In this document: positions 1 through 64,000 of the stretch, piece after piece
How positions within the stretch are numbered: the stretch's first letter is position 1
Layout: each line of letters begins with the position of its first letter
NCBI RefSeq assembly: GCF_003258515.1
Contig: NZ_QGEH01000001.1
Coordinates: 2,666,001-2,730,000 of the forward strand
Reading direction: 5' to 3'
Length of the DNA: 64,000 bases
Origin: Marinobacter bohaiensis
Lineage (GTDB): Bacteria > Pseudomonadota > Gammaproteobacteria > Pseudomonadales > Oleiphilaceae
Position numbers and translations under genes: made by a program
Notes under the pieces: generated by a model
What the model was told of the DNA's origin: nothing
What the model saw: only the letters and a program-made list of their open reading frames with translations
Databases searched by the model: none

Positions 1-1
1 C

Positions 2-37
2 AACAGCGGCTTCGCCATCTTCCATCGCCTGTTTTAA
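2..37 (+). CDS. C-terminal tail of an upstream gene (partial)
   Basis: An open frame enters from the left edge and ends at a TAA at 35-37, giving a tail of eleven residues that ends in FHRLF. It stops 13 bases before the topB start, a spacing typical of genes in one operon. The fragment is far too short to name a family, and chance cannot be excluded because any frame would show a few open codons here. Confidence 0.3.
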   Translation, partial: NSGFAIFHRLF

Positions 38-50
38 CCGCGGTCGTGCC

Positions 51-2219
51 ATGCGTCTTTTTATTGCCGAAAAACCCAGCCTCGGACGGGCCATTGCCAG
101 CGCCCTGCCCGGCGAAATCCAGAGAGGCCGCGGCTGGCTCCGCTGCGGCGAACGCGACGTGGTGACCTGGTGTATCGGCCATCTTCTGGAGCCGGCAGAG
201 CCCGGCCACTACGATCCACGCTGGCTCAAGTGGCGCCTGCATGAGTTGCCGATTTTCCCGGAACATTGGGAACTCGCGCCCAAGAACAGCGTGCGCGACC
301 AGCTCAGGATCGTCGAAGGCATGCTGGCCAAGGCCGACACCGTGATCCACGCTGGCGATCCGGACCGCGAGGGCCAGTTGCTGGTGGACGAAGTCCTGCG
401 ATACTGCCGCTATGGCCGACCGGTCGAACGCCTGCTGATCCAGGACCTGACGCCGGCGGCGGTGTCCCGGGCGCTCAACCAGATGCGCGACAACCGCGAT
501 TTTCGGCGTCTGTCCCATTCCGCCCTGGCCCGCCAGCGCGCCGACTGGCTCTACGGCATCAACCTGACCCGCGCCTACACCCTGCGTTACCAGCAGCAGG
601 GTCAGCAAGGGGTCTATTCCGTCGGCCGCGTCCAGACCCCGGTTCTGGGGCTGGTGGTGGAGCGGGACCAGACCATCGCCGATTTCGAACCGAAGCCATT
701 CTTCACCCTGACCATCAACTGCGACACCCCGTCGGAGACACCGCAGTCGTTCGAGGCACGCTGGCGCCCGGACGAACGTTTCCGCTCGGCCATGGATGAG
801 GAAGACCGCGTCCTCGATCGCAAGGTCGTCGAATCGGTTGCCGAGGCCGTCCAGGATCAGAGCGGCACTATCACAGACGCCCGCTTCCGCGAACGCCAGG
901 AAGCCCCGCCATTGCCACTGTCGCTATCGATACTTCAGATCGAAGCCGGCCGACTGTTCGGCATGAACGCCAAGGCGGTACTGGACTCGGCCCAGAACCT
1001 GTACGAGAAACATCAACTGATCACCTATCCACGTTCCGACTGCCGCTACCTGCCGGAAGAGCACTTCAGTCAGCGACACGATGTGATCCGCGGGCTGTGC
1101 GGTGTCGCGCCCGGGCTGACCGAATTCGCCGACCGCGCCGAACTGAACCGCCATTCACGGGCGTGGGACGACGAAAAGGTGGACGCCCACCACGCCATCA
1201 TCCCCACCATGCGGCAGCGGCCGGCCGGTAACCTGAGCCGTAACGAGCGCCGCGTCTACGAGCTGGTGGCCCGCTATTACCTGATGCAGTTCTTCCCGGA
1301 GGCGATCCATCGTGAGGGTCGCCTGGATCTGACCATCGAGAGCCATGCGTTCCGCGCCACCGAAACCGGCGTTGTGGCACCAGGCTGGAAAGAACTGGAA
1401 CTGCGCAAGAAGGAAGCGTCGGAAAAACCGTCCAGGGCCCTGCCCCGCCTGGATAAGGGCAACGAAGTGCAGTGCCGGTCGTCCGAGATAAAAGACAGGA
1501 TGACCCAGCCGCCGTCGCACTTCACCGACGCGACACTGTTGTCGGCGATGACCAACATCGCCCGTTTCGTTGCCGACAGCGAGCTGCGCAAGACCCTGCG
1601 CGACACCGACGGACTGGGCACCGAGGCCACCCGCGCCAGCATCATCGAGACCCTGTTCAAGCGCGAGTACCTGTATCGTGAAGGGCGCTATATCAAGGCC
1701 ACTGACAAGGGACTGGACCTAATCGCCGCCCTGCCATCGGCGGTGGCCAAACCGGACATGACCGCCGTCTGGGAGGCCACGCTGGAGCGGATCCGTCAGG
1801 GCGAAGGCGATCCGCGCGCCTTCCTCGGCTCCCTCGAGGACCAGATCCGCGAATTGCTGGCCCCGTTGCGTGACGGCACTACAATGGGGGGTACAACGCA
1901 TTGGGCGCCCGAGCAGACCGGCGTCCACTGCCCCCAGTGCCGCTCGCCCATGCGCGAGCGGGAAGGCAAGTTCGGGCGCTTCTGGGCCTGTTCACGCTAT
2001 CCGCAGTGCCGAGGCACCCGCCCCATCGAGGACACAACGGACCATGCTGACGGCGCCGATCAGGCTCCGACGCCCTGCCCGGCCTGCTTTTCACCGCTGA
2101 TCCGGCGCCACGGCAAAAAAGGTTGGTTCTGGGGCTGCAGTAATTACCCCGGGTGCCGACAAACAGTGAGCGATGTGGACGGCAGACCGGCCACGGCCGG
2201 CCCCGGACCCGCCGGATAA
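51..2219 (+). CDS. topB: DNA topoisomerase III
   Basis: Type IA topoisomerase that decatenates and relaxes negatively supercoiled DNA through a transient 5'-phosphotyrosine. The N-terminal TOPRIM domain starts with FIAEKPS (catalytic Glu7) and carries the acidic DPDREG motif near residue 106. The active tyrosine is Tyr326 in the TYPRSD motif, close to Tyr328 of E. coli TopB. Two C4 zinc ribbons follow, with CxxC pairs at about 627-630 and 677-680, so the 722-residue protein is longer than the 653-residue E. coli form, which lacks such ribbons. No clear Shine-Dalgarno precedes the ATG; translation may be coupled to the frame ending at position 37. Confidence 0.97.
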   Translation: MRLFIAEKPSLGRAIASALPGEIQRGRGWLRCGERDVVTWCIGHLLEPAEPGHYDPRWLKWRLHELPIFPEHWELAPKNSVRDQLRIVEGMLAKADTVIHAGDPDREGQLLVDEVLRYCRYGRPVERLLIQDLTPAAVSRALNQMRDNRDFRRLSHSALARQRADWLYGINLTRAYTLRYQQQGQQGVYSVGRVQTPVLGLVVERDQTIADFEPKPFFTLTINCDTPSETPQSFEARWRPDERFRSAMDEEDRVLDRKVVESVAEAVQDQSGTITDARFRERQEAPPLPLSLSILQIEAGRLFGMNAKAVLDSAQNLYEKHQLITYPRSDCRYLPEEHFSQRHDVIRGLCGVAPGLTEFADRAELNRHSRAWDDEKVDAHHAIIPTMRQRPAGNLSRNERRVYELVARYYLMQFFPEAIHREGRLDLTIESHAFRATETGVVAPGWKELELRKKEASEKPSRALPRLDKGNEVQCRSSEIKDRMTQPPSHFTDATLLSAMTNIARFVADSELRKTLRDTDGLGTEATRASIIETLFKREYLYREGRYIKATDKGLDLIAALPSAVAKPDMTAVWEATLERIRQGEGDPRAFLGSLEDQIRELLAPLRDGTTMGGTTHWAPEQTGVHCPQCRSPMREREGKFGRFWACSRYPQCRGTRPIEDTTDHADGADQAPTPCPACFSPLIRRHGKKGWFWGCSNYPGCRQTVSDVDGRPATAGPGPAG

Positions 2220-2234
2220 AAGCGGGACGCGGTA

Positions 2235-2265
2235 GGCGCGCCGTATAGGCAACCGCGCCCTTTAT
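2235..2265 (+). terminator. Probable rho-independent terminator of topB
   Basis: A GC-rich stem (GGCGCG at 2235-2240 with CGCGCC at 2254-2259) is followed by CTTTATTA. It sits 16 bases after the topB stop. The loop is 13 bases and the T-run is interrupted, so termination may be partial. Confidence 0.5.
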
Positions 2266-2411
2266 TACAACGATGTGGCACAATCGCGACGCTTGGTTAA
2301 CAGTCGGCAACACATTGACACTGACCGCCCCGAGGCAATTTGCAAGAATGTTTTCCATAATGGCCCGGATACCGCATGGACAACCGGGCCTAATATTGCA
2401 GGAGACACCCA

Positions 2412-3137
2412 ATGCGTATCGCATTACTGGAAGATGAACTGGCGCAGGCACGCAACATCGAGAGCCTGTTGGGAGACAATGATCATCAGTGCGATAGCTA
2501 TCAGACCGGCCAGTCCTTTCTGAGCGCCGTCACCCACCGCAGCTACGACCTGCTCATCCTCGACTGGCAGATTCCCGACATGACCGGGATCGACGTGCTG
2601 CGCAGCGTCCGTGAGCAGCTCAACTGGCCCATTCCCGTGGTTTTTCTGACCCAGCGGGACAGCGAGCAGGACATCGTCCAGGCGCTGGATGCCGGTGCCG
2701 ACGACTACCTGTCCAAGCCCGCGCGGCCGGCGGAACTGCTCGCCCGCATCCACGCCCTGGCCCGGCGCACGAATCCGGACGTCGAGCGCCAGGTCCAGGA
2801 GTTCGGCCCGTTCAAGATCGACACCAAATCACGGGTCATTCTCCTTCACGGCGAGGCGCTGACGCTGACCGACAAAGACTTCGACCTGACCCTGTTCCTG
2901 TTCCAGAACAAGGGCCGGCTGCTGACCCGGGAAATGCTCCTGGAGCGGGTCTGGGGCGTGACGCGCGACATCAACACGCGCACGGTGGACACCCACATGA
3001 GCCGTCTGCGACGCCGGCTGGGGATCAAACCGGAGAACGGATTCCGCATCAAGACCATCTATCAGCGCGGCTACCGCCTGGAAGCCATGGATGAGTTGTC
3101 CGGTGACGCCGACCTGGCGGAGCCGGTCACGCCCTGA
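2412..3137 (+). CDS. OmpR/PhoB-family response regulator
   Basis: Two-component output protein of 241 residues. The receiver domain has the acidic pocket (Glu7, Asp8), the phosphoacceptor Asp51 in LILDWQ, Thr80 and Lys102 (LSKP). The second half is a winged-helix DNA-binding domain ending in the usual wing segment (KTIYQRGYRL). AGGAGAC lies a few bases upstream of the ATG. It leads a same-strand group with the LysM-FecR protein and the CHASE2 kinase, which is its likely partner. Targets cannot be read from the sequence. Confidence 0.93.
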   Translation: MRIALLEDELAQARNIESLLGDNDHQCDSYQTGQSFLSAVTHRSYDLLILDWQIPDMTGIDVLRSVREQLNWPIPVVFLTQRDSEQDIVQALDAGADDYLSKPARPAELLARIHALARRTNPDVERQVQEFGPFKIDTKSRVILLHGEALTLTDKDFDLTLFLFQNKGRLLTREMLLERVWGVTRDINTRTVDTHMSRLRRRLGIKPENGFRIKTIYQRGYRLEAMDELSGDADLAEPVTP

Positions 3138-3171
3138 TCGAATCACACGAGCCGAATTGACGAAACGCCGT

Positions 3172-4833
3172 ATGCCCGCATTGCAGCGACCCCACAAAGC
3201 ACAGCGCCTGAGGCGAGCTGGCCTGATTGCCGGCCTGATTACCATGCTGGCCGCCCCGGCAACCCGTGCCGAACTGCCTGTGGCCATGGGGTCACAACTG
3301 ACCGCGACCCCAGGCAATCCGACATCACCGGTCACCGAATGGCGCTACACGCTGCGCCCGGGAGAGAACCTGGATACGGTGGCACGCGAGTTGTTGTCCG
3401 AACCGCATACGCTGGCTCAGTTGATGCAGTACAACGGCTTCCAGCAATCTCGCGACCTGTCCCCGGGGCAGAGTCTGCGGATCCCGGTCAACTGGCTGGA
3501 GCAACAGCCGGAGCCGGCTCGTGCGGTCACGGTGTCCGGCCCGGTCCAGCACATTGACGGGGTGAACGGTAAGCGGCGTGTTCTCACGACTGACATCCAG
3601 TTGCGGGCCGGCGATGAAATTCGCACCGGTTCAGGGTTCACGGTGGTGCAGCTGGCGGACGGCTCGCTGATCCGCCTGGGCCGGGATACCCACCTGGTTT
3701 TCAACCGCCTGTCCCGTTTCGGCAAAACCGGAATGGTCGACACCCGCATGCGCCTGGACCGGGGGGAACTCGACGCCGAGGTGGAAACCCTGGTCGAGGA
3801 CGGCTCACGCTTCGAGGTGGACACGCCATCGGCGGTGGCCGCGGTGCGTGGCACCAAGTTCAGCCTTCAGGCGAACCGGCAGCAGACGCGCCTGCGTGTC
3901 ATCGAAGGCCGCGTAGCCTTCGGCCCCTCTGGACGCACCGTGAGCGTGCCGGCCGGATACAGCGGCACGGCCGGAGAAGGCACCCGCAGCCCGGTGGACA
4001 TTCGCCGCCTGCCCGCGGCTCCGGCGCCGGGCGACTTGCCGGCGACCGTACACGAGCTGCCGCTCCCCATCACCTGGCCGGCCGTTGCCCGCGCCAGCCG
4101 CTACCAGGTGGATATCTTCGACGCCGACAGTGGCAACTGGTTATCCCGCGAGACCACTCTTAGCCCCGAGCTGAACCTGGGCAACCTGGAAAACGGCCGG
4201 TATGAGATCCGCCTCGCCGCGATCAGCCACCAGGGCACGCCCGGCATGCCGGTCACCAAAAGCCTGACCGTGGACCAGAAAGCCCTGGCCGCCGCATTGG
4301 ACAAGCCGTCCCCCGACGCCAAACTGGACGACGAGATGCCGTCTTTCAGCTGGTCCTACCAGGGCAACAACGAGCTGGGCCGCATCGAACTCGCCGAGTC
4401 CCCGGATTTCAGCCAGCTCGTTGCCACCAGCGAGTGGGCCCCCGACAGTAACGCAATCCCGTCGCGCGCCCTGGAACCCGGCGAATATTACTGGCGCGTG
4501 GTCACCAAGGCCGGCGGCACCTCGCAGGCCACCAGCGAACCGCGCAAGCTGATGATCAACGGAACGCTGCCACCCACCCGGATCATCAACGTCAACTACG
4601 TGGATAGCCAGGTCCGTATCTTCTGGCAACAGGTCAATAAAGCCGACGAATACCGTCTACAGCTTTCCGAAGACCCGTCGTTTCAGCGTATTATCAAGGA
4701 AGCCAGCGTCGCCGACACCACGGCGGCCTTGCGCCTCATTCCCGGAAGACGGTATTTTGTGCGCCTAAAAGCGCTTTCTGAAGGCCCGATCAACGGTCGA
4801 TGGGGACCGGGCAGGGAGCTTTTCGTCAATTGA
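3172..4833 (+). CDS. Secreted LysM and FecR domain protein
   Basis: The frame is open from 3091, but that region overlaps the response regulator. The ATG at 3172 starts a basic-hydrophobic leader ending in an ATRAE-like cleavage region, giving about 553 residues. After export, a LysM domain (YTLRPGENLDTVA to LRIP, about residues 55-105) should bind peptidoglycan. A FecR domain follows (about 120-260), with an iron-dicitrate-type sensor core and the VRGTKF segment. The C-terminal half has repeated beta-sandwich stretches with WPAV..YQVDIF, FSWSYQG and IFWQQV motifs, resembling FN3-like modules. It lies between a response regulator and a CHASE2 kinase, so a periplasmic sensing role is inferred. 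No strong ribosome site is seen, so the start is uncertain. Confidence 0.85.
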   Translation: MPALQRPHKAQRLRRAGLIAGLITMLAAPATRAELPVAMGSQLTATPGNPTSPVTEWRYTLRPGENLDTVARELLSEPHTLAQLMQYNGFQQSRDLSPGQSLRIPVNWLEQQPEPARAVTVSGPVQHIDGVNGKRRVLTTDIQLRAGDEIRTGSGFTVVQLADGSLIRLGRDTHLVFNRLSRFGKTGMVDTRMRLDRGELDAEVETLVEDGSRFEVDTPSAVAAVRGTKFSLQANRQQTRLRVIEGRVAFGPSGRTVSVPAGYSGTAGEGTRSPVDIRRLPAAPAPGDLPATVHELPLPITWPAVARASRYQVDIFDADSGNWLSRETTLSPELNLGNLENGRYEIRLAAISHQGTPGMPVTKSLTVDQKALAAALDKPSPDAKLDDEMPSFSWSYQGNNELGRIELAESPDFSQLVATSEWAPDSNAIPSRALEPGEYYWRVVTKAGGTSQATSEPRKLMINGTLPPTRIINVNYVDSQVRIFWQQVNKADEYRLQLSEDPSFQRIIKEASVADTTAALRLIPGRRYFVRLKALSEGPINGRWGPGRELFVN

Positions 4834-4866
4834 TCCGCATGACGCGGACCGTATCAAGCGAGACGC

Positions 4867-7485
4867 ATGCAAAGGGATTGGTTCAGACTGACACGTACTG
4901 CCTGGAAACTGGCCCTCCCCCTGATAGGCATTGCGATCCTCCTGAAACTCGCCGGCATCCCCCAGCGTCTCGACCTGTGGCTCTACGACACCCTCGCCCT
5001 CAGCACCAGCCTGGCGCCGTCCAGCAGCCTGGAACTGGTCGCCATCGATGAGAAAAGCCTGCGCGAGCTGGGCCGCTGGCCCTGGCCCCGTTCACGTCAC
5101 GCCCAACTGATCGACCGACTCCGCGACGCCGGCGCCAGGGTCGTGGTGTTCGACGTGCTGTTTACCGAACCGGGCACCGAAGATCCGACCATGGCCCGGG
5201 CCATGCGCGAACAGGGGAGCGTGATCCTGCCGGTGCACCTGTATCCGGCCTCGGCCGACGCGCCGCTGTCCGAGCAGCTCCCCACCCCCACACTCACCCG
5301 GGCCGCGGCGGCCCTGGGGCACGTCCACGTCGAGCTGGACGAGGACGGCATCGCCCGCGGGCTCTACCTCTACAGCGGTCTCGGGCGCGCCTCGTGGCCG
5401 GCCATTTCGCTGGCCGCGGCGCAGTTGGCCGATCACGCCCAAGGGGTCTCACTGCGCGACGACCAGCAGGTCTCCCCCTACGTCAACGTGCGCAGCCAGT
5501 ACGCCTACATTCCGCTGGCCGGGCGTGTGGGCTCGATCCCCACCACGTCCTACAGTGATGTACTGGCCGGCCGGGTGTCCATGGAACGCTTCGCCGGCAA
5601 GACCGTATTCATCGGGGCCACCGCGCCCGGGTTCGGCGATGTCCTGCCCACCCCGCTGTCCGGCCTGGCCAGCCCGATGTCAGGGGTCGAGTTCCACGCC
5701 AACGCCTATTCCGCCCTGGTGCAGGACAAGCTGATGCTGGTGATCCCGGCTTACCAGCAGTTCCTGCTGGCGGCGGCGGTCATCGTATTCATCAGCCTGG
5801 CCCTGCCCCAGCTCAAGCCGTCTCACACGCTCTGGGTATGCCTGATGACCAGCGCACTGCTCCTGCTGGCGGTAACCCTGCTGTTCCGCCACGCCAGCAC
5901 CTGGGTACCCGTGTCCCAGGCGCTACTGGTGCCGCTGATCGCCTACCCGCTATGGAGCACGCGCCGGCTGACGCTTCTCAACACCTTCCTCAACCGCCAA
6001 CTGGATATCCTCAGCCGCGATCCAGGCCTCGGCCTTAAAGACATTCACCAGCAGCAACCGATCCGCATCGTTGAGGAGCTACGCCTGCTGCTCCAGGCCG
6101 AAGGCTGGTGGCTATCCCAGGACGATCTGATCATGGCGCAGCACGGCCTGAGCAGGCGCGATCGCCCCAAGTCGCTGGAGAGCGGTCTTTGGACCCACCG
6201 GGGCGATCAGAGCTGGATCCGATTCGCTCGCGGCAACCGGTCGTTCGAGCTGGGGCTGATGCTGCCCGCCTCCCTGGGACGGGAGGCCAGCCGGCGCTAC
6301 CTGCAACGCCTGCGGCTGGATAGTCCCGGGTATTTCCAGGGTCGGGAAAGGAACTACCCGGGCGAGAACATCGGCGACCGCATCGAACGGGTGCAAGGTG
6401 CCATCGAATCCCTGACGGACATGCGGGAATTCATTGCCCGGGGCTTCGAGCGCATGCCCGACGGCGTCATCGTGACCGACGCCATGGCAACGATCCAGTT
6501 CGTCAACGGCCACATTGAGGAATGGTTCGGCGAGCCGCGACCGAGCCTCATCGGCATGTCGTTGCCCGGACTGCTCAACGCCCACGACCCGCGGGACGCT
6601 GCACCCTGGCAGGAAACCATCTCCGACACCCTGACCCTCGGCCAGACGCGAACCGTCGACCTGCAGGTCAAGGGCATGGATCTGCTGATTCACCTGGCAC
6701 CGTTCAGCATGTCAGACGCCGACCAGCACGGCATCATTGCCAACATCTCGAATATTTCCGAATTGCGCGAGCAGCAGCGCCAACACCGGGAGGCCATCGA
6801 CTTCATCTCCCACGACGTGCGCTCACCGCTGGTCTCGCAACTGGCCCTGATCGCCCAGCTCAAGCGCCGGCCGGAATCCATCGGCCCGGAGCAACTGGAG
6901 CACTTGGGCAATCTGGCACGGCGCAGCTATCAACTGGCCGAAGAATTTGTGCAGCTGGCCCGCGCCGAACAGTTGACCGAGACTCGATTCTACGACTGTG
7001 AGTTCCTGGCCGTGGTGGAGAACGCCCGTGACAGCGTCAGCGAGCAGGCGCAGAGCAAGGGGATCTATCTGGCACTGCACGGCGCCGACGACATCTGGCT
7101 CAGGGGCAATGCGGAACTGCTGGAGCGGGCGGTCATAAACCTGCTGACGAATGCGGTGCAGTACAGTCCGGCTGGATCGACGGTCACCATCCAGGTGTTC
7201 CGCGCCGGGCACCAGGTCTGCCTGACAATTTCCGACGAAGGCATGGGCATTGCCGCCCATGAGTTGCCGCACCTGTTCGACCGCTACCGGCGGCAGAAAA
7301 GCACGGAGCTGTCCGGTAACCGGGGCGCGGGTTTGGGACTGTCGTTCGTCAAGGTGGTGGTCGACAAGCACAAGGGCGAAATCAGCGTTCACTCGCGTGA
7401 AGGTGAAGGATCCTCCTTTACCCTGCGCCTGCCAGTGGCCGATCCTCTGGCCACCATCACCCCGAGTGAATCATCCCTGAATTGA
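4867..7485 (+). CDS. CHASE2-PAS sensor histidine kinase
   Basis: Membrane kinase of 872 residues. The order is: a transmembrane helix (about 13-30), a large periplasmic CHASE2 domain (about 30-280, with LVAIDEKSL and GRWPWPR), three closely packed helices (about 295-385), a PAS domain (about 520-620, ERMPDGVIVTD), HisKA with phosphoacceptor His649 in ISHDVRSP, and an HATPase with the N box (NLLTNAVQYS), G1 (DEGMGI) and G2 (GAGLGLS). The PAS and kinase parts are cytoplasmic. The upstream OmpR-type regulator is the likely target, and the LysM-FecR product encoded 33 bases upstream would share the periplasm with CHASE2. The 3' end overlaps the convergent lipoprotein gene by 15 bases. Confidence 0.93.
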   Translation: MQRDWFRLTRTAWKLALPLIGIAILLKLAGIPQRLDLWLYDTLALSTSLAPSSSLELVAIDEKSLRELGRWPWPRSRHAQLIDRLRDAGARVVVFDVLFTEPGTEDPTMARAMREQGSVILPVHLYPASADAPLSEQLPTPTLTRAAAALGHVHVELDEDGIARGLYLYSGLGRASWPAISLAAAQLADHAQGVSLRDDQQVSPYVNVRSQYAYIPLAGRVGSIPTTSYSDVLAGRVSMERFAGKTVFIGATAPGFGDVLPTPLSGLASPMSGVEFHANAYSALVQDKLMLVIPAYQQFLLAAAVIVFISLALPQLKPSHTLWVCLMTSALLLLAVTLLFRHASTWVPVSQALLVPLIAYPLWSTRRLTLLNTFLNRQLDILSRDPGLGLKDIHQQQPIRIVEELRLLLQAEGWWLSQDDLIMAQHGLSRRDRPKSLESGLWTHRGDQSWIRFARGNRSFELGLMLPASLGREASRRYLQRLRLDSPGYFQGRERNYPGENIGDRIERVQGAIESLTDMREFIARGFERMPDGVIVTDAMATIQFVNGHIEEWFGEPRPSLIGMSLPGLLNAHDPRDAAPWQETISDTLTLGQTRTVDLQVKGMDLLIHLAPFSMSDADQHGIIANISNISELREQQRQHREAIDFISHDVRSPLVSQLALIAQLKRRPESIGPEQLEHLGNLARRSYQLAEEFVQLARAEQLTETRFYDCEFLAVVENARDSVSEQAQSKGIYLALHGADDIWLRGNAELLERAVINLLTNAVQYSPAGSTVTIQVFRAGHQVCLTISDEGMGIAAHELPHLFDRYRRQKSTELSGNRGAGLGLSFVKVVVDKHKGEISVHSREGEGSSFTLRLPVADPLATITPSESSLN

Positions 7486-8757
7486 CTTGCTGACGACGTC
7501 CGACATCGGGCTGGCCAGCCCTTCCGTATCGATCGCGCGCACGGCGAAGTACCAGTCGCCGTCCGCCAGGTTTTCGATCGTGAACTGCGTCCGGCTGGCA
7601 TCCTCGATCACGACGCTATGCGTCAGTGCTGAGGCGCTCTGGCCGTACACGATTTCGTAGCCCTGCAGTTCGCCCATGGCGATACTCACGCCGCTCTGGC
7701 GCGTCAACGGCGCATCCCAGCTCAGGGTTGCCGAACGATCGATGATGGTCGTGCTGCCATCGACGCTTTCTTCCCCACTTTCTTCGCCGCTGCCTGCCCC
7801 GTCGCCCTGACCCGCTCCGGCGACCAGCGCATAGAAGGCTTCAGTCCGGTCTGAGACCTCGTCCAGCGCCGCCAGCACCTCACCGTCGGCCACCTCACTC
7901 CGAAGCCCCTGGGAGATCACGGCGGCCTCCAGGGTCAGCTGTTCAATGGTCGGCGCCATCGCCTGACCGCTGTCGGGCAGCATGCCTTCCGACTGCACCC
8001 ATGCCTCACTGTCGGCCAGCACCTCGTCGATCGAGCTCCAGGTCGTGCCATCCACCATCGCCAGAAACGCCGCGTTGATCACGGCCAGTTGAATCGCGTC
8101 GGTGCTGCCGCTGAACCCGTCCAGCCGCACCAGATCCGGGGGCGACAACTGCAGGGTGCCGGCGCTCAACCCAAAGTGGGCTTCCAGCTCGCCATAGGCC
8201 GCCAACAGGGCGTCCGGAGACAGCCCTTCGTCGGATCCACCGGCCAGCGCCACCGCCAGGGAAGACAAGGGCGTCAGGTAAACTTCACGCGAATCCGTCA
8301 GGTTGACCACCGCGCGCAGCCGGAAACCGGCGGAAAGAGGAAAGGTTTCGCCAAAGGCGACCGCGTTCGGCGTTCCGGAAAAACAGGCGGGCACCACGTC
8401 ACAGGTCATGCGGGTTTCATTGTCGGCCGTCAGCTCGACCAGGACCCAGCCGTCCTTCTTACCGCTGATCGGCAACTGGAAACGGCCCTGGCTATCCGTG
8501 GTTACGGCACGCCCAAGCTTGCCAGCCAGCTCATAACGACCACTACGACCATCCCGGGTGATATTCCAGGCATTGACGATGCCATGGCCGATGACCCCCT
8601 TGATCGCGCCACCACTAACCACGATAGACTCGGAGGGACTGGCGGATGTTGAAGTCTCGCTGTCAGAGCCACCTCCACCGCCGCAACCGGCCAGAAACAG
8701 GCAGAAAAACAGACCGACCGCTGCGATCATTGACCGTTTAATGACGCAATTTGCCAT
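7471..8757 (-). CDS. Lipoprotein with C-terminal fibronectin type III domain
   Basis: 428 residues with a type II signal: a hydrophobic core and the lipobox LAGC, followed by a glycine run and a Ser/Thr-rich linker typical of lipoproteins in this group. The middle (about 45-330) has no family I recognise; it opens with a beta-rich segment (GAIKGVIGHGIVNAW). An acidic linker with GEESGEES leads to an FN3 domain (about 340-425, ATLSWDAP to YFAVRAID). It is probably anchored to the outer membrane. It converges with the CHASE2 kinase and overlaps it by 15 bases, so the two are not co-transcribed. Confidence 0.8.
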   Translation of the reverse strand: MANCVIKRSMIAAVGLFFCLFLAGCGGGGGSDSETSTSASPSESIVVSGGAIKGVIGHGIVNAWNITRDGRSGRYELAGKLGRAVTTDSQGRFQLPISGKKDGWVLVELTADNETRMTCDVVPACFSGTPNAVAFGETFPLSAGFRLRAVVNLTDSREVYLTPLSSLAVALAGGSDEGLSPDALLAAYGELEAHFGLSAGTLQLSPPDLVRLDGFSGSTDAIQLAVINAAFLAMVDGTTWSSIDEVLADSEAWVQSEGMLPDSGQAMAPTIEQLTLEAAVISQGLRSEVADGEVLAALDEVSDRTEAFYALVAGAGQGDGAGSGEESGEESVDGSTTIIDRSATLSWDAPLTRQSGVSIAMGELQGYEIVYGQSASALTHSVVIEDASRTQFTIENLADGDWYFAVRAIDTEGLASPMSDVVSKSIQG

Positions 8758-8884
8758 TACATGACACCATAAGATTGACGTTACGGGGTCACTGTACGGA
8801 TTTTACGCGTCCATTAATGCGCTTTACGTCATTATGCAGATTATTTTTTAGCCATTTTTTTGACATCACCGAATCGACCAGACC

Positions 8885-9382
8885 ATGACGACCAACACCC
8901 TACACTTCACCATCCGCCGCTTTCGACCGGAATTCGACAGCCACGCCATCGGCCAGCTCTACCAGGCGTCCGTGTCCGTGCTTGGCGCCGGACACTACGA
9001 GCCGGAAGTAATCGAAGCCTGGCGCCGATGGGCGGACCACCCTCACGCCGTGGCCCAGCTCCTGAGCCAGGGAATGACGCTCATTGCCCAGCACAGCGGC
9101 CGTATTGCCGCCTTTGGCCAGCGCCACCCCGCCGGTCACATCAACATGCTCTACACCCATCCGAACTTTGCGCAGCGGGGACTCGGTCAGGCGCTTCTGG
9201 AGGAAATGATCGACGCGGCAAAACGGGAGGGCCTGTCCGGACTGTCCGTTGACGCCAGCCGTATCTCCCGCTCGCTCTTCGAGAAAAACGGATTTCGGGG
9301 CGACAGTCCGGAATGGGTGGAACGCGACAATCTGCGCATCGAGCGATTCCCCATGACATTGCAGTTTTCGGGGGACAGGTAA
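8885..9382 (+). CDS. GNAT-family N-acetyltransferase
   Basis: 165 residues with a complete GNAT fold. The acetyl-CoA motif A is HPNFAQRGLGQALLEEM, with the Q/RxxGxG loop at about residues 98-103. The C-terminal part (LSVDASRISRSLFEKNGF) is the usual beta-5/alpha-4 region. It resembles the small YafP/ElaA-like acetyltransferases, but the substrate cannot be deduced. It stands alone, followed by about 200 bases with no convincing gene. Confidence 0.85.
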   Translation: MTTNTLHFTIRRFRPEFDSHAIGQLYQASVSVLGAGHYEPEVIEAWRRWADHPHAVAQLLSQGMTLIAQHSGRIAAFGQRHPAGHINMLYTHPNFAQRGLGQALLEEMIDAAKREGLSGLSVDASRISRSLFEKNGFRGDSPEWVERDNLRIERFPMTLQFSGDR

Positions 9383-9590
9383 GGACAAAAAGAAAGAATG
9401 GATCGCTCCGACGAGAGCAGCGCCCCTCCGCACGCCGGGCGACTCGGCAACAGGAGGAAAAGACAGGTCACCCGATCGGCCTTTATCGATGGGCACCGGG
9501 GAGCAAGCCCTCTAAAGCACTTGCGTCAATCACTTCGCCGAATGCTGAGCGATAAAAGCGATGCTTTAAAATCCCTCGCGCACAAAAAAG

Positions 9591-9619
9591 AAAAGGCCAG
9601 TCATTCGACTGGCCTTTTT
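9591..9619 (-). terminator. Strong terminator of the tRNA-fMet operon
   Basis: A near-perfect hairpin, AAAAGGCCAGTC with GACTGGCCTTTT around an ATTC loop, lies five bases beyond the 3' end of the first tRNA gene. Both flanks are A/T runs, so it could act on both strands; on the minus strand it ends the tRNA transcript. Confidence 0.9.
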
Positions 9620-9623
9620 CAAT

Positions 9624-9700
<77 letters not shown>

Positions 9701-9791
9701 TCAAACTGATTGTCGCTCCGCTTAATTACTTGGACCGATCTATCTGGATATCGATCCCGGAAACGGCCGAATGACTCATTCGGACTTTAAT

Positions 9792-9868
<77 letters not shown>

Positions 9869-9917
9869 TCAAACTTTTCTTCCCAGACCAAACTTAGCGA
9901 TAGCGCTTAAGGTCGGC

Positions 9918-10000
9918 CTCAAACCCGAAGGTCGTTATGACTCCCTTCGGCCTTTTCAGGTATGGCGAGCCCGACGTATTAACAGACTGCCTTACCTGTA
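9918..10000 (-). pseudogene. Decayed and rearranged copy of tRNA-fMet
   Basis: On the minus strand, 10006 down to 9966 aligns with the 5' flank and 5' half of the intact genes: GTTTGAT is shared, then GCAGTCTG and CGTCGGGCTC are identical, with the acceptor and D-loop bases decayed. The 3' half is lost. Instead the plus strand at 9918-9936 carries CTCAAACCCGAAGGTCGTT, nearly the sense anticodon arm in the opposite orientation. No tRNA fold is possible. It lies about 50 bases downstream of the operon promoter, where a first gene copy would be expected. Confidence 0.65.
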
Positions 10001-10056
10001 TCAAACCTTTGCAAATCAAAGCGTTGCCTTTAACCGCCTCGATCTCAGTGGCGCGT

Positions 10057-10085
10057 ATAATACGGCCCAAACCCACACCTGTCAA
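10057..10085 (-). promoter_or_regulatory. Near-consensus sigma-70 promoter for the tRNA-fMet operon
   Basis: On the minus strand, TTGACA (10085-10080) and TATTAT (10062-10057) are separated by exactly 17 bases, matching 11 of 12 consensus positions. The GC-rich stretch after the -10 box (ACGCGCC) is typical of stringently controlled stable-RNA promoters. Transcription would pass the decayed copy and then the two intact genes. Confidence 0.8.
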
Positions 10086-10228
10086 CGTATTCTCACTTCG
10101 GATTTCACACATTGCAAAACGCTGTGCTGTTTTCCGGATAGACCTTGCCTGATCGGCCGATACGGGGTATTCAAGAGGTTCCGGGTAGCGCCTGTCTCCG
10201 TTGATTCATCAGCAGAAACCAATCCGAT

Positions 10229-11281
10229 ATGTCCGAGAACGACAATCAAAAATCGACATCGAGCCAGGTTGAGTCGCTTATCCAGCGCGTCAGACACAAC
10301 GAGGCCATTGCCAGCAAACTCTTTGATATGGAACTGGCGATGATGCAGGCCCCGGATCTTTCGACGTTCGCAGACCGCCTCACCGAACAGGCCCGCAAAC
10401 GGTTTGACCTGGACGATGCCTGGTTTGTTCTCACCGATATCGACGACAACCGTCGAATCATGGAGCTGATGGACGCCCAAGGCGCACTCTCCGAGCGACT
10501 GATTGTCGACACCCAGGTGTTCTTTCAACTCGTCGATAACCACGAGCAGCCGCTACTGAGCGCCGATTGCGGCCCGCTGCGAGCATTGATTCCCGCTCAC
10601 CTCAGCAGCCGCATCCAGTCGCTGGCCCTGCTTCCTTTGCAGATGGAAGGCCGCCCGGTAGGCGCCCTGGTTCTGGGCGCTGCGGATCCCAGCCGTTACC
10701 AACCGGGACTGGATGCTTTCTTCCTGCGCCAACTGGCCGTGAAGACATCAGCGGGATTGACCAGCATCTGGGCCCGGGAACAGTTGAAACGGCTCGCTAC
10801 CCGGGATCCCCTGACGGGGTTGCGCAATCGCCGCGAAATGGAGTCGGCGCTGGCACAGGAACTGAGCCGTGGCCGCCGTCAGAATCACCCCATCACCCTG
10901 TTATTTCTCGACCTGGACCGGTTCAAGGCCATCAACGACGAACTGGGCCATGAAGCCGGCGACGCCTGCCTGATCCATGTGACGCGGCAACTGCAATCAC
11001 AACTTCGGCGAGACGACAGTTTGTTCCGCTTTGCCGGCGACGAATTCGTCGCCCTTCTGCCGGGACAGGAGGAGGACAACGCAAGCCGCGTCGCGTCACG
11101 CATGCAGAACGCTCTCAGGGACGCTCCCTTCCGCTTCGGCGACTCGAAAACAGCCATCCAGTTCAGCTATGGTATGGCGAGCGTCACACCCGAGCAGAAC
11201 GCAACGGTTGCCGACGTCATCAGACTGGCGGATCAGAGGCTTTACGAGATGAAACGGGCATACGACGCCCCGTCGCCCTGA
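10229..11281 (+). CDS. Diguanylate cyclase with N-terminal GAF/DUF484-like domain
   Basis: 350 residues, no membrane segment. Residues about 15-180 resemble a DUF484/GAF sensory domain. The GGDEF domain (about 190-345) begins at ATRDPLTGLRNRREM and has AGDEF in the active loop, a variant still compatible with activity. RRDD five residues before it fits the RxxD inhibitory site for c-di-GMP feedback. The protein probably makes cyclic di-GMP in the cytoplasm. The ATG has only a weak ribosome site. It converges on rnhB with a six-base gap. Confidence 0.9.
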   Translation: MSENDNQKSTSSQVESLIQRVRHNEAIASKLFDMELAMMQAPDLSTFADRLTEQARKRFDLDDAWFVLTDIDDNRRIMELMDAQGALSERLIVDTQVFFQLVDNHEQPLLSADCGPLRALIPAHLSSRIQSLALLPLQMEGRPVGALVLGAADPSRYQPGLDAFFLRQLAVKTSAGLTSIWAREQLKRLATRDPLTGLRNRREMESALAQELSRGRRQNHPITLLFLDLDRFKAINDELGHEAGDACLIHVTRQLQSQLRRDDSLFRFAGDEFVALLPGQEEDNASRVASRMQNALRDAPFRFGDSKTAIQFSYGMASVTPEQNATVADVIRLADQRLYEMKRAYDAPSP

Positions 11282-11292
11282 CGGCCGTCAGG
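11277..11292. repeat. 16-base perfect palindrome spanning two stop codons
   Basis: CCTGACGGCCGTCAGG contains the TGA of the diguanylate cyclase (11279-11281) and the TGA of rnhB on the other strand (11288-11290). No T-run follows on either side, so it is not a standard terminator. Confidence 0.7.
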
Positions 11293-11953
11293 CATCGAAG
11301 AGGTCAGCCGGGAAAACCGGCGCATTCTCCCCGGAGGCGACACCAACGGCGTCGAGAGCTTCACGCACCGGACGAAAGGAGCGGCGGTGGATCGGTGTCA
11401 CCCCCAGCTCCGTCAGGGCCGAAAGGTGCGCCGCAGTGGGATACCCCTTGTGGCCACCGAGACCGTAACCTGGATATTGGCGATCCAGTTCCACCATTTC
11501 CCGGTCCCGCGCCACCTTGGCCAGGATCGAGGCCGCCGAGATAGCAGCGACACGACCATCGCCCTTCACCACCGCTTCGCTGGGCCAGCGCCAGCGCGGA
11601 CACCGGTTGCCATCCACCAACACAAACTCGGGAGCCGGCCCCAGCGCACCGACGGCTCTCTCCATGGCCAGCATCGTCGCCTGGTAGATGTTGAGCCGGT
11701 CGATTTCATGCACTTCACAACGCCCCAGACTCCAGGCCATGGCTCGGTCGCGAATCTGTTCGGCGAGGGCCTCCCGACGTTTCTCCGTCAGTTTCTTGGA
11801 ATCCATCAGCCCTTCGATCGGCTTTTCCGGATCGAGAATGACCGCGGCGGTGACCACCGGTCCGGCTAGCGGGCCTCGACCGACCTCGTCGACGCCGGCC
11901 AGCAAGCGCCCCTGATAACGACAGACAAACGGCGGGAGTGGTTTAGAGGCCAC
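11288..11953 (-). CDS. rnhB: Ribonuclease HII
   Basis: Removes ribonucleotides from RNA-DNA hybrids and misincorporated ribonucleotides from DNA. The 221-residue protein has the [13 protein letters not shown] motif (catalytic Asp22 and Glu23), [11 protein letters not shown], a third acidic residue in FVLVDGNR, and the SILAKVARD segment. It overlaps the end of lpxB by 11 bases and closes the lpxD-to-rnhB run, a common gammaproteobacterial order. The usual downstream dnaE is not here; a diguanylate cyclase converges instead. Confidence 0.97.
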
Positions 11954-13169
11954 GTTCTTTCCCCTCGATTACAGGCACCAGGGCATCAGCGGCCCGCTCG
12001 TTGGCGTTGCGCCGCAGGGTCTCATGCAATTCCGCAAAAGCCTGTTTTAACGCGTCCAGGTCAGGACCGGGTTTCAGGCGATCCAGCACCGCTCGCCCCA
12101 GGGCTTCCGGGGTGGCTTCCTCCTGCAGCAACTCGGGTACCAGCTCACGCCGCGCCAGCAGGTTGGGAAGCGATACGTGGGGCACCTTGACCAGTCGTGA
12201 GGCCAGCAAGAACGTCATGCGGTTGAGGCGATAACCCACCACCATCGGCTTTTTCAGCAACATGGCTTCCAGGGTCGCCGTGCCGGAGGCCAACAGGACA
12301 ACATCGGCGGCAGCCATAACCTCCCGGGAGCGTCCCAGAACCAGCTTGACCGGAAGCTGCACGTCCTGCTCATCAAGCAACGTTCGCAGTTGCTGCTGCC
12401 GGGCTTTGTTGACGCAGGGAATGACGATCTGCAGATCATCGCGCCGTTGCTGAATCCAGTGCGCCGTCGCCAGGAACAGCGACCCCAGCCGATCGACCTC
12501 CCCCGCCCGACTGCCGGGGAGAATCGCCAGCACCGGCTGCCCGGGCTCCAGCTCGAGGGCGCGACGAGCGGCCACCGTATCCGGGGTCAGCGGAATATCG
12601 TCCGCCAGTGGATGGCCGACGCAGGCCACGGGCACGCCGTGTTCTTCGTAGAACCGTGCTTCGAAAGGAAACAGCGTCAGCATCTTGTCCACCGCACGGG
12701 CGATCTTGAAGATGCGCTTGCGCCGCCATGCCCACACCGACGGGCTGACGTAATGGGCAGTGGGGATGCCGGCCTGGCGTAGTTGAAGCTCCAGGCCGAT
12801 GGTGAAGTCCGGTGAGTCGATACCAATCACAATCGCCGGCGGTGTCGCCAGGAAATAGTCTCGTACCCGCCGGCGAATCGACACCAGCTCGCCAATACGT
12901 TCCAGCACTTCGAACAGCCCCATGACCGAGAGCCGGTCCATGGGAACCAGTGAGTGAAACCCGGCGGCCTCCATCTGCTCACCGCCGATGCCGGCAAAGC
13001 GGGCATTGGGATAGCGTTTACGCAACGAACGAATCAGACCGGCACCGAGAAGGTCGCCAGACGCTTCGCCAGCCACGATACCAATGGTGAGGTGTCGATC
13101 GCTGATCACCGGTGGAGAAGAAGACTCCACCGGCTGTTCGTCGACGGAAGCCGCCAGGGTTACGGCCAT
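11943..13169 (-). CDS. lpxB: Lipid A disaccharide synthase
   Basis: GT19 glycosyltransferase that joins UDP-2,3-diacylglucosamine and 2,3-diacylglucosamine 1-phosphate at the inner membrane. The Rossmann start [10 protein letters not shown] is at about residue 32, so this ATG gives a tail of about 25 residues more than usual (rich in Ser/Pro); no other ATG lies between. The [12 protein letters not shown] segment and the C-terminal [10 protein letters not shown] match the family. It begins four bases after lpxA ends and overlaps rnhB. Confidence 0.96.
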
Positions 13170-13173
13170 TTCG

Positions 13174-13968
13174 TCAACGAACGATGCCGCGATGGGCGTT
13201 TCGGAGGGAATCCGTCAGCATCCGGACTTCCGAGGATTCGGCAAAGTCCTTTTCGAGCGTCTCGATGGCCTGCGCCAGAGTCAGCCCCTGACGGTAGATG
13301 ACCTTGTAGGCCCGTTTCAGCTCGGAGATGATTTCCCGCGAGAAGCCACGACGTTTCAGACCTTCGGCATTCAACCCGTGCGCTGACGCCGATTGACCAC
13401 TGGCCATCACATAAGCCGGGATATCCTTGAGAACGATGCTGCCGCCGGCGCTCATGCTGTGGGCGCCGATATGACAGAACTGGTGCACCATGGTGCCACC
13501 GCCCAGGATGGCCCAATCCCCCACCGATACATGACCGGCCAGGGTGGCGCAGTTCGCCAGGATCGTGTTGTCGCCGACCACGCAATCGTGGGCCACGTGG
13601 ACATAGGCCATCAGCAGGTTGTCGCTGCCAATGCGGGTTTCTTTGCGATCCTGCACCGTACCGCGGTGGATGGTGCAGTTCTCGCGAATGACATTGTTGT
13701 CACCAATCACCAGTGTGGTGGGCTCGCCAGCGTACTTCTTGTCCTGGCACTCTTCACCAATACTGGAGAACTGGAAAATGCGGTTATTGCGGCCGATCAC
13801 AGTCGGCCCCTTGATCACGACGTGGGACAGAATTTCGGTTCCGTCTCCTATCTCCACGTCTGGTCCGACAAAGCTCCACGGGCCGACAGTGACGTCCTTG
13901 CCCAGCTTTGCAGACGGGTCGACAATCGCCTGAGGATGGACTCCCGACCAAACCTTTGTCGCCATCAA
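13174..13968 (-). CDS. lpxA: UDP-N-acetylglucosamine acyltransferase
   Basis: First step of lipid A synthesis: transfer of a 3-hydroxyacyl chain from ACP to UDP-GlcNAc. The 264-residue protein shows hexapeptide repeats of a left-handed beta-helix through residue 185 and the catalytic histidine in YVHVAHDC (about 127). The C-terminal helical domain includes GLKRRGFS. The start is MMATK; either Met is possible, and the first overlaps the end of fabZ by four bases, implying coupling. Confidence 0.97.
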
Positions 13969-14402
13969 ACTTCTCTCTCAGCGGTCATGATTTCCGCGAC
14001 GCAGGCCACTTGCTCGCCGACCAGCGCACGGCAGTCAAACTTCCAGATGCCGTGCTTGTCCGACAGAAAACGGGACTCAAGCCGCAACTGGTCTCCCGGC
14101 ACGACAGGTCGCTTGAAGCGGGCCTTACTGGAGCCGGCGAGGTAGTGTATCACGCCATCCGACGGTTTCCGGTCAACGGTCACAAACCCGAGAATGCCGG
14201 ACAATTGCGCCATCGCCTCGATAATCAGGACACCCGGCATGATCGGCTTGCCCGGAAAATGCCCGTTAAAGAACGGCTCGTTGATGGAAATGTTCTTGTA
14301 TCCGGCGATGGACTGCCCTTTTTCAACTTCCGTGACGCGATCCACCAGCAGGAACGGATAGCGGTGGGGCAGGAATTCCATGATTTCTTCAATGTGCATC
14401 AT
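13965..14402 (-). CDS. fabZ: 3-hydroxyacyl-ACP dehydratase
   Basis: Hot-dog-fold dehydratase of fatty acid elongation. It draws on the same hydroxyacyl-ACP pool used by LpxA and LpxD, which explains its place between them. The 145-residue sequence has [12 protein letters not shown], the catalytic histidine in [14 protein letters not shown], and the glutamate in IIEAMAQ. It starts 11 bases after lpxD and overlaps lpxA by four. Confidence 0.97.
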
Positions 14403-14413
14403 CAGGTACGGCC

Positions 14414-15445
14414 TCAGGCTCGTTTAAGCAGTTTCTTTTCCAGTTCGCGCAATTTCCGCGCCATCTGATCCAGATTGCGGAACCGCACGACACTCTTCTG
14501 CCACCGCTTGTTTGTATCCACACCCGTCCCCGAAGAATAGACGCCGGGCTCTTTCAGGCTGCGGGTCACCATCGTCATACCGGTCAACTGCACCTGATCG
14601 GCGATCTCCAGGTGACCACCGATACCGCTTGCACCGCCGAACACACAATGCCGCCCCACCTTGGTGCTGCCGGCAATGCCGACCAGCGCCGCCATGGCCG
14701 AGTGGTCACCGATGCTGACGTTATGAGCGATCTGAACCAGGTTGTCGATTTTGACCCCATTGCCGATCACGGTATCGTCCAGCGCGCCGCGGTCAATGGT
14801 GGTGTTGGCGCCGATTTCAGTATCGTCACCGATCACCACACCGCCCAACTGGGCGATTCGATGCCAGACGCCTTTCTCGTTGGCAAAGCCGAACCCATGC
14901 GAGCCGATAACGGCACCGCTGAGGATGAGGCAACGCTGCCCCACGCTAACGTCGTGGTAGAGCACGGCCCGGGCTTCCAGGACGGTGTCGTCCCCCACAC
15001 AGGACCGTTCGCCAACGACGCAACCGGGCCCAATCACAGCGCGCTCGCCGATCGTGGCGCCCGCCTCGATCACCGCGTTGGGCCCAACGGCCGCCGAGTC
15101 TGCAACAGTGGCCGCCGGATCGACGACCGCCGACGGATGAACGCCTGCTCCGGGCTTGGGTGCCGGATCAAACCAGTGGCTCAAACGAGCATAACCGAGG
15201 TAGGGATTGTCCAGTAACAGGACATTGGTCGGACACTCATCAGCCATGCCCGGGGCGACGATGACCGCCGAGGCGCCGGTTTCTTTGAGGAAACGCCCAT
15301 AGGAAGGATTGGAGAGAAAGGATATCTGGCCGGCGCCGGCATTCTGGAGCGTCGCCATGCCCGAGATTTCGGTGCTGGCATCCCCGATGACCCGGCCTCC
15401 CAGCGCCTCGGCGATATCACCCAACGTATGGACTGTGTTCGTCAT
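14414..15445 (-). CDS. lpxD: UDP-3-O-acylglucosamine N-acyltransferase
   Basis: Third lipid A enzyme, adding the N-linked hydroxyacyl chain. An N-terminal uridine-binding domain (about 1-100) precedes hexapeptide repeats and a C-terminal helix ending in lysines. The catalytic histidine lies in GSHGFGF. I chose the ATG at 15445 because GGGAAGGG sits just upstream; the frame also extends to a GTG at 15457. Upstream, CCACCTAACG occurs twice in tandem (about 15454-15476), of unknown meaning. Confidence 0.96.
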
Positions 15446-15557
15446 TGCCCTTCCCACCTAACGCGTTCCACCTAACGTTTTCCCTGCAAATAACCGGTTC
15501 CACAACACCTCGGACAGGCCCCGGCCAATTATCTGAAACCTGTCCGTTTCCGCCGTC

Positions 15558-16052
15558 TTACCGGTTCAGCTTTTCAATCAGCTCTTCGGTCAGATCCATG
15601 TCCGGCTTGGCGAGAACGACCGCCTGTCGCGGAAGGATCATGTCGAGGTCGTGCTCTTCGAGCAGCGCTTTCACCGCTTCATCCACCTGCGGCTGGGCAT
15701 CCTCCAGGAACTGCTTTTTGCGATTGCTGACCGTGGTGTTGAGACGGTTCTTGAGATACTGGTATTCCTGCACCTTTTCCTGGAACTGGCCGGACAACTC
15801 TTTGCGCTCTGATTCATTCATCATAGCGCCATCTTTCTCCAGTCGTTCCTTGAGGCTCTGGGCCGTTTCCTGGGCTTCGCGCACCTTGGCTTCGTCGTCC
15901 TTGAATTCGGTTTCCAGCTTCTGGCTGAACTTCTGGGCACTGTCGGACGCGAACAGCGCGTGCCGCAGGTCGACCACGCCAATATTGGTGTCAGCCAGTG
16001 CCGGCACCGCCAGCATCAGGGCCAGGGCGGCGGTCATCATCTTCTTGAGCAT
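15558..16052 (-). CDS. skp: Periplasmic OmpH/Skp chaperone
   Basis: 164 residues with a cleavable signal (hydrophobic core ending VPALA). The mature protein opens with NIGVVDLRHALFAS, then a long charged coiled-coil region (about 45-110) forming the tentacles of the trimer, and a short beta end. It shields unfolded outer-membrane proteins on their way to BamA, encoded 74 bases upstream. AGGAG lies before the ATG. Confidence 0.94.
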   Translation of the reverse strand: MLKKMMTAALALMLAVPALADTNIGVVDLRHALFASDSAQKFSQKLETEFKDDEAKVREAQETAQSLKERLEKDGAMMNESERKELSGQFQEKVQEYQYLKNRLNTTVSNRKKQFLEDAQPQVDEAVKALLEEHDLDMILPRQAVVLAKPDMDLTEELIEKLNR

Positions 16053-16126
16053 GGAAAAACTCCTGTCTGTGCGTCTCGTTTTGTTGGCATTGTACCGGTT
16101 AAGCCGTGCCTGGAAACGGTGGCGGC

Positions 16127-18445
16127 CTAGAAACTTGAGCCCAGTGAGAACTGGAAAATCTCGGTTTCGTCGTCGTCGCCGGGATTAAGTGCTTCGCCGA
16201 GGCTGAATGCCAGGGGCCCAATCGCCGTGATCCACTGAAACCCAATACCCGCTGCGAAGCGCAGCTCGCCAGCTTCCGGGTCATAACCACGAGCGGTATC
16301 GAAGACCTGACCACCGTCAAGGAAGAACGCGGTCCGCATCGAGCGAGTATCGCCGGCAAACGGCGTCGGGAAGATCAACTCGACGCTGCCCTCGGTAAGC
16401 ACGTTACCGCCAAACGGATCCGGATCCGAATCATCACCGGCGGCGTTGGTTGCCAGGTTCCCCAGAGAGTTTGCCTCGTACCCACGGACTGAGCCGTAAC
16501 CCCCGGCATAGTAGTTCTCATAGAACGGCAGCTCGCTGCTGTCGCCATAGCCATCGCCGTAGCCGATCTTGGTGCGGGTATGGAACACCCAGGTCTCGGC
16601 ATCATTGAGCGGCTGGAAGAAGTTGGTCCGGTGCGTCAGCTTGTAATAGGTCTGGTCACTGCCCGGCACCGCGACGTCCAGCGACAGCGAGTGGCTGAAA
16701 CCATCCGTTGGCAGGACACCCCGGTTCAGCGAGTTGCGGCTCCATGACCCTGTCAGGTGGTAGGTATTGAAAGAGTCACCGTATTCGTCGATGAACTCCG
16801 TCACCTCCTGGGCCGGGAACTCGTCCAGCTTGATATTGGTTCGGGTATAGCCGACGCCGAAATTCAGACGCGTGATGCTGTCGATGGGGTAACCGAAGTC
16901 AAGGCTCGCACCGTATTCGTCAAGCAGGTACGAGGAAATGTCTTCCTCGTCGTAGTCCGTTTCGCGGGCATAGATGCTGAAGCCCCGGCTGACGCCATCG
17001 ACCGTATAGTAAGGGTTGGTGTAGGAGAACTTCGCGCTCTTGACCGAGTCACTGTGGGTGGCGCCGATAGTCACCTCTTTACCGGTACCGAAGAAGTTGT
17101 TCTCCGACACGCTGGCACCGAGGATAACGCCCGAGCTCTGGGAATAACCGAGGGACGCTGACAGGCTGCCGGTGGGCTGCTCTTCGACCGTGTAGTTGAC
17201 ATCGATCTGGTCGTCCTCGCCCGGAACGCGCACGGTCTCCACGTCGACCGTCTTGAAGAAGCCGAGCCGCTCGAGCTTGGTCTTGGAGTACTCGATCAGG
17301 TCGGTGGAGGCGACGCCGCCTTCCATCTGCACCATTTCACGGCGCAAGACCTCGTCCCGGGTCGAGACGTTGCCCTCGAAATTGATGCGCCGCACGTACG
17401 CCCGATTGCCCGGCTCAACATAAAAGGTGATCGCAGCGGTGTTGTCGTCCGACTTTTCAGGTCGGGCGTTCACGTTTGCGAAGGTGTAGCCCTCACGCCC
17501 CAGTCGCCGGGACAGCGCCTCGGAAGTACTGGTAACGAGCTGCTGGGAGTACACATCGCCCGGTTTCATCTTGATCAGCTCACGCAGTTCGCTTTCCTTG
17601 AGGATCAGGTCGCCACGCAGATTGATCTCGGAGATGGTGTACTTCGGCCCTTCGTTGATCGACAGGGTGATGAAGACGTCTTTTTTGTCCGGAGAAATGG
17701 AAACCTGGCTGGATTCCACATTGAAATCGAGATACCCCCGGTCGAAGTACCAGGAGCGCAGGGTTTCCAGGTCGCCGCTGAGGCGCTCCCGCGCGTACTT
17801 GTCGGAACTGGTAATGGAAGACCACCAGTCGGACGTCTCCAGCTCGAACTGGTCGAGCAGTTCCTCATCGGAAAAGGCGTCGTTGCCGATGATATTAATG
17901 TGGCGGATCGAGGCGACACTGCCCTCATTGATGTCGAGTTTAACGGCAACCCGATTCCGCGGCAGTTCCTGCGCCGTCGCCTTGACCCGGGCGTTGTAGC
18001 GCCCCTGTGCCACATAGGAACGCAGAATCTCAAGTTCCAGGCGCTCCAGCGTCGCGCGCTTGAACACCTGCCCTTCCGTCAGCCCGGCACTGTTGAGCGC
18101 CTGGGTCAGCATCTCGGTCTCGATGGCCTTATTGCCTTCAATATCGATGGAGCTGATGGCCGGCCGCTCCTGCACCGACAGCACCAGAACGTCCTCATCC
18201 CGGCTGGCACTCAGATCCGTAAACAGGCCGGTCTGAAACAGGTTCTTGATGGCATCCGCCAGAGTGACTTCATTGACCTGCTCACCGATGCTGACCGGAA
18301 AAGCCCCGAAGACGGTACCGGCGGACACCCGCTGTAAGCCTTCGACTTCGATATCGGAAACTACAAACTCATCGGCCAGAGCCGGTGGCAAAGAGCCTAC
18401 TGTCGACATGAGGCCCAGAGCCACACTCAGAAGAGAACGTCTCAT
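16127..18445 (-). CDS. bamA: Outer-membrane protein assembly factor BamA
   Basis: Core of the BAM complex that inserts beta-barrel proteins. The 772-residue precursor has a signal peptide ending in ALA, five POTRA domains (about 25-420), and a 16-stranded barrel with the conserved VRGY motif on loop 6. It ends in phenylalanine (SLGSSF), the outer-membrane insertion signature. It sits between rseP and skp as in many gammaproteobacteria, 44 bases after rseP. Confidence 0.98.
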   Translation of the reverse strand: MRRSLLSVALGLMSTVGSLPPALADEFVVSDIEVEGLQRVSAGTVFGAFPVSIGEQVNEVTLADAIKNLFQTGLFTDLSASRDEDVLVLSVQERPAISSIDIEGNKAIETEMLTQALNSAGLTEGQVFKRATLERLELEILRSYVAQGRYNARVKATAQELPRNRVAVKLDINEGSVASIRHINIIGNDAFSDEELLDQFELETSDWWSSITSSDKYARERLSGDLETLRSWYFDRGYLDFNVESSQVSISPDKKDVFITLSINEGPKYTISEINLRGDLILKESELRELIKMKPGDVYSQQLVTSTSEALSRRLGREGYTFANVNARPEKSDDNTAAITFYVEPGNRAYVRRINFEGNVSTRDEVLRREMVQMEGGVASTDLIEYSKTKLERLGFFKTVDVETVRVPGEDDQIDVNYTVEEQPTGSLSASLGYSQSSGVILGASVSENNFFGTGKEVTIGATHSDSVKSAKFSYTNPYYTVDGVSRGFSIYARETDYDEEDISSYLLDEYGASLDFGYPIDSITRLNFGVGYTRTNIKLDEFPAQEVTEFIDEYGDSFNTYHLTGSWSRNSLNRGVLPTDGFSHSLSLDVAVPGSDQTYYKLTHRTNFFQPLNDAETWVFHTRTKIGYGDGYGDSSELPFYENYYAGGYGSVRGYEANSLGNLATNAAGDDSDPDPFGGNVLTEGSVELIFPTPFAGDTRSMRTAFFLDGGQVFDTARGYDPEAGELRFAAGIGFQWITAIGPLAFSLGEALNPGDDDETEIFQFSLGSSF

Positions 18446-18489
18446 TCAGATTATTCGCCTGTTTATGCGCGTACGGAAGGTCGCAATTC

Positions 18490-19839
18490 TCACAACCGCA
18501 TCAGGTCGTTGTAAAGAGCGAAGACCATCAATGTCAGAATCATTGCCATTCCTATTCTTACTCCGACTGCCTGAACGTGCTCCGAGAGCGGCTTCCGCCG
18601 AATAGCCTCCAGGCTGTAGAAGAGAATATGGCCCCCATCGAGGACGGGAACCGGCAAAAGGTTCAATACACCGAGACTGACGCTCAGGTATGCGAGAAAA
18701 CGGATAAAATCCTCGAAACCGGAAGTTGCACTCGCCTCGGCAACGCGAGCAATCGTAATCGGACCGCTGAGATTATTCAAAGACAGCAGCCCGGTCACCA
18801 TCTTCTTGATCGCGACCAGGGTCAAACGGGTATCGTCCCAGGTTTCCCCGACCGCGTTCGGAATCGCTGCCAGGATCCCGAGCCGGGTCTCCCGCAACAT
18901 ACTGTCAGGCCATTCAATTGGCGCCACGCCAGCGCCGATCAAGCCGATCTCACGGCCATCTTCGGTGGTCTGGCGCTTGGGTGTGACATTCAGGGTCCGG
19001 GTGGCATCGTCCCTCTGCACCGTCATGGTCAACGGCTGTTCGGGAGCCGCCTGGATGCGCTTGACCAGGGCAAACCAGTCGTCGATCCGCTCGCCGTTTA
19101 CCGATATCACCTGATCTCCCGCCTGCAGACCGGCCGCCTGGGCACGACCGCCATCGACGATTTCGCCAATCTGGGCAGGCACCGCCGGGCGATATGGGGC
19201 GATGCCGAACAGATCAATCGGGTTGGGATCGTCGTCGCCGAGTCGCCAGCCCTGCAGCGATGCGGTGCGTTCGCTGAGACGGCCATCCTGGCTTACTTCC
19301 ATGCGGATGGTGCCGTACTCACCGGCCCTCTCGAGCAGGAGGCCGCCGATATCACGCCAGTCGCTAACGGACTCGCCATCCACCGAGCGGATTTCCATAC
19401 CCGAACTCAATCCCATGCGCTGGGCCACACTGTCCGGCTTAACCTCGCCCACCACCGGCGCCAGACTGGTAAAGCCCACCACACTGAGCAGCCAGTACGC
19501 GAAAACAGCAAATATGAAATTCGCAGCCGGACCGGCGGCCGCTATCGCGATCCGCTTGCCGGGAGACTTGCGGGTAAAGGCTTCGTGCAGTTGGTCGTCC
19601 GGTACGGGCCCTTCCCGCTCATCGAGCATCTTGACGTAACCGCCCAGCGGAATGGCCGCCACCGCAAACTCGGTACCGTGGCGGTCGTACCAGGAAAACA
19701 TGGGCTTGCCGAACCCCACGGAAAAACGCAGAACGCGCACCCCGCAGCGGCGGGCTACCCAGAAGTGGCCGTACTCATGAATGGTCACGAGTATGCCCAG
19801 AGTCACGATCAGCGCGAGGGCGGTTTGAATGAACTGCAT
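18490..19839 (-). CDS. rseP: RIP metalloprotease RseP
   Basis: Site-2 protease that cleaves anti-sigma factor RseA and remnant signal peptides in the inner membrane. The zinc site HEYGH (His21, Glu22, His25) is in the first helix and the second motif NLLPVPVLDGGH is near the C-terminus. Two PDZ domains lie in the periplasmic middle (GEVKPDSVAQRMGL and GGRAQAAGLQAGDQV). At 449 residues it matches E. coli RseP. It is preceded by dxr and followed by bamA. Confidence 0.97.
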   Translation of the reverse strand: MQFIQTALALIVTLGILVTIHEYGHFWVARRCGVRVLRFSVGFGKPMFSWYDRHGTEFAVAAIPLGGYVKMLDEREGPVPDDQLHEAFTRKSPGKRIAIAAAGPAANFIFAVFAYWLLSVVGFTSLAPVVGEVKPDSVAQRMGLSSGMEIRSVDGESVSDWRDIGGLLLERAGEYGTIRMEVSQDGRLSERTASLQGWRLGDDDPNPIDLFGIAPYRPAVPAQIGEIVDGGRAQAAGLQAGDQVISVNGERIDDWFALVKRIQAAPEQPLTMTVQRDDATRTLNVTPKRQTTEDGREIGLIGAGVAPIEWPDSMLRETRLGILAAIPNAVGETWDDTRLTLVAIKKMVTGLLSLNNLSGPITIARVAEASATSGFEDFIRFLAYLSVSLGVLNLLPVPVLDGGHILFYSLEAIRRKPLSEHVQAVGVRIGMAMILTLMVFALYNDLMRL

Positions 19840-19895
19840 GCTACTCCGACATCAGGTCGAAACAATAATCACTGGAAACGGTCATTGGGACCCGG

Positions 19896-21092
19896 TCAGC
19901 CCAAGCCCGACACTGAGACCGCGTGGTGGCGAATCTGTTCCGCAGACCGGGCGCGGGATTCTCGATCCTTCTCAAAAATAACCGGAAATTCGTCCGCCGG
20001 CACCGTCGCTATCGACGCCATGACGGACTCGATAACGGCGGGAATCCCGGTAAAACCCAGCTCGCCGCGCAGGAACGCCGCAACGGCTTCTTCGTTGGCG
20101 GCGTTCAGAACCGCCGGCGCGGTACCCCCCAGACGAAAGGCTTCCGATGCCAGACGCAGGCACGGGAACCGCTCCAGATCCGGCCGTTCGAAATGGAAGC
20201 GACCGATATCAAACAGGTTCAGGCTGTCGACGCCGGCATCGATGCGTTCCGGCCAGGCCAGGCCATTGGCGATCGGCGTGCGCATGTCCGGGCTGCCCAA
20301 CTGGGCCAGCACCGAGCCATCCACGTACTCTACCATCGAATGGATGATGCTCTCCGGGTGCACGTGCACTTCCACCTGATCCGGCCGGGTATCGAACAGC
20401 CAGCAGGCTTCAATGAGTTCCAGGCCCTTGTTCATCAGGGTGGCGGAATCCACGGATATTTTCTGGCCCATGCTCCAGTTGGGATGGGCGCAGGCCTGGT
20501 CCGGCGTCACCTGCTGCAACGCTTCAGCCGAGGTTTCCCGGAACGGCCCTCCGGAGGCGGTCAGCAGGATTCGGCGCACACCAGCGCCAGGCAGATCCCT
20601 GCTCTGCCCCGGCGGCAGACACTGGAAGATGGCATTGTGCTCCGAGTCAATGGGCAGCAGCTCGGCACCGCTCTCGGCCACCGCTTCCATAAACAAACGG
20701 CCGGACATGACCAGGGCTTCCTTGTTGGCCAGCAGCACCCGCTTGCCCGAGCGTACCGCCGCCAATGTCGGCGCCAGCCCCGCAGCCCCGACGATAGCTG
20801 CCATAACCGTGTCACAGTCAGGCGACGAGGCGACAGCCTCCAGCCCTTCGGTCCCGGCCAGGACCTCGACGCCTGCCCCCTCGGGCAGGCGCTCGGCCAG
20901 CTCCAGCGCTGCAGACGGTTCCGCCATGACAGCGTAACGCGGCCGGAACCGCTGACACAGCGACAGCATCGAATCCACCTGGCGACACGCGGTCAAGGCA
21001 AAGACGTCGAAGCGATCGGGATGACGGCCGATCACGTCCAACGTGTTCAGGCCAATGGAGCCGGTCGCTCCAAGAACGGTTACGTGGCGCAT
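19896..21092 (-). CDS. dxr: 1-deoxy-D-xylulose 5-phosphate reductoisomerase
   Basis: Second enzyme of the MEP isoprenoid pathway, using NADPH and a divalent metal. The frame is open to 21140, but the ATG at 21092 has AGGGGGA upstream and starts at [13 protein letters not shown], giving the family-typical 398 residues. Metal ligands are in PIDSEHNAI, and [21 protein letters not shown] is the active-site loop. It begins 16 bases after cdsA. Its product feeds the isoprenoid chain completed by uppS in the same block. Confidence 0.97.
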
Positions 21093-21108
21093 CAATCCCC
21101 CTGCATCG

Positions 21109-21951
21109 TCATGCGAGCGGACTGACATGCAGCCAGCCAAGCAAGGTGATGCAAAGCGTAAAGACCGGAATGGCCGCAGTCAGGCTGTCAATCCGATCCA
21201 TAATACCACCGTGGCCCGGCAGCAACTGACTGCTGTCCTTAATCCCCCGGAAACGCTTGAGCATGCTTTCCAGGAGGTCCCCCAGCACCGATACCGCGCC
21301 GGTGATCAGACTGACCAGAAGCAGTAACGCCGTATCCGCCGCATTGGCTCCTATGGCAAGACTGACCAGGACAGCCAGCACGGCCACCGCGACCAGTCCA
21401 CCCCAGACGCCGGCCCAGGACTTGCCAGGACTGACTCGCGGAGCCAGTTTCGCCTTGCCGAAGGCGCGGCCGGCAAAGTACGCCCCGATATCAGCCACCC
21501 AGACCACACAGAACACGTAGAGCAACAACAGGAGATTGTTGTCGATCGCCGCCAGGTGAAACGAGCCTGAGCGCAGGTGGTTGAGTCCGACCCAGGCTGG
21601 CACCAGCACCAACAACCCCATCAGCAGGCGGATCGGCGTTGCCTGCCAGCGCCCGGTCGTGGCCGGATAGGAACTCACCAGGAACAGGGCCAGTGCCCAC
21701 CAGAGCACGGCCAGGACCAGTAGCGTGATGGCCGTGGTTTGCAGCAGGAAAAACAGAAGGACCGCCGTCAGAACAGCAAAGGCGATACGGAAACCACCCT
21801 GGGATACGCCGGCCATATTCGCCCACTCCCAGGCCCCCATCGATATGATCACCCCGGTAAAGATAGCGAAGCCCAGGGGAGGCAGGAAGAAAATACAGGC
21901 GATGGCGACCGGCGCCAGGATTAAAGCTGTGATAACGCGTGTTTTGAGCAC
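21109..21951 (-). CDS. cdsA: Phosphatidate cytidylyltransferase
   Basis: Makes CDP-diacylglycerol, the branch point of phospholipid synthesis. The 280-residue protein has about eight transmembrane helices. The C-terminal signature runs from [13 protein letters not shown] through GIKDSS to [14 protein letters not shown], with the metal-binding aspartates. It follows uppS by 21 bases. Confidence 0.96.
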
Positions 21952-21972
21952 AACGGGGCTCGCTCTTCTTAT

Positions 21973-22755
21973 TTATTCGGTGTCGGAGCCAGTCGCGGCC
22001 AGTTTATCGAGTTGATCGTCCGTCTGACCAAATCGACGCTTGCGCCCCGCGTAATCCTTGAGGGCGGCGAGCATCTCCTGCTCGTCGAAGTCAGGCCAGA
22101 ACACGTTGGAAAAATGGAACTCGGTGTAAGCCAGATGCCACAGCAGGAAATTACTGACGCGCTGCTCACCGGCGGTCCGGATCAGCAAATCCGGCATTGG
22201 CAGGTCACCGAGACACAGGCGCTGCTGAAGGTGATCGTCGGTGATGTCGCCAGGCTGCAGCAGGCCATCACGGACCTCCTGAGCCAACGAGCGTGCCGCC
22301 TGGGTAATGTCCCAGTGGCCACCGTAGTTGGCAGCGATCACCAGCGTCATGCCGTCGTTGTCTGCCGTCAGGGACTCGGCGCGGGCCATATGGTCGCGCA
22401 GAACGTCGCTGAAAGGAGAACGGTCACCGATGATCCGCAGACGGATATTATTGCGGTGCAGCTTCCTGACTTCCCGCTCCAGCGCCATCAGGAACAGACG
22501 CATCAGCGCACTGACCTCGTCCTTGGGGCGGCGCCAGTTCTCGCTGCTGAACGCAAATAGCGTAAGGACCTCAACGCCGTTGCGGGCGCATGTTTCCACC
22601 GTTGACCGCACCGCATTGACACCGGCTTTATGGCCTGCCACGCCGGCCAGCCGGCGGAGCTTGGCCCAGCGATTGTTTCCATCCATGATGATCGCGACAT
22701 GCCGAGGGGTAGCCGATGCGGCCATCGGTATTTCGGCGGAGAGACTGTCCGTCAT
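21973..22755 (-). CDS. uppS: Undecaprenyl diphosphate synthase
   Basis: cis-Prenyltransferase that makes the C55 carrier for peptidoglycan and O-antigen. The catalytic Asp25 is in IIMDGNNRWA (Asp26 in E. coli), supporting the first ATG. The FAFSSENWRRP loop and C-terminal DLLIRTAGEQRVSNFLLW motif are present. A strong hairpin lies 20 bases before its start. Confidence 0.97.
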   Translation of the reverse strand: MTDSLSAEIPMAASATPRHVAIIMDGNNRWAKLRRLAGVAGHKAGVNAVRSTVETCARNGVEVLTLFAFSSENWRRPKDEVSALMRLFLMALEREVRKLHRNNIRLRIIGDRSPFSDVLRDHMARAESLTADNDGMTLVIAANYGGHWDITQAARSLAQEVRDGLLQPGDITDDHLQQRLCLGDLPMPDLLIRTAGEQRVSNFLLWHLAYTEFHFSNVFWPDFDEQEMLAALKDYAGRKRRFGQTDDQLDKLAATGSDTE

Positions 22756-22774
22756 GCCTTCCTCTGAAACGTCA

Positions 22775-22816
22775 CGGGGGCGTCAGAAAAGGCGTTTCCT
22801 TTCCTGACCGCCCCCG
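22775..22816 (-). promoter_or_regulatory. Strong hairpin in the frr-uppS leader
   Basis: The segment folds into a long stem: CGGGGGCGTCAG and AAAGG on one arm, CCTTTCCTGACCGCCCCCG on the other, with one bulge. It begins 20 bases upstream of the uppS start and has no downstream T-run. It could be an mRNA-processing or attenuation element setting the ratio between frr and the downstream envelope genes. No known RNA family is recognised. Confidence 0.55.
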
Positions 22817-22858
22817 GATCTGTTGACTGGTCACTGATGCGCATGCGAAGTGAGCGGG

Positions 22859-23416
22859 TCAGACCGCCATCAAGTCTTCTTCTTTACCCTTCAGGATTTT
22901 CTCGACTTCGGCAATGTAGCGGTCGGTCAGCTTCTGGATTTCCTGCTCGCCGTTGCGCTCTTCGTCTTCAGTGATTTCCTTTTCCTTGAGCAACTCTTTC
23001 AGGTCGCTGTTGGCATCACGGCGCGCATTACGGATGGCAACCCGTCCATGCTCGGCGTCGGCCTTGGCCTGCTTGACCAGCTCGCGGCGACTTTCTTCAG
23101 TCAGCATCGGCATGGGGACGCGGATCACGTCGCCGGTGCTGGCCGGGTTGAGGCCCAGATCAGACGTCATGATGGCCTTCTCGATCGCCGGAACCATGGA
23201 TTTCTCCCACGGAGCGACGGCCAGTGTGCGGGAATCCTCAACGTTGACGGCGGCCACCTGCTTCAGCGGGGTTTCCTGGCCATAGTAGTTGACCATCACG
23301 CTGTCCAGGATGGCCGGATGGGCACGGCCGGTACGAATCTTGTTGAAAGCCGAATGCAGCGCGTCAAGGCTCTTCTTCATTCGCTTTTCGGCGTCTGACT
23401 TAATCTCGTTGATCAC
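22859..23416 (-). CDS. frr: Ribosome recycling factor
   Basis: 185 residues, the standard size. It splits post-termination ribosomes together with EF-G. The three-helix bundle begins with [10 protein letters not shown] and has the conserved [13 protein letters not shown] and the C-terminal [15 protein letters not shown]-like helix. It follows pyrH by 64 bases, which include a small hairpin (about 23460-23482) right after the pyrH stop. Confidence 0.98.
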
Positions 23417-23480
23417 TTTGAATTCCTCAATTCAGTCCGTTGCCCGGAAAATGCTTCTCAAGACTGGCTGTCAGCCGGTC

Positions 23481-24209
23481 TTATTCGATCAGTGTACCTT
23501 CCGCCTCGCCCACGACGATACGGGTCAGTGCGCCCGGCTTGTTCATATTGAACACGCGCACCGGCATGCCCTCATCACGGCACAGGCAGATGGCCGTCAG
23601 GTCCATCACGCCCAGTTTCTTGTCCAGCACGTCGTCGTAGGTCAGGCGTTCGTACTTTTCGGCCCCCGGATCCTTGACCGGATCCGCCGAGTAGACACCA
23701 TCCACCTTGGTGGCCTTGAGCACCACATCGGCATCGATTTCGATACCACGCAGGCAGGCCGCCGAGTCCGTGGTGAAGAACGGGTTGCCGGTACCGGCAC
23801 AGAAAATCACCACATCACCGTCTTTCAGGTCGCGAACGGCACGACGGCGGTCGTAATGTTCGACAATACCACTCATCGGGATGGCAGACATAACGCGCGT
23901 GCGGATATTTGAGCGCTCCAGCGCATCGCGCATGGCCAGACCGTTCATCATGGTGGCCAACATACCCATGTGGTCACCGGTGACACGGTCCATGCCGGCC
24001 GCACTCAGGGCGGCACCGCGGAACAGGTTGCCGCCGCCGATAACCAACCCCACCTGGACGCCGATACCGATCAACGCGCCGATCTCCAGCGCCATCCGAT
24101 CCAACACTTTGGGATCGATCCCGAACTCCTGCTCACCCATCAGGGCTTCGCCGCTGAGTTTGAGGAGGACGCGTTTGTACTTGGGCTGGGTCTGGGAGTG
24201 CTTCGGCAT
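23481..24209 (-). CDS. pyrH: UMP kinase
   Basis: Hexameric amino-acid-kinase-fold enzyme that phosphorylates UMP to UDP, typically activated by GTP and inhibited by [17 protein letters not shown] is the N-terminal phosphate-binding stretch; [13 protein letters not shown] and the [13 protein letters not shown] motif bind nucleotide. The length of 242 matches the family. It lies between tsf and frr, the usual bacterial order. Confidence 0.98.
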
Positions 24210-24312
24210 GATGAGGGATCCCCTTAACTGGCGTCCAGGCGGACAGTGATAGAGCAGATAGACGGCACACCTCCGGCCGGCAATCTGCAGCGGGAGGCGA
24301 GCATCACGTCAG

Positions 24313-24360
24313 GGTTGCATGCGGGGTAACCCGGAACCGGGCGACCCCGTATACAACCCG
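24313..24360 (-). promoter_or_regulatory. Long imperfect hairpin in the tsf-pyrH gap
   Basis: Nested inverted repeats GGGTTG/CAACCC, CGGGGT/ACCCCG and CCGG/CCGG form one extended stem within the 186-base gap between tsf and pyrH. On the transcribed minus strand no U-run follows, so it is more likely a stability or processing element than a terminator. Confidence 0.5.
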
Positions 24361-24395
24361 CGCCGCGCAGAGCGCGACGCGGATAACAAGCGGAA

Positions 24396-25265
24396 TCAGG
24401 CCTTACCGGTACCTGCCGCGGCAGCCACTTCAGCCGCGAAATCCACTTCTTCTTTCTCGATGCCTTCGCCCACTTCCAGACGAACGAAACCGGACAGGTC
24501 AGCGCCAGCGGATTTCAGCAGCGCACCGACGGTCTGATCCGGATCCTTGACGAAAGGCTGTTCCACCAGGCTGTTTTCCTTGAGGAACTTGTTGATGCGA
24601 CCGGTCATCATCTTCTCGACGATCTCGGCCGGTTTGCCTTCCATATCCGGCTGTGAACGGATGATGTCTTTCTCTTTCTCGACTTCATCCTGCGGCATTT
24701 CATCAGGCTTGCCGACGGTCGGATTAACAGCGGCAACGTGCATGGCAACATCGCGGGCCACTTCGGCGCTGCCGCCGGTCAGTGCAACGATGGAAGCAAT
24801 CTTGTTGTTGCTGTGAACGTAACCGTCGACCACGTCGCCTTCCAGCTTGACGACACGACGCACGGTGATGTTTTCACCGATCTTCTGGACCAGCGCTTCA
24901 CGCTTGCCTTCCAGTTCACCTTCCATCAGCTTGGCGACGTCAGTCTCACCGCGCTCGACGGCAACGGCCAGTACGTCGTTGGCAAAGGACATGAAGTTGT
25001 CGTCACGAGCCACGAAGTCGGTTTCAGAGTTGACTTCCAGCAGCGTGGCGCTCTTGTTGTCGTCGGCAACGTGCAGAACGGCAACACCTTCAGCCGCGGT
25101 ACGGCCGGCCTTCTTCGCCGCTTTCAGACCGGAAGACTTGCGCAGCTCTTCGATTGCGTTGTCAACGCTGCCGTCAGCCTCAACCAGTGCCTTCTTGCAC
25201 TCCATCATGCCCAGACCAGTGCGATCACGCAGCTCTTTGACCATTGCAGCGGTAATAGCAGCCAT
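24396..25265 (-). CDS. tsf: Elongation factor Ts
   Basis: Nucleotide exchange factor for EF-Tu. The frame extends to 25325, but the ATG at 25265 has AGAGGA upstream and begins [20 protein letters not shown], the conserved N-terminal domain with its [10 protein letters not shown] motif. This gives 289 residues. The TDFVAR motif of the core domain is present. It follows rpsB after a terminator-like hairpin. Confidence 0.98.
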
Positions 25266-25390
25266 GTTCAATCCTCTCGTTTCTGTATCCAGAATGTGGC
25301 GCTCTGTGCGAAAGCGCCACCTCATCTATTCTTCCGAAACCGGACAGCGTGTTCGGCCCCGGACTACCGTTAACTGTGCAACCCTTACAA

Positions 25391-25414
25391 AAAAGGGGGA
25401 CTCAGCCCCCCTTT
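25391..25414 (-). terminator. Terminator/attenuator between rpsB and tsf
   Basis: On the minus strand, a GGGGG/CCCCC stem extended by AAA/TTT pairs is followed by TTTTTTGT. Because tsf lies just downstream with no obvious promoter, this may act as a partial terminator that lowers tsf relative to rpsB. Confidence 0.75.
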
Positions 25415-25451
25415 CCTGATGCTGAATCAATGTCAGCCGATTGCGCCGCTG

Positions 25452-26198
25452 TTATTCAGCGGTTGAAGCGCTTTCTTCGTTATCGCTTACTTCGACGAAC
25501 TCATCAGCGCCGGCGCCAGACTGGGAAGCTTCCACACAGGTGTCTGCAACCGCCTTGACGTAGATCTGGATCGCGCGGATCGCGTCGTCGTTGCCCGGGA
25601 TAACGTAGTCGATGCCGTCCGGATCGCTGTTGGTATCGACAACACCGATAACCGGGATGCCCAGCTTGTTGGCTTCCTTGATGGCGATACGCTCGTGATC
25701 AACGTCAATCACGAACAGAGCGTCCGGCAGGCCACCCATATCCTTGATACCGCCGATGCTGCGCTCAAGCTTGTCCATCTCGCGAGTGCGCTCCAGCGCC
25801 TCTTTCTTGGTCAGCTTGTCGAAAGTACCGTCCTGGCTCTGGGTTTCCAGATCACGGTAGCGACGGATGGACTGACGGATGGTCTTGTAGTTGGTCAGCA
25901 TGCCGCCCAACCAGCGATGGTTGACGTACGGCTGGCTGGCGCGCAGGGCTTCTTCCTTGATGATCTTGGAAGCGGCGCGCTTGGTGCCTACGAACAGAAC
26001 CTTGTTCTTGCTCTCGGCCAGTTGCTGAACGAACTTCAGAGCTTCGTCCATGGCCGGAACGGTCTGTTCCAGGTTGATGATATGAATCTTGTTCCGGGCG
26101 CCGAAGATGAACTTCGACATTTTCGGGTTCCAGTAGCGAGTCTGGTGACCGAAGTGGGCGCCTGCCTTGAGCAGGTCACGCATGTTGACTTGTGCCAT
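25452..26198 (-). CDS. rpsB: 30S ribosomal protein S2
   Basis: 248 residues with the family signatures [21 protein letters not shown] and [33 protein letters not shown]. The C-terminal tail is acidic, as in other gammaproteobacteria. It is first in the long minus-strand run and has a leader with a conserved-looking hairpin. Confidence 0.99.
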
Positions 26199-26244
26199 GG
26201 TTAATACCTTCTAGCGTTTGGGTTAGTCCTCCATGTGTCCAATT

Positions 26245-26282
26245 GCCCAACCCGGCGTTTCAGATTGTCCGGGCACCCTGGG
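26245..26282 (-). promoter_or_regulatory. Hairpin in the rpsB mRNA leader (possible S2 autoregulatory site)
   Basis: An inner CCCGG/CCGGG stem within an outer CCCA/TGGG stem ends about 45 bases before the rpsB ATG. An rpsB leader controlled by S2 is known in gammaproteobacteria. Whether this hairpin matches it needs a covariance search, so the link is inference. Confidence 0.35.
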
Positions 26283-26474
26283 TCAACGTGATGACACATG
26301 TGTGTTTTTGCCGGCCATCATTCGAACACAGGATTCGACGATGACGTTCAGCGGGCGCGTTTATACCATATTTCGCAGCCCAGACGCCACTTGTTTGTTA
26401 CGTGCTTTCCGAAAATCAGGCACCTGGGGCCGTCAGTATAGGTCACGTAAATAAGGGTGGTAGACGGGCCTGCC

Positions 26475-26503
26475 TTGTACCCTTTCGAGCACCTCCCTAA
26501 AAT
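26475..26503 (+). promoter_or_regulatory. Candidate map promoter
   Basis: TTGTAC and TAAAAT are spaced by 17 bases, ending 34 bases before the map start. The -35 match is weak. The remaining part of the 339-base divergent region between rpsB and map (about 26283-26474) shows a small palindrome (ACACATGTGT at about 26297) but no gene. Confidence 0.4.
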
Positions 26504-26537
26504 GGTCGCTTAATCAGCAGGAAGGATAGTCCCAGTC

Positions 26538-27308
26538 ATGCAGGTATCGATCAAAACCCCTGAAGAAATCGAGAAGATGCGCGTCGCCGGACGCCTGGCC
26601 GCCGAAGTCCTGGAAATGATCGGCGACCACGTCAAGCCGGGCGTCACGACCGAGGAACTTGATCGCATCTGCCACGACCACATCGTCAACGTCCAGGATG
26701 CCATCCCGGCACCGCTGAACTACAAGGGCTTTCCCAAGTCGGTCTGTACGTCCGTCAACCATGTCGTCTGTCACGGTATCCCGAGCGAAAAGAAAGTGCT
26801 CAAGAGCGGGGACATCATGAACATCGACGTGACCGTTATTAAGGACGGCTATCACGGCGACACCAGCAAGATGTTCATCGTCGGCGACCCCAAGCCCGGC
26901 TCAGACCGCCTGATCCGCATCACACAGGAATGCCTCTATAAAGGGATCGAGCTGGTTCGTCCGGGGGCCCGCCTGGGCGACATCGGACACGTGATCCAGC
27001 AACACGCCGAGAAAAACCGTTATTCCGTGGTGCGTGAGTATTGCGGCCATGGCATCGGCAAGGGATTCCATGAAGAGCCCCAGGTGATGCACTATGGAAA
27101 ACCCGGCACCGGTTTTGAATTGCAGGAAGGCATGACGTTCACCATCGAGCCGATGATCAATCAGGGTAAATTCCATTGTAAACTGCTGCCAGATGGCTGG
27201 ACGGTGGTCACCAAGGATCACAAGCTGTCCGCTCAGTGGGAACACACCATTCTGGTGACCGCGGACGGCTACGAAATCCTTACCAAGCGTTCTGAAGAAA
27301 CCTTCTAG
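26538..27308 (+). CDS. map: Methionine aminopeptidase type I
   Basis: Removes the initiator methionine from nascent proteins. The 256-residue pita-bread enzyme keeps all metal ligands: Asp in NIDVTV, Asp in YHGDTSK, His in CGHGIGKGFHEEP, Glu in FTIEPM and Glu in QWEHTILVT. AGGAAGGA lies 11 bases before the ATG. It is transcribed divergently from rpsB. Confidence 0.98.
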   Translation: MQVSIKTPEEIEKMRVAGRLAAEVLEMIGDHVKPGVTTEELDRICHDHIVNVQDAIPAPLNYKGFPKSVCTSVNHVVCHGIPSEKKVLKSGDIMNIDVTVIKDGYHGDTSKMFIVGDPKPGSDRLIRITQECLYKGIELVRPGARLGDIGHVIQQHAEKNRYSVVREYCGHGIGKGFHEEPQVMHYGKPGTGFELQEGMTFTIEPMINQGKFHCKLLPDGWTVVTKDHKLSAQWEHTILVTADGYEILTKRSEETF

Positions 27309-27411
27309 ACCTTGATGAGATTTGCCAGATTTTGAAGACACGCCGATCCCGCCTTCTCGATTCCCGGCCGGCTATGCCGGCCCAAGACCAGCCGCAGAGG
27401 CAATAACGACC

Positions 27412-30081
27412 ATGGCAACAGCCAATGCCATCGACACCGTAAGCCTTGAAGCCCAGATTGCCGAAGCGCCCTCGCCTATCGGCCCGGCTCGAAAGGCCCT
27501 GAGCACCACCTTCGAGGCCCACGCGGAGGCGTTCCGTAATGGTGCCGACATCCGCGAGCTGGTGCTTGCCAGGGCGCTGGAAGTCGACCGCATCCTGGCG
27601 CTGCTCTGGAACCGCTACCCGTTCGCCCAATCCGGTGATATTGCCCTTGTGGCAGTCGGCGGCTATGGCCGCGGCGAGCTACACCCCCACTCGGACATCG
27701 ATCTTCTGATCCTCACCCGGTACGACGTCCAGCCGGAATGGCAGGACGATCTCACCGCCTTTATTACGCTGCTGTGGGACCTGCGCCTGGACATCGGTCA
27801 CAGTGTGCGCAGCCTGGAGCAAAGCATCGAGGCTGCGCAGTCGGACGTCACCATCCTGACCAACCTGCTGGAAACCCGCACCATCGCCGGCCCCGACAGC
27901 CTGCGCGCCGAGCTGTCCAGCCAGGTCTATTCGGACGACATCAGTGCCGACCGCGCCTACTTCATTGCCAAGCGCGACGAGCAACGTCGCCGTCACGAGA
28001 AATACGGCGACACCGAGTACAACCTGGAGCCCAACATCAAGGCGTCGCCGGGCGGGCTGCGGGACATCCAGACCATCGGCTGGATCACCAAGCGCCACTT
28101 CGGCCTGGAATCCATCGCCGACCTGACCCGCTTCAGCATCCTCACCGAGGAGGAGTACCAGATCATCCTCAGCGGAGAGAATTTCCTGTGGCGGCTGCGC
28201 TACGGCCTGCAGCTGATCGCGGGACGCAACGAAAACCGGCTGCTGTTCGATCACCAGCGTGCCCTGGCGGAACTGCTCGGCTACAAGGACCAGGACCGCA
28301 AGCTCGGCGTCGAGCGCATGATGCAGAAATATTACCGCACCGTGCTCGGACTCTCGGAGCTGGCCGACGTGATCCTGCAGTATTACGACGAAGCGATCCT
28401 GGGCTCCGACGGCGAGGACGATATCCGTCCGCTCAACAAGCGCTTCCAGATCCGCAACCGTTACATCGAGGCCGTTAACAACCAGGTCTTCGCCTACGCG
28501 CCCTATTCGTTGATGGAAATCTTCGTGCTGATGGCGCAGAACCCGGAAATCCGCGGCATCCGGGCCACCACCATCCGCTCGCTGCGGGCCCACCGTCACC
28601 TGATCGACGACGCCTTCCGCTCCGACCTCGCGGTCACGACCCTCTTTATGGAGCTGCTGCGCACGCCGCACGCGCTCGACCAGACCCTGTCGGCGATGAA
28701 AAAGTACAACGTGCTGGGCCGCTACCTGCCGGAGTTTGGCCAGATCATCGGCCAGATGCAGTACGACCTGTTCCACATCTACACCGTCGACGCCCATACC
28801 CTGCGGGTAATCCGCAATATGGCGCAGATGCGCACGGAAGAGGCTCGCTCGAACTTTCCACTGGCCTCGCGCCTGATCCATCGACTGCCCAAGCTGGAAA
28901 ACCTCTACATCGCCGGCCTCTACCACGATATCGCCAAAGGCCGCGGCGGCGACCATTCGGAGCTGGGCGCCGATGACGCCATCGATTTCTGCCAGCGCCA
29001 CCACCTGAGTCAGCGCGACACGCAACTGATCGCCTGGCTGGTGGAAAACCACCTGCTGATGTCGATGACCGCCCAGCGCAAGGACATCTCCGATCCGGAC
29101 ATCATCCACGCCTTCGCCCGCTCAGTACCCAGCCAGGTTCACCTGGACTATCTGTACGTACTGACCGTCTGCGACATCAGCGCGACCAACCCCAAACTGT
29201 GGAATACCTGGCGCGCCTCACTGCTGCGCCAGCTCTACATCGAGGCCAAAAGGGCCCTGCGCCGCGGCTCGGAAACGCCGGTGGACCGCAACGCCTGGAT
29301 CAAGGCGACCCAGTCCGAGGCGCGGGAGATCCTGCTGGCCCAGAACATCACCGACCAGCAGATCGATGCCGTCTGGAACGCCATGGACGAGGATTACTTC
29401 CTGCAGGATTCCACGGTGGACATCGCCTGGCAGACGGCGGCCATCATCCGCCACGGCGACCACCCGGACCCGCTGGTCATGATCCGGGACACCCACGGCG
29501 GGCCGACCGACGGTTTCTCCCAGATCGTCATCTACATGAAGGACCGGGCCGCCCTGTTCGCCGCAACCACGGCCGTACTGGAGCAGCTCAACCTGAACAT
29601 CGTCGACGCCCGCATCAGCAGTGGCGAAGGTCCCTATTCGGTCAGCGCCTACGTCGTGCTGGACGAGCAGGGGCAGCCCCTGGGCAAAGACGAAGCCCGC
29701 AAGGCCCGCGTCAAGCAGCGCCTGATTGAGGAGCTGGACGACCCGGAAGACTACCCGGACATCATTCATCGCCGCACACCACGGCAGCTCAAGCATTTCT
29801 CCTTCCCGACCCAGGTGACCTTCTCCAACGACACGGTCAATCAGCGCACGGTGATGGAGCTGATTACACCGGACCGTCCGGGCCTGCTGGCACGTATCGG
29901 GCGCGTCCTGCTGGAGCACGACGTGCGGCTGACCAACGCCAAGATCGCCACCCTGGGCGAACGCGTCGAGGACGTCTTTTTCGTCACCGACAGCAAGGGC
30001 GGTCCGCTCAGCGATCCGGCCCTGTGCGAAGCGCTGCAGGACGACCTCTGCCGCCAGCTGGACGAGAACGTCGGCGTCTAA
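27412..30081 (+). CDS. glnD: Bifunctional PII uridylyltransferase/uridylyl-removing enzyme
   Basis: Primary glutamine sensor that uridylylates and deuridylylates PII proteins. The frame extends to a TTG at 27322; the ATG at 27412 gives 889 residues, as in E. coli. Domains in order: nucleotidyltransferase with GGYGRGELHPHSDIDLL (about 83-100), HD domain with YHDIAKG (His505), and two ACT domains that bind glutamine (about 695-775 and 805-885). A perfect GGCCGGC-TAT-GCCGGCC hairpin (27366-27382) precedes the start. GlnD followed by dapC-dapD is a common order. Confidence 0.97.
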   Translation: MATANAIDTVSLEAQIAEAPSPIGPARKALSTTFEAHAEAFRNGADIRELVLARALEVDRILALLWNRYPFAQSGDIALVAVGGYGRGELHPHSDIDLLILTRYDVQPEWQDDLTAFITLLWDLRLDIGHSVRSLEQSIEAAQSDVTILTNLLETRTIAGPDSLRAELSSQVYSDDISADRAYFIAKRDEQRRRHEKYGDTEYNLEPNIKASPGGLRDIQTIGWITKRHFGLESIADLTRFSILTEEEYQIILSGENFLWRLRYGLQLIAGRNENRLLFDHQRALAELLGYKDQDRKLGVERMMQKYYRTVLGLSELADVILQYYDEAILGSDGEDDIRPLNKRFQIRNRYIEAVNNQVFAYAPYSLMEIFVLMAQNPEIRGIRATTIRSLRAHRHLIDDAFRSDLAVTTLFMELLRTPHALDQTLSAMKKYNVLGRYLPEFGQIIGQMQYDLFHIYTVDAHTLRVIRNMAQMRTEEARSNFPLASRLIHRLPKLENLYIAGLYHDIAKGRGGDHSELGADDAIDFCQRHHLSQRDTQLIAWLVENHLLMSMTAQRKDISDPDIIHAFARSVPSQVHLDYLYVLTVCDISATNPKLWNTWRASLLRQLYIEAKRALRRGSETPVDRNAWIKATQSEAREILLAQNITDQQIDAVWNAMDEDYFLQDSTVDIAWQTAAIIRHGDHPDPLVMIRDTHGGPTDGFSQIVIYMKDRAALFAATTAVLEQLNLNIVDARISSGEGPYSVSAYVVLDEQGQPLGKDEARKARVKQRLIEELDDPEDYPDIIHRRTPRQLKHFSFPTQVTFSNDTVNQRTVMELITPDRPGLLARIGRVLLEHDVRLTNAKIATLGERVEDVFFVTDSKGGPLSDPALCEALQDDLCRQLDENVGV

Positions 30082-30100
30082 TCCACTCAGAGATCCAGAC

Positions 30101-31297
30101 ATGAACCCGAATCTAGATCGCCTACACCCTTACCCGTTTGAAAAACTGGCGGAGCTGAAAGCCGGCATTGAGCCATCGGCGCACCTGGCGCCCATCGCTC
30201 TGGGTATCGGCGAGCCCAAACATCCGGCGCCGGCATTCGTCAAACAGGTGGTCCGCGACAACCTGGACCGACTGGCCAATTACCCGACCACCAAAGGGAT
30301 GGACGAGCTGCGCCAGGCCATCGCTGATTGGGCGACGACCCGCTTCCAGCTCAAGCCCGGCACGCTCACCGCCGCGGATCATGTGATTCCGGTGAACGGC
30401 ACCCGGGAAGCCATCTTTTCGCTGATCCAGGCCGTAATCGATCCCAAGCCGGACGCCACACTGGTGACGCCCAACCCCTTCTACCAGATCTACGAGGGCG
30501 CCGCGTTCCTCGCCGGCGCCACGCCGCACTACCTGCCGTGCGATGCGGACAACCATTTCATCCCGGATTTCGAGGCGGTATCGGCCGCCGACTGGGACCG
30601 TTGCCAGGTGCTGTTCCTGTGCTCACCGGGCAATCCCAGCGGTTCCGTGATCCCGCGCGACACCCTCAAGCGGCTGATCGAACTGGCGGACCGACACGAC
30701 TTCCTGATCGCCTCGGACGAGTGTTATTCAGAGCTCTACCCGGACGAGAACAACCCGCCGGAAGGACTGCTGCAAACCTGCGCCGCCATTGGGCGCGATG
30801 ACTACGCGCGCTGCATCGTATTCCACAGTCTGTCCAAACGCAGCAACCTGCCGGGCCTGCGATCCGGTTTCGTGGCCGGCGACGCCAGCGTCCTGAAACA
30901 GTACCTGCGCTATCGCACCTACCACGGCAGCTCAATGCCGATCCAGCATCAACTGGCCAGCATCGCCGCCTGGCAGGACGAGGACCACGTGCGCGAGAAC
31001 CGGGCCGCCTACCGCGAGAAATTCGACGCGGTGGTTCCCATTCTTGCTGACGTCATGCGGGTGTCCGCCCCCGACGCAGGCTTCTATCTTTGGCCGGAGA
31101 CGCCGTTCGCCGACGATATTTTCGCCCGCGACCTGGCCGCCAGTCAGAATGTCCACGTTCTCCCCGGGCGCTATCTGTCGCGCACTATCGACGGCCATAA
31201 CCCCGGCGAAAACCGGGTCCGCATGGCCCTGGTCGCACCGCTGGAGGAATGCATCGAGGCGGCGCAACGTATTCGAACGTTTATCAAGGAGCAGTAA
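30101..31297 (+). CDS. dapC: Succinyldiaminopimelate transaminase
   Basis: PLP-dependent fold-type I aminotransferase that makes N-succinyl-LL-diaminopimelate. The lysine that binds PLP is Lys246 in FHSLSKRSNLPGLRSGF, and VNGTREAIFS and CSPGNPSG are the cofactor loops. At 398 residues it matches the DapC subfamily, and the neighbouring dapD and dapE (steps before and after) support the call over a generic aminotransferase. Confidence 0.94.
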   Translation: MNPNLDRLHPYPFEKLAELKAGIEPSAHLAPIALGIGEPKHPAPAFVKQVVRDNLDRLANYPTTKGMDELRQAIADWATTRFQLKPGTLTAADHVIPVNGTREAIFSLIQAVIDPKPDATLVTPNPFYQIYEGAAFLAGATPHYLPCDADNHFIPDFEAVSAADWDRCQVLFLCSPGNPSGSVIPRDTLKRLIELADRHDFLIASDECYSELYPDENNPPEGLLQTCAAIGRDDYARCIVFHSLSKRSNLPGLRSGFVAGDASVLKQYLRYRTYHGSSMPIQHQLASIAAWQDEDHVRENRAAYREKFDAVVPILADVMRVSAPDAGFYLWPETPFADDIFARDLAASQNVHVLPGRYLSRTIDGHNPGENRVRMALVAPLEECIEAAQRIRTFIKEQ

Positions 31298-31299
31298 CC

Positions 31300-31641
31300 G
31301 TGGATATCTACGGCATCAAGAATTGCGACACGGTCAAGAAGGCCCTCAAGTGGCTGGACGCCGCCGACAAATCCTACACCTTCCATGACTATAAAAAGGA
31401 AGGCGTGGACCCCGAGCGCCTCGCCGCCTGGGAAAGCCAGGTCGGCTGGGAAGTCCTGCTCAACCGGCGCGGCACCACCTGGCGCAAGCTGCCGGACGAG
31501 GTCCGTGATAACATTGACCGGGATTCGGCGCTGACCGTGATGCAGGAGAATCCCTCCGCCATCAAACGCCCGGTGGTCGAGAACGGCGACCAGGTGCTGG
31601 TCGGCTTCAAGGCAGACGACTGGGAAGCCCAGCTCGGCTGA
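31300..31641 (+). CDS. ArsC-like reductase family protein (YffB type)
   Basis: 113 residues starting at GTG 31300, chosen because AAGGAG sits eight bases upstream and the dapC stop is only two bases away. The thioredoxin-like fold has the single cysteine in YGIKNCDTVKKA, as in YffB/Spx-type proteins. The C-terminal RPVVE segment is typical. True arsenate reduction is unlikely, since YffB proteins lack the extra arsenate-specific features. Its repeated pairing with dap genes across gammaproteobacteria is known; the function there is not. Confidence 0.88.
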   Translation: MDIYGIKNCDTVKKALKWLDAADKSYTFHDYKKEGVDPERLAAWESQVGWEVLLNRRGTTWRKLPDEVRDNIDRDSALTVMQENPSAIKRPVVENGDQVLVGFKADDWEAQLG

Positions 31642-31727
31642 GGTCCGCCAGGAACAGATTCTGAGATTCAATGCGTGGCTGGCCAGGCCCGCCCAACACC
31701 AGATTGAGACCAAGGAGCACACCCCAC

Positions 31728-33952
<2,225 letters not shown>

Positions 33953-33975
33953 CACGCGCCCGAGCAGACGCTCAC

Positions 33976-34010
33976 AAAAAAGCCCCGGCGATGTCCCGCC
34001 GGGGCTTTTG
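33976..34010. terminator. Bidirectional terminator between dapE and glpV
   Basis: Stem AGCCCCGGCG/CGCCGGGGCT (33981-33990 and 33997-34006) with A-run before and T-run after. The two flanking genes converge here, so it should serve both. Confidence 0.92.
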
Positions 34011-34027
34011 TCGTTCAGGAAGACGAC

Positions 34028-35776
<1,749 letters not shown>

Positions 35777-35817
35777 AGCCAACCTCGTCTGCTCTTTTCA
35801 GAATCATCGACCCTTGG

Positions 35818-35929
35818 CGGAAGCCTTATGCTACAGGGAGTCGCTTCCGGTCGATCCCTTTCCCATCGGCGGCCGGAATACCGGCCACCCATCGAAAATC
35901 GCTTGTCGCACCGCCCGCTGGTGGGGCGG
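35818..35929 (-). promoter_or_regulatory. Three consecutive hairpins between glpU and glpV
   Basis: Within a 161-base gap in an otherwise tight operon are stems CGGAAGC/GCTTCCG (35818-35849), GGCCGG/CCGGCC (35871-35886) and CCGCCC/GGGCGG (35911-35929). None has a T-run. Intergenic hairpins near a binding-protein gene in importer operons often stabilise or process mRNA so that binding protein exceeds permease. That role is inferred here. Confidence 0.5.
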
Positions 35930-35937
35930 CACTGCCC

Positions 35938-36213
35938 TCACCCCCAGCGCAGAAGCACCGCCACCCAAACCACAGAAAGGACCAGGGCAATCCAGAGACT
36001 GGCCTCGGTCAGCCCCAGGAACAGCAGGTGGATATAGGCGCTGCTGAGCAACCCGATAAACAGGCGGTCGCCGCGAGTGGTGGCGATGGGCAGAAAACCC
36101 TTGCGCTCCACGCACGGTCTGGCCACTTCGAATACCGTCATCACCAGCAGGATCGCGGCAATGGTGGCGAAGAAAATGGCCGTGGGTATCGTCCACTGCA
36201 TCCAGGCAATCAT
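35938..36213 (-). CDS. glpU: Small DUF2160-like membrane protein of the glycerol importer
   Basis: 91 residues starting at ATG 36213 (GGAGG six bases upstream) with two or three transmembrane helices: one at TAIFFATIAAILLVMTVFEV, one or two in the LFIGLLSSAYIHLLFLGL to VLSVVWVAVLLR region, and a charged loop RPCVERKGFLPIATTRGD between. It begins 10 bases after glpQ. The position and topology match GlpU of GlpSTPQUV systems, whose function is not established. It could be a third membrane subunit or an assembly factor. Confidence 0.82.
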   Translation of the reverse strand: MIAWMQWTIPTAIFFATIAAILLVMTVFEVARPCVERKGFLPIATTRGDRLFIGLLSSAYIHLLFLGLTEASLWIALVLSVVWVAVLLRWG

Positions 36214-36223
36214 CACGAGCCTC

Positions 36224-37033
36224 CTATACCCGGCCCAGGGCAAAGCCCGTAGCCACATGGTTGCGAACGAACCAGACCACCAACAGGCCCGGAATAATCG
36301 TCAGCACGCCGGCCGCCGCCAGCACGCCCCAGTCGATACCGCTCGCGCCGACCGTCCGCGTCATGATGGCGCTGATGGGCTGGGCGTCGACGGACGTCAG
36401 CGTGCGCGCCAGCAACAGCTCCACCCAGGAAAACATGAAGGCGAAGAAAGCCGTCACACCGATGCCCGAGCGGATCATCGGGATGAAAATCTTGATGAAG
36501 AAGCGCGGGAAGCTGTAACCGTCAATATAGGCCATCTCGTCGTATTCCCGAGGGACGCCCGAGATAAAGCCCTCCAGAATCCACACGGCCAGGGGCACGT
36601 TGAACAGACAGTGCGCCAGTGCCACCGCAATGTGGGTGTCGAACAGGCCGATGGATGAATACAGCTGGAAGAACGGCAACAGGAACACCGCCGGCGGCGC
36701 CATGCGGTTGCTGAGCAGCCAGAAGAACAGGTGCTTGTCGCCCACGAACTTGTAACGGCTGAAGGCGTAGGCCGCAGGCAGCGCCACCAGCAGCGTAATC
36801 ACCACGTTGATCGACACGTAGATGGTCGAATTGATATAGCCCGAGTACCAACTGGGATCGGTGAAAATCACCTGATAGTTATGCAGCGTGAAGTTCTGCG
36901 GCCAGAAGGTCAGCGAGCTGAGGATTTCCTGGTTGGTCTTGAACGACATGTTCAGTAACCAGTAGATGGGCAGCATCAGCAAGACAATATAGAGACTGAT
37001 GCCAAAGCCCTTGCGACGATGATGGCTCTTCAT
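36224..37033 (-). CDS. glpQ: Glycerol ABC transporter permease
   Basis: MalG-type permease, 269 residues, six helices. The cytoplasmic EAA loop is YDEMAYIDGYSFPRFFIKIFIPM, where the coupling helix contacts the ATPase. GGAGA lies before the ATG. It starts 12 bases after glpP. The symbol follows the glycerol-importer nomenclature and is unrelated to the E. coli phosphodiesterase GlpQ. Confidence 0.9.
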   Translation of the reverse strand: MKSHHRRKGFGISLYIVLLMLPIYWLLNMSFKTNQEILSSLTFWPQNFTLHNYQVIFTDPSWYSGYINSTIYVSINVVITLLVALPAAYAFSRYKFVGDKHLFFWLLSNRMAPPAVFLLPFFQLYSSIGLFDTHIAVALAHCLFNVPLAVWILEGFISGVPREYDEMAYIDGYSFPRFFIKIFIPMIRSGIGVTAFFAFMFSWVELLLARTLTSVDAQPISAIMTRTVGASGIDWGVLAAAGVLTIIPGLLVVWFVRNHVATGFALGRV

Positions 37034-37045
37034 GATCCGTCTCCC

Positions 37046-37912
<867 letters not shown>

Positions 37913-37925
37913 ACTCGAATCTCCC

Positions 37926-39033
<1,108 letters not shown>

Positions 39034-39041
<8 letters not shown>

Positions 39042-40146
39042 GCGCCGCACCTCCTTCGCCCGCTCCGGTTTCATGGGCCGGCGCATGCACCAGTTCGCCG
39101 GCCTGGTTGAACACGAACAGCTTGCCAATCGGCAGGTAGATCTTGATTGGCGTTTCCGTGTGGTACTCGTGAACCCCCATCAACTGCAACACCAGCTCGA
39201 AATGATCGTTTTTTACGTGCATGAAGGTTTCCGAACCGGAGATTTCCGCCAGCTCGACGGTCATCGCCAGTTCCAGGTCGTCCTCGTTCTGCGGCACCAG
39301 GCTGATATGACTGGGGCGGATGCCGAACTGGTAGGCGTCCGGCTCCAGAGCCTTGAGCTCGCGGGTCAGCGGGTGGTGGGCGTACTCATCGAAGGTGACG
39401 TCGTTCTCGGTGACCCGGCCGGGCATGAAGTTGATGGGCGGCTCGCTGAACAGTTCGGCGGCCGTCACGCTGGCCGGCTTGCGGTACACCTGAGTCACCG
39501 GTCCGCTCTGAATGATGCGCCCTTCGTGCAACAGTGTGGTGTGGCCGCCCAGCGCCAGCGCCTCATTGGGCTCGGTCGTGGCGTACACCGCGATGCAATT
39601 GCGCTCACGGAACAGGGCGCGCAGCTCGGTGCGCAGCTCCTCACGCAGCTTGTAGTCGAGGTTGACCAACGGCTCGTCGAACAGGATCAGGCTGGCATCC
39701 TTGACCAGCGCCCGCGCCATGGCCGTGCGCTGTTGCTGACCGCCGGACAGCTCCAGCGGATAGCGCTTGAGCAGCGGCTCGATGCGCAGCATCGCGGCGG
39801 TTTCCTGTACCCGCCGCTCGATCTCGGATCGGGGCATGCGCGCCAGTTTCAGGGGCGAGGCAATGTTGTCCCAGACGGTCAGGTTCGGATAGTTGATGAA
39901 CTGCTGGTAGATCATCGAGATGTTGCGCTTCTGCACGGACTGGCCAGTCACGTCCTGGCCATCCACCAGCACACGGCCCTCGTCAGGCCGGTCCAGGCCC
40001 GCCATCAGTCGCATCAGCGAGGTCTTGCCGGCCAGCGTCCGGCCCAGCAACACGTTGAACGAGCCGGCCTCGAAGGTGATGTCGGCGGCGTCGATATGGG
40101 CGACACCGTCTACGGTTCGGGAAACGTTCTCCAGGGTCAGCGACAT
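39034..40146 (-). CDS. glpS: Glycerol ABC transporter ATPase lacking the switch histidine
   Basis: 370-residue MalK-like ATPase and first gene of the importer operon. Walker A is GRTLAGKT (35-42), the signature LSGGQ is normal (133-137) and Walker B keeps Glu158. The H-loop histidine is replaced: VYATTEP has Thr191 where GlpT has His199. The C-terminal regulatory domain is present. It is read from a promoter region that carries a sigma-54 sequence and a GlpR-type operator. Confidence 0.9.
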
Positions 40147-40206
40147 GCGCCTTGGATCCTTGTTTTTATTTTCGGATCACCGCGCGCCGGATTGCATCAG
40201 CGCACG

Positions 40207-40218
40207 TTCGTATACGAA
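40207..40218. promoter_or_regulatory. GlpR-type operator at the glpS promoter
   Basis: Perfect palindrome TTCGTATACGAA matches the TTCG-N4-CGAA core of GlpR operators known in E. coli. It lies 10-20 bases downstream of the -12 element, so bound repressor would cover the start of transcription. GlpR is encoded at 44128. Confidence 0.7.
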
Positions 40219-40227
40219 TACAATGGC

Positions 40228-40243
40228 GCAATGAACATACCAA
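40228..40243 (-). promoter_or_regulatory. Sigma-54 promoter of the glpSTPQUV operon
   Basis: On the minus strand TTGGTATGTTCATTGC has the -24 GG and -12 GC exactly 10 bases apart, a good match to the TTGGCACG-N4-TTGC consensus. The divergent gene encodes a sigma-54 activator. Transcription would start near 40216 and leave a leader of about 70 bases before glpS. Confidence 0.7.
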
Positions 40244-40333
40244 TGTCCCAACATAAACCGTCAAAATCCCACAAAACACTGATTAAAAATAACTAAATAA
40301 AATGATTCGCGAACAGGGAAGGCGTTCGTGTTT

Positions 40334-40345
40334 TTCGTTTTCGAA
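40334..40345. promoter_or_regulatory. Second GlpR-type box in the glpS/activator gap
   Basis: TTCGTTTTCGAA again fits TTCG-N4-CGAA. It is 100 bases upstream of the sigma-54 element and about 110 before the activator gene. AATGATTCG (40301-40309) and CGAATCATT (40342-40350) also form a 9-base inverted repeat across it. It may affect the activator gene or loop with the box at 40207. Confidence 0.5.
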
Positions 40346-40351
40346 TCATTG

Positions 40352-40366
40352 TGTTCAATATGAACA
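40352..40366. promoter_or_regulatory. Palindromic candidate activator site (UAS)
   Basis: TGTTCAATATGAACA is a perfect 15-base palindrome about 110 bases upstream of the -24 element, the normal distance for a sigma-54 enhancer. More GAACA half-sites follow at 40376, 40385 and 40397. The adjacent activator has a Fis-type helix-turn-helix suited to such dyads. The remaining part of this 311-base gap is AT-rich with no gene. Confidence 0.5.
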
Positions 40367-40457
40367 TTGACAAGCGAACACCCTGAACACAATACTGAAC
40401 AAAAATTGCGCACACCCGCTCGGCAAACAATCACAACAAACAAGGCAGGTCATCACC

Positions 40458-42311
40458 GTGAGCAGGACGCCCACCTCCGACGATTTTGGCGATCTCATCG
40501 CCGCTTCCTGGACTCGTTGCCAGGCCATGGGCCTGAGCCACGCCACGCCAGCAGGCACCCACCGGATAGCCACTCCGGAACCGGCGCAGCGCTTTGCCCT
40601 GCTGCTTGAGACCACCGAACGGGAAGTACTGCCCTATTACGAGAACATACTTGCCAACAGCCGCTCCCTGATCCTGCTGGCCGACCACGAAGGCCGGCTG
40701 CTCAAGCACTGGGGCGACCGGCGTTTCATTGAGCCGGGGCGGGAAGCCCTGTTCGAAACCGGAACCAGTTGGCAGGAACGCGACAACGGCACCAACGCCA
40801 TCGGTACCGCCATCGCTTCGGGCCAGGCGGTGCAGGTGCAGCGCAACGAGCACTTCCTGACCGCCAACCGCTTCATGACCGGCTGCGCCGCGCCGATCCT
40901 GGACGCGGAACAGAACCTGGTCGGCGTGCTTAACGTATCCAGCGATGCCTATCTTCCCCAGGCCCACACCCTGGGCATGGTCAAGCTGATGGCCACCGCC
41001 GTGGAGAACCGGCTATTGGTGCACCAGTACGGCGGCGGTTGTGCCCTGCTGACCTTCAACACCAACGCTGACAACCTGGACAGCCAGTGGTCGGGCCTGC
41101 TCGCCATCGATGCCGACGGCGAGGTAATGGCCGCCAACCGCCGTGCCGCCCAATTGCTGGGCACCGACCTCCTGCACCAGCCGATCACCGGCCTGGTGGA
41201 CATGTCGCTCTCCAGTCTGCTGAACCAATCGGATGACCACACCTTTCCGCTGCAGGCACGAACCCGCCGACACCTCTACGCCAGCCTGCGCAAACCCGAC
41301 CGGCGCAGCGGCGAAGCGCCGGCTGCCAAGCAGCACGCCCGGCACCCGCAAAGTGCCGCGGGCTTTCGTAACGTGGAGTTCGGCGACGCCCAGATCCAGC
41401 GCTGTATCCGCCAGGCCACACGCGTGGCGGGCCGGGACATCCCCATCCTGATCCAGGGGGAAACCGGTGTTGGCAAAGAGGTGTTCGTAAAAGCGCTGCA
41501 CCAGGCGAGCGCCCGCCGGGAGAAACCGCTGGTGGCCGTCAACTGCGCGGCGATTCCATCGGAGCTGGTGGAATCGGAGCTGTTCGGCTACGCCAAGGGC
41601 GCCTTTACTGGCGCCAGTCTGCAGGGGTCGACCGGGCTGATCCGCAAGGCCGATGGCGGGATACTTTTCCTGGACGAAATCGGCGAGATGCCGGCCCGGG
41701 CCCAGGCCCGGCTATTAAGGGTACTGCAGGAGCGGGAGGTGCTGCCGGTTGGCGCCACCGAAGCCTATCCAGTGAACATCCATCTGGTTTCGGCGACCAA
41801 CCAGCCGTTGAAGGAACGGATTGAAAGCGGGGTGTTCCGACGGGATCTCTACTACCGGATCAGCGGGCTCGCCCTGGAGCTGCCTCCACTGCGCCAGCGC
41901 ACCGACCGGCGCTCGCTGATCCGCCACATCCACACGCTTTACCGGGACAGCGACCAGCCCAGCGCCCTGCCCGATGCCATCCTCGATCTGCTGGAGCAGC
42001 ATCCCTGGCCGGGCAACGTGCGCCAGTTGATCAACGTGATGCAGGTGGCCCTGGCCATGGCCGGCCCGGAACCGGTGGAAACCTGGCACCTGCCGGACGA
42101 CTTCCTGCAGGATCTGCAGCTGGCCACGGTGACGCCCATCGAACCGGCGCTGGCCGTCAGCCGCCCCGCCGGATCCGGGCCCGGCTCGACGCTCGACGCG
42201 CTGCTGGAAGTCTACAACCGGCACCAGGGCAATGTGTCCCGAACCGCCCGCCACCTGGGCTTCAGCCGCAACACCGTGTACAAACGGCTGCGGGAGCTGG
42301 GCGTGCGTTGA
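40458..42311 (+). CDS. AcoR-like sigma-54-dependent transcriptional activator
   Basis: 617 residues, GTG start. The N-terminal GAF-type sensory domain (about 50-200) is of the AcoR class, then a linker with PAS-like features, then an AAA+ domain with Walker A GETGVGKE (about 333-340), the GAFTGA sigma-54 contact loop at 381-386, and Walker B GGILFLDEIGE. The C-terminus is a Fis-type helix-turn-helix (NVSRTARHLGFSRNTVYKRL). Divergent from glpS with a sigma-54 promoter between, it most likely activates the glycerol importer in response to a small metabolite. The ligand is unknown. Confidence 0.92.
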   Translation: MSRTPTSDDFGDLIAASWTRCQAMGLSHATPAGTHRIATPEPAQRFALLLETTEREVLPYYENILANSRSLILLADHEGRLLKHWGDRRFIEPGREALFETGTSWQERDNGTNAIGTAIASGQAVQVQRNEHFLTANRFMTGCAAPILDAEQNLVGVLNVSSDAYLPQAHTLGMVKLMATAVENRLLVHQYGGGCALLTFNTNADNLDSQWSGLLAIDADGEVMAANRRAAQLLGTDLLHQPITGLVDMSLSSLLNQSDDHTFPLQARTRRHLYASLRKPDRRSGEAPAAKQHARHPQSAAGFRNVEFGDAQIQRCIRQATRVAGRDIPILIQGETGVGKEVFVKALHQASARREKPLVAVNCAAIPSELVESELFGYAKGAFTGASLQGSTGLIRKADGGILFLDEIGEMPARAQARLLRVLQEREVLPVGATEAYPVNIHLVSATNQPLKERIESGVFRRDLYYRISGLALELPPLRQRTDRRSLIRHIHTLYRDSDQPSALPDAILDLLEQHPWPGNVRQLINVMQVALAMAGPEPVETWHLPDDFLQDLQLATVTPIEPALAVSRPAGSGPGSTLDALLEVYNRHQGNVSRTARHLGFSRNTVYKRLRELGVR

Positions 42312-42335
42312 ACGCCGCCCGGCTGCGGAAGTCGG

Positions 42336-43814
42336 TCAGTCCTGCAGACGGTTCACCGCTTCGACCCACCCCTCGTAGAGCCGGTCTCGGGTTTCCTTGG
42401 TCATCTCCGGGGTGAAGCTGCGGTCGCATTGCCAGAGCTGTTCCAGCGCTTCCAGGGACTCGAACACGCCGGCCTTGAGGCCCGCCAGATAGGCCGCACC
42501 CAGGGCGGTAGTTTCGATCAGTCTGGGTCGGTCAACGGTAGCCCCCAGGATATCCGCCAGGAACTGCAGCACCCAGTTGTTCTCCACCATGCCGCCGTCC
42601 ACCCGCAGCGCCACCGGCCGCACGCCGTCGCGCTCCATGGCTTTCTGCAGATCCTTGGTCTGGTAGCACACCGACTGCAGCCCGGCGGTGACGATTTCCT
42701 TGATCCCCGTATCCCGGGTCAGGCCGAAAATCGCTCCGCGCGCCTTGGGGTCCCAATAGGGTGCACCCAGCCCGGTGAACGCCGGCACCAGGTAGACGCC
42801 GTGATTGGCCGGGGTCTGTTCCGCCAGGGATTCCGTTTCCTTTGCCATGCGGATCAGCTTGATGCCGTCCCGCAACCACTGGATGGCGGCCCCGGCGATG
42901 AAGATGCTGCCCTCCAGGGCGTAGGTGGTCTTGCCATTGAGGCGGTAGGCCACGGTGGTCAGCAACCGCGATTCGGAATGCAGCGGTTTATCGCCGGTGT
43001 TGAGCATGAGGAAGCAACCGGTGCCGTAAGTGCTCTTGGCCATGCCCTCGCGGAAACAGGTCTGACCGAACAAGGCCGCCTGCTGGTCGCCCGCCATGCC
43101 GTACACCGGCACCGTCCCGCCGAGCAGATCGGCCTCGATGTCCCCAAAGTCGTCCGCCGAATCCTTCACCTCCGGCAGCAGCGATTCGGGCACGTTGAAC
43201 AGGGCCAGCAGGTCCTTGTCCCAACGCTGTTCGTGGATGTTGAACAGCAGGGTGCGGGAGGCGTTGGTGGCGTCGGTCAGGTGCCTGCGGCCACCGGTCA
43301 GCCGCCACAGCAGGAAGGTGTCGACCGTGCCGAAGGCCAGCTCTCCCCGCTCGGCGCGAGCCTGGGCCCCTTCCACATTGTCCAGGATCCAGCGAATTTT
43401 GGTGGCGGAGAAGTAAGGGTCCGCCAGCAGACCGGTCTTGTCCTGAATCACCGGCTCGTGGCCCTCGTCTTTCAGAGTACGGCAGAGGGTCGCGGCGCGG
43501 CGGTCCTGCCAGACGATGGCGTGGTAGATGGGCTTGCCGGTCTGGCGATCCCAGATCACCGTGGTTTCACGCTGGTTGGTGATGCCGATTCCGGCCAGAT
43601 CGCCAGCGCCGATGCCGGCTTTTTCCATGGCTTCGCGGCAGGTCCGCAGCACCGAATCCCAGATGTCTTCCGGATCGTGCTCCACCCAGCCACTCTCGGG
43701 AAAATGCTGCGGAAATTCCTGCTGGCTGACCGCGCGGACCTCGGCCCTTTCATCGAAAATCATGGCCCGGGAACTGGTCGTGCCCTGGTCGATTGCCAAG
43801 ATATAACGCGTCAT
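42336..43814 (-). CDS. glpK: Glycerol kinase
   Basis: FGGY-family kinase, 492 residues, phosphorylating glycerol to glycerol 3-phosphate, which traps it in the cell. [13 protein letters not shown] is the first phosphate loop, [10 protein letters not shown] and [12 protein letters not shown] line the substrate site, and GGMVENNW and [12 protein letters not shown] are FGGY signatures. It converges with the activator (24-base gap) and diverges from glpR across a region with two GlpR-type boxes. Confidence 0.98.
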
Positions 43815-43967
43815 GCTTGCCCCCTGTCCACCGTCTTATTGCACCAGTACGTTGCCGCACCAAGGCGTGCGTTCTTGTTCGGTTCGCGGAAACAGCCGGC
43901 GACGCGGTTTGACCCAGGATGCCCGCCGGTCCATTTCCCTGAAAGCCCTGCGGGCATTCTTGCGCTT

Positions 43968-44003
43968 TTCGCAAACGAATCCAAATATTTTTTCGTTTAC
44001 GAT
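43968..44003. promoter_or_regulatory. Tandem GlpR-type operators between glpK and glpR
   Basis: TTCGCAAACGAA (43968-43979) is a perfect TTCG-N4-CGAA box, and TTCGTTTACGAT (43992-44003) differs at one core base. Their centres are 24 bases apart, close to two helical turns, favouring cooperative binding. They lie in the 313-base divergent gap and can control glpK and glpR together. I see no gene in the rest of the gap. Confidence 0.65.
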
Positions 44004-44042
44004 GATCGTGGCGCCCGTATTCCGGCCAGGCACTTGCCAGAC

Positions 44043-44051
44043 TGCTATGAT
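44043..44051 (+). promoter_or_regulatory. Extended -10 promoter for glpR
   Basis: TGCTATGAT has the TGn extension and five of six -10 bases; no convincing -35 box lies upstream, as is common for extended -10 promoters. It ends 76 bases before the glpR start and 40 bases after the tandem operators. Confidence 0.45.
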
Positions 44052-44127
44052 TGCCCTGTAATCTCATGATTTACCGGCATTCAATGCCACGCATTGCGCA
44101 CGGCGCAAACGAACCAGGCGAACCGAT

Positions 44128-44886
44128 ATGGCACAGAAACACCGTCAGGACCTGATCATGGAGCTGATCGAAAAGACCGGCTTCGTGACCACCGAACAAC
44201 TGGTGGAGCATTTTCAGGTGACGCCCCAGACCATCCGCCGCGACCTCAACCAGTTGGCCCGGCAGAGCCGCGTGCGGCGCCATCACGGCGGGGCGGGCGT
44301 CGATTCCAGTACCGTCAACACCGCTTACCAGGCGCGCAAGATCATGGAGCTGGAAGCCAAGGAACGCATCGCCCAGAGCCTGGTGCGGATGATTCCCGAC
44401 GGTGCCTCGCTGTTCATCAACATCGGCACCACCACCGAGACCATCGCCCGCGCCCTGCTGGGTCACAGCAACCTCAAGGTCGTCACCAACAATCTGCATG
44501 TGGCATCGATTCTCGCCAGCCGGGAAGACTGCAGCATCATCATCGCCGGGGGCGAAGTGCGTAATCGCGACGGCGGCATCGTCGGCGAGGCGACCCGGGA
44601 TTTCATCAACCAGTTCAAGATGGATTTCGGCATCGTCGGCATCAGCGGCATCCACATGGACGGTTCCCTGCTCGATTTCGACTACCGCGAGGTGCGTGTC
44701 GCCCAGACCATTATGGCCAATTCCCAGCAAGTGCTGCTGGCCGCCGACCACTCCAAGTTCGGCCGCAACGCCATGGTAAGACTGGGCAGCATTACCCAGG
44801 CCGACCACTTCTTCACCGACCAGGCACCGCCCCTGGAAATCCGCCAACTGCTGGACGACAACGACGTGCGCCTGCACGTGGTCTGA
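44128..44886 (+). CDS. glpR: DeoR-family glycerol-3-phosphate regulon repressor
   Basis: 252 residues. The N-terminal helix-turn-helix (residues 5-55) has the DeoR signature VTPQTIRRDLNQLARQSRVRRHHGG. The C-terminal DeoRC sensor domain (about 75-235) has the INIGTTTETIA phosphosugar loop. Repression is expected to be relieved by glycerol 3-phosphate. It stands between glpK and glpD, and boxes matching its known operator core occur upstream of all glp units in the window. Confidence 0.95.
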   Translation: MAQKHRQDLIMELIEKTGFVTTEQLVEHFQVTPQTIRRDLNQLARQSRVRRHHGGAGVDSSTVNTAYQARKIMELEAKERIAQSLVRMIPDGASLFINIGTTTETIARALLGHSNLKVVTNNLHVASILASREDCSIIIAGGEVRNRDGGIVGEATRDFINQFKMDFGIVGISGIHMDGSLLDFDYREVRVAQTIMANSQQVLLAADHSKFGRNAMVRLGSITQADHFFTDQAPPLEIRQLLDDNDVRLHVV

Positions 44887-44889
44887 TGC

Positions 44890-44914
44890 AAACACCCGAC
44901 GTTTTGGGTGTTTT
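44890..44914 (+). terminator. Terminator of glpR
   Basis: AAACACCC/GGGTGTTT stem with an eight-base loop starting just after the glpR stop, followed by TTCTAAAA. The stem has moderate strength, so some read-through into glpD is possible. Confidence 0.65.
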
Positions 44915-44942
44915 CTAAAATGTTCGTTTTTTGTCGGTTGTT

Positions 44943-44975
44943 TTCCTTTACGAATCACCCGGCTTTTCGCATAAT
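44943..44975 (+). promoter_or_regulatory. glpD promoter with overlapping GlpR-type box
   Basis: TTTACG (44947-44952) and CATAAT (44970-44975) are spaced by 17 bases. TTCCTTTACGAA (44943-44954) matches the GlpR core at seven of eight positions and covers the -35 element, a classic repressor position. A further half-site TGTTCG lies at 44920. Confidence 0.5.
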
Positions 44976-45040
44976 GCAGGCATTGTCCACTTTTTCGCCA
45001 ACCGGCGGCCACAGCCCGCGCGGTCGAGAGGATCATCGGC

Positions 45041-46555
45041 ATGCAATCGGCAACCACGGACTACGACCTGATTGTCATCGGCGGCGGCGTCAACGGTACC
45101 GGCATCGCTATGGATGCCGCAGGCCGGGGCCTGAAGACGCTGCTCTGCGAGATGCACGACCTGGCGTCAGCCACCTCTTCCTCCAGCAGCAAGCTGATCC
45201 ACGGCGGGCTGCGCTATCTGGAACACTACGAATTCAAGCTGGTACGCCAGGCTCTGGCGGAACGGGAAGCCCTGCTGCGCAACGCGCCGCACATCATGTG
45301 GCCAATGCGCTTCCGGCTGCCCTACCAGTCGCACCTGCGTCCCGCCTGGATGATCCGTACCGGTCTGTTTTTGTACGACCACCTGGCCAAACGGGAGTTG
45401 CTGCGCGGCTCCAACGGCATTCGCTTTGACGGCAACAGCCCGCTGATCCCCGGGATCACCCGTGGCTTCGAGTATTCCGACGGCTGGGTCGACGACGCCC
45501 GCCTGGTGGTCCTGACCGCCAAGGCCGCGGAAGAAAAAGGCGCCACGGTGCGCACCCGAACCCGCTGCGTCAAGGCAGAGCGGGACGGCATGAACTGGCA
45601 GGTGACACTCCGGGACGAGCGCAGTGGCCACGAGCAACAGGCGCGCTGCAGGACGCTGGTCAACGCGACCGGCCCCTGGGTCAGCTCGCTGTTCAAGGAG
45701 TCCCTGGGCATGCAGGCGCCCAAGCAGATCCGTATGGTCAAGGGCAGCCACATCGTGGTGCCGCGCATCCATACCGAACCCGAAGCCTATATCCTGCAGA
45801 ATGCCGACGATCGCATCATTTTCGTCATTCCCTACGAGGACGATTTCTCGCTGATCGGCACCACGGATGTGGACTATCAGGGAGACCCGAAGAAGGCCAC
45901 CATTTCCGAGGAGGAAGTGGATTACCTGGTCGGTATCGTCAACGACTATTTCCGCAACAAGCTGACGCCAGAGGATGTGGTCTGGTCCTATTCCGGGGTG
46001 CGGCCATTGATGGACGACGAAGGCGGATCGGCGCAGAAAGCATCACGGGACTATACGTTCGAAGTCGATGGCGGCAAGGACGACGCGCCGCTGATTTCCG
46101 TATTCGGCGGCAAGATCACCACCTACCGCAAGCTCGCGGAGGCGGCCACCGACCGCATCAGCCAGTTCTTCACCGACGCCGGCGACGGCTGGACCCGCGA
46201 CGCCACCCTGCCCGGCGGCGATTTTGAAAGCCAGGAGGACCTGCGCGACGAGCTCAAGACGGCCTACCCCTGGGTGCCATCCGGCCTGCTCCACCGCTTC
46301 GTGCGGACCTACGGTACGCGCACCCGGAAACTGCTCGATGGCTGCCACTCGATGGAAGACATGGGCCGGCATTTCGGCGCCAACCTCTATGCCCGCGAGA
46401 TCGACTACCTGCGCGATCAGGAGTGGGCGGTGGACGCCGAGGACATCGTCTGGCGCCGCACGAAGCTGGGTCTGCGTCTGACCGCCGCCGAGCTGAGCGG
46501 CATCCAGGCCTACCTGGACAGCCAGACGGTTACCGCACCGCTAACCACCGCCTGA
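45041..46555 (+). CDS. glpD: Aerobic glycerol-3-phosphate dehydrogenase
   Basis: Membrane-associated flavoprotein that oxidises glycerol 3-phosphate to dihydroxyacetone phosphate and passes electrons to quinone. The 504-residue sequence opens with the FAD motif DLIVIGGGVNGTGIAMDAAGRG and has the SSSSSKLIHGGLRYLE signature. The C-terminal GlpD domain follows (about 390-495). GAGAGGATC precedes the ATG. Its tail overlaps the convergent M24 gene by 15 bases. Confidence 0.98.
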   Translation: MQSATTDYDLIVIGGGVNGTGIAMDAAGRGLKTLLCEMHDLASATSSSSSKLIHGGLRYLEHYEFKLVRQALAEREALLRNAPHIMWPMRFRLPYQSHLRPAWMIRTGLFLYDHLAKRELLRGSNGIRFDGNSPLIPGITRGFEYSDGWVDDARLVVLTAKAAEEKGATVRTRTRCVKAERDGMNWQVTLRDERSGHEQQARCRTLVNATGPWVSSLFKESLGMQAPKQIRMVKGSHIVVPRIHTEPEAYILQNADDRIIFVIPYEDDFSLIGTTDVDYQGDPKKATISEEEVDYLVGIVNDYFRNKLTPEDVVWSYSGVRPLMDDEGGSAQKASRDYTFEVDGGKDDAPLISVFGGKITTYRKLAEAATDRISQFFTDAGDGWTRDATLPGGDFESQEDLRDELKTAYPWVPSGLLHRFVRTYGTRTRKLLDGCHSMEDMGRHFGANLYAREIDYLRDQEWAVDAEDIVWRRTKLGLRLTAAELSGIQAYLDSQTVTAPLTTA

Positions 46556-47740
46556 TTCCAGCGCCCACCGGTTGCCGGTGACAGGCCGGGCGCCGCCGGA
46601 CTCCACAACCACCGTCTCGCTCAGGCCAATGCCCCACTCCCCCGGCACGCGCAGGCACAGCGGCAAGTGGAACACCATGCCAGGCTCGAACACGTCCGTC
46701 TGCCCGCGGGCGATAAAGCCACTGCCTTCCACCCAGGAAGGCGGGAACTGCGCGCCGACGGTATAACCGTACACCCCGGAAAAGAACGCCCGGTCCTGCC
46801 ACTCGCGCCAGGCCATCTCGGCCGCCACAGCCGCCGCATCGAAGGTCCGGCCCGGCACCATGTGGGCAACCAGGGCCTCGAAGACTGCGCGGCAGGCTCC
46901 GGCCAGCGACGCCATGCGCCCGTTCACCGGCTCGCCACCGGCCACGACCGTGTGCATCATCGGCGCGGTATAGCGTTCGCAGGCCGCCCCCAGTTCAATA
47001 AACACCGGCTCACCCGAATGGATGGCAAAACGCCGATGGTTGGTGTGGATGATGCTGCTGCGTCTTCCGGCAACGACGATGGGCTGCATGCTCATGAATT
47101 CGCTGCCGGCTCGGTGCATGGCGTCGGCTGCGGCAGCAGCGACGGCGCTGTCAGTAACGCCCGGCAGCACCGCCTCCCGCGCCGCCTGGATGCCGGCCTC
47201 GGTCATCCGCGCCGACGCCTCCAGACAGGCCAGCTCCTCAGCGGATTTGACCCGGCGAATGGGCCCCAACAAGCCGCCGATGTCCTGCCACTGGCGATCC
47301 GACAAGCGCTCCCGCAGGATGGCCAACAGTCCCGGCCGCAGGCCACCGCCCCAGAGATCGACGCCCAAGCGCGGGCCCAGCCCGGCCAGCACCTCGGCCA
47401 ACGGCTCGACCACTTCGCGCGGGTCTTCCCAGCGATAGCCCAGCACCCGATCCACCCGGGCACAAGCCACCGCCGGGCCGGTCTCGATCGACGGCACCTG
47501 CAGGGCGGTAAACCCGGGCGCATAGACCAGCGCAGTGTGCACGGAGACTTCGAAGGTATTGTAGCCGGTGAGGTAGTAGATCTCGGCGGGGTTGGTGAGC
47601 AGCAATGCGTCCAGGCCGGCCTGTTCGAGGGCCGCATCCAGGGCGCTGCAGCGGCGTACGTACTCCGCCTCTGAAAACGCCCGCTCGCGCTGGCCGCCCA
47701 GCGCCTTTTCCAGTGTGTCCGCGTAGGTTCTGAAATCCAT
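46541..47740 (-). CDS. M24-family hydrolase lacking metal ligands (creatinase/ectoine-hydrolase type)
   Basis: 399 residues with the creatinase N-terminal domain (about 20-160) and a pita-bread domain (about 170-390). All five metal ligands of prolidase-type M24 enzymes appear replaced: the DxG/SDxTRT region reads IELGAACERYTAPMMHT, GHGIG reads GYTVGA, and the EPG and final Glu strands are altered. This pattern is known in creatinase and resembles ectoine hydrolase (GYSIG-like and GLSETV segments). It is therefore probably a metal-independent C-N hydrolase rather than a true Xaa-Pro peptidase. The substrate is unknown; no ectoine genes are nearby. Confidence 0.75.
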   Translation of the reverse strand: MDFRTYADTLEKALGGQRERAFSEAEYVRRCSALDAALEQAGLDALLLTNPAEIYYLTGYNTFEVSVHTALVYAPGFTALQVPSIETGPAVACARVDRVLGYRWEDPREVVEPLAEVLAGLGPRLGVDLWGGGLRPGLLAILRERLSDRQWQDIGGLLGPIRRVKSAEELACLEASARMTEAGIQAAREAVLPGVTDSAVAAAAADAMHRAGSEFMSMQPIVVAGRRSSIIHTNHRRFAIHSGEPVFIELGAACERYTAPMMHTVVAGGEPVNGRMASLAGACRAVFEALVAHMVPGRTFDAAAVAAEMAWREWQDRAFFSGVYGYTVGAQFPPSWVEGSGFIARGQTDVFEPGMVFHLPLCLRVPGEWGIGLSETVVVESGGARPVTGNRWALESGGG

Positions 47741-47993
47741 CCGTCATCTCCCGCGACAGGCTGAAACGGGGATACTGCGTGTCCGCGGCACTCTCGCCGC
47801 CCACACAGCCCCTGACGACCCATGTTTACATCGGGTAACCCGGCGACACAATTCCTTGCTCAATCTTTTACGTTAGTCCCATTGATGCCGCGTCGACTCC
47901 TACCCAGACTCGATAGTGGAAACTACTTACCCATCCAAAAACAACAAGCGGCCTCGCGCGTGGACAGGCGCTGCGGCCAGGGAGAAGTTCATC

Positions 47994-49244
47994 ATGTCAC
48001 TCACGCGTCTTTGCTGTGCGTGCCTTGTGCTCGCATTCGCGGTATCAACTCACGCCGCCGACACACTCAAGATCGGCTTCAACTACCCGCAGAACGGCCG
48101 CTACAAGGACCAGGGCCTGCAGGAACGGCTCGGCGCCTTCATGGCCGTCGACGAAATCAACCAGGCCGGCGGCATTCTCGGAAAACCCATCGAACTGGTC
48201 ATCCGCAACAACAGCAGCGATCCCAAACAGGGCGCCGCCAACACCGCCGAGCTGATCGACCAGGAAGACGCCGCCATGGTCTTCGGCGGCGTATCCAGTG
48301 CCGTGGCCATCGCCTCGGGCGAGGAAGCCCGCAAGCGGGATCGTCTCTACTTCGGCACCCTCACCTACTCCAACGCCACGACCGGCAGTGCCGGGCACCG
48401 CCACATGTTCCGGGAACCCTTCAACGCCTGGATGGCGGCCAAGGCCATCAGTCATCACCTGCAGAATCGCTACGCCGGGCAGAAATTCTTCTACATCACC
48501 GCCGATTACACCTGGGGCTGGTCCACCGAATCCTCCATGCGGCGCTTCACCGACACCGGTAACGACCAGGCCCATCCGGGGGTCAAGACGCCTTTTCCCA
48601 ACGCCTACCTGAAAGACTTCAAGGCCGCCCTGGACAAAGCCGACGCCGCCAACCCGGAAGTGCTGGTGATGGTGCTGTTCGGCGACGACATGGTGCGCGC
48701 CCTCAACCTGGCCTACGAGATGGGCCTGAAGGACAAGATGCAGATCGTGGTGCCCAACCTCACCCTGGGCATGGCGCAGGACGTGGGGCCGACCATCATG
48801 GAAGGCGTTATCGGCGCGGCGCCCTGGGTCTGGGAAGCGCCTTACCAGTATGACTACCCGCGTGGCCGGCAGTTTGTGGAGGAATTCGCACGGCGCTACG
48901 AGATGCGCCCGTCCTCGGCCGCGGCGTCCGCCTACAGCATTCTGCACCAGTACCGGGACGCCGTGGAACGCGCCGGCACCACCGACACGTCGGCGGTGAT
49001 CCGCGCGCTTGAGGACTACCGCTACAGCCTGCTGAAAGACGAACAGCAGTGGCGCGCCTTCGATCACCAGAACGTGCAGACCGTCTACGTGGTGCGCAGC
49101 AAAACCCGGGAGGAAGTGATGGACGATCCGATGGGCGCGGACTACTTCGAAATCGTGGACACGCTGGACGGCAACACAGCCGCCAAGACACTGGAAGAGT
49201 GGCAGGAGGAACGCCGGGAAGCCAGCAAGCCACTCAGCCTCTGA
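47994..49244 (+). CDS. Orphan Peripla_BP_6 (urea/amide-type) binding protein
   Basis: 416 residues from ATG 47994, chosen for AGGGAGAA upstream and a signal peptide ending VSTHAAD; the frame extends back to 47916. The mature protein is a type I periplasmic binding fold of the Leu/Ile/Val-urea group (IGFNYPQNGRYKDQG, DEINQAGGILGKPIEL). No permease or ATPase gene is adjacent. Related orphan binding proteins occur with alcohol-oxidation genes in Pseudomonas, and an iron-type alcohol dehydrogenase lies about 7 kb away, but that link is weak. The ligand is unknown. Confidence 0.8.
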   Translation: MSLTRLCCACLVLAFAVSTHAADTLKIGFNYPQNGRYKDQGLQERLGAFMAVDEINQAGGILGKPIELVIRNNSSDPKQGAANTAELIDQEDAAMVFGGVSSAVAIASGEEARKRDRLYFGTLTYSNATTGSAGHRHMFREPFNAWMAAKAISHHLQNRYAGQKFFYITADYTWGWSTESSMRRFTDTGNDQAHPGVKTPFPNAYLKDFKAALDKADAANPEVLVMVLFGDDMVRALNLAYEMGLKDKMQIVVPNLTLGMAQDVGPTIMEGVIGAAPWVWEAPYQYDYPRGRQFVEEFARRYEMRPSSAAASAYSILHQYRDAVERAGTTDTSAVIRALEDYRYSLLKDEQQWRAFDHQNVQTVYVVRSKTREEVMDDPMGADYFEIVDTLDGNTAAKTLEEWQEERREASKPLSL

Positions 49245-49279
49245 CGGATACGCCGATCAGGAACGGCACGCCCCTCGCC

Positions 49280-49840
49280 TCAGCGCCACTTGGCCTGGGG
49301 CGATTTGTAGTGCTGGAATCCGGCCAGGATCTCGGCCGCATTATCACCGACAACCAGCATGTCGCGGTACGGCTCCTTGAGGAAAGCGTGCTGGCACATG
49401 GTGTCGAAAAAGCCCAGCAACTGATCGTAGTAACCGGCAATGTTGTAGAAGGCGCAAGGCTTCTCGTGATAGCCCAGTTGCGCCCAGGTCCAGGCCTCGA
49501 AGATCTCCTCAAGCGTGCCCGGGCCACCCGGCATGGCCACAAACGCCTGGGCCAGGGAATTCATCCGGGCCTTGCGCTCGTGCATGTCGTCGACCACGTA
49601 GAGCTCGGTCAGGCCATCGTGGGCGACTTCGCGCTCCTTGAGCATACGCGGGATCACACCGATGGCCTCGCCACCGTGTGCCATCACCGCCGACGCCACG
49701 ACACCCATCAGACCGACCTTGCCACCGCCATACACCAGGGTATGACCGCCTTCGGCCAGGGCCTGCCCCATGGCGCGGGCGCCTTCCTCGAATACCGGGT
49801 CGTTACCGGTGCTGGACCCACAGAATACTGCGACTTTCAT
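49280..49840 (-). CDS. LOG-family nucleotide 5'-monophosphate phosphoribohydrolase
   Basis: 186 residues of the TIGR00730/LOG group (Lysine decarboxylase-like Rossmann fold). FCGSSTGNDP binds phosphate, and MPGGPGTLEEIFEAWTW is the PGGxGTxxE signature with the catalytic Glu. Characterised members cleave AMP or cytokinin-riboside monophosphates to base and ribose phosphate; actual lysine decarboxylase activity is not expected. It converges with the binding-protein gene 35 bases away. Confidence 0.92.
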   Translation of the reverse strand: MKVAVFCGSSTGNDPVFEEGARAMGQALAEGGHTLVYGGGKVGLMGVVASAVMAHGGEAIGVIPRMLKEREVAHDGLTELYVVDDMHERKARMNSLAQAFVAMPGGPGTLEEIFEAWTWAQLGYHEKPCAFYNIAGYYDQLLGFFDTMCQHAFLKEPYRDMLVVGDNAAEILAGFQHYKSPQAKWR

Positions 49841-49968
49841 AGATCGGATCGGCCTCCCATTGTCCGCACGCCCGTCCGGGCGACTTCAGGCGAACGCTAA
49901 TAAGAACAGATCATCAGGCGGGAAACAACGCGAGCGGACCGTCCGTGGCCCGCCGCGTAGTTGGCAAA

Positions 49969-50955
49969 TCAGGACACTTCGGGGTTACGCAGCGCTTCCG
50001 CCGCGCCCAGCAGGCCGGTGTAGGGTTCGGTCACCACATGCACCGGCGTCCGCTCCATCAACGGACGCATGCGCCCCTTGTCCTCAAAGGCGGCCTGGAA
50101 CGGGCTTTCCAGGAAGAACTCGATGAAGCGCGGCAGGATTCCGCCGCACAGGTACACGCCGCCCACGCTCCCCAGGGTCAACGCGGCGTTGCCCGCGGTG
50201 CGACCCAGAATCTCGCAGAAATGACGCAGCGCGTGTCGAGCCAGTGAATCGGCGTCGGACACCGCCGCCGCCGTGATCTTGGCGGGGGTATCCAGCGGCG
50301 CGGCCACGCCCTGTATCTCGGCATGGGCCTGGTACAGGTTGAGCAGCCCCTGACCGCACAGGATCCGCTCGACCGAAACCCGACCGAAGCGCGCTTTTAG
50401 GATCTGCAGGATAGCGATCTCCACCTCGTCGGTGGGCGCAAAATCCACGTGCCCGCCTTCGGTCATCAGCGGCACCCAGCCATCACGCAGTGGCACCAGC
50501 CCGGAAACGCCCAGACCGGTGCCCGGCCCAATCACCAGACGCGCACGCGTCACATCGCCCGGCCCGCCGCAGACGTGGATCAGGTGCTCCTGGGGTACAT
50601 GGGGCACCCCCAGCGCCATGGCGGTGAAGTCATTGATCACCTTGAACGAACGCAGGCCAAACTGCTCGCGAATGACCTGCAGGCCGAAACGCCAGTGGTT
50701 GTTGGTCATCCGCACCTGGGCGTTGGGATCGTTGGGCGACGGCACCGGCCCGGCGACCGCCAGGCACACGTCCTTGATCCGCTCGACACCGACCCGCTCC
50801 ATGTAGGCGCGGATGGCACCGTCCAGGTTGTCGAATTCGCCACAGGGCAGGACCTCGATGGCGTGGGGGCGCACGTCCCCTTCCCGGGCCAGCGCAAATC
50901 GGGCGTTGGTCCCCCCGATATCGCCGACCAGCTCTACCATGGATTGATCAGTCAT
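49969..50955 (-). CDS. glk: Glucokinase
   Basis: ATP-dependent glucokinase of the bacterial GlcK group A, 328 residues from ATG 50955, which overlaps the edd stop by four bases (ATGA). [14 protein letters not shown] is the phosphate loop, [11 protein letters not shown] contains the catalytic Asp, and [12 protein letters not shown] is the adenosine motif. Coupling to edd sends glucose through 6-phosphogluconate into the Entner-Doudoroff route. Confidence 0.95.
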
Positions 50956-52772
50956 GCGTCGTGATTCCAGAAAAAGCTCGCCCCCTCTTCCGGCGTGCCG
51001 GCAGAGCGGCGCAGCCAACCGAACAGTTCGCGACCGTAACCGGTGTGGTAGCTCGACAGATCGACTTTCGCCTGCTCGCGCTGGGCCAGCTCGTCATCGG
51101 ATACCTCGATGTCCAGCTTACCCTGGCTGGCATCCAGGCAGATGATATCGCCGTCCCGGACCCGTGACAGCGGGCCGCCGTCGAGGGCTTCGGGATAGAC
51201 GTGGATCGCCGCCGGGACCTTGCCGGAGGCGCCGGACATGCGACCGTCTGTGACCAGCGCCACCCGGAAGCCACGATCCTGCAGCACGCCCAGGTACGGC
51301 GTCAGCTTGTGCAGTTCGGGCATGCCGTTGGCCTTCGGACCCTGGAAGCGGACCACCACGATGCAGTCCTTGTCCAGTTCGCCGGCATCAAACGCCTGGG
51401 CCAGCTCGTTCTGGTCGTTGAGCACCACCGCCGGGGCGCGGATCACGTGGCGATCCGGTTTGACCGCGGAGGTCTTGATCACGCCACGACCCAGATTGCC
51501 GTCCAGCACGCGCAGACCACCTTCCGGCGCAAACGGCTCGGCGGCGGAACTGAGCACGTCGGTATCACCCGAGGTCTCGGCAGACGGCGTCCAGACCAGT
51601 TTGTCGTTATCCAGCGACGGCATCTGGGTGTAGCGATCCAGGCCGTGGCCCATGATGGTTTCCACGTCCTCGTGCAGCAGGCCATGGGCCAGCAGCTCAC
51701 GGATCAGGAACGGCGTGCCACCGGCCTCGTGGAAGGCGTTCACATCCGCCTGGCCATTCGGGTAGATGCGCGTCATGGACGGCACCACCGAGGACAGCTC
51801 GGCGTAGTCGTTCCAGTCAATGAGGATACCGGCCGCCCGGGCGATGGCGATCCAGTGAATGGTGTGGTTGGTGGAACCGCCGGTCACCAGCAGGGCCACC
51901 AGGGCGTTGACGATGTTCTTCTCCGCCACCACGTCACACAGCCCCCGGGTGCCGCCGTTGGGGCGGGACTGGCGAATCACCTGTTCGGTCACCTCGCGAG
52001 TCAGCTCGTCGCGCAGCGGGGTGTTGGGGTGGATAAACGCTGCACCCGGCAAATGCAGCCCCATCACTTCCACCAGCAGCTGATTGCTGTTGGCGGTGCC
52101 ATAGAAGGTACAGGTGCCCGGGCTGTGGTAGGACTGGCTCTCGGCCTCCAGCAGCTCGTCCTTACCCACCTTGCCTTCGGCGTAGAGCTGACGAATGCGC
52201 TGCTTTTCCTTATTGGGCAGACCCGATGGCATGGGCCCGGCCGGCACCAGCGCGGTGGGCAGGTAGCCGTAGCTCAGGGCGCCAATCAACAGTCCCGGCA
52301 CAATCTTGTCGCAGATGCCCAGCAGCAGGGTGGCGTCGAACATGTTGTGACTCAGGGCGACGGAGGTGCTCATCGCAATCACGTCGCGGGAGAACAGACT
52401 CAGCTCCATACCCGGCTGGCCCTGGGTGACGCCATCGCACATGGCGGGGGTCCCACCGGCGAACTGGGCCACCGAGCCCATGCCGTGCGCCGCCTTGCGG
52501 ATCAGGTCGGGAAACCCTTCATAGGGCTGGTGTGCGGAGAGCATGTCGTTATAAGCCGACACGATGGCCACGTTGGCCTGGTTCATCAGTTTGAGGGTGT
52601 TCTTGTCGGACTGACCGCAGGCGGCAAAGCCGTGGGCCAGGTTGCCGCAGGAGAGGACACCACGCTGCGGTGACTGCTCCCCGAGTTGGGCCATGCGCTG
52701 GAGGTAGTCCTCACGGGTCGCCCGGCTCCGTTCGATTATCCGCTGGGTTACTTTTTCCACAATCGGATGCAT
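50952..52772 (-). CDS. edd: Phosphogluconate dehydratase
   Basis: IlvD/Edd-family iron-sulfur dehydratase (606 residues) converting 6-phosphogluconate to [47 protein letters not shown] and [13 protein letters not shown] hold the cluster cysteines. The length and [11 protein letters not shown] start separate it from IlvD. It leads an edd-glk unit divergent from gap. The aldolase gene eda is not in the window. Confidence 0.96.
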
Positions 52773-52994
52773 GTCTCTCTCCTGATTATTGTCGCATCGA
52801 CGGACGTCGGCCGCACCGCGTCCGTCCGATTCACGCCTCTCTTCAAGCGCCCGCTCTCATGGGCCGGGAACGGCCGGACCGCGACGCTGTCGAATTTTCA
52901 ATCAGTTTACGGCCTATGGCCGCTTTAATGGCCGTAATCCTACGTAATTTTTTTGTCTATTTCACGATAAAATCTACATAGACGAAATTTATTT

Positions 52995-53010
52995 TGTTAT
53001 GTTTACTACA
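52995..53010. promoter_or_regulatory. Candidate HexR-type operator in the edd/gap divergent region
   Basis: TGTTATGTTTACTACA is a 16-base imperfect dyad; the inverse strand reads TGTAGT-N4-ATAACA, close to the TGTAGT/ACTACA type reported for HexR of central carbon genes. Elsewhere in this 326-base gap are an 8-base inverted repeat TTACGGCC/GGCCGTAA (52907-52937) and an AT-rich tract with likely promoters that I cannot place exactly. No hexR gene is present here. Confidence 0.35.
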
Positions 53011-53098
53011 TCGGATGAAAAACAATCGACCTGAATGACCCTTTCACTCCATTCAGGCCGCCGACCAGCAAAATAATCAGAGTCAGCGGAGGCCCGAC

Positions 53099-54103
53099 AT
53101 GACTATTCGCATCGCTATCAACGGTTTTGGACGCATCGGCCGCAACGTTCTGCGTGCCCTTTATGAAAATGACTACCGCGAGGACATGCAGGTTGTCGCC
53201 ATCAACGATCTGGGCGACGCCGAAACCAACGCACACCTGCTCAAGTATGACAGTGTGCACGGCCGTTTTAACGGCACCGTCACCCACGATTCCGAATCCC
53301 TGACCGTCAACGGCGATCGCATTGCCATCCACGCCGAGCGCAATCCCGAAGACCTTCCCTGGAAAGCCTACCACGTGGACGTGGTGCTCGAATGCACGGG
53401 GCTGTTCACATCCCGCGACAAGGCCGCGGCCCACCTGAGCGCCGGCGCCGGCCGAGTGATCATTTCCGCGCCCTCCGGCGATGCCGACGCCATGATTGTA
53501 TACGGCGTCAACGACGATACCCTGACTTCCGAGCACAAGATCATTTCCAACGCCTCCTGCACAACCAACTGCCTGGCACCGGTGGTCAAGGCGATTCACG
53601 AAGGTGTGGGTATCGAAACCGGTCTGATGACCACGATCCACTCCTACACCAACGACCAGAAGCTCAGCGACGTCTATCACAAGGACCTGTACCGCGCCCG
53701 TTCGGCCACCCAGTCCATGATCCCGACCAAGACCGGTGCCGCCGCGGCGATCGGTAAGGTGCTGCCGGACCTAGATGGCAAGCTCGATGGCCTCGCCGTG
53801 CGGGTGCCGACCATCAATGTCTCTCTCGTGGATTTCAGCTTCGTCGCCAGCCGCGACACCAGCGTCGAGGAGATCAACGAGCTGGTGCGCAAGGCCGCCG
53901 AGCAGAACCCGGTACTGGGCTACAATGAGGAAAAGCTGGTCAGCATTGATTTCAACCACTCCGCCCTGTCGAGCGTGTACGATGCCAACCACACCCGCGC
54001 CCTGGGCCGTCAAATTAAAGTCATGGCCTGGTACGACAATGAGTGGGGCTTCTCCAACCGCATGCTCGACAACACCCGCGCGCTGATGGCGACGGGAAAG
54101 TAA
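53099..54103 (+). CDS. gap: Glyceraldehyde-3-phosphate dehydrogenase, type I
   Basis: 334 residues. [17 protein letters not shown] begins the NAD fold, and the Asp in AINDLGD at the end of the second strand indicates NAD preference. The catalytic Cys154 is in [12 protein letters not shown] and the partner histidine in [15 protein letters not shown] lies just before the ATG. It is divergent from edd and followed by pyk, consistent with a lower-glycolysis unit fed by both glycerol and Entner-Doudoroff flux. Confidence 0.97.
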
Positions 54104-54216
54104 GACGCGGACGGACCAGCAAACGCTTCACTCATTCAGGGGGTTCCGCGCCGGCCAGCTCGACGTTCCGCTTGCCGGATCGCCGCGGCGCCCCACCCAG
54201 TATCAGAGGACACTTC

Positions 54217-55665
54217 ATGCTCAGGCGTACAAAAATCGTCGCCACACTCGGCCCGGCCACGGATTCTTCCGACTCGCTGGCCGCCATCATCGCCGCCGGC
54301 GTTGACGTCACCCGCCTCAATTTCTCCCATGGCAGCGCCGAGGACCACATCGACCGCGCCCGCCGGGTTCGCGAGACAGCCAAGGCTCAGGGTCGCTTCG
54401 TGGCCCTGCTGGCCGACCTGCAGGGGCCCAAGCTGCGCATCGCCCGCTTTGCGGAGAACAAGATCACGCTGCAGGCCGGGCAGACTTTCGTGCTGGACGC
54501 CGCCATGGACAAGGAGGCCGGCGACAGCGAGCGCGTGGGCATCGACTACGAACAGTTGATCGACGACGTGAAGCCGGGCGACATCCTGGTGCTGGACGAC
54601 GGCCGCATCGAGATGGAAGTGGAGTCGGTGGACGACCACAGCATCGCCTCGCGCGTGCTGATCGGCGGCCCCCTGTCAAACAACAAGGGCCTGAACAAGC
54701 GCGGCGGCGGCCTGTCAGCCGACGCCCTGACCGAGAAGGACAAACAGGACATCAAGACCGCTGCGGCGCTCAATGCCGACTACGTGGCGGTGTCCTTCGT
54801 GCGCACGGCGGACGACATGCATACCGCCCGCACCCTGCTGCGCGAGGCCGGCTCGAACGCCGCGCTGGTGGCCAAGATCGAACGCGCCGAGCTGGCCCAC
54901 AACCCGGAACAGCTGGATGCCGTTATCGAAGCGTCGGACGCGGTGATGGTGGCACGCGGCGACCTGGCCGTGGAAATCGGTGACGCCGAGCTGGTCGGCG
55001 TGCAGAAACACATCATCAACCGGGCCCGCAGCCTGGATCGCGTGGTGATCACCGCCACCCAGATGATGGAATCGATGATCGAGAACCCGATGCCGACCCG
55101 GGCGGAAGTCTCTGACGTGGCCAACGCGGTGATGGACTACACCGACGCCGTCATGCTGTCGGCGGAAACCGCCGTGGGCGACTACCCCAAGGAAGCCGTG
55201 GAATCCATGGTGCGCATTTGCCTGGGCGCGGAAAAGCAGCCCTCCATGCACCAGTCCAAGCACCGCATCCACGAGAGCATGGAGCGGGTGGACGAAGCTA
55301 TTGCCCTGTCGGCGATGTACGCGGCCAACCACCTGGAAGGCGTGACCGCCATCATTTGCCTGACGGAAACCGGGGCAACACCGCTGCTGATGTCGCGCAT
55401 CAAGTCGAGTCTGCCGATTTTTGCCCTGTCCCGGCACCACAGCACCCAGCACAAGGTGGCGCTGTACCGCGGTGTGCAAACCGTGCCGTTCGACTCCAAG
55501 CCGATGCCCAATGAAGAAATCAACGCCCGCGCCGTGGAAGAACTGATCGAGCGCGGCGTGGTCCGGGACGGCGACCTGGTGGTGATGACCAAGGGCGATT
55601 ACGTCAACGCCCAGGGCGGCACCAACACCATGAAAATCCTGCGCGTGGGCTCAACGATCCAGTAA
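54217..55665 (+). CDS. pyk: Pyruvate kinase
   Basis: 482 residues from ATG 54217 (AGAGGA upstream; the frame extends back into gap). [15 protein letters not shown] is the N-terminal signature, NFSHG and the [12 protein letters not shown] segment bind metal and phosphoenolpyruvate, and [28 protein letters not shown] is the active-site helix. The C-terminal allosteric domain is complete. It lies 113 bases after gap and is probably co-transcribed. Confidence 0.97.
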
Positions 55666-55722
55666 GCCCCGCTCACTCTCTCTTAATTGACGACTGCGTG
55701 GTGCTCCAACCATCGTAGACTT

Positions 55723-55762
55723 GGCGGCCTGGCTTGTTCCGTTGGTCAGGCTGCCCTTTTTC
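55723..55762 (+). terminator. Terminator after pyk
   Basis: GGCGGCCTG pairs with CAGGCTGCC (one G-T wobble), followed by CTTTTTCCCC. It starts 57 bases past the pyk stop. Confidence 0.7.
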
Positions 55763-55938
55763 CCCTCTTTTCTCTCTCGCACAGCCGCCCTGCTCCAACC
55801 TGTCGGCACCTTTCAGCACTTTCCGAAAAAAGACGCCCCTAAACCAGCTCCACATACCGCAGATACTGGCTAACGCACGTGCCGCATGACCTGAAAATGC
55901 GTTGGCCCGTTTCGACAGCCCCGCATCAGCCCGCCCAG

Positions 55939-55967
55939 TTGACTTAATAGAGTAAAAGCTCTAAATA
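55939..55967 (+). promoter_or_regulatory. Possible promoter of the SCP2-like/alcohol dehydrogenase pair
   Basis: TTGACT (55939-55944) is followed after 17 bases by a poor -10 (TAAATA) within an AT-rich stretch that holds a small TAGAG/CTCTA inverted repeat. In the 336-base gap 55666-56001 I otherwise see only the pyk terminator. Confidence 0.35.
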
Positions 55968-56001
55968 TTGATTAACACCACAACAACACGGGTAGAGCAC
56001 C

Positions 56002-56550
56002 ATGCAAGGCAAGGCATTCAGACCGATGGCGCTGCAGGCCAGGCGCCTGTATGTGGAGTTGATGTTCCAGGTGATGGGACGCGCGTTGCAGGGCATCAGC
56101 GAAGTCGACGAAACCGCGCGGGAGGAAGCCCGGGCGCTGCCGGTGGGTTTCCTGTTCGAGATGAAAGTCCGGCCCAACGGCCCGGCCCTGGTGATTGAGC
56201 ACATTGGCGACGGCCAATTCCGTTTTCACGGCGACGAATCGCCCCGACCGGTGGACCTGTCCATCGAATTCAAGCACATCGCCCACGCGTTCCTGGTGGT
56301 CTCGTTTCAGGAGAAGACCTCCGTGGCCTTTGCCAACGACCGTATGCTGGTGGACGGCGACATCGGCTACGCCATCCGTATGACGCGCATCCTCAACCGC
56401 CTGGAGGCCTTTATCCTGCCCAAGCTGGTGGCCAAACGCGCGGTCAAGGAATACCCGGCCAACCTCAAGCTGCCGGAAAAAATACTCAGTGCCGCCCGCA
56501 TCTACCTCAAAGTGGCGGGCCAATTCCTGGAGACAGCGAGAGCATCATGA
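56002..56550 (+). CDS. SCP2-like protein paired with an alcohol dehydrogenase
   Basis: 182 residues, no signal peptide. The centre (about 50-125) resembles an SCP2 lipid-carrier fold: VDLSIEFKHIAHAFLVVSF, QEKTSVAFANDRMLVDGDIGYAIRMTRIL. The C-terminal helix is basic. Its stop overlaps the next gene by four bases (ATGA), so the two products are made together. A role in handling a hydrophobic alcohol or aldehyde for the dehydrogenase is inferred, not known. Confidence 0.65.
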   Translation: MQGKAFRPMALQARRLYVELMFQVMGRALQGISEVDETAREEARALPVGFLFEMKVRPNGPALVIEHIGDGQFRFHGDESPRPVDLSIEFKHIAHAFLVVSFQEKTSVAFANDRMLVDGDIGYAIRMTRILNRLEAFILPKLVAKRAVKEYPANLKLPEKILSAARIYLKVAGQFLETARAS

Positions 56551-57734
56551 GCCAGAACTACTACGAGTTTTTCTGTCCGGTCAAAGTCATCGCCGGCAAA
56601 GCTGCGCTGGAGCACATTCCCTACGAATTATCCGGGCTTGCCGCCGGCCGCCCCATGCTGATTACCGACAAGGGCGTTCGCGCCGCCGGCCTGCTGGATC
56701 CGGTCATCGAAGCCTGCGAGGAAGGCGGCCAGGACATCGTCACCATCTACGACGATGTACCGCCGGACTCCTCCACCCATGTGGTCAGGGACATCGCCGG
56801 CATCTACCGCAGCGAGCAATGCGACTCCATCATTGCCGTGGGCGGCGGATCGGCCATCGACACCGCGAAGGCGGTCAATATCCTGGTGTCCGAAGGCGGT
56901 GACGATCTGTCCACCTACGCCGGCGCCGGCGTCCTCAAGCACCCACTGAAACCCTTCTTCGTGGTGCCCACCACCGCCGGCACCGGGTCGGAGGTGACCT
57001 CGGTCGCCGTGATTGCCGATACCGCCAAATCCGTCAAACTGCCGTTTACGTCCTCTTTCCTGCTGCCCAATGCGGCGATCATCGATCCGCGCATGACCCT
57101 GACACTGCCGCCGCACATTACCGCGGCCACAGGGATGGACGCCCTGACCCACGCCACCGAAGCCTTCACCTGCATGGCCAAGAACCCGCTGAGCGACGCC
57201 TATGCCACAGCGGCCATCAGGAAAATCAGCGGCAACCTGCTGACTGTGATGGATAACCCCAAAAATGCCGATGCCCGCCTGGAACTGGCCCAGGCCTCCA
57301 CCATGGCCGGCATCGCCTTCTCCAACTCCATGGTGGGCCTGGTGCACGCGCTGGGTCACGCCACCGGCGCAATCTGCCACCTGCCCCACGGCCTGTGCAT
57401 GAGTCTGTACCTGCCCTACGCCCTGGAGTACAACCTGGACACCATCCGCGAGCCACTGAGCGAACTGCTGCTCTACATGGCCGGCCCCGACGTTTACGCG
57501 ACCACACCGGCCAACCGCCGTGCCGAGGAATGCATCTCGACCATCCGCAAGTTGCGCGACGACCTCTACCGCCGCTGCCAACTGCCGCGCACGCTGCAGG
57601 AAACCGGCAAGGTGGAGGCCGAACAGCTCGAACAGATCGCCCGCACGGCGCTGGATGATGGCTCCATCATGTTCAACCCGCGGGAGGTGACACTGGATGA
57701 CGCCATGGCCGTACTCAAACGCGCCTGGGGCTGA
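56547..57734 (+). CDS. Iron-type alcohol dehydrogenase
   Basis: Group III (FucO/AdhE-like) NAD(P)-dependent dehydrogenase of 395 residues. The GGGSAID loop binds nucleotide and PTTAGTGSEVT follows. The four metal ligands match FucO spacing: Asp198 and His202 in GMDALTHATEAF, His267 in GLVHALGHATGA and His281 in HLPHGL. No signal peptide, so cytoplasmic. The substrate is likely a primary alcohol or aldehyde. It overlaps the SCP2-like gene by four bases. Confidence 0.92.
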   Translation: MSQNYYEFFCPVKVIAGKAALEHIPYELSGLAAGRPMLITDKGVRAAGLLDPVIEACEEGGQDIVTIYDDVPPDSSTHVVRDIAGIYRSEQCDSIIAVGGGSAIDTAKAVNILVSEGGDDLSTYAGAGVLKHPLKPFFVVPTTAGTGSEVTSVAVIADTAKSVKLPFTSSFLLPNAAIIDPRMTLTLPPHITAATGMDALTHATEAFTCMAKNPLSDAYATAAIRKISGNLLTVMDNPKNADARLELAQASTMAGIAFSNSMVGLVHALGHATGAICHLPHGLCMSLYLPYALEYNLDTIREPLSELLLYMAGPDVYATTPANRRAEECISTIRKLRDDLYRRCQLPRTLQETGKVEAEQLEQIARTALDDGSIMFNPREVTLDDAMAVLKRAWG

Positions 57735-57912
57735 ACACCGATGGCGGCCCGGCGGCCAACACCGGGTCCGCCCGAATTGCAATGACGGGAACTGACAACA
57801 AGACGACATCTGTCATATCTGGCAAACTTGCGGCAATGGCAGGGATAGGCCTAAAAACGATAAAGCGCCGGAAAATTCGACCGATCGAGGATCGATCATC
57901 GCCCTTTCCGGC

Positions 57913-58698
57913 ATGGTTTTGCAGGCTAGACCACTCATGCTGCGAGTATTCCTTCGCTCGGCCTTCGTGCTGGCGACGCTATTGATCGCCCACACGCCCG
58001 CAGCGGCAGACACCGGAAACGACCACGTCCTCAAGTTCAACGTATCCCCCGCCGGCTACCCGCCTTACATCATCGTCGATGACAAACAGGTTTCCGGCAT
58101 CGTCTGGGATGTGATCACCAGCGTTTGCGAGCGCCTGGACTACCGGGTCGAACCTCACATGATCCCGCGCAAACGGGTCGATCGCATGCTGCTCGAAGGC
58201 TACATCGACGCCACGGCGCGGGCCCGGGAATGGACCGCCCACCCGGAGCATTTCGTGTTCTCCGCGCCCATCGTGCGGGTGCGTGAAGTCTTCTTCACGG
58301 TCGACGGCGCGCCATTTGACTACCAGGTGCCGGCGGACCTGCAGGGCATGACCGTGCTCACCCACCTGGGCTACCGCTACCCCTACCTGAAAGAGATGTT
58401 CGAGTCCGGACGCGCCCAGCGCTTCGACGTGCCCAAGGACCGGGATATTTTCAGCTACCTGCTCTACGGCGAGGACCGTTTCGACGTCGCGATTGCCGAC
58501 GAACTCGTGGGCCACTGGCTGATCCGAGAGAACGGCTGGAAAGGTCGCTTCAATACCAGTGTCAACGCGCTCACCGACTTCGGGCTGCGCCTAATGGTCC
58601 GCCCCGGTATCGCCGGCTTCGCCGACGACTTCGACCGGGAACTGGAAGCGCTGCGCGCCAGCGGCGAGCTGGATCGTATCATCACCAGCTACCGCTGA
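57913..58698 (+). CDS. Periplasmic family 3 solute-binding protein
   Basis: 261 residues with a signal peptide ending HTPAAAD; ATGs at 57913 and 57937 are both possible. The mature protein is a SBP_bac_3 fold (FNVSPAGYPPYIIVDDKQVSGIVWDVI, later DRFDVAIADELVG). No transporter genes adjoin it, so it may be an orphan binding or sensory protein. Nothing in the binding residues identifies a ligand. The 178-base gap before it shows no clear promoter. Confidence 0.78.
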   Translation: MVLQARPLMLRVFLRSAFVLATLLIAHTPAAADTGNDHVLKFNVSPAGYPPYIIVDDKQVSGIVWDVITSVCERLDYRVEPHMIPRKRVDRMLLEGYIDATARAREWTAHPEHFVFSAPIVRVREVFFTVDGAPFDYQVPADLQGMTVLTHLGYRYPYLKEMFESGRAQRFDVPKDRDIFSYLLYGEDRFDVAIADELVGHWLIRENGWKGRFNTSVNALTDFGLRLMVRPGIAGFADDFDRELEALRASGELDRIITSYR

Positions 58699-58707
58699 CC
58701 TCGCTCG

Positions 58708-61194
58708 TCACTCGAGGCGCCGCAGCAACAACATGGGCGAGACCCGCAACACCGGATTGAGCTGCCAGCGACCAAACACCGCCAGCACCGCGGCACTGAC
58801 CAGAGGCAACATCACCACCACCTGCCAGTGCCATTGGAAGGTCCCCTGGAACATCCGATACTGCAGTGCCCAGACGGCCACTTCCGCCGCGACCACGCCG
58901 AGAATCCCGGCAAACGCCCCCAGCAGCGCGAATTCCAGCATCGTGCTGTTCACCAGCAGCCGCTGGCGCCCGCCCAGGGTACGCAGTAGCGCGCCCTCGC
59001 GCTGGCGATCCTGCAGCGTGGCGCTGACGACCGCCGCCATGACCACCACGGCCGCCGCCAGGATCATCGCCAGGATGGCCTCGATGGCCTGGGTCACCTG
59101 CTGCACGATCTCGCGGATGCGGTCGATGATGTGGTCGATCTCCAACACCGAAATGGTCGGGAACTGGCGGGTGAAGTCGTTCAGGATCGGCTTACGCGAC
59201 GGGTCCAGATGGAAGCTGGTGATCCAGGTGGCCGGCAACCCGTCCAGTGCGCCACCCGGCGGGAACGCCATGTAGAAGTTGGGTTTCATGCTGTCCCACT
59301 GCACCGTGCGCACGCTGGTGACCGGCTGCTCGATGGTCTGGGAGCCGATGGTGAAGCCCAGCCGATCTCCCAGATCCACGCCCAGCTCGCTTGCCAGCTC
59401 TGCCTCGATCGATAGCCCCTCGGTCGCCTCCGGCGCGAACCACTGTCCGCGTACGATGCGGTTATCGTCCGGCAGGTCCTCCATCCAGGTCAGGTTCAGC
59501 TCGCGGTTCAGGGCACCAACGCTCTGATCCTTGCTCACCACCTCGCGCACCGGTTCGCCGTTGATGGTGGTCAGACGGCCGCGCACCATCGGGTACAGGG
59601 TATCGGTGGACAGGTCGTGACCGTCCAGGAAGCCGCGTACGTCACCCACCGCTTCCGGGCCGATGTTGATCAGGAAATGGTTGGGCGCGTCCTCGGGCAA
59701 TTGCGCCTGCCAGTCGTCCAGCAGGGACGAGCGCACCAGGATCAGCGTGGCCGCCAGCATGAGCGTCATCGAGAACACGGCAATCTGGGACAGACTGGCC
59801 TTGCGGTGGCGATACAGCCCCACCAGCGCCAACCGCCAGGCGTTGCCGCCACCGACGATCCGGCGCAGGCCCAGCACCAGCAGCCAGCCCAGCACGCCGA
59901 GCACCGACAGCAGAGCCGCCAGACCACCCAACAGGGCAAGCACCAGCCAGATTTCCCCGGCGTAGAGCCAGACCAGTCCGAAGATCGCCACCAGGGCAAT
60001 CAGGCCGTCCCGCAGCACGCCGCGTCCGGCCTCCCCCGGCTGGGCCCGCAGCACCCGCATAGCCGGCACCTGGCGCAGCCGCTGGATAGGCGGAAACGCG
60101 AACGCCAACAATGCCACCAGCGCGGTGATCAGCGCCGGCCCCAGCGCGAGAAGGTCAACGCTGTAGTCCGCGTCCCGCTCCAGCAGTTCGGCGGTCAACG
60201 ATGCCAGCCCCCAGAAGATCGGCAACGCCACCAGGATGCCCAGCGCGGTGCCCACGACGCCCCAGAGCACCAGCCGCCCCAGGTACATCCGGCTGATCCG
60301 GCGCCCGGGGACGCCCAGGGTCTTGAGCAGGGCCACGGTATCGCGCTGGCCCATCGCGTACTGGCGACTGGCCACCGCCACAGCGACCGCCGCCAGCAAC
60401 ACCGCCAGGCTGCCGCCCAGCAACAGGAAACGACGCGCCTTGCTCAGTGAATCCGACAGCGCTTCGCCATCCTCAATGCTTTCCCATTCGTGACTGGGCC
60501 CGAAGCGCGGCTGCAGCCAGGCGTAGAAGGCATCCAGGGCATCGGATTCGCCGGCGAACAGATTGACGTACTCAACCCGGCTACCCTGCTGGATCACACC
60601 GGTGCTGGCCACGTCGTCGGCGTGCATCATGATGCGCGGCGCCAGCGCCGACATGCTGAAGCCGCCGTCCGGTTCGCGGATCAACAGCCCGCTGACCGTC
60701 AGCGAGCGGTTGCCGACTTCCACCTGGCCGCCGATGTCCAGATCCAGCAGGCGCAGCAGACGCGGATTGACCCAGACCTCACCGGGCGCCGGGCCATGCC
60801 CCACCATCTGGCGGGACGCATCAGGGCCGGTCTGGAACTCGACTTCCCCGCGCAGCGGATAAGCGTCACTGACCGCCTTGACCGACACCAACTGGAAGTT
60901 GCCGGCGCCAAACACCATGGTGGAGAACTCCACCATCCTGGCGGTGGCGATGCCGCGGCGTTCGGCTTCGTCCCGCCAGGTTTGGGGAATGGGCTCGCCG
61001 TTCTCGCTCTCCAGTTGACGGTCGCCGGCCAGGAAGGCGCTGGCCGAGGTGACCAGGGTGCGCTCCAGGTGGCTGGCGTAAAGGGCGATGGTGGCCACCG
61101 TGGCCACCGCGATCACCAGGGCCGCCACCAGCACCCGCACGTCGCGCTGGCGCCAGTCCCGGCCGGTGTGGGAGAGGCTTGATCCCTGACTCAT
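58708..61194 (-). CDS. ybbP: FtsX-family ABC permease (YbbP-like)
   Basis: 828 residues with about ten transmembrane helices: one near the N-terminus, a periplasmic MacB-like domain (about 45-245), a block of helices (about 255-490), a second periplasmic domain (about 500-690) and three final helices. This duplicated FtsX layout is that of E. coli YbbP. It overlaps its ATPase partner ybbA by four bases. Such systems are thought to move or extract lipophilic substrates; the substrate is not established. Confidence 0.9.
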   Translation of the reverse strand: MSQGSSLSHTGRDWRQRDVRVLVAALVIAVATVATIALYASHLERTLVTSASAFLAGDRQLESENGEPIPQTWRDEAERRGIATARMVEFSTMVFGAGNFQLVSVKAVSDAYPLRGEVEFQTGPDASRQMVGHGPAPGEVWVNPRLLRLLDLDIGGQVEVGNRSLTVSGLLIREPDGGFSMSALAPRIMMHADDVASTGVIQQGSRVEYVNLFAGESDALDAFYAWLQPRFGPSHEWESIEDGEALSDSLSKARRFLLLGGSLAVLLAAVAVAVASRQYAMGQRDTVALLKTLGVPGRRISRMYLGRLVLWGVVGTALGILVALPIFWGLASLTAELLERDADYSVDLLALGPALITALVALLAFAFPPIQRLRQVPAMRVLRAQPGEAGRGVLRDGLIALVAIFGLVWLYAGEIWLVLALLGGLAALLSVLGVLGWLLVLGLRRIVGGGNAWRLALVGLYRHRKASLSQIAVFSMTLMLAATLILVRSSLLDDWQAQLPEDAPNHFLINIGPEAVGDVRGFLDGHDLSTDTLYPMVRGRLTTINGEPVREVVSKDQSVGALNRELNLTWMEDLPDDNRIVRGQWFAPEATEGLSIEAELASELGVDLGDRLGFTIGSQTIEQPVTSVRTVQWDSMKPNFYMAFPPGGALDGLPATWITSFHLDPSRKPILNDFTRQFPTISVLEIDHIIDRIREIVQQVTQAIEAILAMILAAAVVVMAAVVSATLQDRQREGALLRTLGGRQRLLVNSTMLEFALLGAFAGILGVVAAEVAVWALQYRMFQGTFQWHWQVVVMLPLVSAAVLAVFGRWQLNPVLRVSPMLLLRRLE

Positions 61195-61904
61195 GAAACC
61201 GCCGCCTCCGGTGCCGTCGTGGCGGCCGGCTCGGTCAGCTCACCCGCATCAATATGGAACTGACGCTGGCAGCGGGCGGCCAGTTGCTCATCGTGAGTCA
61301 CCATCACCAGCGTGGTGCCCTGTTCGCGGTTCAACGCCATCAGCAGGTCGGATACCGCCTGGCCGGTGTTGTTGTCGAGATTGCCGGTGGGCTCGTCGGC
61401 GAACAGGATTCTGGGCCGCGCGGCGAACGCCCGGGCGATGGCAACGCGCTGCTGCTCGCCGCCGGACAGCTGGCGCGGGGTGTGCTCAAGCCGCTCGCCC
61501 AGCCCGACACGCTGCAACAGCTCCGTCGCCTGGCTCGCGGCATCGCTCTGCCCGGCCAGTTCCAGCGGCAGCATCACGTTCTCCAACGCGGTCAGCGCCG
61601 GCAGCAGCTGGAACGACTGGAACACGAAGCCGACCCGCTCGGCCCGCAGGCTGGCCCGCTCGTCCTCGCTGAGGCGGCTGATCGGCTGACCGTCGAGCTC
61701 GACCTGACCATGGCTCGGGGTATCCAGACCGGCCAGCAGGCCGAGCAGCGTCGTCTTGCCCGAGCCGGAACGGCCCACGATGGCCACTGACTCGCCCTTG
61801 CGGATCGACAGGTTGATGCCATGCAGGATGCGCAGAGAATCCTGCCCCAGATCCACTTCGTGGGTCAGGTCGGTTACCTTGAGTATGTCGTTCTCCGTTG
61901 CCAC
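61191..61904 (-). CDS. ybbA: ABC transporter ATPase (YbbA-like)
   Basis: 237-residue MacB/LolD-type ATPase. Walker A GRSGSGKTT (about 42-50), signature LSGGEQQRVAIARA and Walker B ILFADEPTGNLD are all intact, with the switch histidine in MVTHDEQLA. It partners YbbP, overlapping by four bases, and is divergent from tesA across 79 bases, a conserved gammaproteobacterial arrangement. Confidence 0.94.
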   Translation of the reverse strand: MATENDILKVTDLTHEVDLGQDSLRILHGINLSIRKGESVAIVGRSGSGKTTLLGLLAGLDTPSHGQVELDGQPISRLSEDERASLRAERVGFVFQSFQLLPALTALENVMLPLELAGQSDAASQATELLQRVGLGERLEHTPRQLSGGEQQRVAIARAFAARPRILFADEPTGNLDNNTGQAVSDLLMALNREQGTTLVMVTHDEQLAARCQRQFHIDAGELTEPAATTAPEAAVS

Positions 61905-61983
61905 GGAACCTCCTCGACGGTAGAACTGATTGGAATATCATCGGTCAATCGGCATGATCGACTGAGAATAGTTTTATCTGACA

Positions 61984-62640
61984 ATGGATACGGTATACAT
62001 GTTCCTGAGATCAATCACTTTTTACTTATTGACCCTATGCAGCCTGTTCACGATTGCCGTCCCGGCCGGCGCCTCGACCCTGCTGATCATGGGTGACAGC
62101 CTCAGTGCCAGCTACGGCGTCGACACGGAAAAAGCCTGGGTATCGCTCTTGCGGCAACGACTGGACCGCGAGGGATTCAGCCAGTGGACCGTGGCCAACG
62201 CCAGCATCAGCGGTGAAACCACCGACGGCGGCCTGCGCCGGTTACCCGGCCTGCTGGAGCAGCACGAACCCGAAGTGGTGATCATCGAGTTGGGCGGCAA
62301 CGACGGTCTAAGGGGCTTTCCGCCCAACGTCACCCAGGAAAACCTGGCCCGCATGACCGAACTGTCCCAGGCCGCCGGCGCCCGGGTCCTGCTGGTGGGC
62401 ATGCAGATGCCGCCGAACTACGGCGAGCGCTACACCAGGGCCTTCGCCGCCATCTACCCCACCATCGCCGAGAACAGCGGCGCCGAGCTGGTGCCGTTTT
62501 TCCTCGACGGCATCTACAACCGCGACGGCTTCATGCAGGACGACGGCATACACCCCACGGCAGCGGGCCAGCCGCAGCTGCTGGACAACGTCTGGCCGCA
62601 CCTGCACCCCATGCTACAGAATACGACCGGGGCCAACTGA
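61984..62640 (+). CDS. tesA: Arylesterase/acyl-CoA thioesterase I, SGNH hydrolase
   Basis: 218-residue precursor with a signal peptide ending PAGAS; ATGs at 61984 and 61999 are both possible. The catalytic serine is in LIMGDSLSASYG, the oxyanion residues are Gly/Asn in ELGGNDGLRG, and Asp/His come from DGIHPTAAGQ. The periplasmic enzyme hydrolyses thioesters, lysophospholipids and esters. It is divergent from ybbA-ybbP, suggesting a joint role in lipid turnover. Confidence 0.95.
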   Translation: MDTVYMFLRSITFYLLTLCSLFTIAVPAGASTLLIMGDSLSASYGVDTEKAWVSLLRQRLDREGFSQWTVANASISGETTDGGLRRLPGLLEQHEPEVVIIELGGNDGLRGFPPNVTQENLARMTELSQAAGARVLLVGMQMPPNYGERYTRAFAAIYPTIAENSGAELVPFFLDGIYNRDGFMQDDGIHPTAAGQPQLLDNVWPHLHPMLQNTTGAN

Positions 62641-62643
62641 AGA

Positions 62644-63657
62644 TCATTCAACAAGCCCGCGCAGGAAGCTCAGCGCCCGGCGTTCGGACCAGTAATAGCC
62701 GTCCCGGGCCACCTCCACGAAGCCCACATGGCCGCCCCAGCGCGGCACTTCCAGGGTCACCCAGGCCCCCAGCTTGCGGCGCCGCTCCGGGAAACAGGCC
62801 GGTGACAGGAAAGGGTCATCGGCGGCGTTGACGATCAGCGACGGCACCCGGATCTCGGGCAGCCGCGGCAGGCACGAGGCCTGGGCCCAGTAGTCCCGGG
62901 CGTCGCGGAAGCCGTGCAAAGGCGCCGTGTAGCGGTCATCAAACTGGTGAAAGTTGCGAATGTCGTCGAAGCCGTCCATGCGGATCTGGTCCGGGAACAG
63001 ACGCGCCTTTTCTTCCATCTTGATCCGCAGATCCCCCAGGAAGCGCTGCATATAGATCCGGCGGCTGCGCCAGCCCAGGACTTCGGCACTGCCGGCCAGG
63101 TCACAGGGCACGGAAAAGGTCACGGCGCCCCGGATACGGCTATCGATGCGCTCGCCCTGCTGGGCCAGGTAAAGCATGGTGAGGTTGCCGCCCATGGAAA
63201 AACCGGACAGCCCCAGATGCTGATACGCCGGCTCCGCCGCCAGCGCGTGCCGGACCACCACATCCAGGTCTTCCGTCGCGCCGCTGTGATAAAAACGCGG
63301 AAGCCGGTTCATGCGCCCGCCGCACGAGCGGAAATTCCAGGCCAGCACGTCCCAGCCGTCCGCCAGCAGGCCGCGCGCCAGGCCCTGGATATAGGGGCGC
63401 TGGCTGTGGCCCTCCAACCCGTGGGACAGAATTGCCAGCCGGTCGCTGCCCTGGCGGTACCAGTCCAGGTGGAGCTGGTCACCGTCGGGCGTATCCACCA
63501 CAGCGCTTTCCGGCTCGCTCAGCGCGACCCGCCGGAACAGCGTGGGCCATACCGACTGCAGGTGCCCGGAACGCAGCCACAGCGGCGGCCGATAGCTGCG
63601 CGCGGTGGAAACGAGAGTGGATGGCACGGGATAACTGCGGGAAAAATGACCGGTCAT
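62644..63657 (-). CDS. Alpha/beta hydrolase of the YheT family
   Basis: 337 residues. The nucleophile serine is in LSGFSMGGNLTMLYL (GxSxGGN), the N-terminal PPLWLRSGHLQSVWPTLFR is a YheT family mark, and ILSHGLEGHSQRPY is the oxyanion strand. Asp in IVNAADDPFLSP and a His near GGHVGFV complete the triad. No signal peptide. The substrate is unknown; E. coli YheT is an uncharacterised esterase. It converges with tesA three bases apart. Confidence 0.9.
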   Translation of the reverse strand: MTGHFSRSYPVPSTLVSTARSYRPPLWLRSGHLQSVWPTLFRRVALSEPESAVVDTPDGDQLHLDWYRQGSDRLAILSHGLEGHSQRPYIQGLARGLLADGWDVLAWNFRSCGGRMNRLPRFYHSGATEDLDVVVRHALAAEPAYQHLGLSGFSMGGNLTMLYLAQQGERIDSRIRGAVTFSVPCDLAGSAEVLGWRSRRIYMQRFLGDLRIKMEEKARLFPDQIRMDGFDDIRNFHQFDDRYTAPLHGFRDARDYWAQASCLPRLPEIRVPSLIVNAADDPFLSPACFPERRRKLGAWVTLEVPRWGGHVGFVEVARDGYYWSERRALSFLRGLVE

Positions 63658-63698
63658 GCTCGATGTTAACGTCCTGTGGCTTTTTCTGCCGGGAAGGC

Positions 63699-63734
63699 TT
63701 GACCCCTCCCCCCAACTTCCTTAATATGCGCGCC
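63699..63734 (+). promoter_or_regulatory. Promoter of tRNA-Asn with GC-rich discriminator
   Basis: TTGACC and TAATAT (63722-63727) are spaced by 17 bases, followed by GCGCGCC. The GC-rich discriminator is typical of stable-RNA promoters under stringent control and resembles the one in front of the tRNA-fMet operon. Confidence 0.75.
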
Positions 63735-63750
63735 TGCTGATCACAGCTGT

Positions 63751-63826
63751 TCCCCGATAGCTCAGTTGGTAGAGCAACGGACTGTTAATCCGTTTGTCGC
63801 TGGTTCGAGCCCAGCTCGGGGAGCCA
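63751..63826 (+). tRNA. tRNA-Asn (GTT)
   Basis: 76 bases with a full cloverleaf: acceptor TCCCCGA/TCGGGGA, anticodon GTT in the CGGACTGTTAATCCG arm, TTCGAGC in the T arm, discriminator G and encoded CCA. Confidence 0.97.
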
Positions 63827-63840
63827 CCGAATTCCGTCGA

Positions 63841-63864
63841 AAGGCCGCTCAATCGAGCGGCCTT
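63841..63864. terminator. Terminator after tRNA-Asn
   Basis: Perfect AAGGCCGCTC/GAGCGGCCTT stem around AATC, then TTGCG. It lies 14 bases past the tRNA and could also serve the convergent gene from the right. Confidence 0.85.
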
Positions 63865-63910
63865 TTGCGTTTCAGGCCGCCCATTTCCGTCTGAGCCGTC
63901 CGCAAACGGC

Positions 63911-64000
63911 TCAGTCCAGCCGCTCCAGCTCGATATACTGACGCAGTACCCGGTACAGCACGTAAGCGTCCTTCGCCCCGGCGGTTTCCCGGATCGAGTG
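63911..64000 (-). CDS. C-terminal end of a probable M18 aminopeptidase (partial)
   Basis: The last 29 codons of a gene that starts beyond the right edge, stopping at TGA 63913-63911. The fragment begins HSIRETAG and continues KDAYVLYRVLRQ. HSIRE near the C-terminus is the conserved metal-ligand motif of M18 (aspartyl-type) aminopeptidases, and about 25 following residues fits that family. With so little sequence the call is tentative. Confidence 0.5.
   Translation of the reverse strand, partial: HSIRETAGAKDAYVLYRVLRQYIELERLD

Follow-up and report, generated by a model that had tools for sequence, protein, structure and literature searches.

Candidate sigma-54 activation and GlpR-type boxes upstream of a glycerol importer operon in Marinobacter bohaiensis and related Gammaproteobacteria

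Introduction

Sigma-54 promoters that also bear a repressor are known in principle, and acoA of Bacillus subtilis likewise combines sigma-L and AcoR with a repressor, CcpA. AcoR-like activators, such as that for acetoin in Bacillus, are one-component proteins with a sensory N-terminus, an AAA+ domain containing GAFTGA and a helix-turn-helix, and they have upstream sites (PMC3162934, PMC7175178). DhaR of Escherichia coli belongs to the same regulator family and serves glycerol-related (dihydroxyacetone-related) metabolism; it lacks GAFTGA and is sigma-70 dependent (PMC3162934). Glycerol importers of the GlpSTPQUV type have been described in Rhizobium leguminosarum VF39 and, as a counterpart, in Cupriavidus metallidurans, in both cases near glpK and glpD and beside a DeoR-family GlpR that represses the importer; GlpR is the sole regulator in the available part of that description, which has no sigma-54 activator (PMC7912956). 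The GlpR regulons of E. coli and Pseudomonas share a DeoR-type GlpR with glycerol 3-phosphate as inducer; E. coli has several operators per promoter and at glpFK combines GlpR with CRP (PMC5493358, PMC6922529). In P. putida, GlpR repression leads to long, bimodal lags because release of GlpR needs glycerol 3-phosphate (PMC6922529). The same review of Pseudomonas glycerol metabolism describes GlpF and GlpR, and the words 'ABC transporter', 'RpoN' and 'AcoR' are absent from its available text (PMC6922529). Transcripts of glpSTPQV, glpK, glpD and glpR change between glycerol and glucose in another strain, in an account whose available part contains neither 'AcoR' nor 'sigma-54' (PMC11223650).

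Here we analysed a 64-kb stretch (the window) of the 4.76-Mb genome of Marinobacter bohaiensis. It encodes the same type of importer, near glpK and glpD and beside a DeoR-family GlpR, and, unlike the Rhizobium and Cupriavidus loci as described, an AcoR-like sigma-54 activator (hereafter EBP). This EBP shares its layout with other AcoR-like activators but differs from them in its apparent target, a glycerol importer, and in the GlpR-type box that lies on the predicted sigma-54 start. Unlike DhaR, it contains GAFTGA and its apparent -24/-12 target is conserved; E. coli glpFK pairs GlpR with CRP, and here the partner would be the EBP. Among the matches listed from the open-licence PMC literature, we found no description of a sigma-54 activator acting together with GlpR at a glycerol importer. 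Such an arrangement would bring the uptake of glycerol under an additional layer of control, by a sigma-54 activator, across a large set of Gammaproteobacteria, and a substrate-sensing activator would alter the logic of GlpR-dependent lags.

Results and discussion

Gene content and distribution

The importer genes form a minus-strand operon, glpS-T-P-Q-U-V (40146 to 34028), divergent from the plus-strand EBP gene (Table 1). The glpU assignment follows the gene order of the Rhizobium operon (PMC7912956), and the glpT start codon (39041) was picked by hand, the listed reading frame beginning at 39128. No importer protein had an NCBIfam match above cut-off among the matches listed; linkage to glpK, glpR and glpD suggests glycerol as the substrate. 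GlpS was 86-90% identical within the genus and 66-84% identical to its counterparts in the named relatives. A single rpoN-type gene was detected in the genome.

Table 1. Features of the importer region, in window coordinates.
Feature	Position	Strand	Basis or remark
glpV, importer solute-binding protein	34028..35782	-	Pfam SBP_bac_1/8; cluster also in relatives
small membrane protein at glpU position	35938..36213	-	ORF; start codon picked by hand; name from position
glpQ permease	36224..37033	-	Pfam BPD_transp_1
glpP permease	37046..37957	-	Pfam BPD_transp_1
glpT ATPase	37926..39041	-	Pfam ABC_tran, OB_MalK, TOBE_2
glpS ATPase, first gene of importer operon	39034..40146	-	Pfam ABC_tran
A-rich AANAANAA motif, Crc/Hfq-type, in glpS leader	40160..40170	-	close to start codon
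GlpR-type box O1, over predicted sigma-54 start	40207..40218	.	perfect, TTCGTATACGAA
putative glpS sigma-54 promoter element (-24/-12)	40228..40243	-	motif and comparison across relatives
GlpR-type box O2	40334..40345	.	perfect; O1-O2 centre distance 127 bp; array 6 bp away
putative enhancer (UAS) array	40352..40401	.	TGTTCA at 40352; TGAACA at 40361, 40384 and 40396; imperfect CGAACA at 40375
EBP gene promoter, sigma-70-like	40367..40396	+	TTGACA-18-AATACT; within enhancer array
EBP, AcoR-like sigma-54 activator	40458..42311	+	GAF, sigma-54 AAA+ with GAFTGA, Fis HTH
glpK, glycerol kinase	42336..43814	-	TIGR01311 match above cut-off
GlpR-type box, glpK-glpR intergenic	43968..43979	.	perfect; 7/8 box next at 43992
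glpR, DeoR-family repressor	44128..44886	+	NF008154 match above cut-off
GlpR-type box ahead of glpD	44943..44954	.	7/8, TTCCTTTACGAA
glpD	45041..46555	+	NF008899 match above cut-off

The first-pass annotation had taken the divergent gene for a sigma-54 activator with GAFTGA, and the reading frame does contain that motif; Pfam places a GAF domain at residues 65-185 and HTH_8 at 584-613. Against the NCBIfam equivalogs, the best 25 of 29 matches, PrpR, NifA and DhaR included, were all under cut-off. The gene was present in all six genomes of the genus, in 64 of 151 genomes of the family and in 221 of 298 genomes of a Pseudomonas-type genus (the latter two at E <= 1e-120), and it is divergent from glpS in relatives too. 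The window's genus and a large genus, g13, belong to the same family (f1); the motif rows of g13 loci L097 and L098 equal those of Marinobacter salicampi (L016) and M. changyiensis (L017), so g13 was read as Marinobacter. EBP relatives of 40-45% identity occurred in methylotrophs, at loci L072, L074 and L075 (Methylophilaceae-type) and L090-L095 (methanotrophs), with no glp match in the flanks examined.

For comparison across relatives, the best 80 of 198 candidates were retained, of which 17 had no glpS match (16 remote relatives, and L041, which is near a contig end). Loci were read for 30 of the 64 matches in the family and for 30 of 38 matches in a further set. From the 221 matching Pseudomonas-type genomes, 30 loci and 80 further stretches, 110 in all, were read; in three the glpS start could not be read, and another 11 duplicated earlier loci, their upstream regions being identical.

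The -24/-12 element tracks the activator gene

Upstream of glpS, the proposed -24/-12 element was found where the first-pass annotation had put it, reading TTGGTATG-TTCA-TTGC with 10 nt from GG to GC; counting the C of GC as -12, the predicted +1 is 40216, within O1. The sigma-54 consensus at -24 is TGGCACG. Position and spacing of the element thus stand as first annotated, but its TGGTATG departs from this consensus at two positions. A word search of the available part of PMC3162934 did not return the consensus string. When the intergenic region was dinucleotide-shuffled 2000 times, 31 shuffles reached the window's sigma-54 score (10 of the 2000 did so in the right zone), and a genome-wide scan for TGGYAYGN4TTGC gave 11 matches against six with a control pattern, so the element alone is unspecific. 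Taken by itself the window's copy is weak evidence and unremarkable; it is the comparison that carries the case.

Among 123 readable glpS loci, 101 had a divergent EBP gene, 22 had no EBP gene and none had it in another arrangement. We called the element present if it scored 19 or more between 25 and 150 nt upstream of glpS, a threshold picked after the first set and then kept fixed for the later one. After removal of identical upstream regions, it passed in 97 of 97 loci with the EBP gene vs 1 of 22 without (L130, score 19.7); L200, L202 and L203, scored separately at 18.99, 18.99 and 20.19, are outside the 97. At the fixed threshold, all 96 unique loci of the later Pseudomonas-type set passed. 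Two g13 loci without an EBP match (L198 and L199) have glpS directly behind glpK and no -24/-12 element. They are a natural control for the link between element and EBP gene, and their importer seems to have shifted from sigma-54 control to the glpK promoter.

Close relatives, in which loss of the element had been named at the outset as counter-evidence, keep it: all six genomes of the genus have the EBP gene, the -24/-12 element, the array and both boxes. In an alignment of 31 family sequences, some of them near-identical, TTGC and TGGTA were invariant in all 31 rows, as were TTCG and CGA of O1, TTCG of O2 and a core of the array. Non-coding conservation was highest in the -24/-12 element, O1 and the array. 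From these sequence comparisons we infer that the glpS promoter is read by RpoN.

Enhancer array and its distance from the promoter

The palindrome TGTTCAATATGAACA of the first-pass annotation lies at 40352-40366 as reported, but belongs to a larger array of four perfect half-sites and one imperfect half-site, two perfect and the imperfect one having been omitted. TGTTCA/TGAACA hexamers number five in the intergenic region, four within the array and a fifth that overlaps the -24/-12 element; none of 2000 dinucleotide shuffles reached that number. At least two such hexamers lay between -200 and -40 in all 96 deduplicated loci, and a GTCAA core adjoined a half-site in 93 of the 96. The exact palindrome, with its 3-nt spacer, has only two copies in the genome, the other within the reading frame 23481-24209; a scan for TGTTCAN6TGTTCA gave four perfect matches, the window's included. 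An IHF site was considered as a further conserved part and dropped, IHF-like sites occurring in 4 of 101 linkers against a shuffled rate of 1.1%. The window itself has an IHF-like AATCAGTGTTTTG between array and promoter.

We measured spacing from the GTCAA core of the array to the G of -12. Classes near 95, 107, 118, 129, 141 and 151 nt were first noticed among the 93 of 96 loci that could be anchored. They were set down and then checked on the new Pseudomonas-type loci, of which 95 of 96 had an anchor. These loci occupied five of the six classes, and none fell at 109-117 or 120-128. When the two sets were combined, 181 of 188 loci fell within 2.5 nt of the six class centres, which are about 11 nt apart; the distances off the classes were 134 (two Grimontia loci), 135, 137, 144 (two) and 147. 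Loci L020, L124, L125 and L204 lacked the anchor, which was ambiguous in five others; L081 and L213 were assigned by hand to the nearer anchor.

Changes of 4-34 nt were reconstructed for the 188 loci on a quick tree and divided into whole and half helical turns. With small steps made cheap the ratio was 25:0, under a scheme that lets small steps chain and thereby hides moves of 4-9 nt. Equal costs gave 27 whole-turn and four half-turn changes out of 31, plus one of more than 34 nt; size-weighted costs gave 24 and five of 30; and alternative anchors for L066, L084 and L096 gave 28 and two of 30. Under the three schemes, the control distance from -12 to the glpS start gave whole-to-half ratios of 7:5, 9:8 and 11:7, and that from codon 20 of the EBP gene to the array (161 loci) 19:10, 23:24 and 30:24. 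These controls are near even under two of the cost schemes, and the 19:10 of the codon-20 control shows that the cheap-small-step scheme favours whole turns. Whole-turn spacing is therefore a strong trend and not a strict rule, the number of independent events being uncertain and dependent on scheme and tree.

The trend is good evidence that the array acts on the glpS promoter by looping. It is unlikely to stem instead from constraint on the EBP promoter, pairing of GlpR sites or uneven genome sampling. The array does overlap the EBP -35, O1-O2 spacing does move with array distance in the window's family, and the inferred changes depend on a quick tree and on the cost scheme chosen; but the control distances are nearly unphased under equal and log-type costs (9:8 and 11:7; 23:24 and 30:24), and Pseudomonas loci, the majority of the set, mostly have no start-site box. 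With looping as the preferred reading, the spacing classes offer a natural series of enhancer distances for asking how a UAS-bound EBP reaches polymerase; the influence of UAS binding on EBP activity is still unknown according to the available part of a review (PMC7175178).

GlpR-type boxes

A perfect box over the predicted start, TTCGTATACGAA, had been annotated at first pass and is present there; a second perfect box, O2, had been missed. Two perfect TTCGN4CGAA boxes occurred in none of 2000 dinucleotide shuffles, and one or more in 32. Five perfect boxes lie in the 64-kb window, three of them in glp intergenic regions. Matches at 7/8 are not rare by chance: the window has 42, or 47 at 7/8 or better, about 0.24 per 330 nt.

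The importer boxes resemble those elsewhere at the glp locus, the TTCGN4CGAA-type palindrome being common to the importer and the glpK-glpR region and present in 7/8 form before glpD. Of 30 family loci, 28 had a box of at least 7/8 within 350 nt past glpR (before glpD), nearly always TTTTCCTTTACGAA, and 25 had one within 330 nt upstream of glpR, six of these perfect and the remaining five loci having none. In most family loci O1 starts 11 nt after the G of -12. Of 29 deduplicated family loci, 27 had it perfect at +9 to +13 from that G and 28 had at least a 7/8 match; it was also perfect in the one Halopseudomonas MAG, in both Grimontia loci and in one of six other members of the order. O2 was perfect in 10 of the 29, with O1-O2 spacings of 126 (five loci) or 127 (five), close to 12 turns; elsewhere in the family one half persists, the half TTCG being invariant in all 31 aligned rows. 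Judged by sequence likeness, GlpR would bind both O1 and O2.

Outside the family the box is patchy. It was missing at the start site in both Marinobacterium loci and in 55 of 56 Pseudomonas loci, leaving a single perfect one, and was perfect in nine of the 96 later Pseudomonas-type loci. The predicted GlpR control of the importer is thus not general, and most Pseudomonas have only the sigma-54 part. On a tree of 45 EBP proteins (22 with the start-site box, counting L096 at 7/8, 21 without and two outgroup), the box trait needs three changes, so the predicted GlpR control was lost or gained a few times.

This patchiness suits a reading in which the importer is under sigma-54 and the EBP and the boxes serve a different regulator or do no more than tune the EBP gene, with no repression of glpS by GlpR; O2 precedes the predicted EBP start by about 60 bp, and two of the five perfect boxes in the window are away from glp genes. 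We consider this quite unlikely, since the motif recurs between glpK and glpR and, in 7/8 form, ahead of glpD, and since O1 holds its start-site position not only in the window's family but also in Grimontia, P. mendocina and the Halopseudomonas MAG. That GlpR and sigma-70 alone control the importer, as the GlpR-repressed glycerol-type importers described in Rhizobium and Cupriavidus might suggest (PMC7912956), and that the EBP has another target, is very improbable: the sole sigma-70-like match on the glpS strand (40373-40345) is at the array, far from the start, and the -24/-12 element, which is with O1 and the array the best-conserved non-coding sequence, tracks the EBP gene.

In nine g13 loci (L100, L103, L106, L108, L110-L113 and L115), a 7/8 palindrome, TTTTCG-N4-(N)GAAA with a variable centre, was seen at -94. 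It precedes the start-site box by 105 bp (10 turns) and is possibly a second operator that moved; it was left out of the operator count.

A model for importer control

The first-pass annotation had proposed that the AcoR-like protein switches the importer on and that GlpR represses it. Both halves are supported, the former by the tracking of element and EBP gene and the latter by the likeness of the boxes to other glp boxes. We consider the following model, taken as a whole, quite probable. glpSTPQUV would be transcribed from a single sigma-54 promoter. The EBP would bind the TGTTCA array, which lies 109-158 bp from the -24 element on its upstream side, loop to polymerase and drive open-complex formation once its GAF domain holds ligand, likeliest glycerol or a close product; that the EBP senses one of these directly is a guess from gene context. 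GlpR on O1, over the start, would block the promoter, and O2, about 12 helical turns upstream beside the array, would strengthen repression, probably through bridging by GlpR in competition with the EBP loop. Glycerol 3-phosphate would release GlpR. As the EBP must be active and GlpR must be off, the importer would behave as an AND gate. The sigma-70-like promoter of the EBP gene lies within the array, and array-bound EBP should therefore shut it and repress its own gene.

A more specific version, tentative and in our view somewhat unlikely, holds that two DNA loops compete, the GlpR O1-O2 repression loop having to open before the EBP activation loop, and that enhancer distance evolves chiefly by whole-turn jumps. 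The O1-O2 loop would then take in the promoter and reach the enhancer's edge. If true, natural genomes would record a face-of-helix rule for a sigma-54 enhancer that has no conserved IHF site.

A possible Crc/Hfq layer

The A-rich Crc/Hfq-type site near the ribosome-binding site of glpS may add a third layer, catabolite control. AANAANAA is a Crc target motif, and in several Pseudomonas glpF has been predicted to be under Crc (PMC3003667). Immediately ahead of glpS, the motif was present in 95 of 101 EBP-type leaders, against a rate of 4.4% in shuffled sequence, and in 93 of 96 of the later set, and in 3 of 22 leaders without the EBP gene. A CrcZ-like RNA was matched in this genome at G000:C5:27529-27882 (L162), about 850 bp past a sigma-54 activator domain, with 56.4 bits and so under the Rfam gathering score of 95. 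Such matches occurred at E <= 0.001 in 12 of 19 genomes, including all six of the genus, one of the 19 lying above gathering; the available part of PMC6296734, in contrast, calls CbrAB exclusive to pseudomonads. By eye, EBP gene leaders in two Pseudomonas loci (L021 and L024) also carry A-rich motifs of the AACAACAA type, so the activator may itself be subject to Crc/Hfq.
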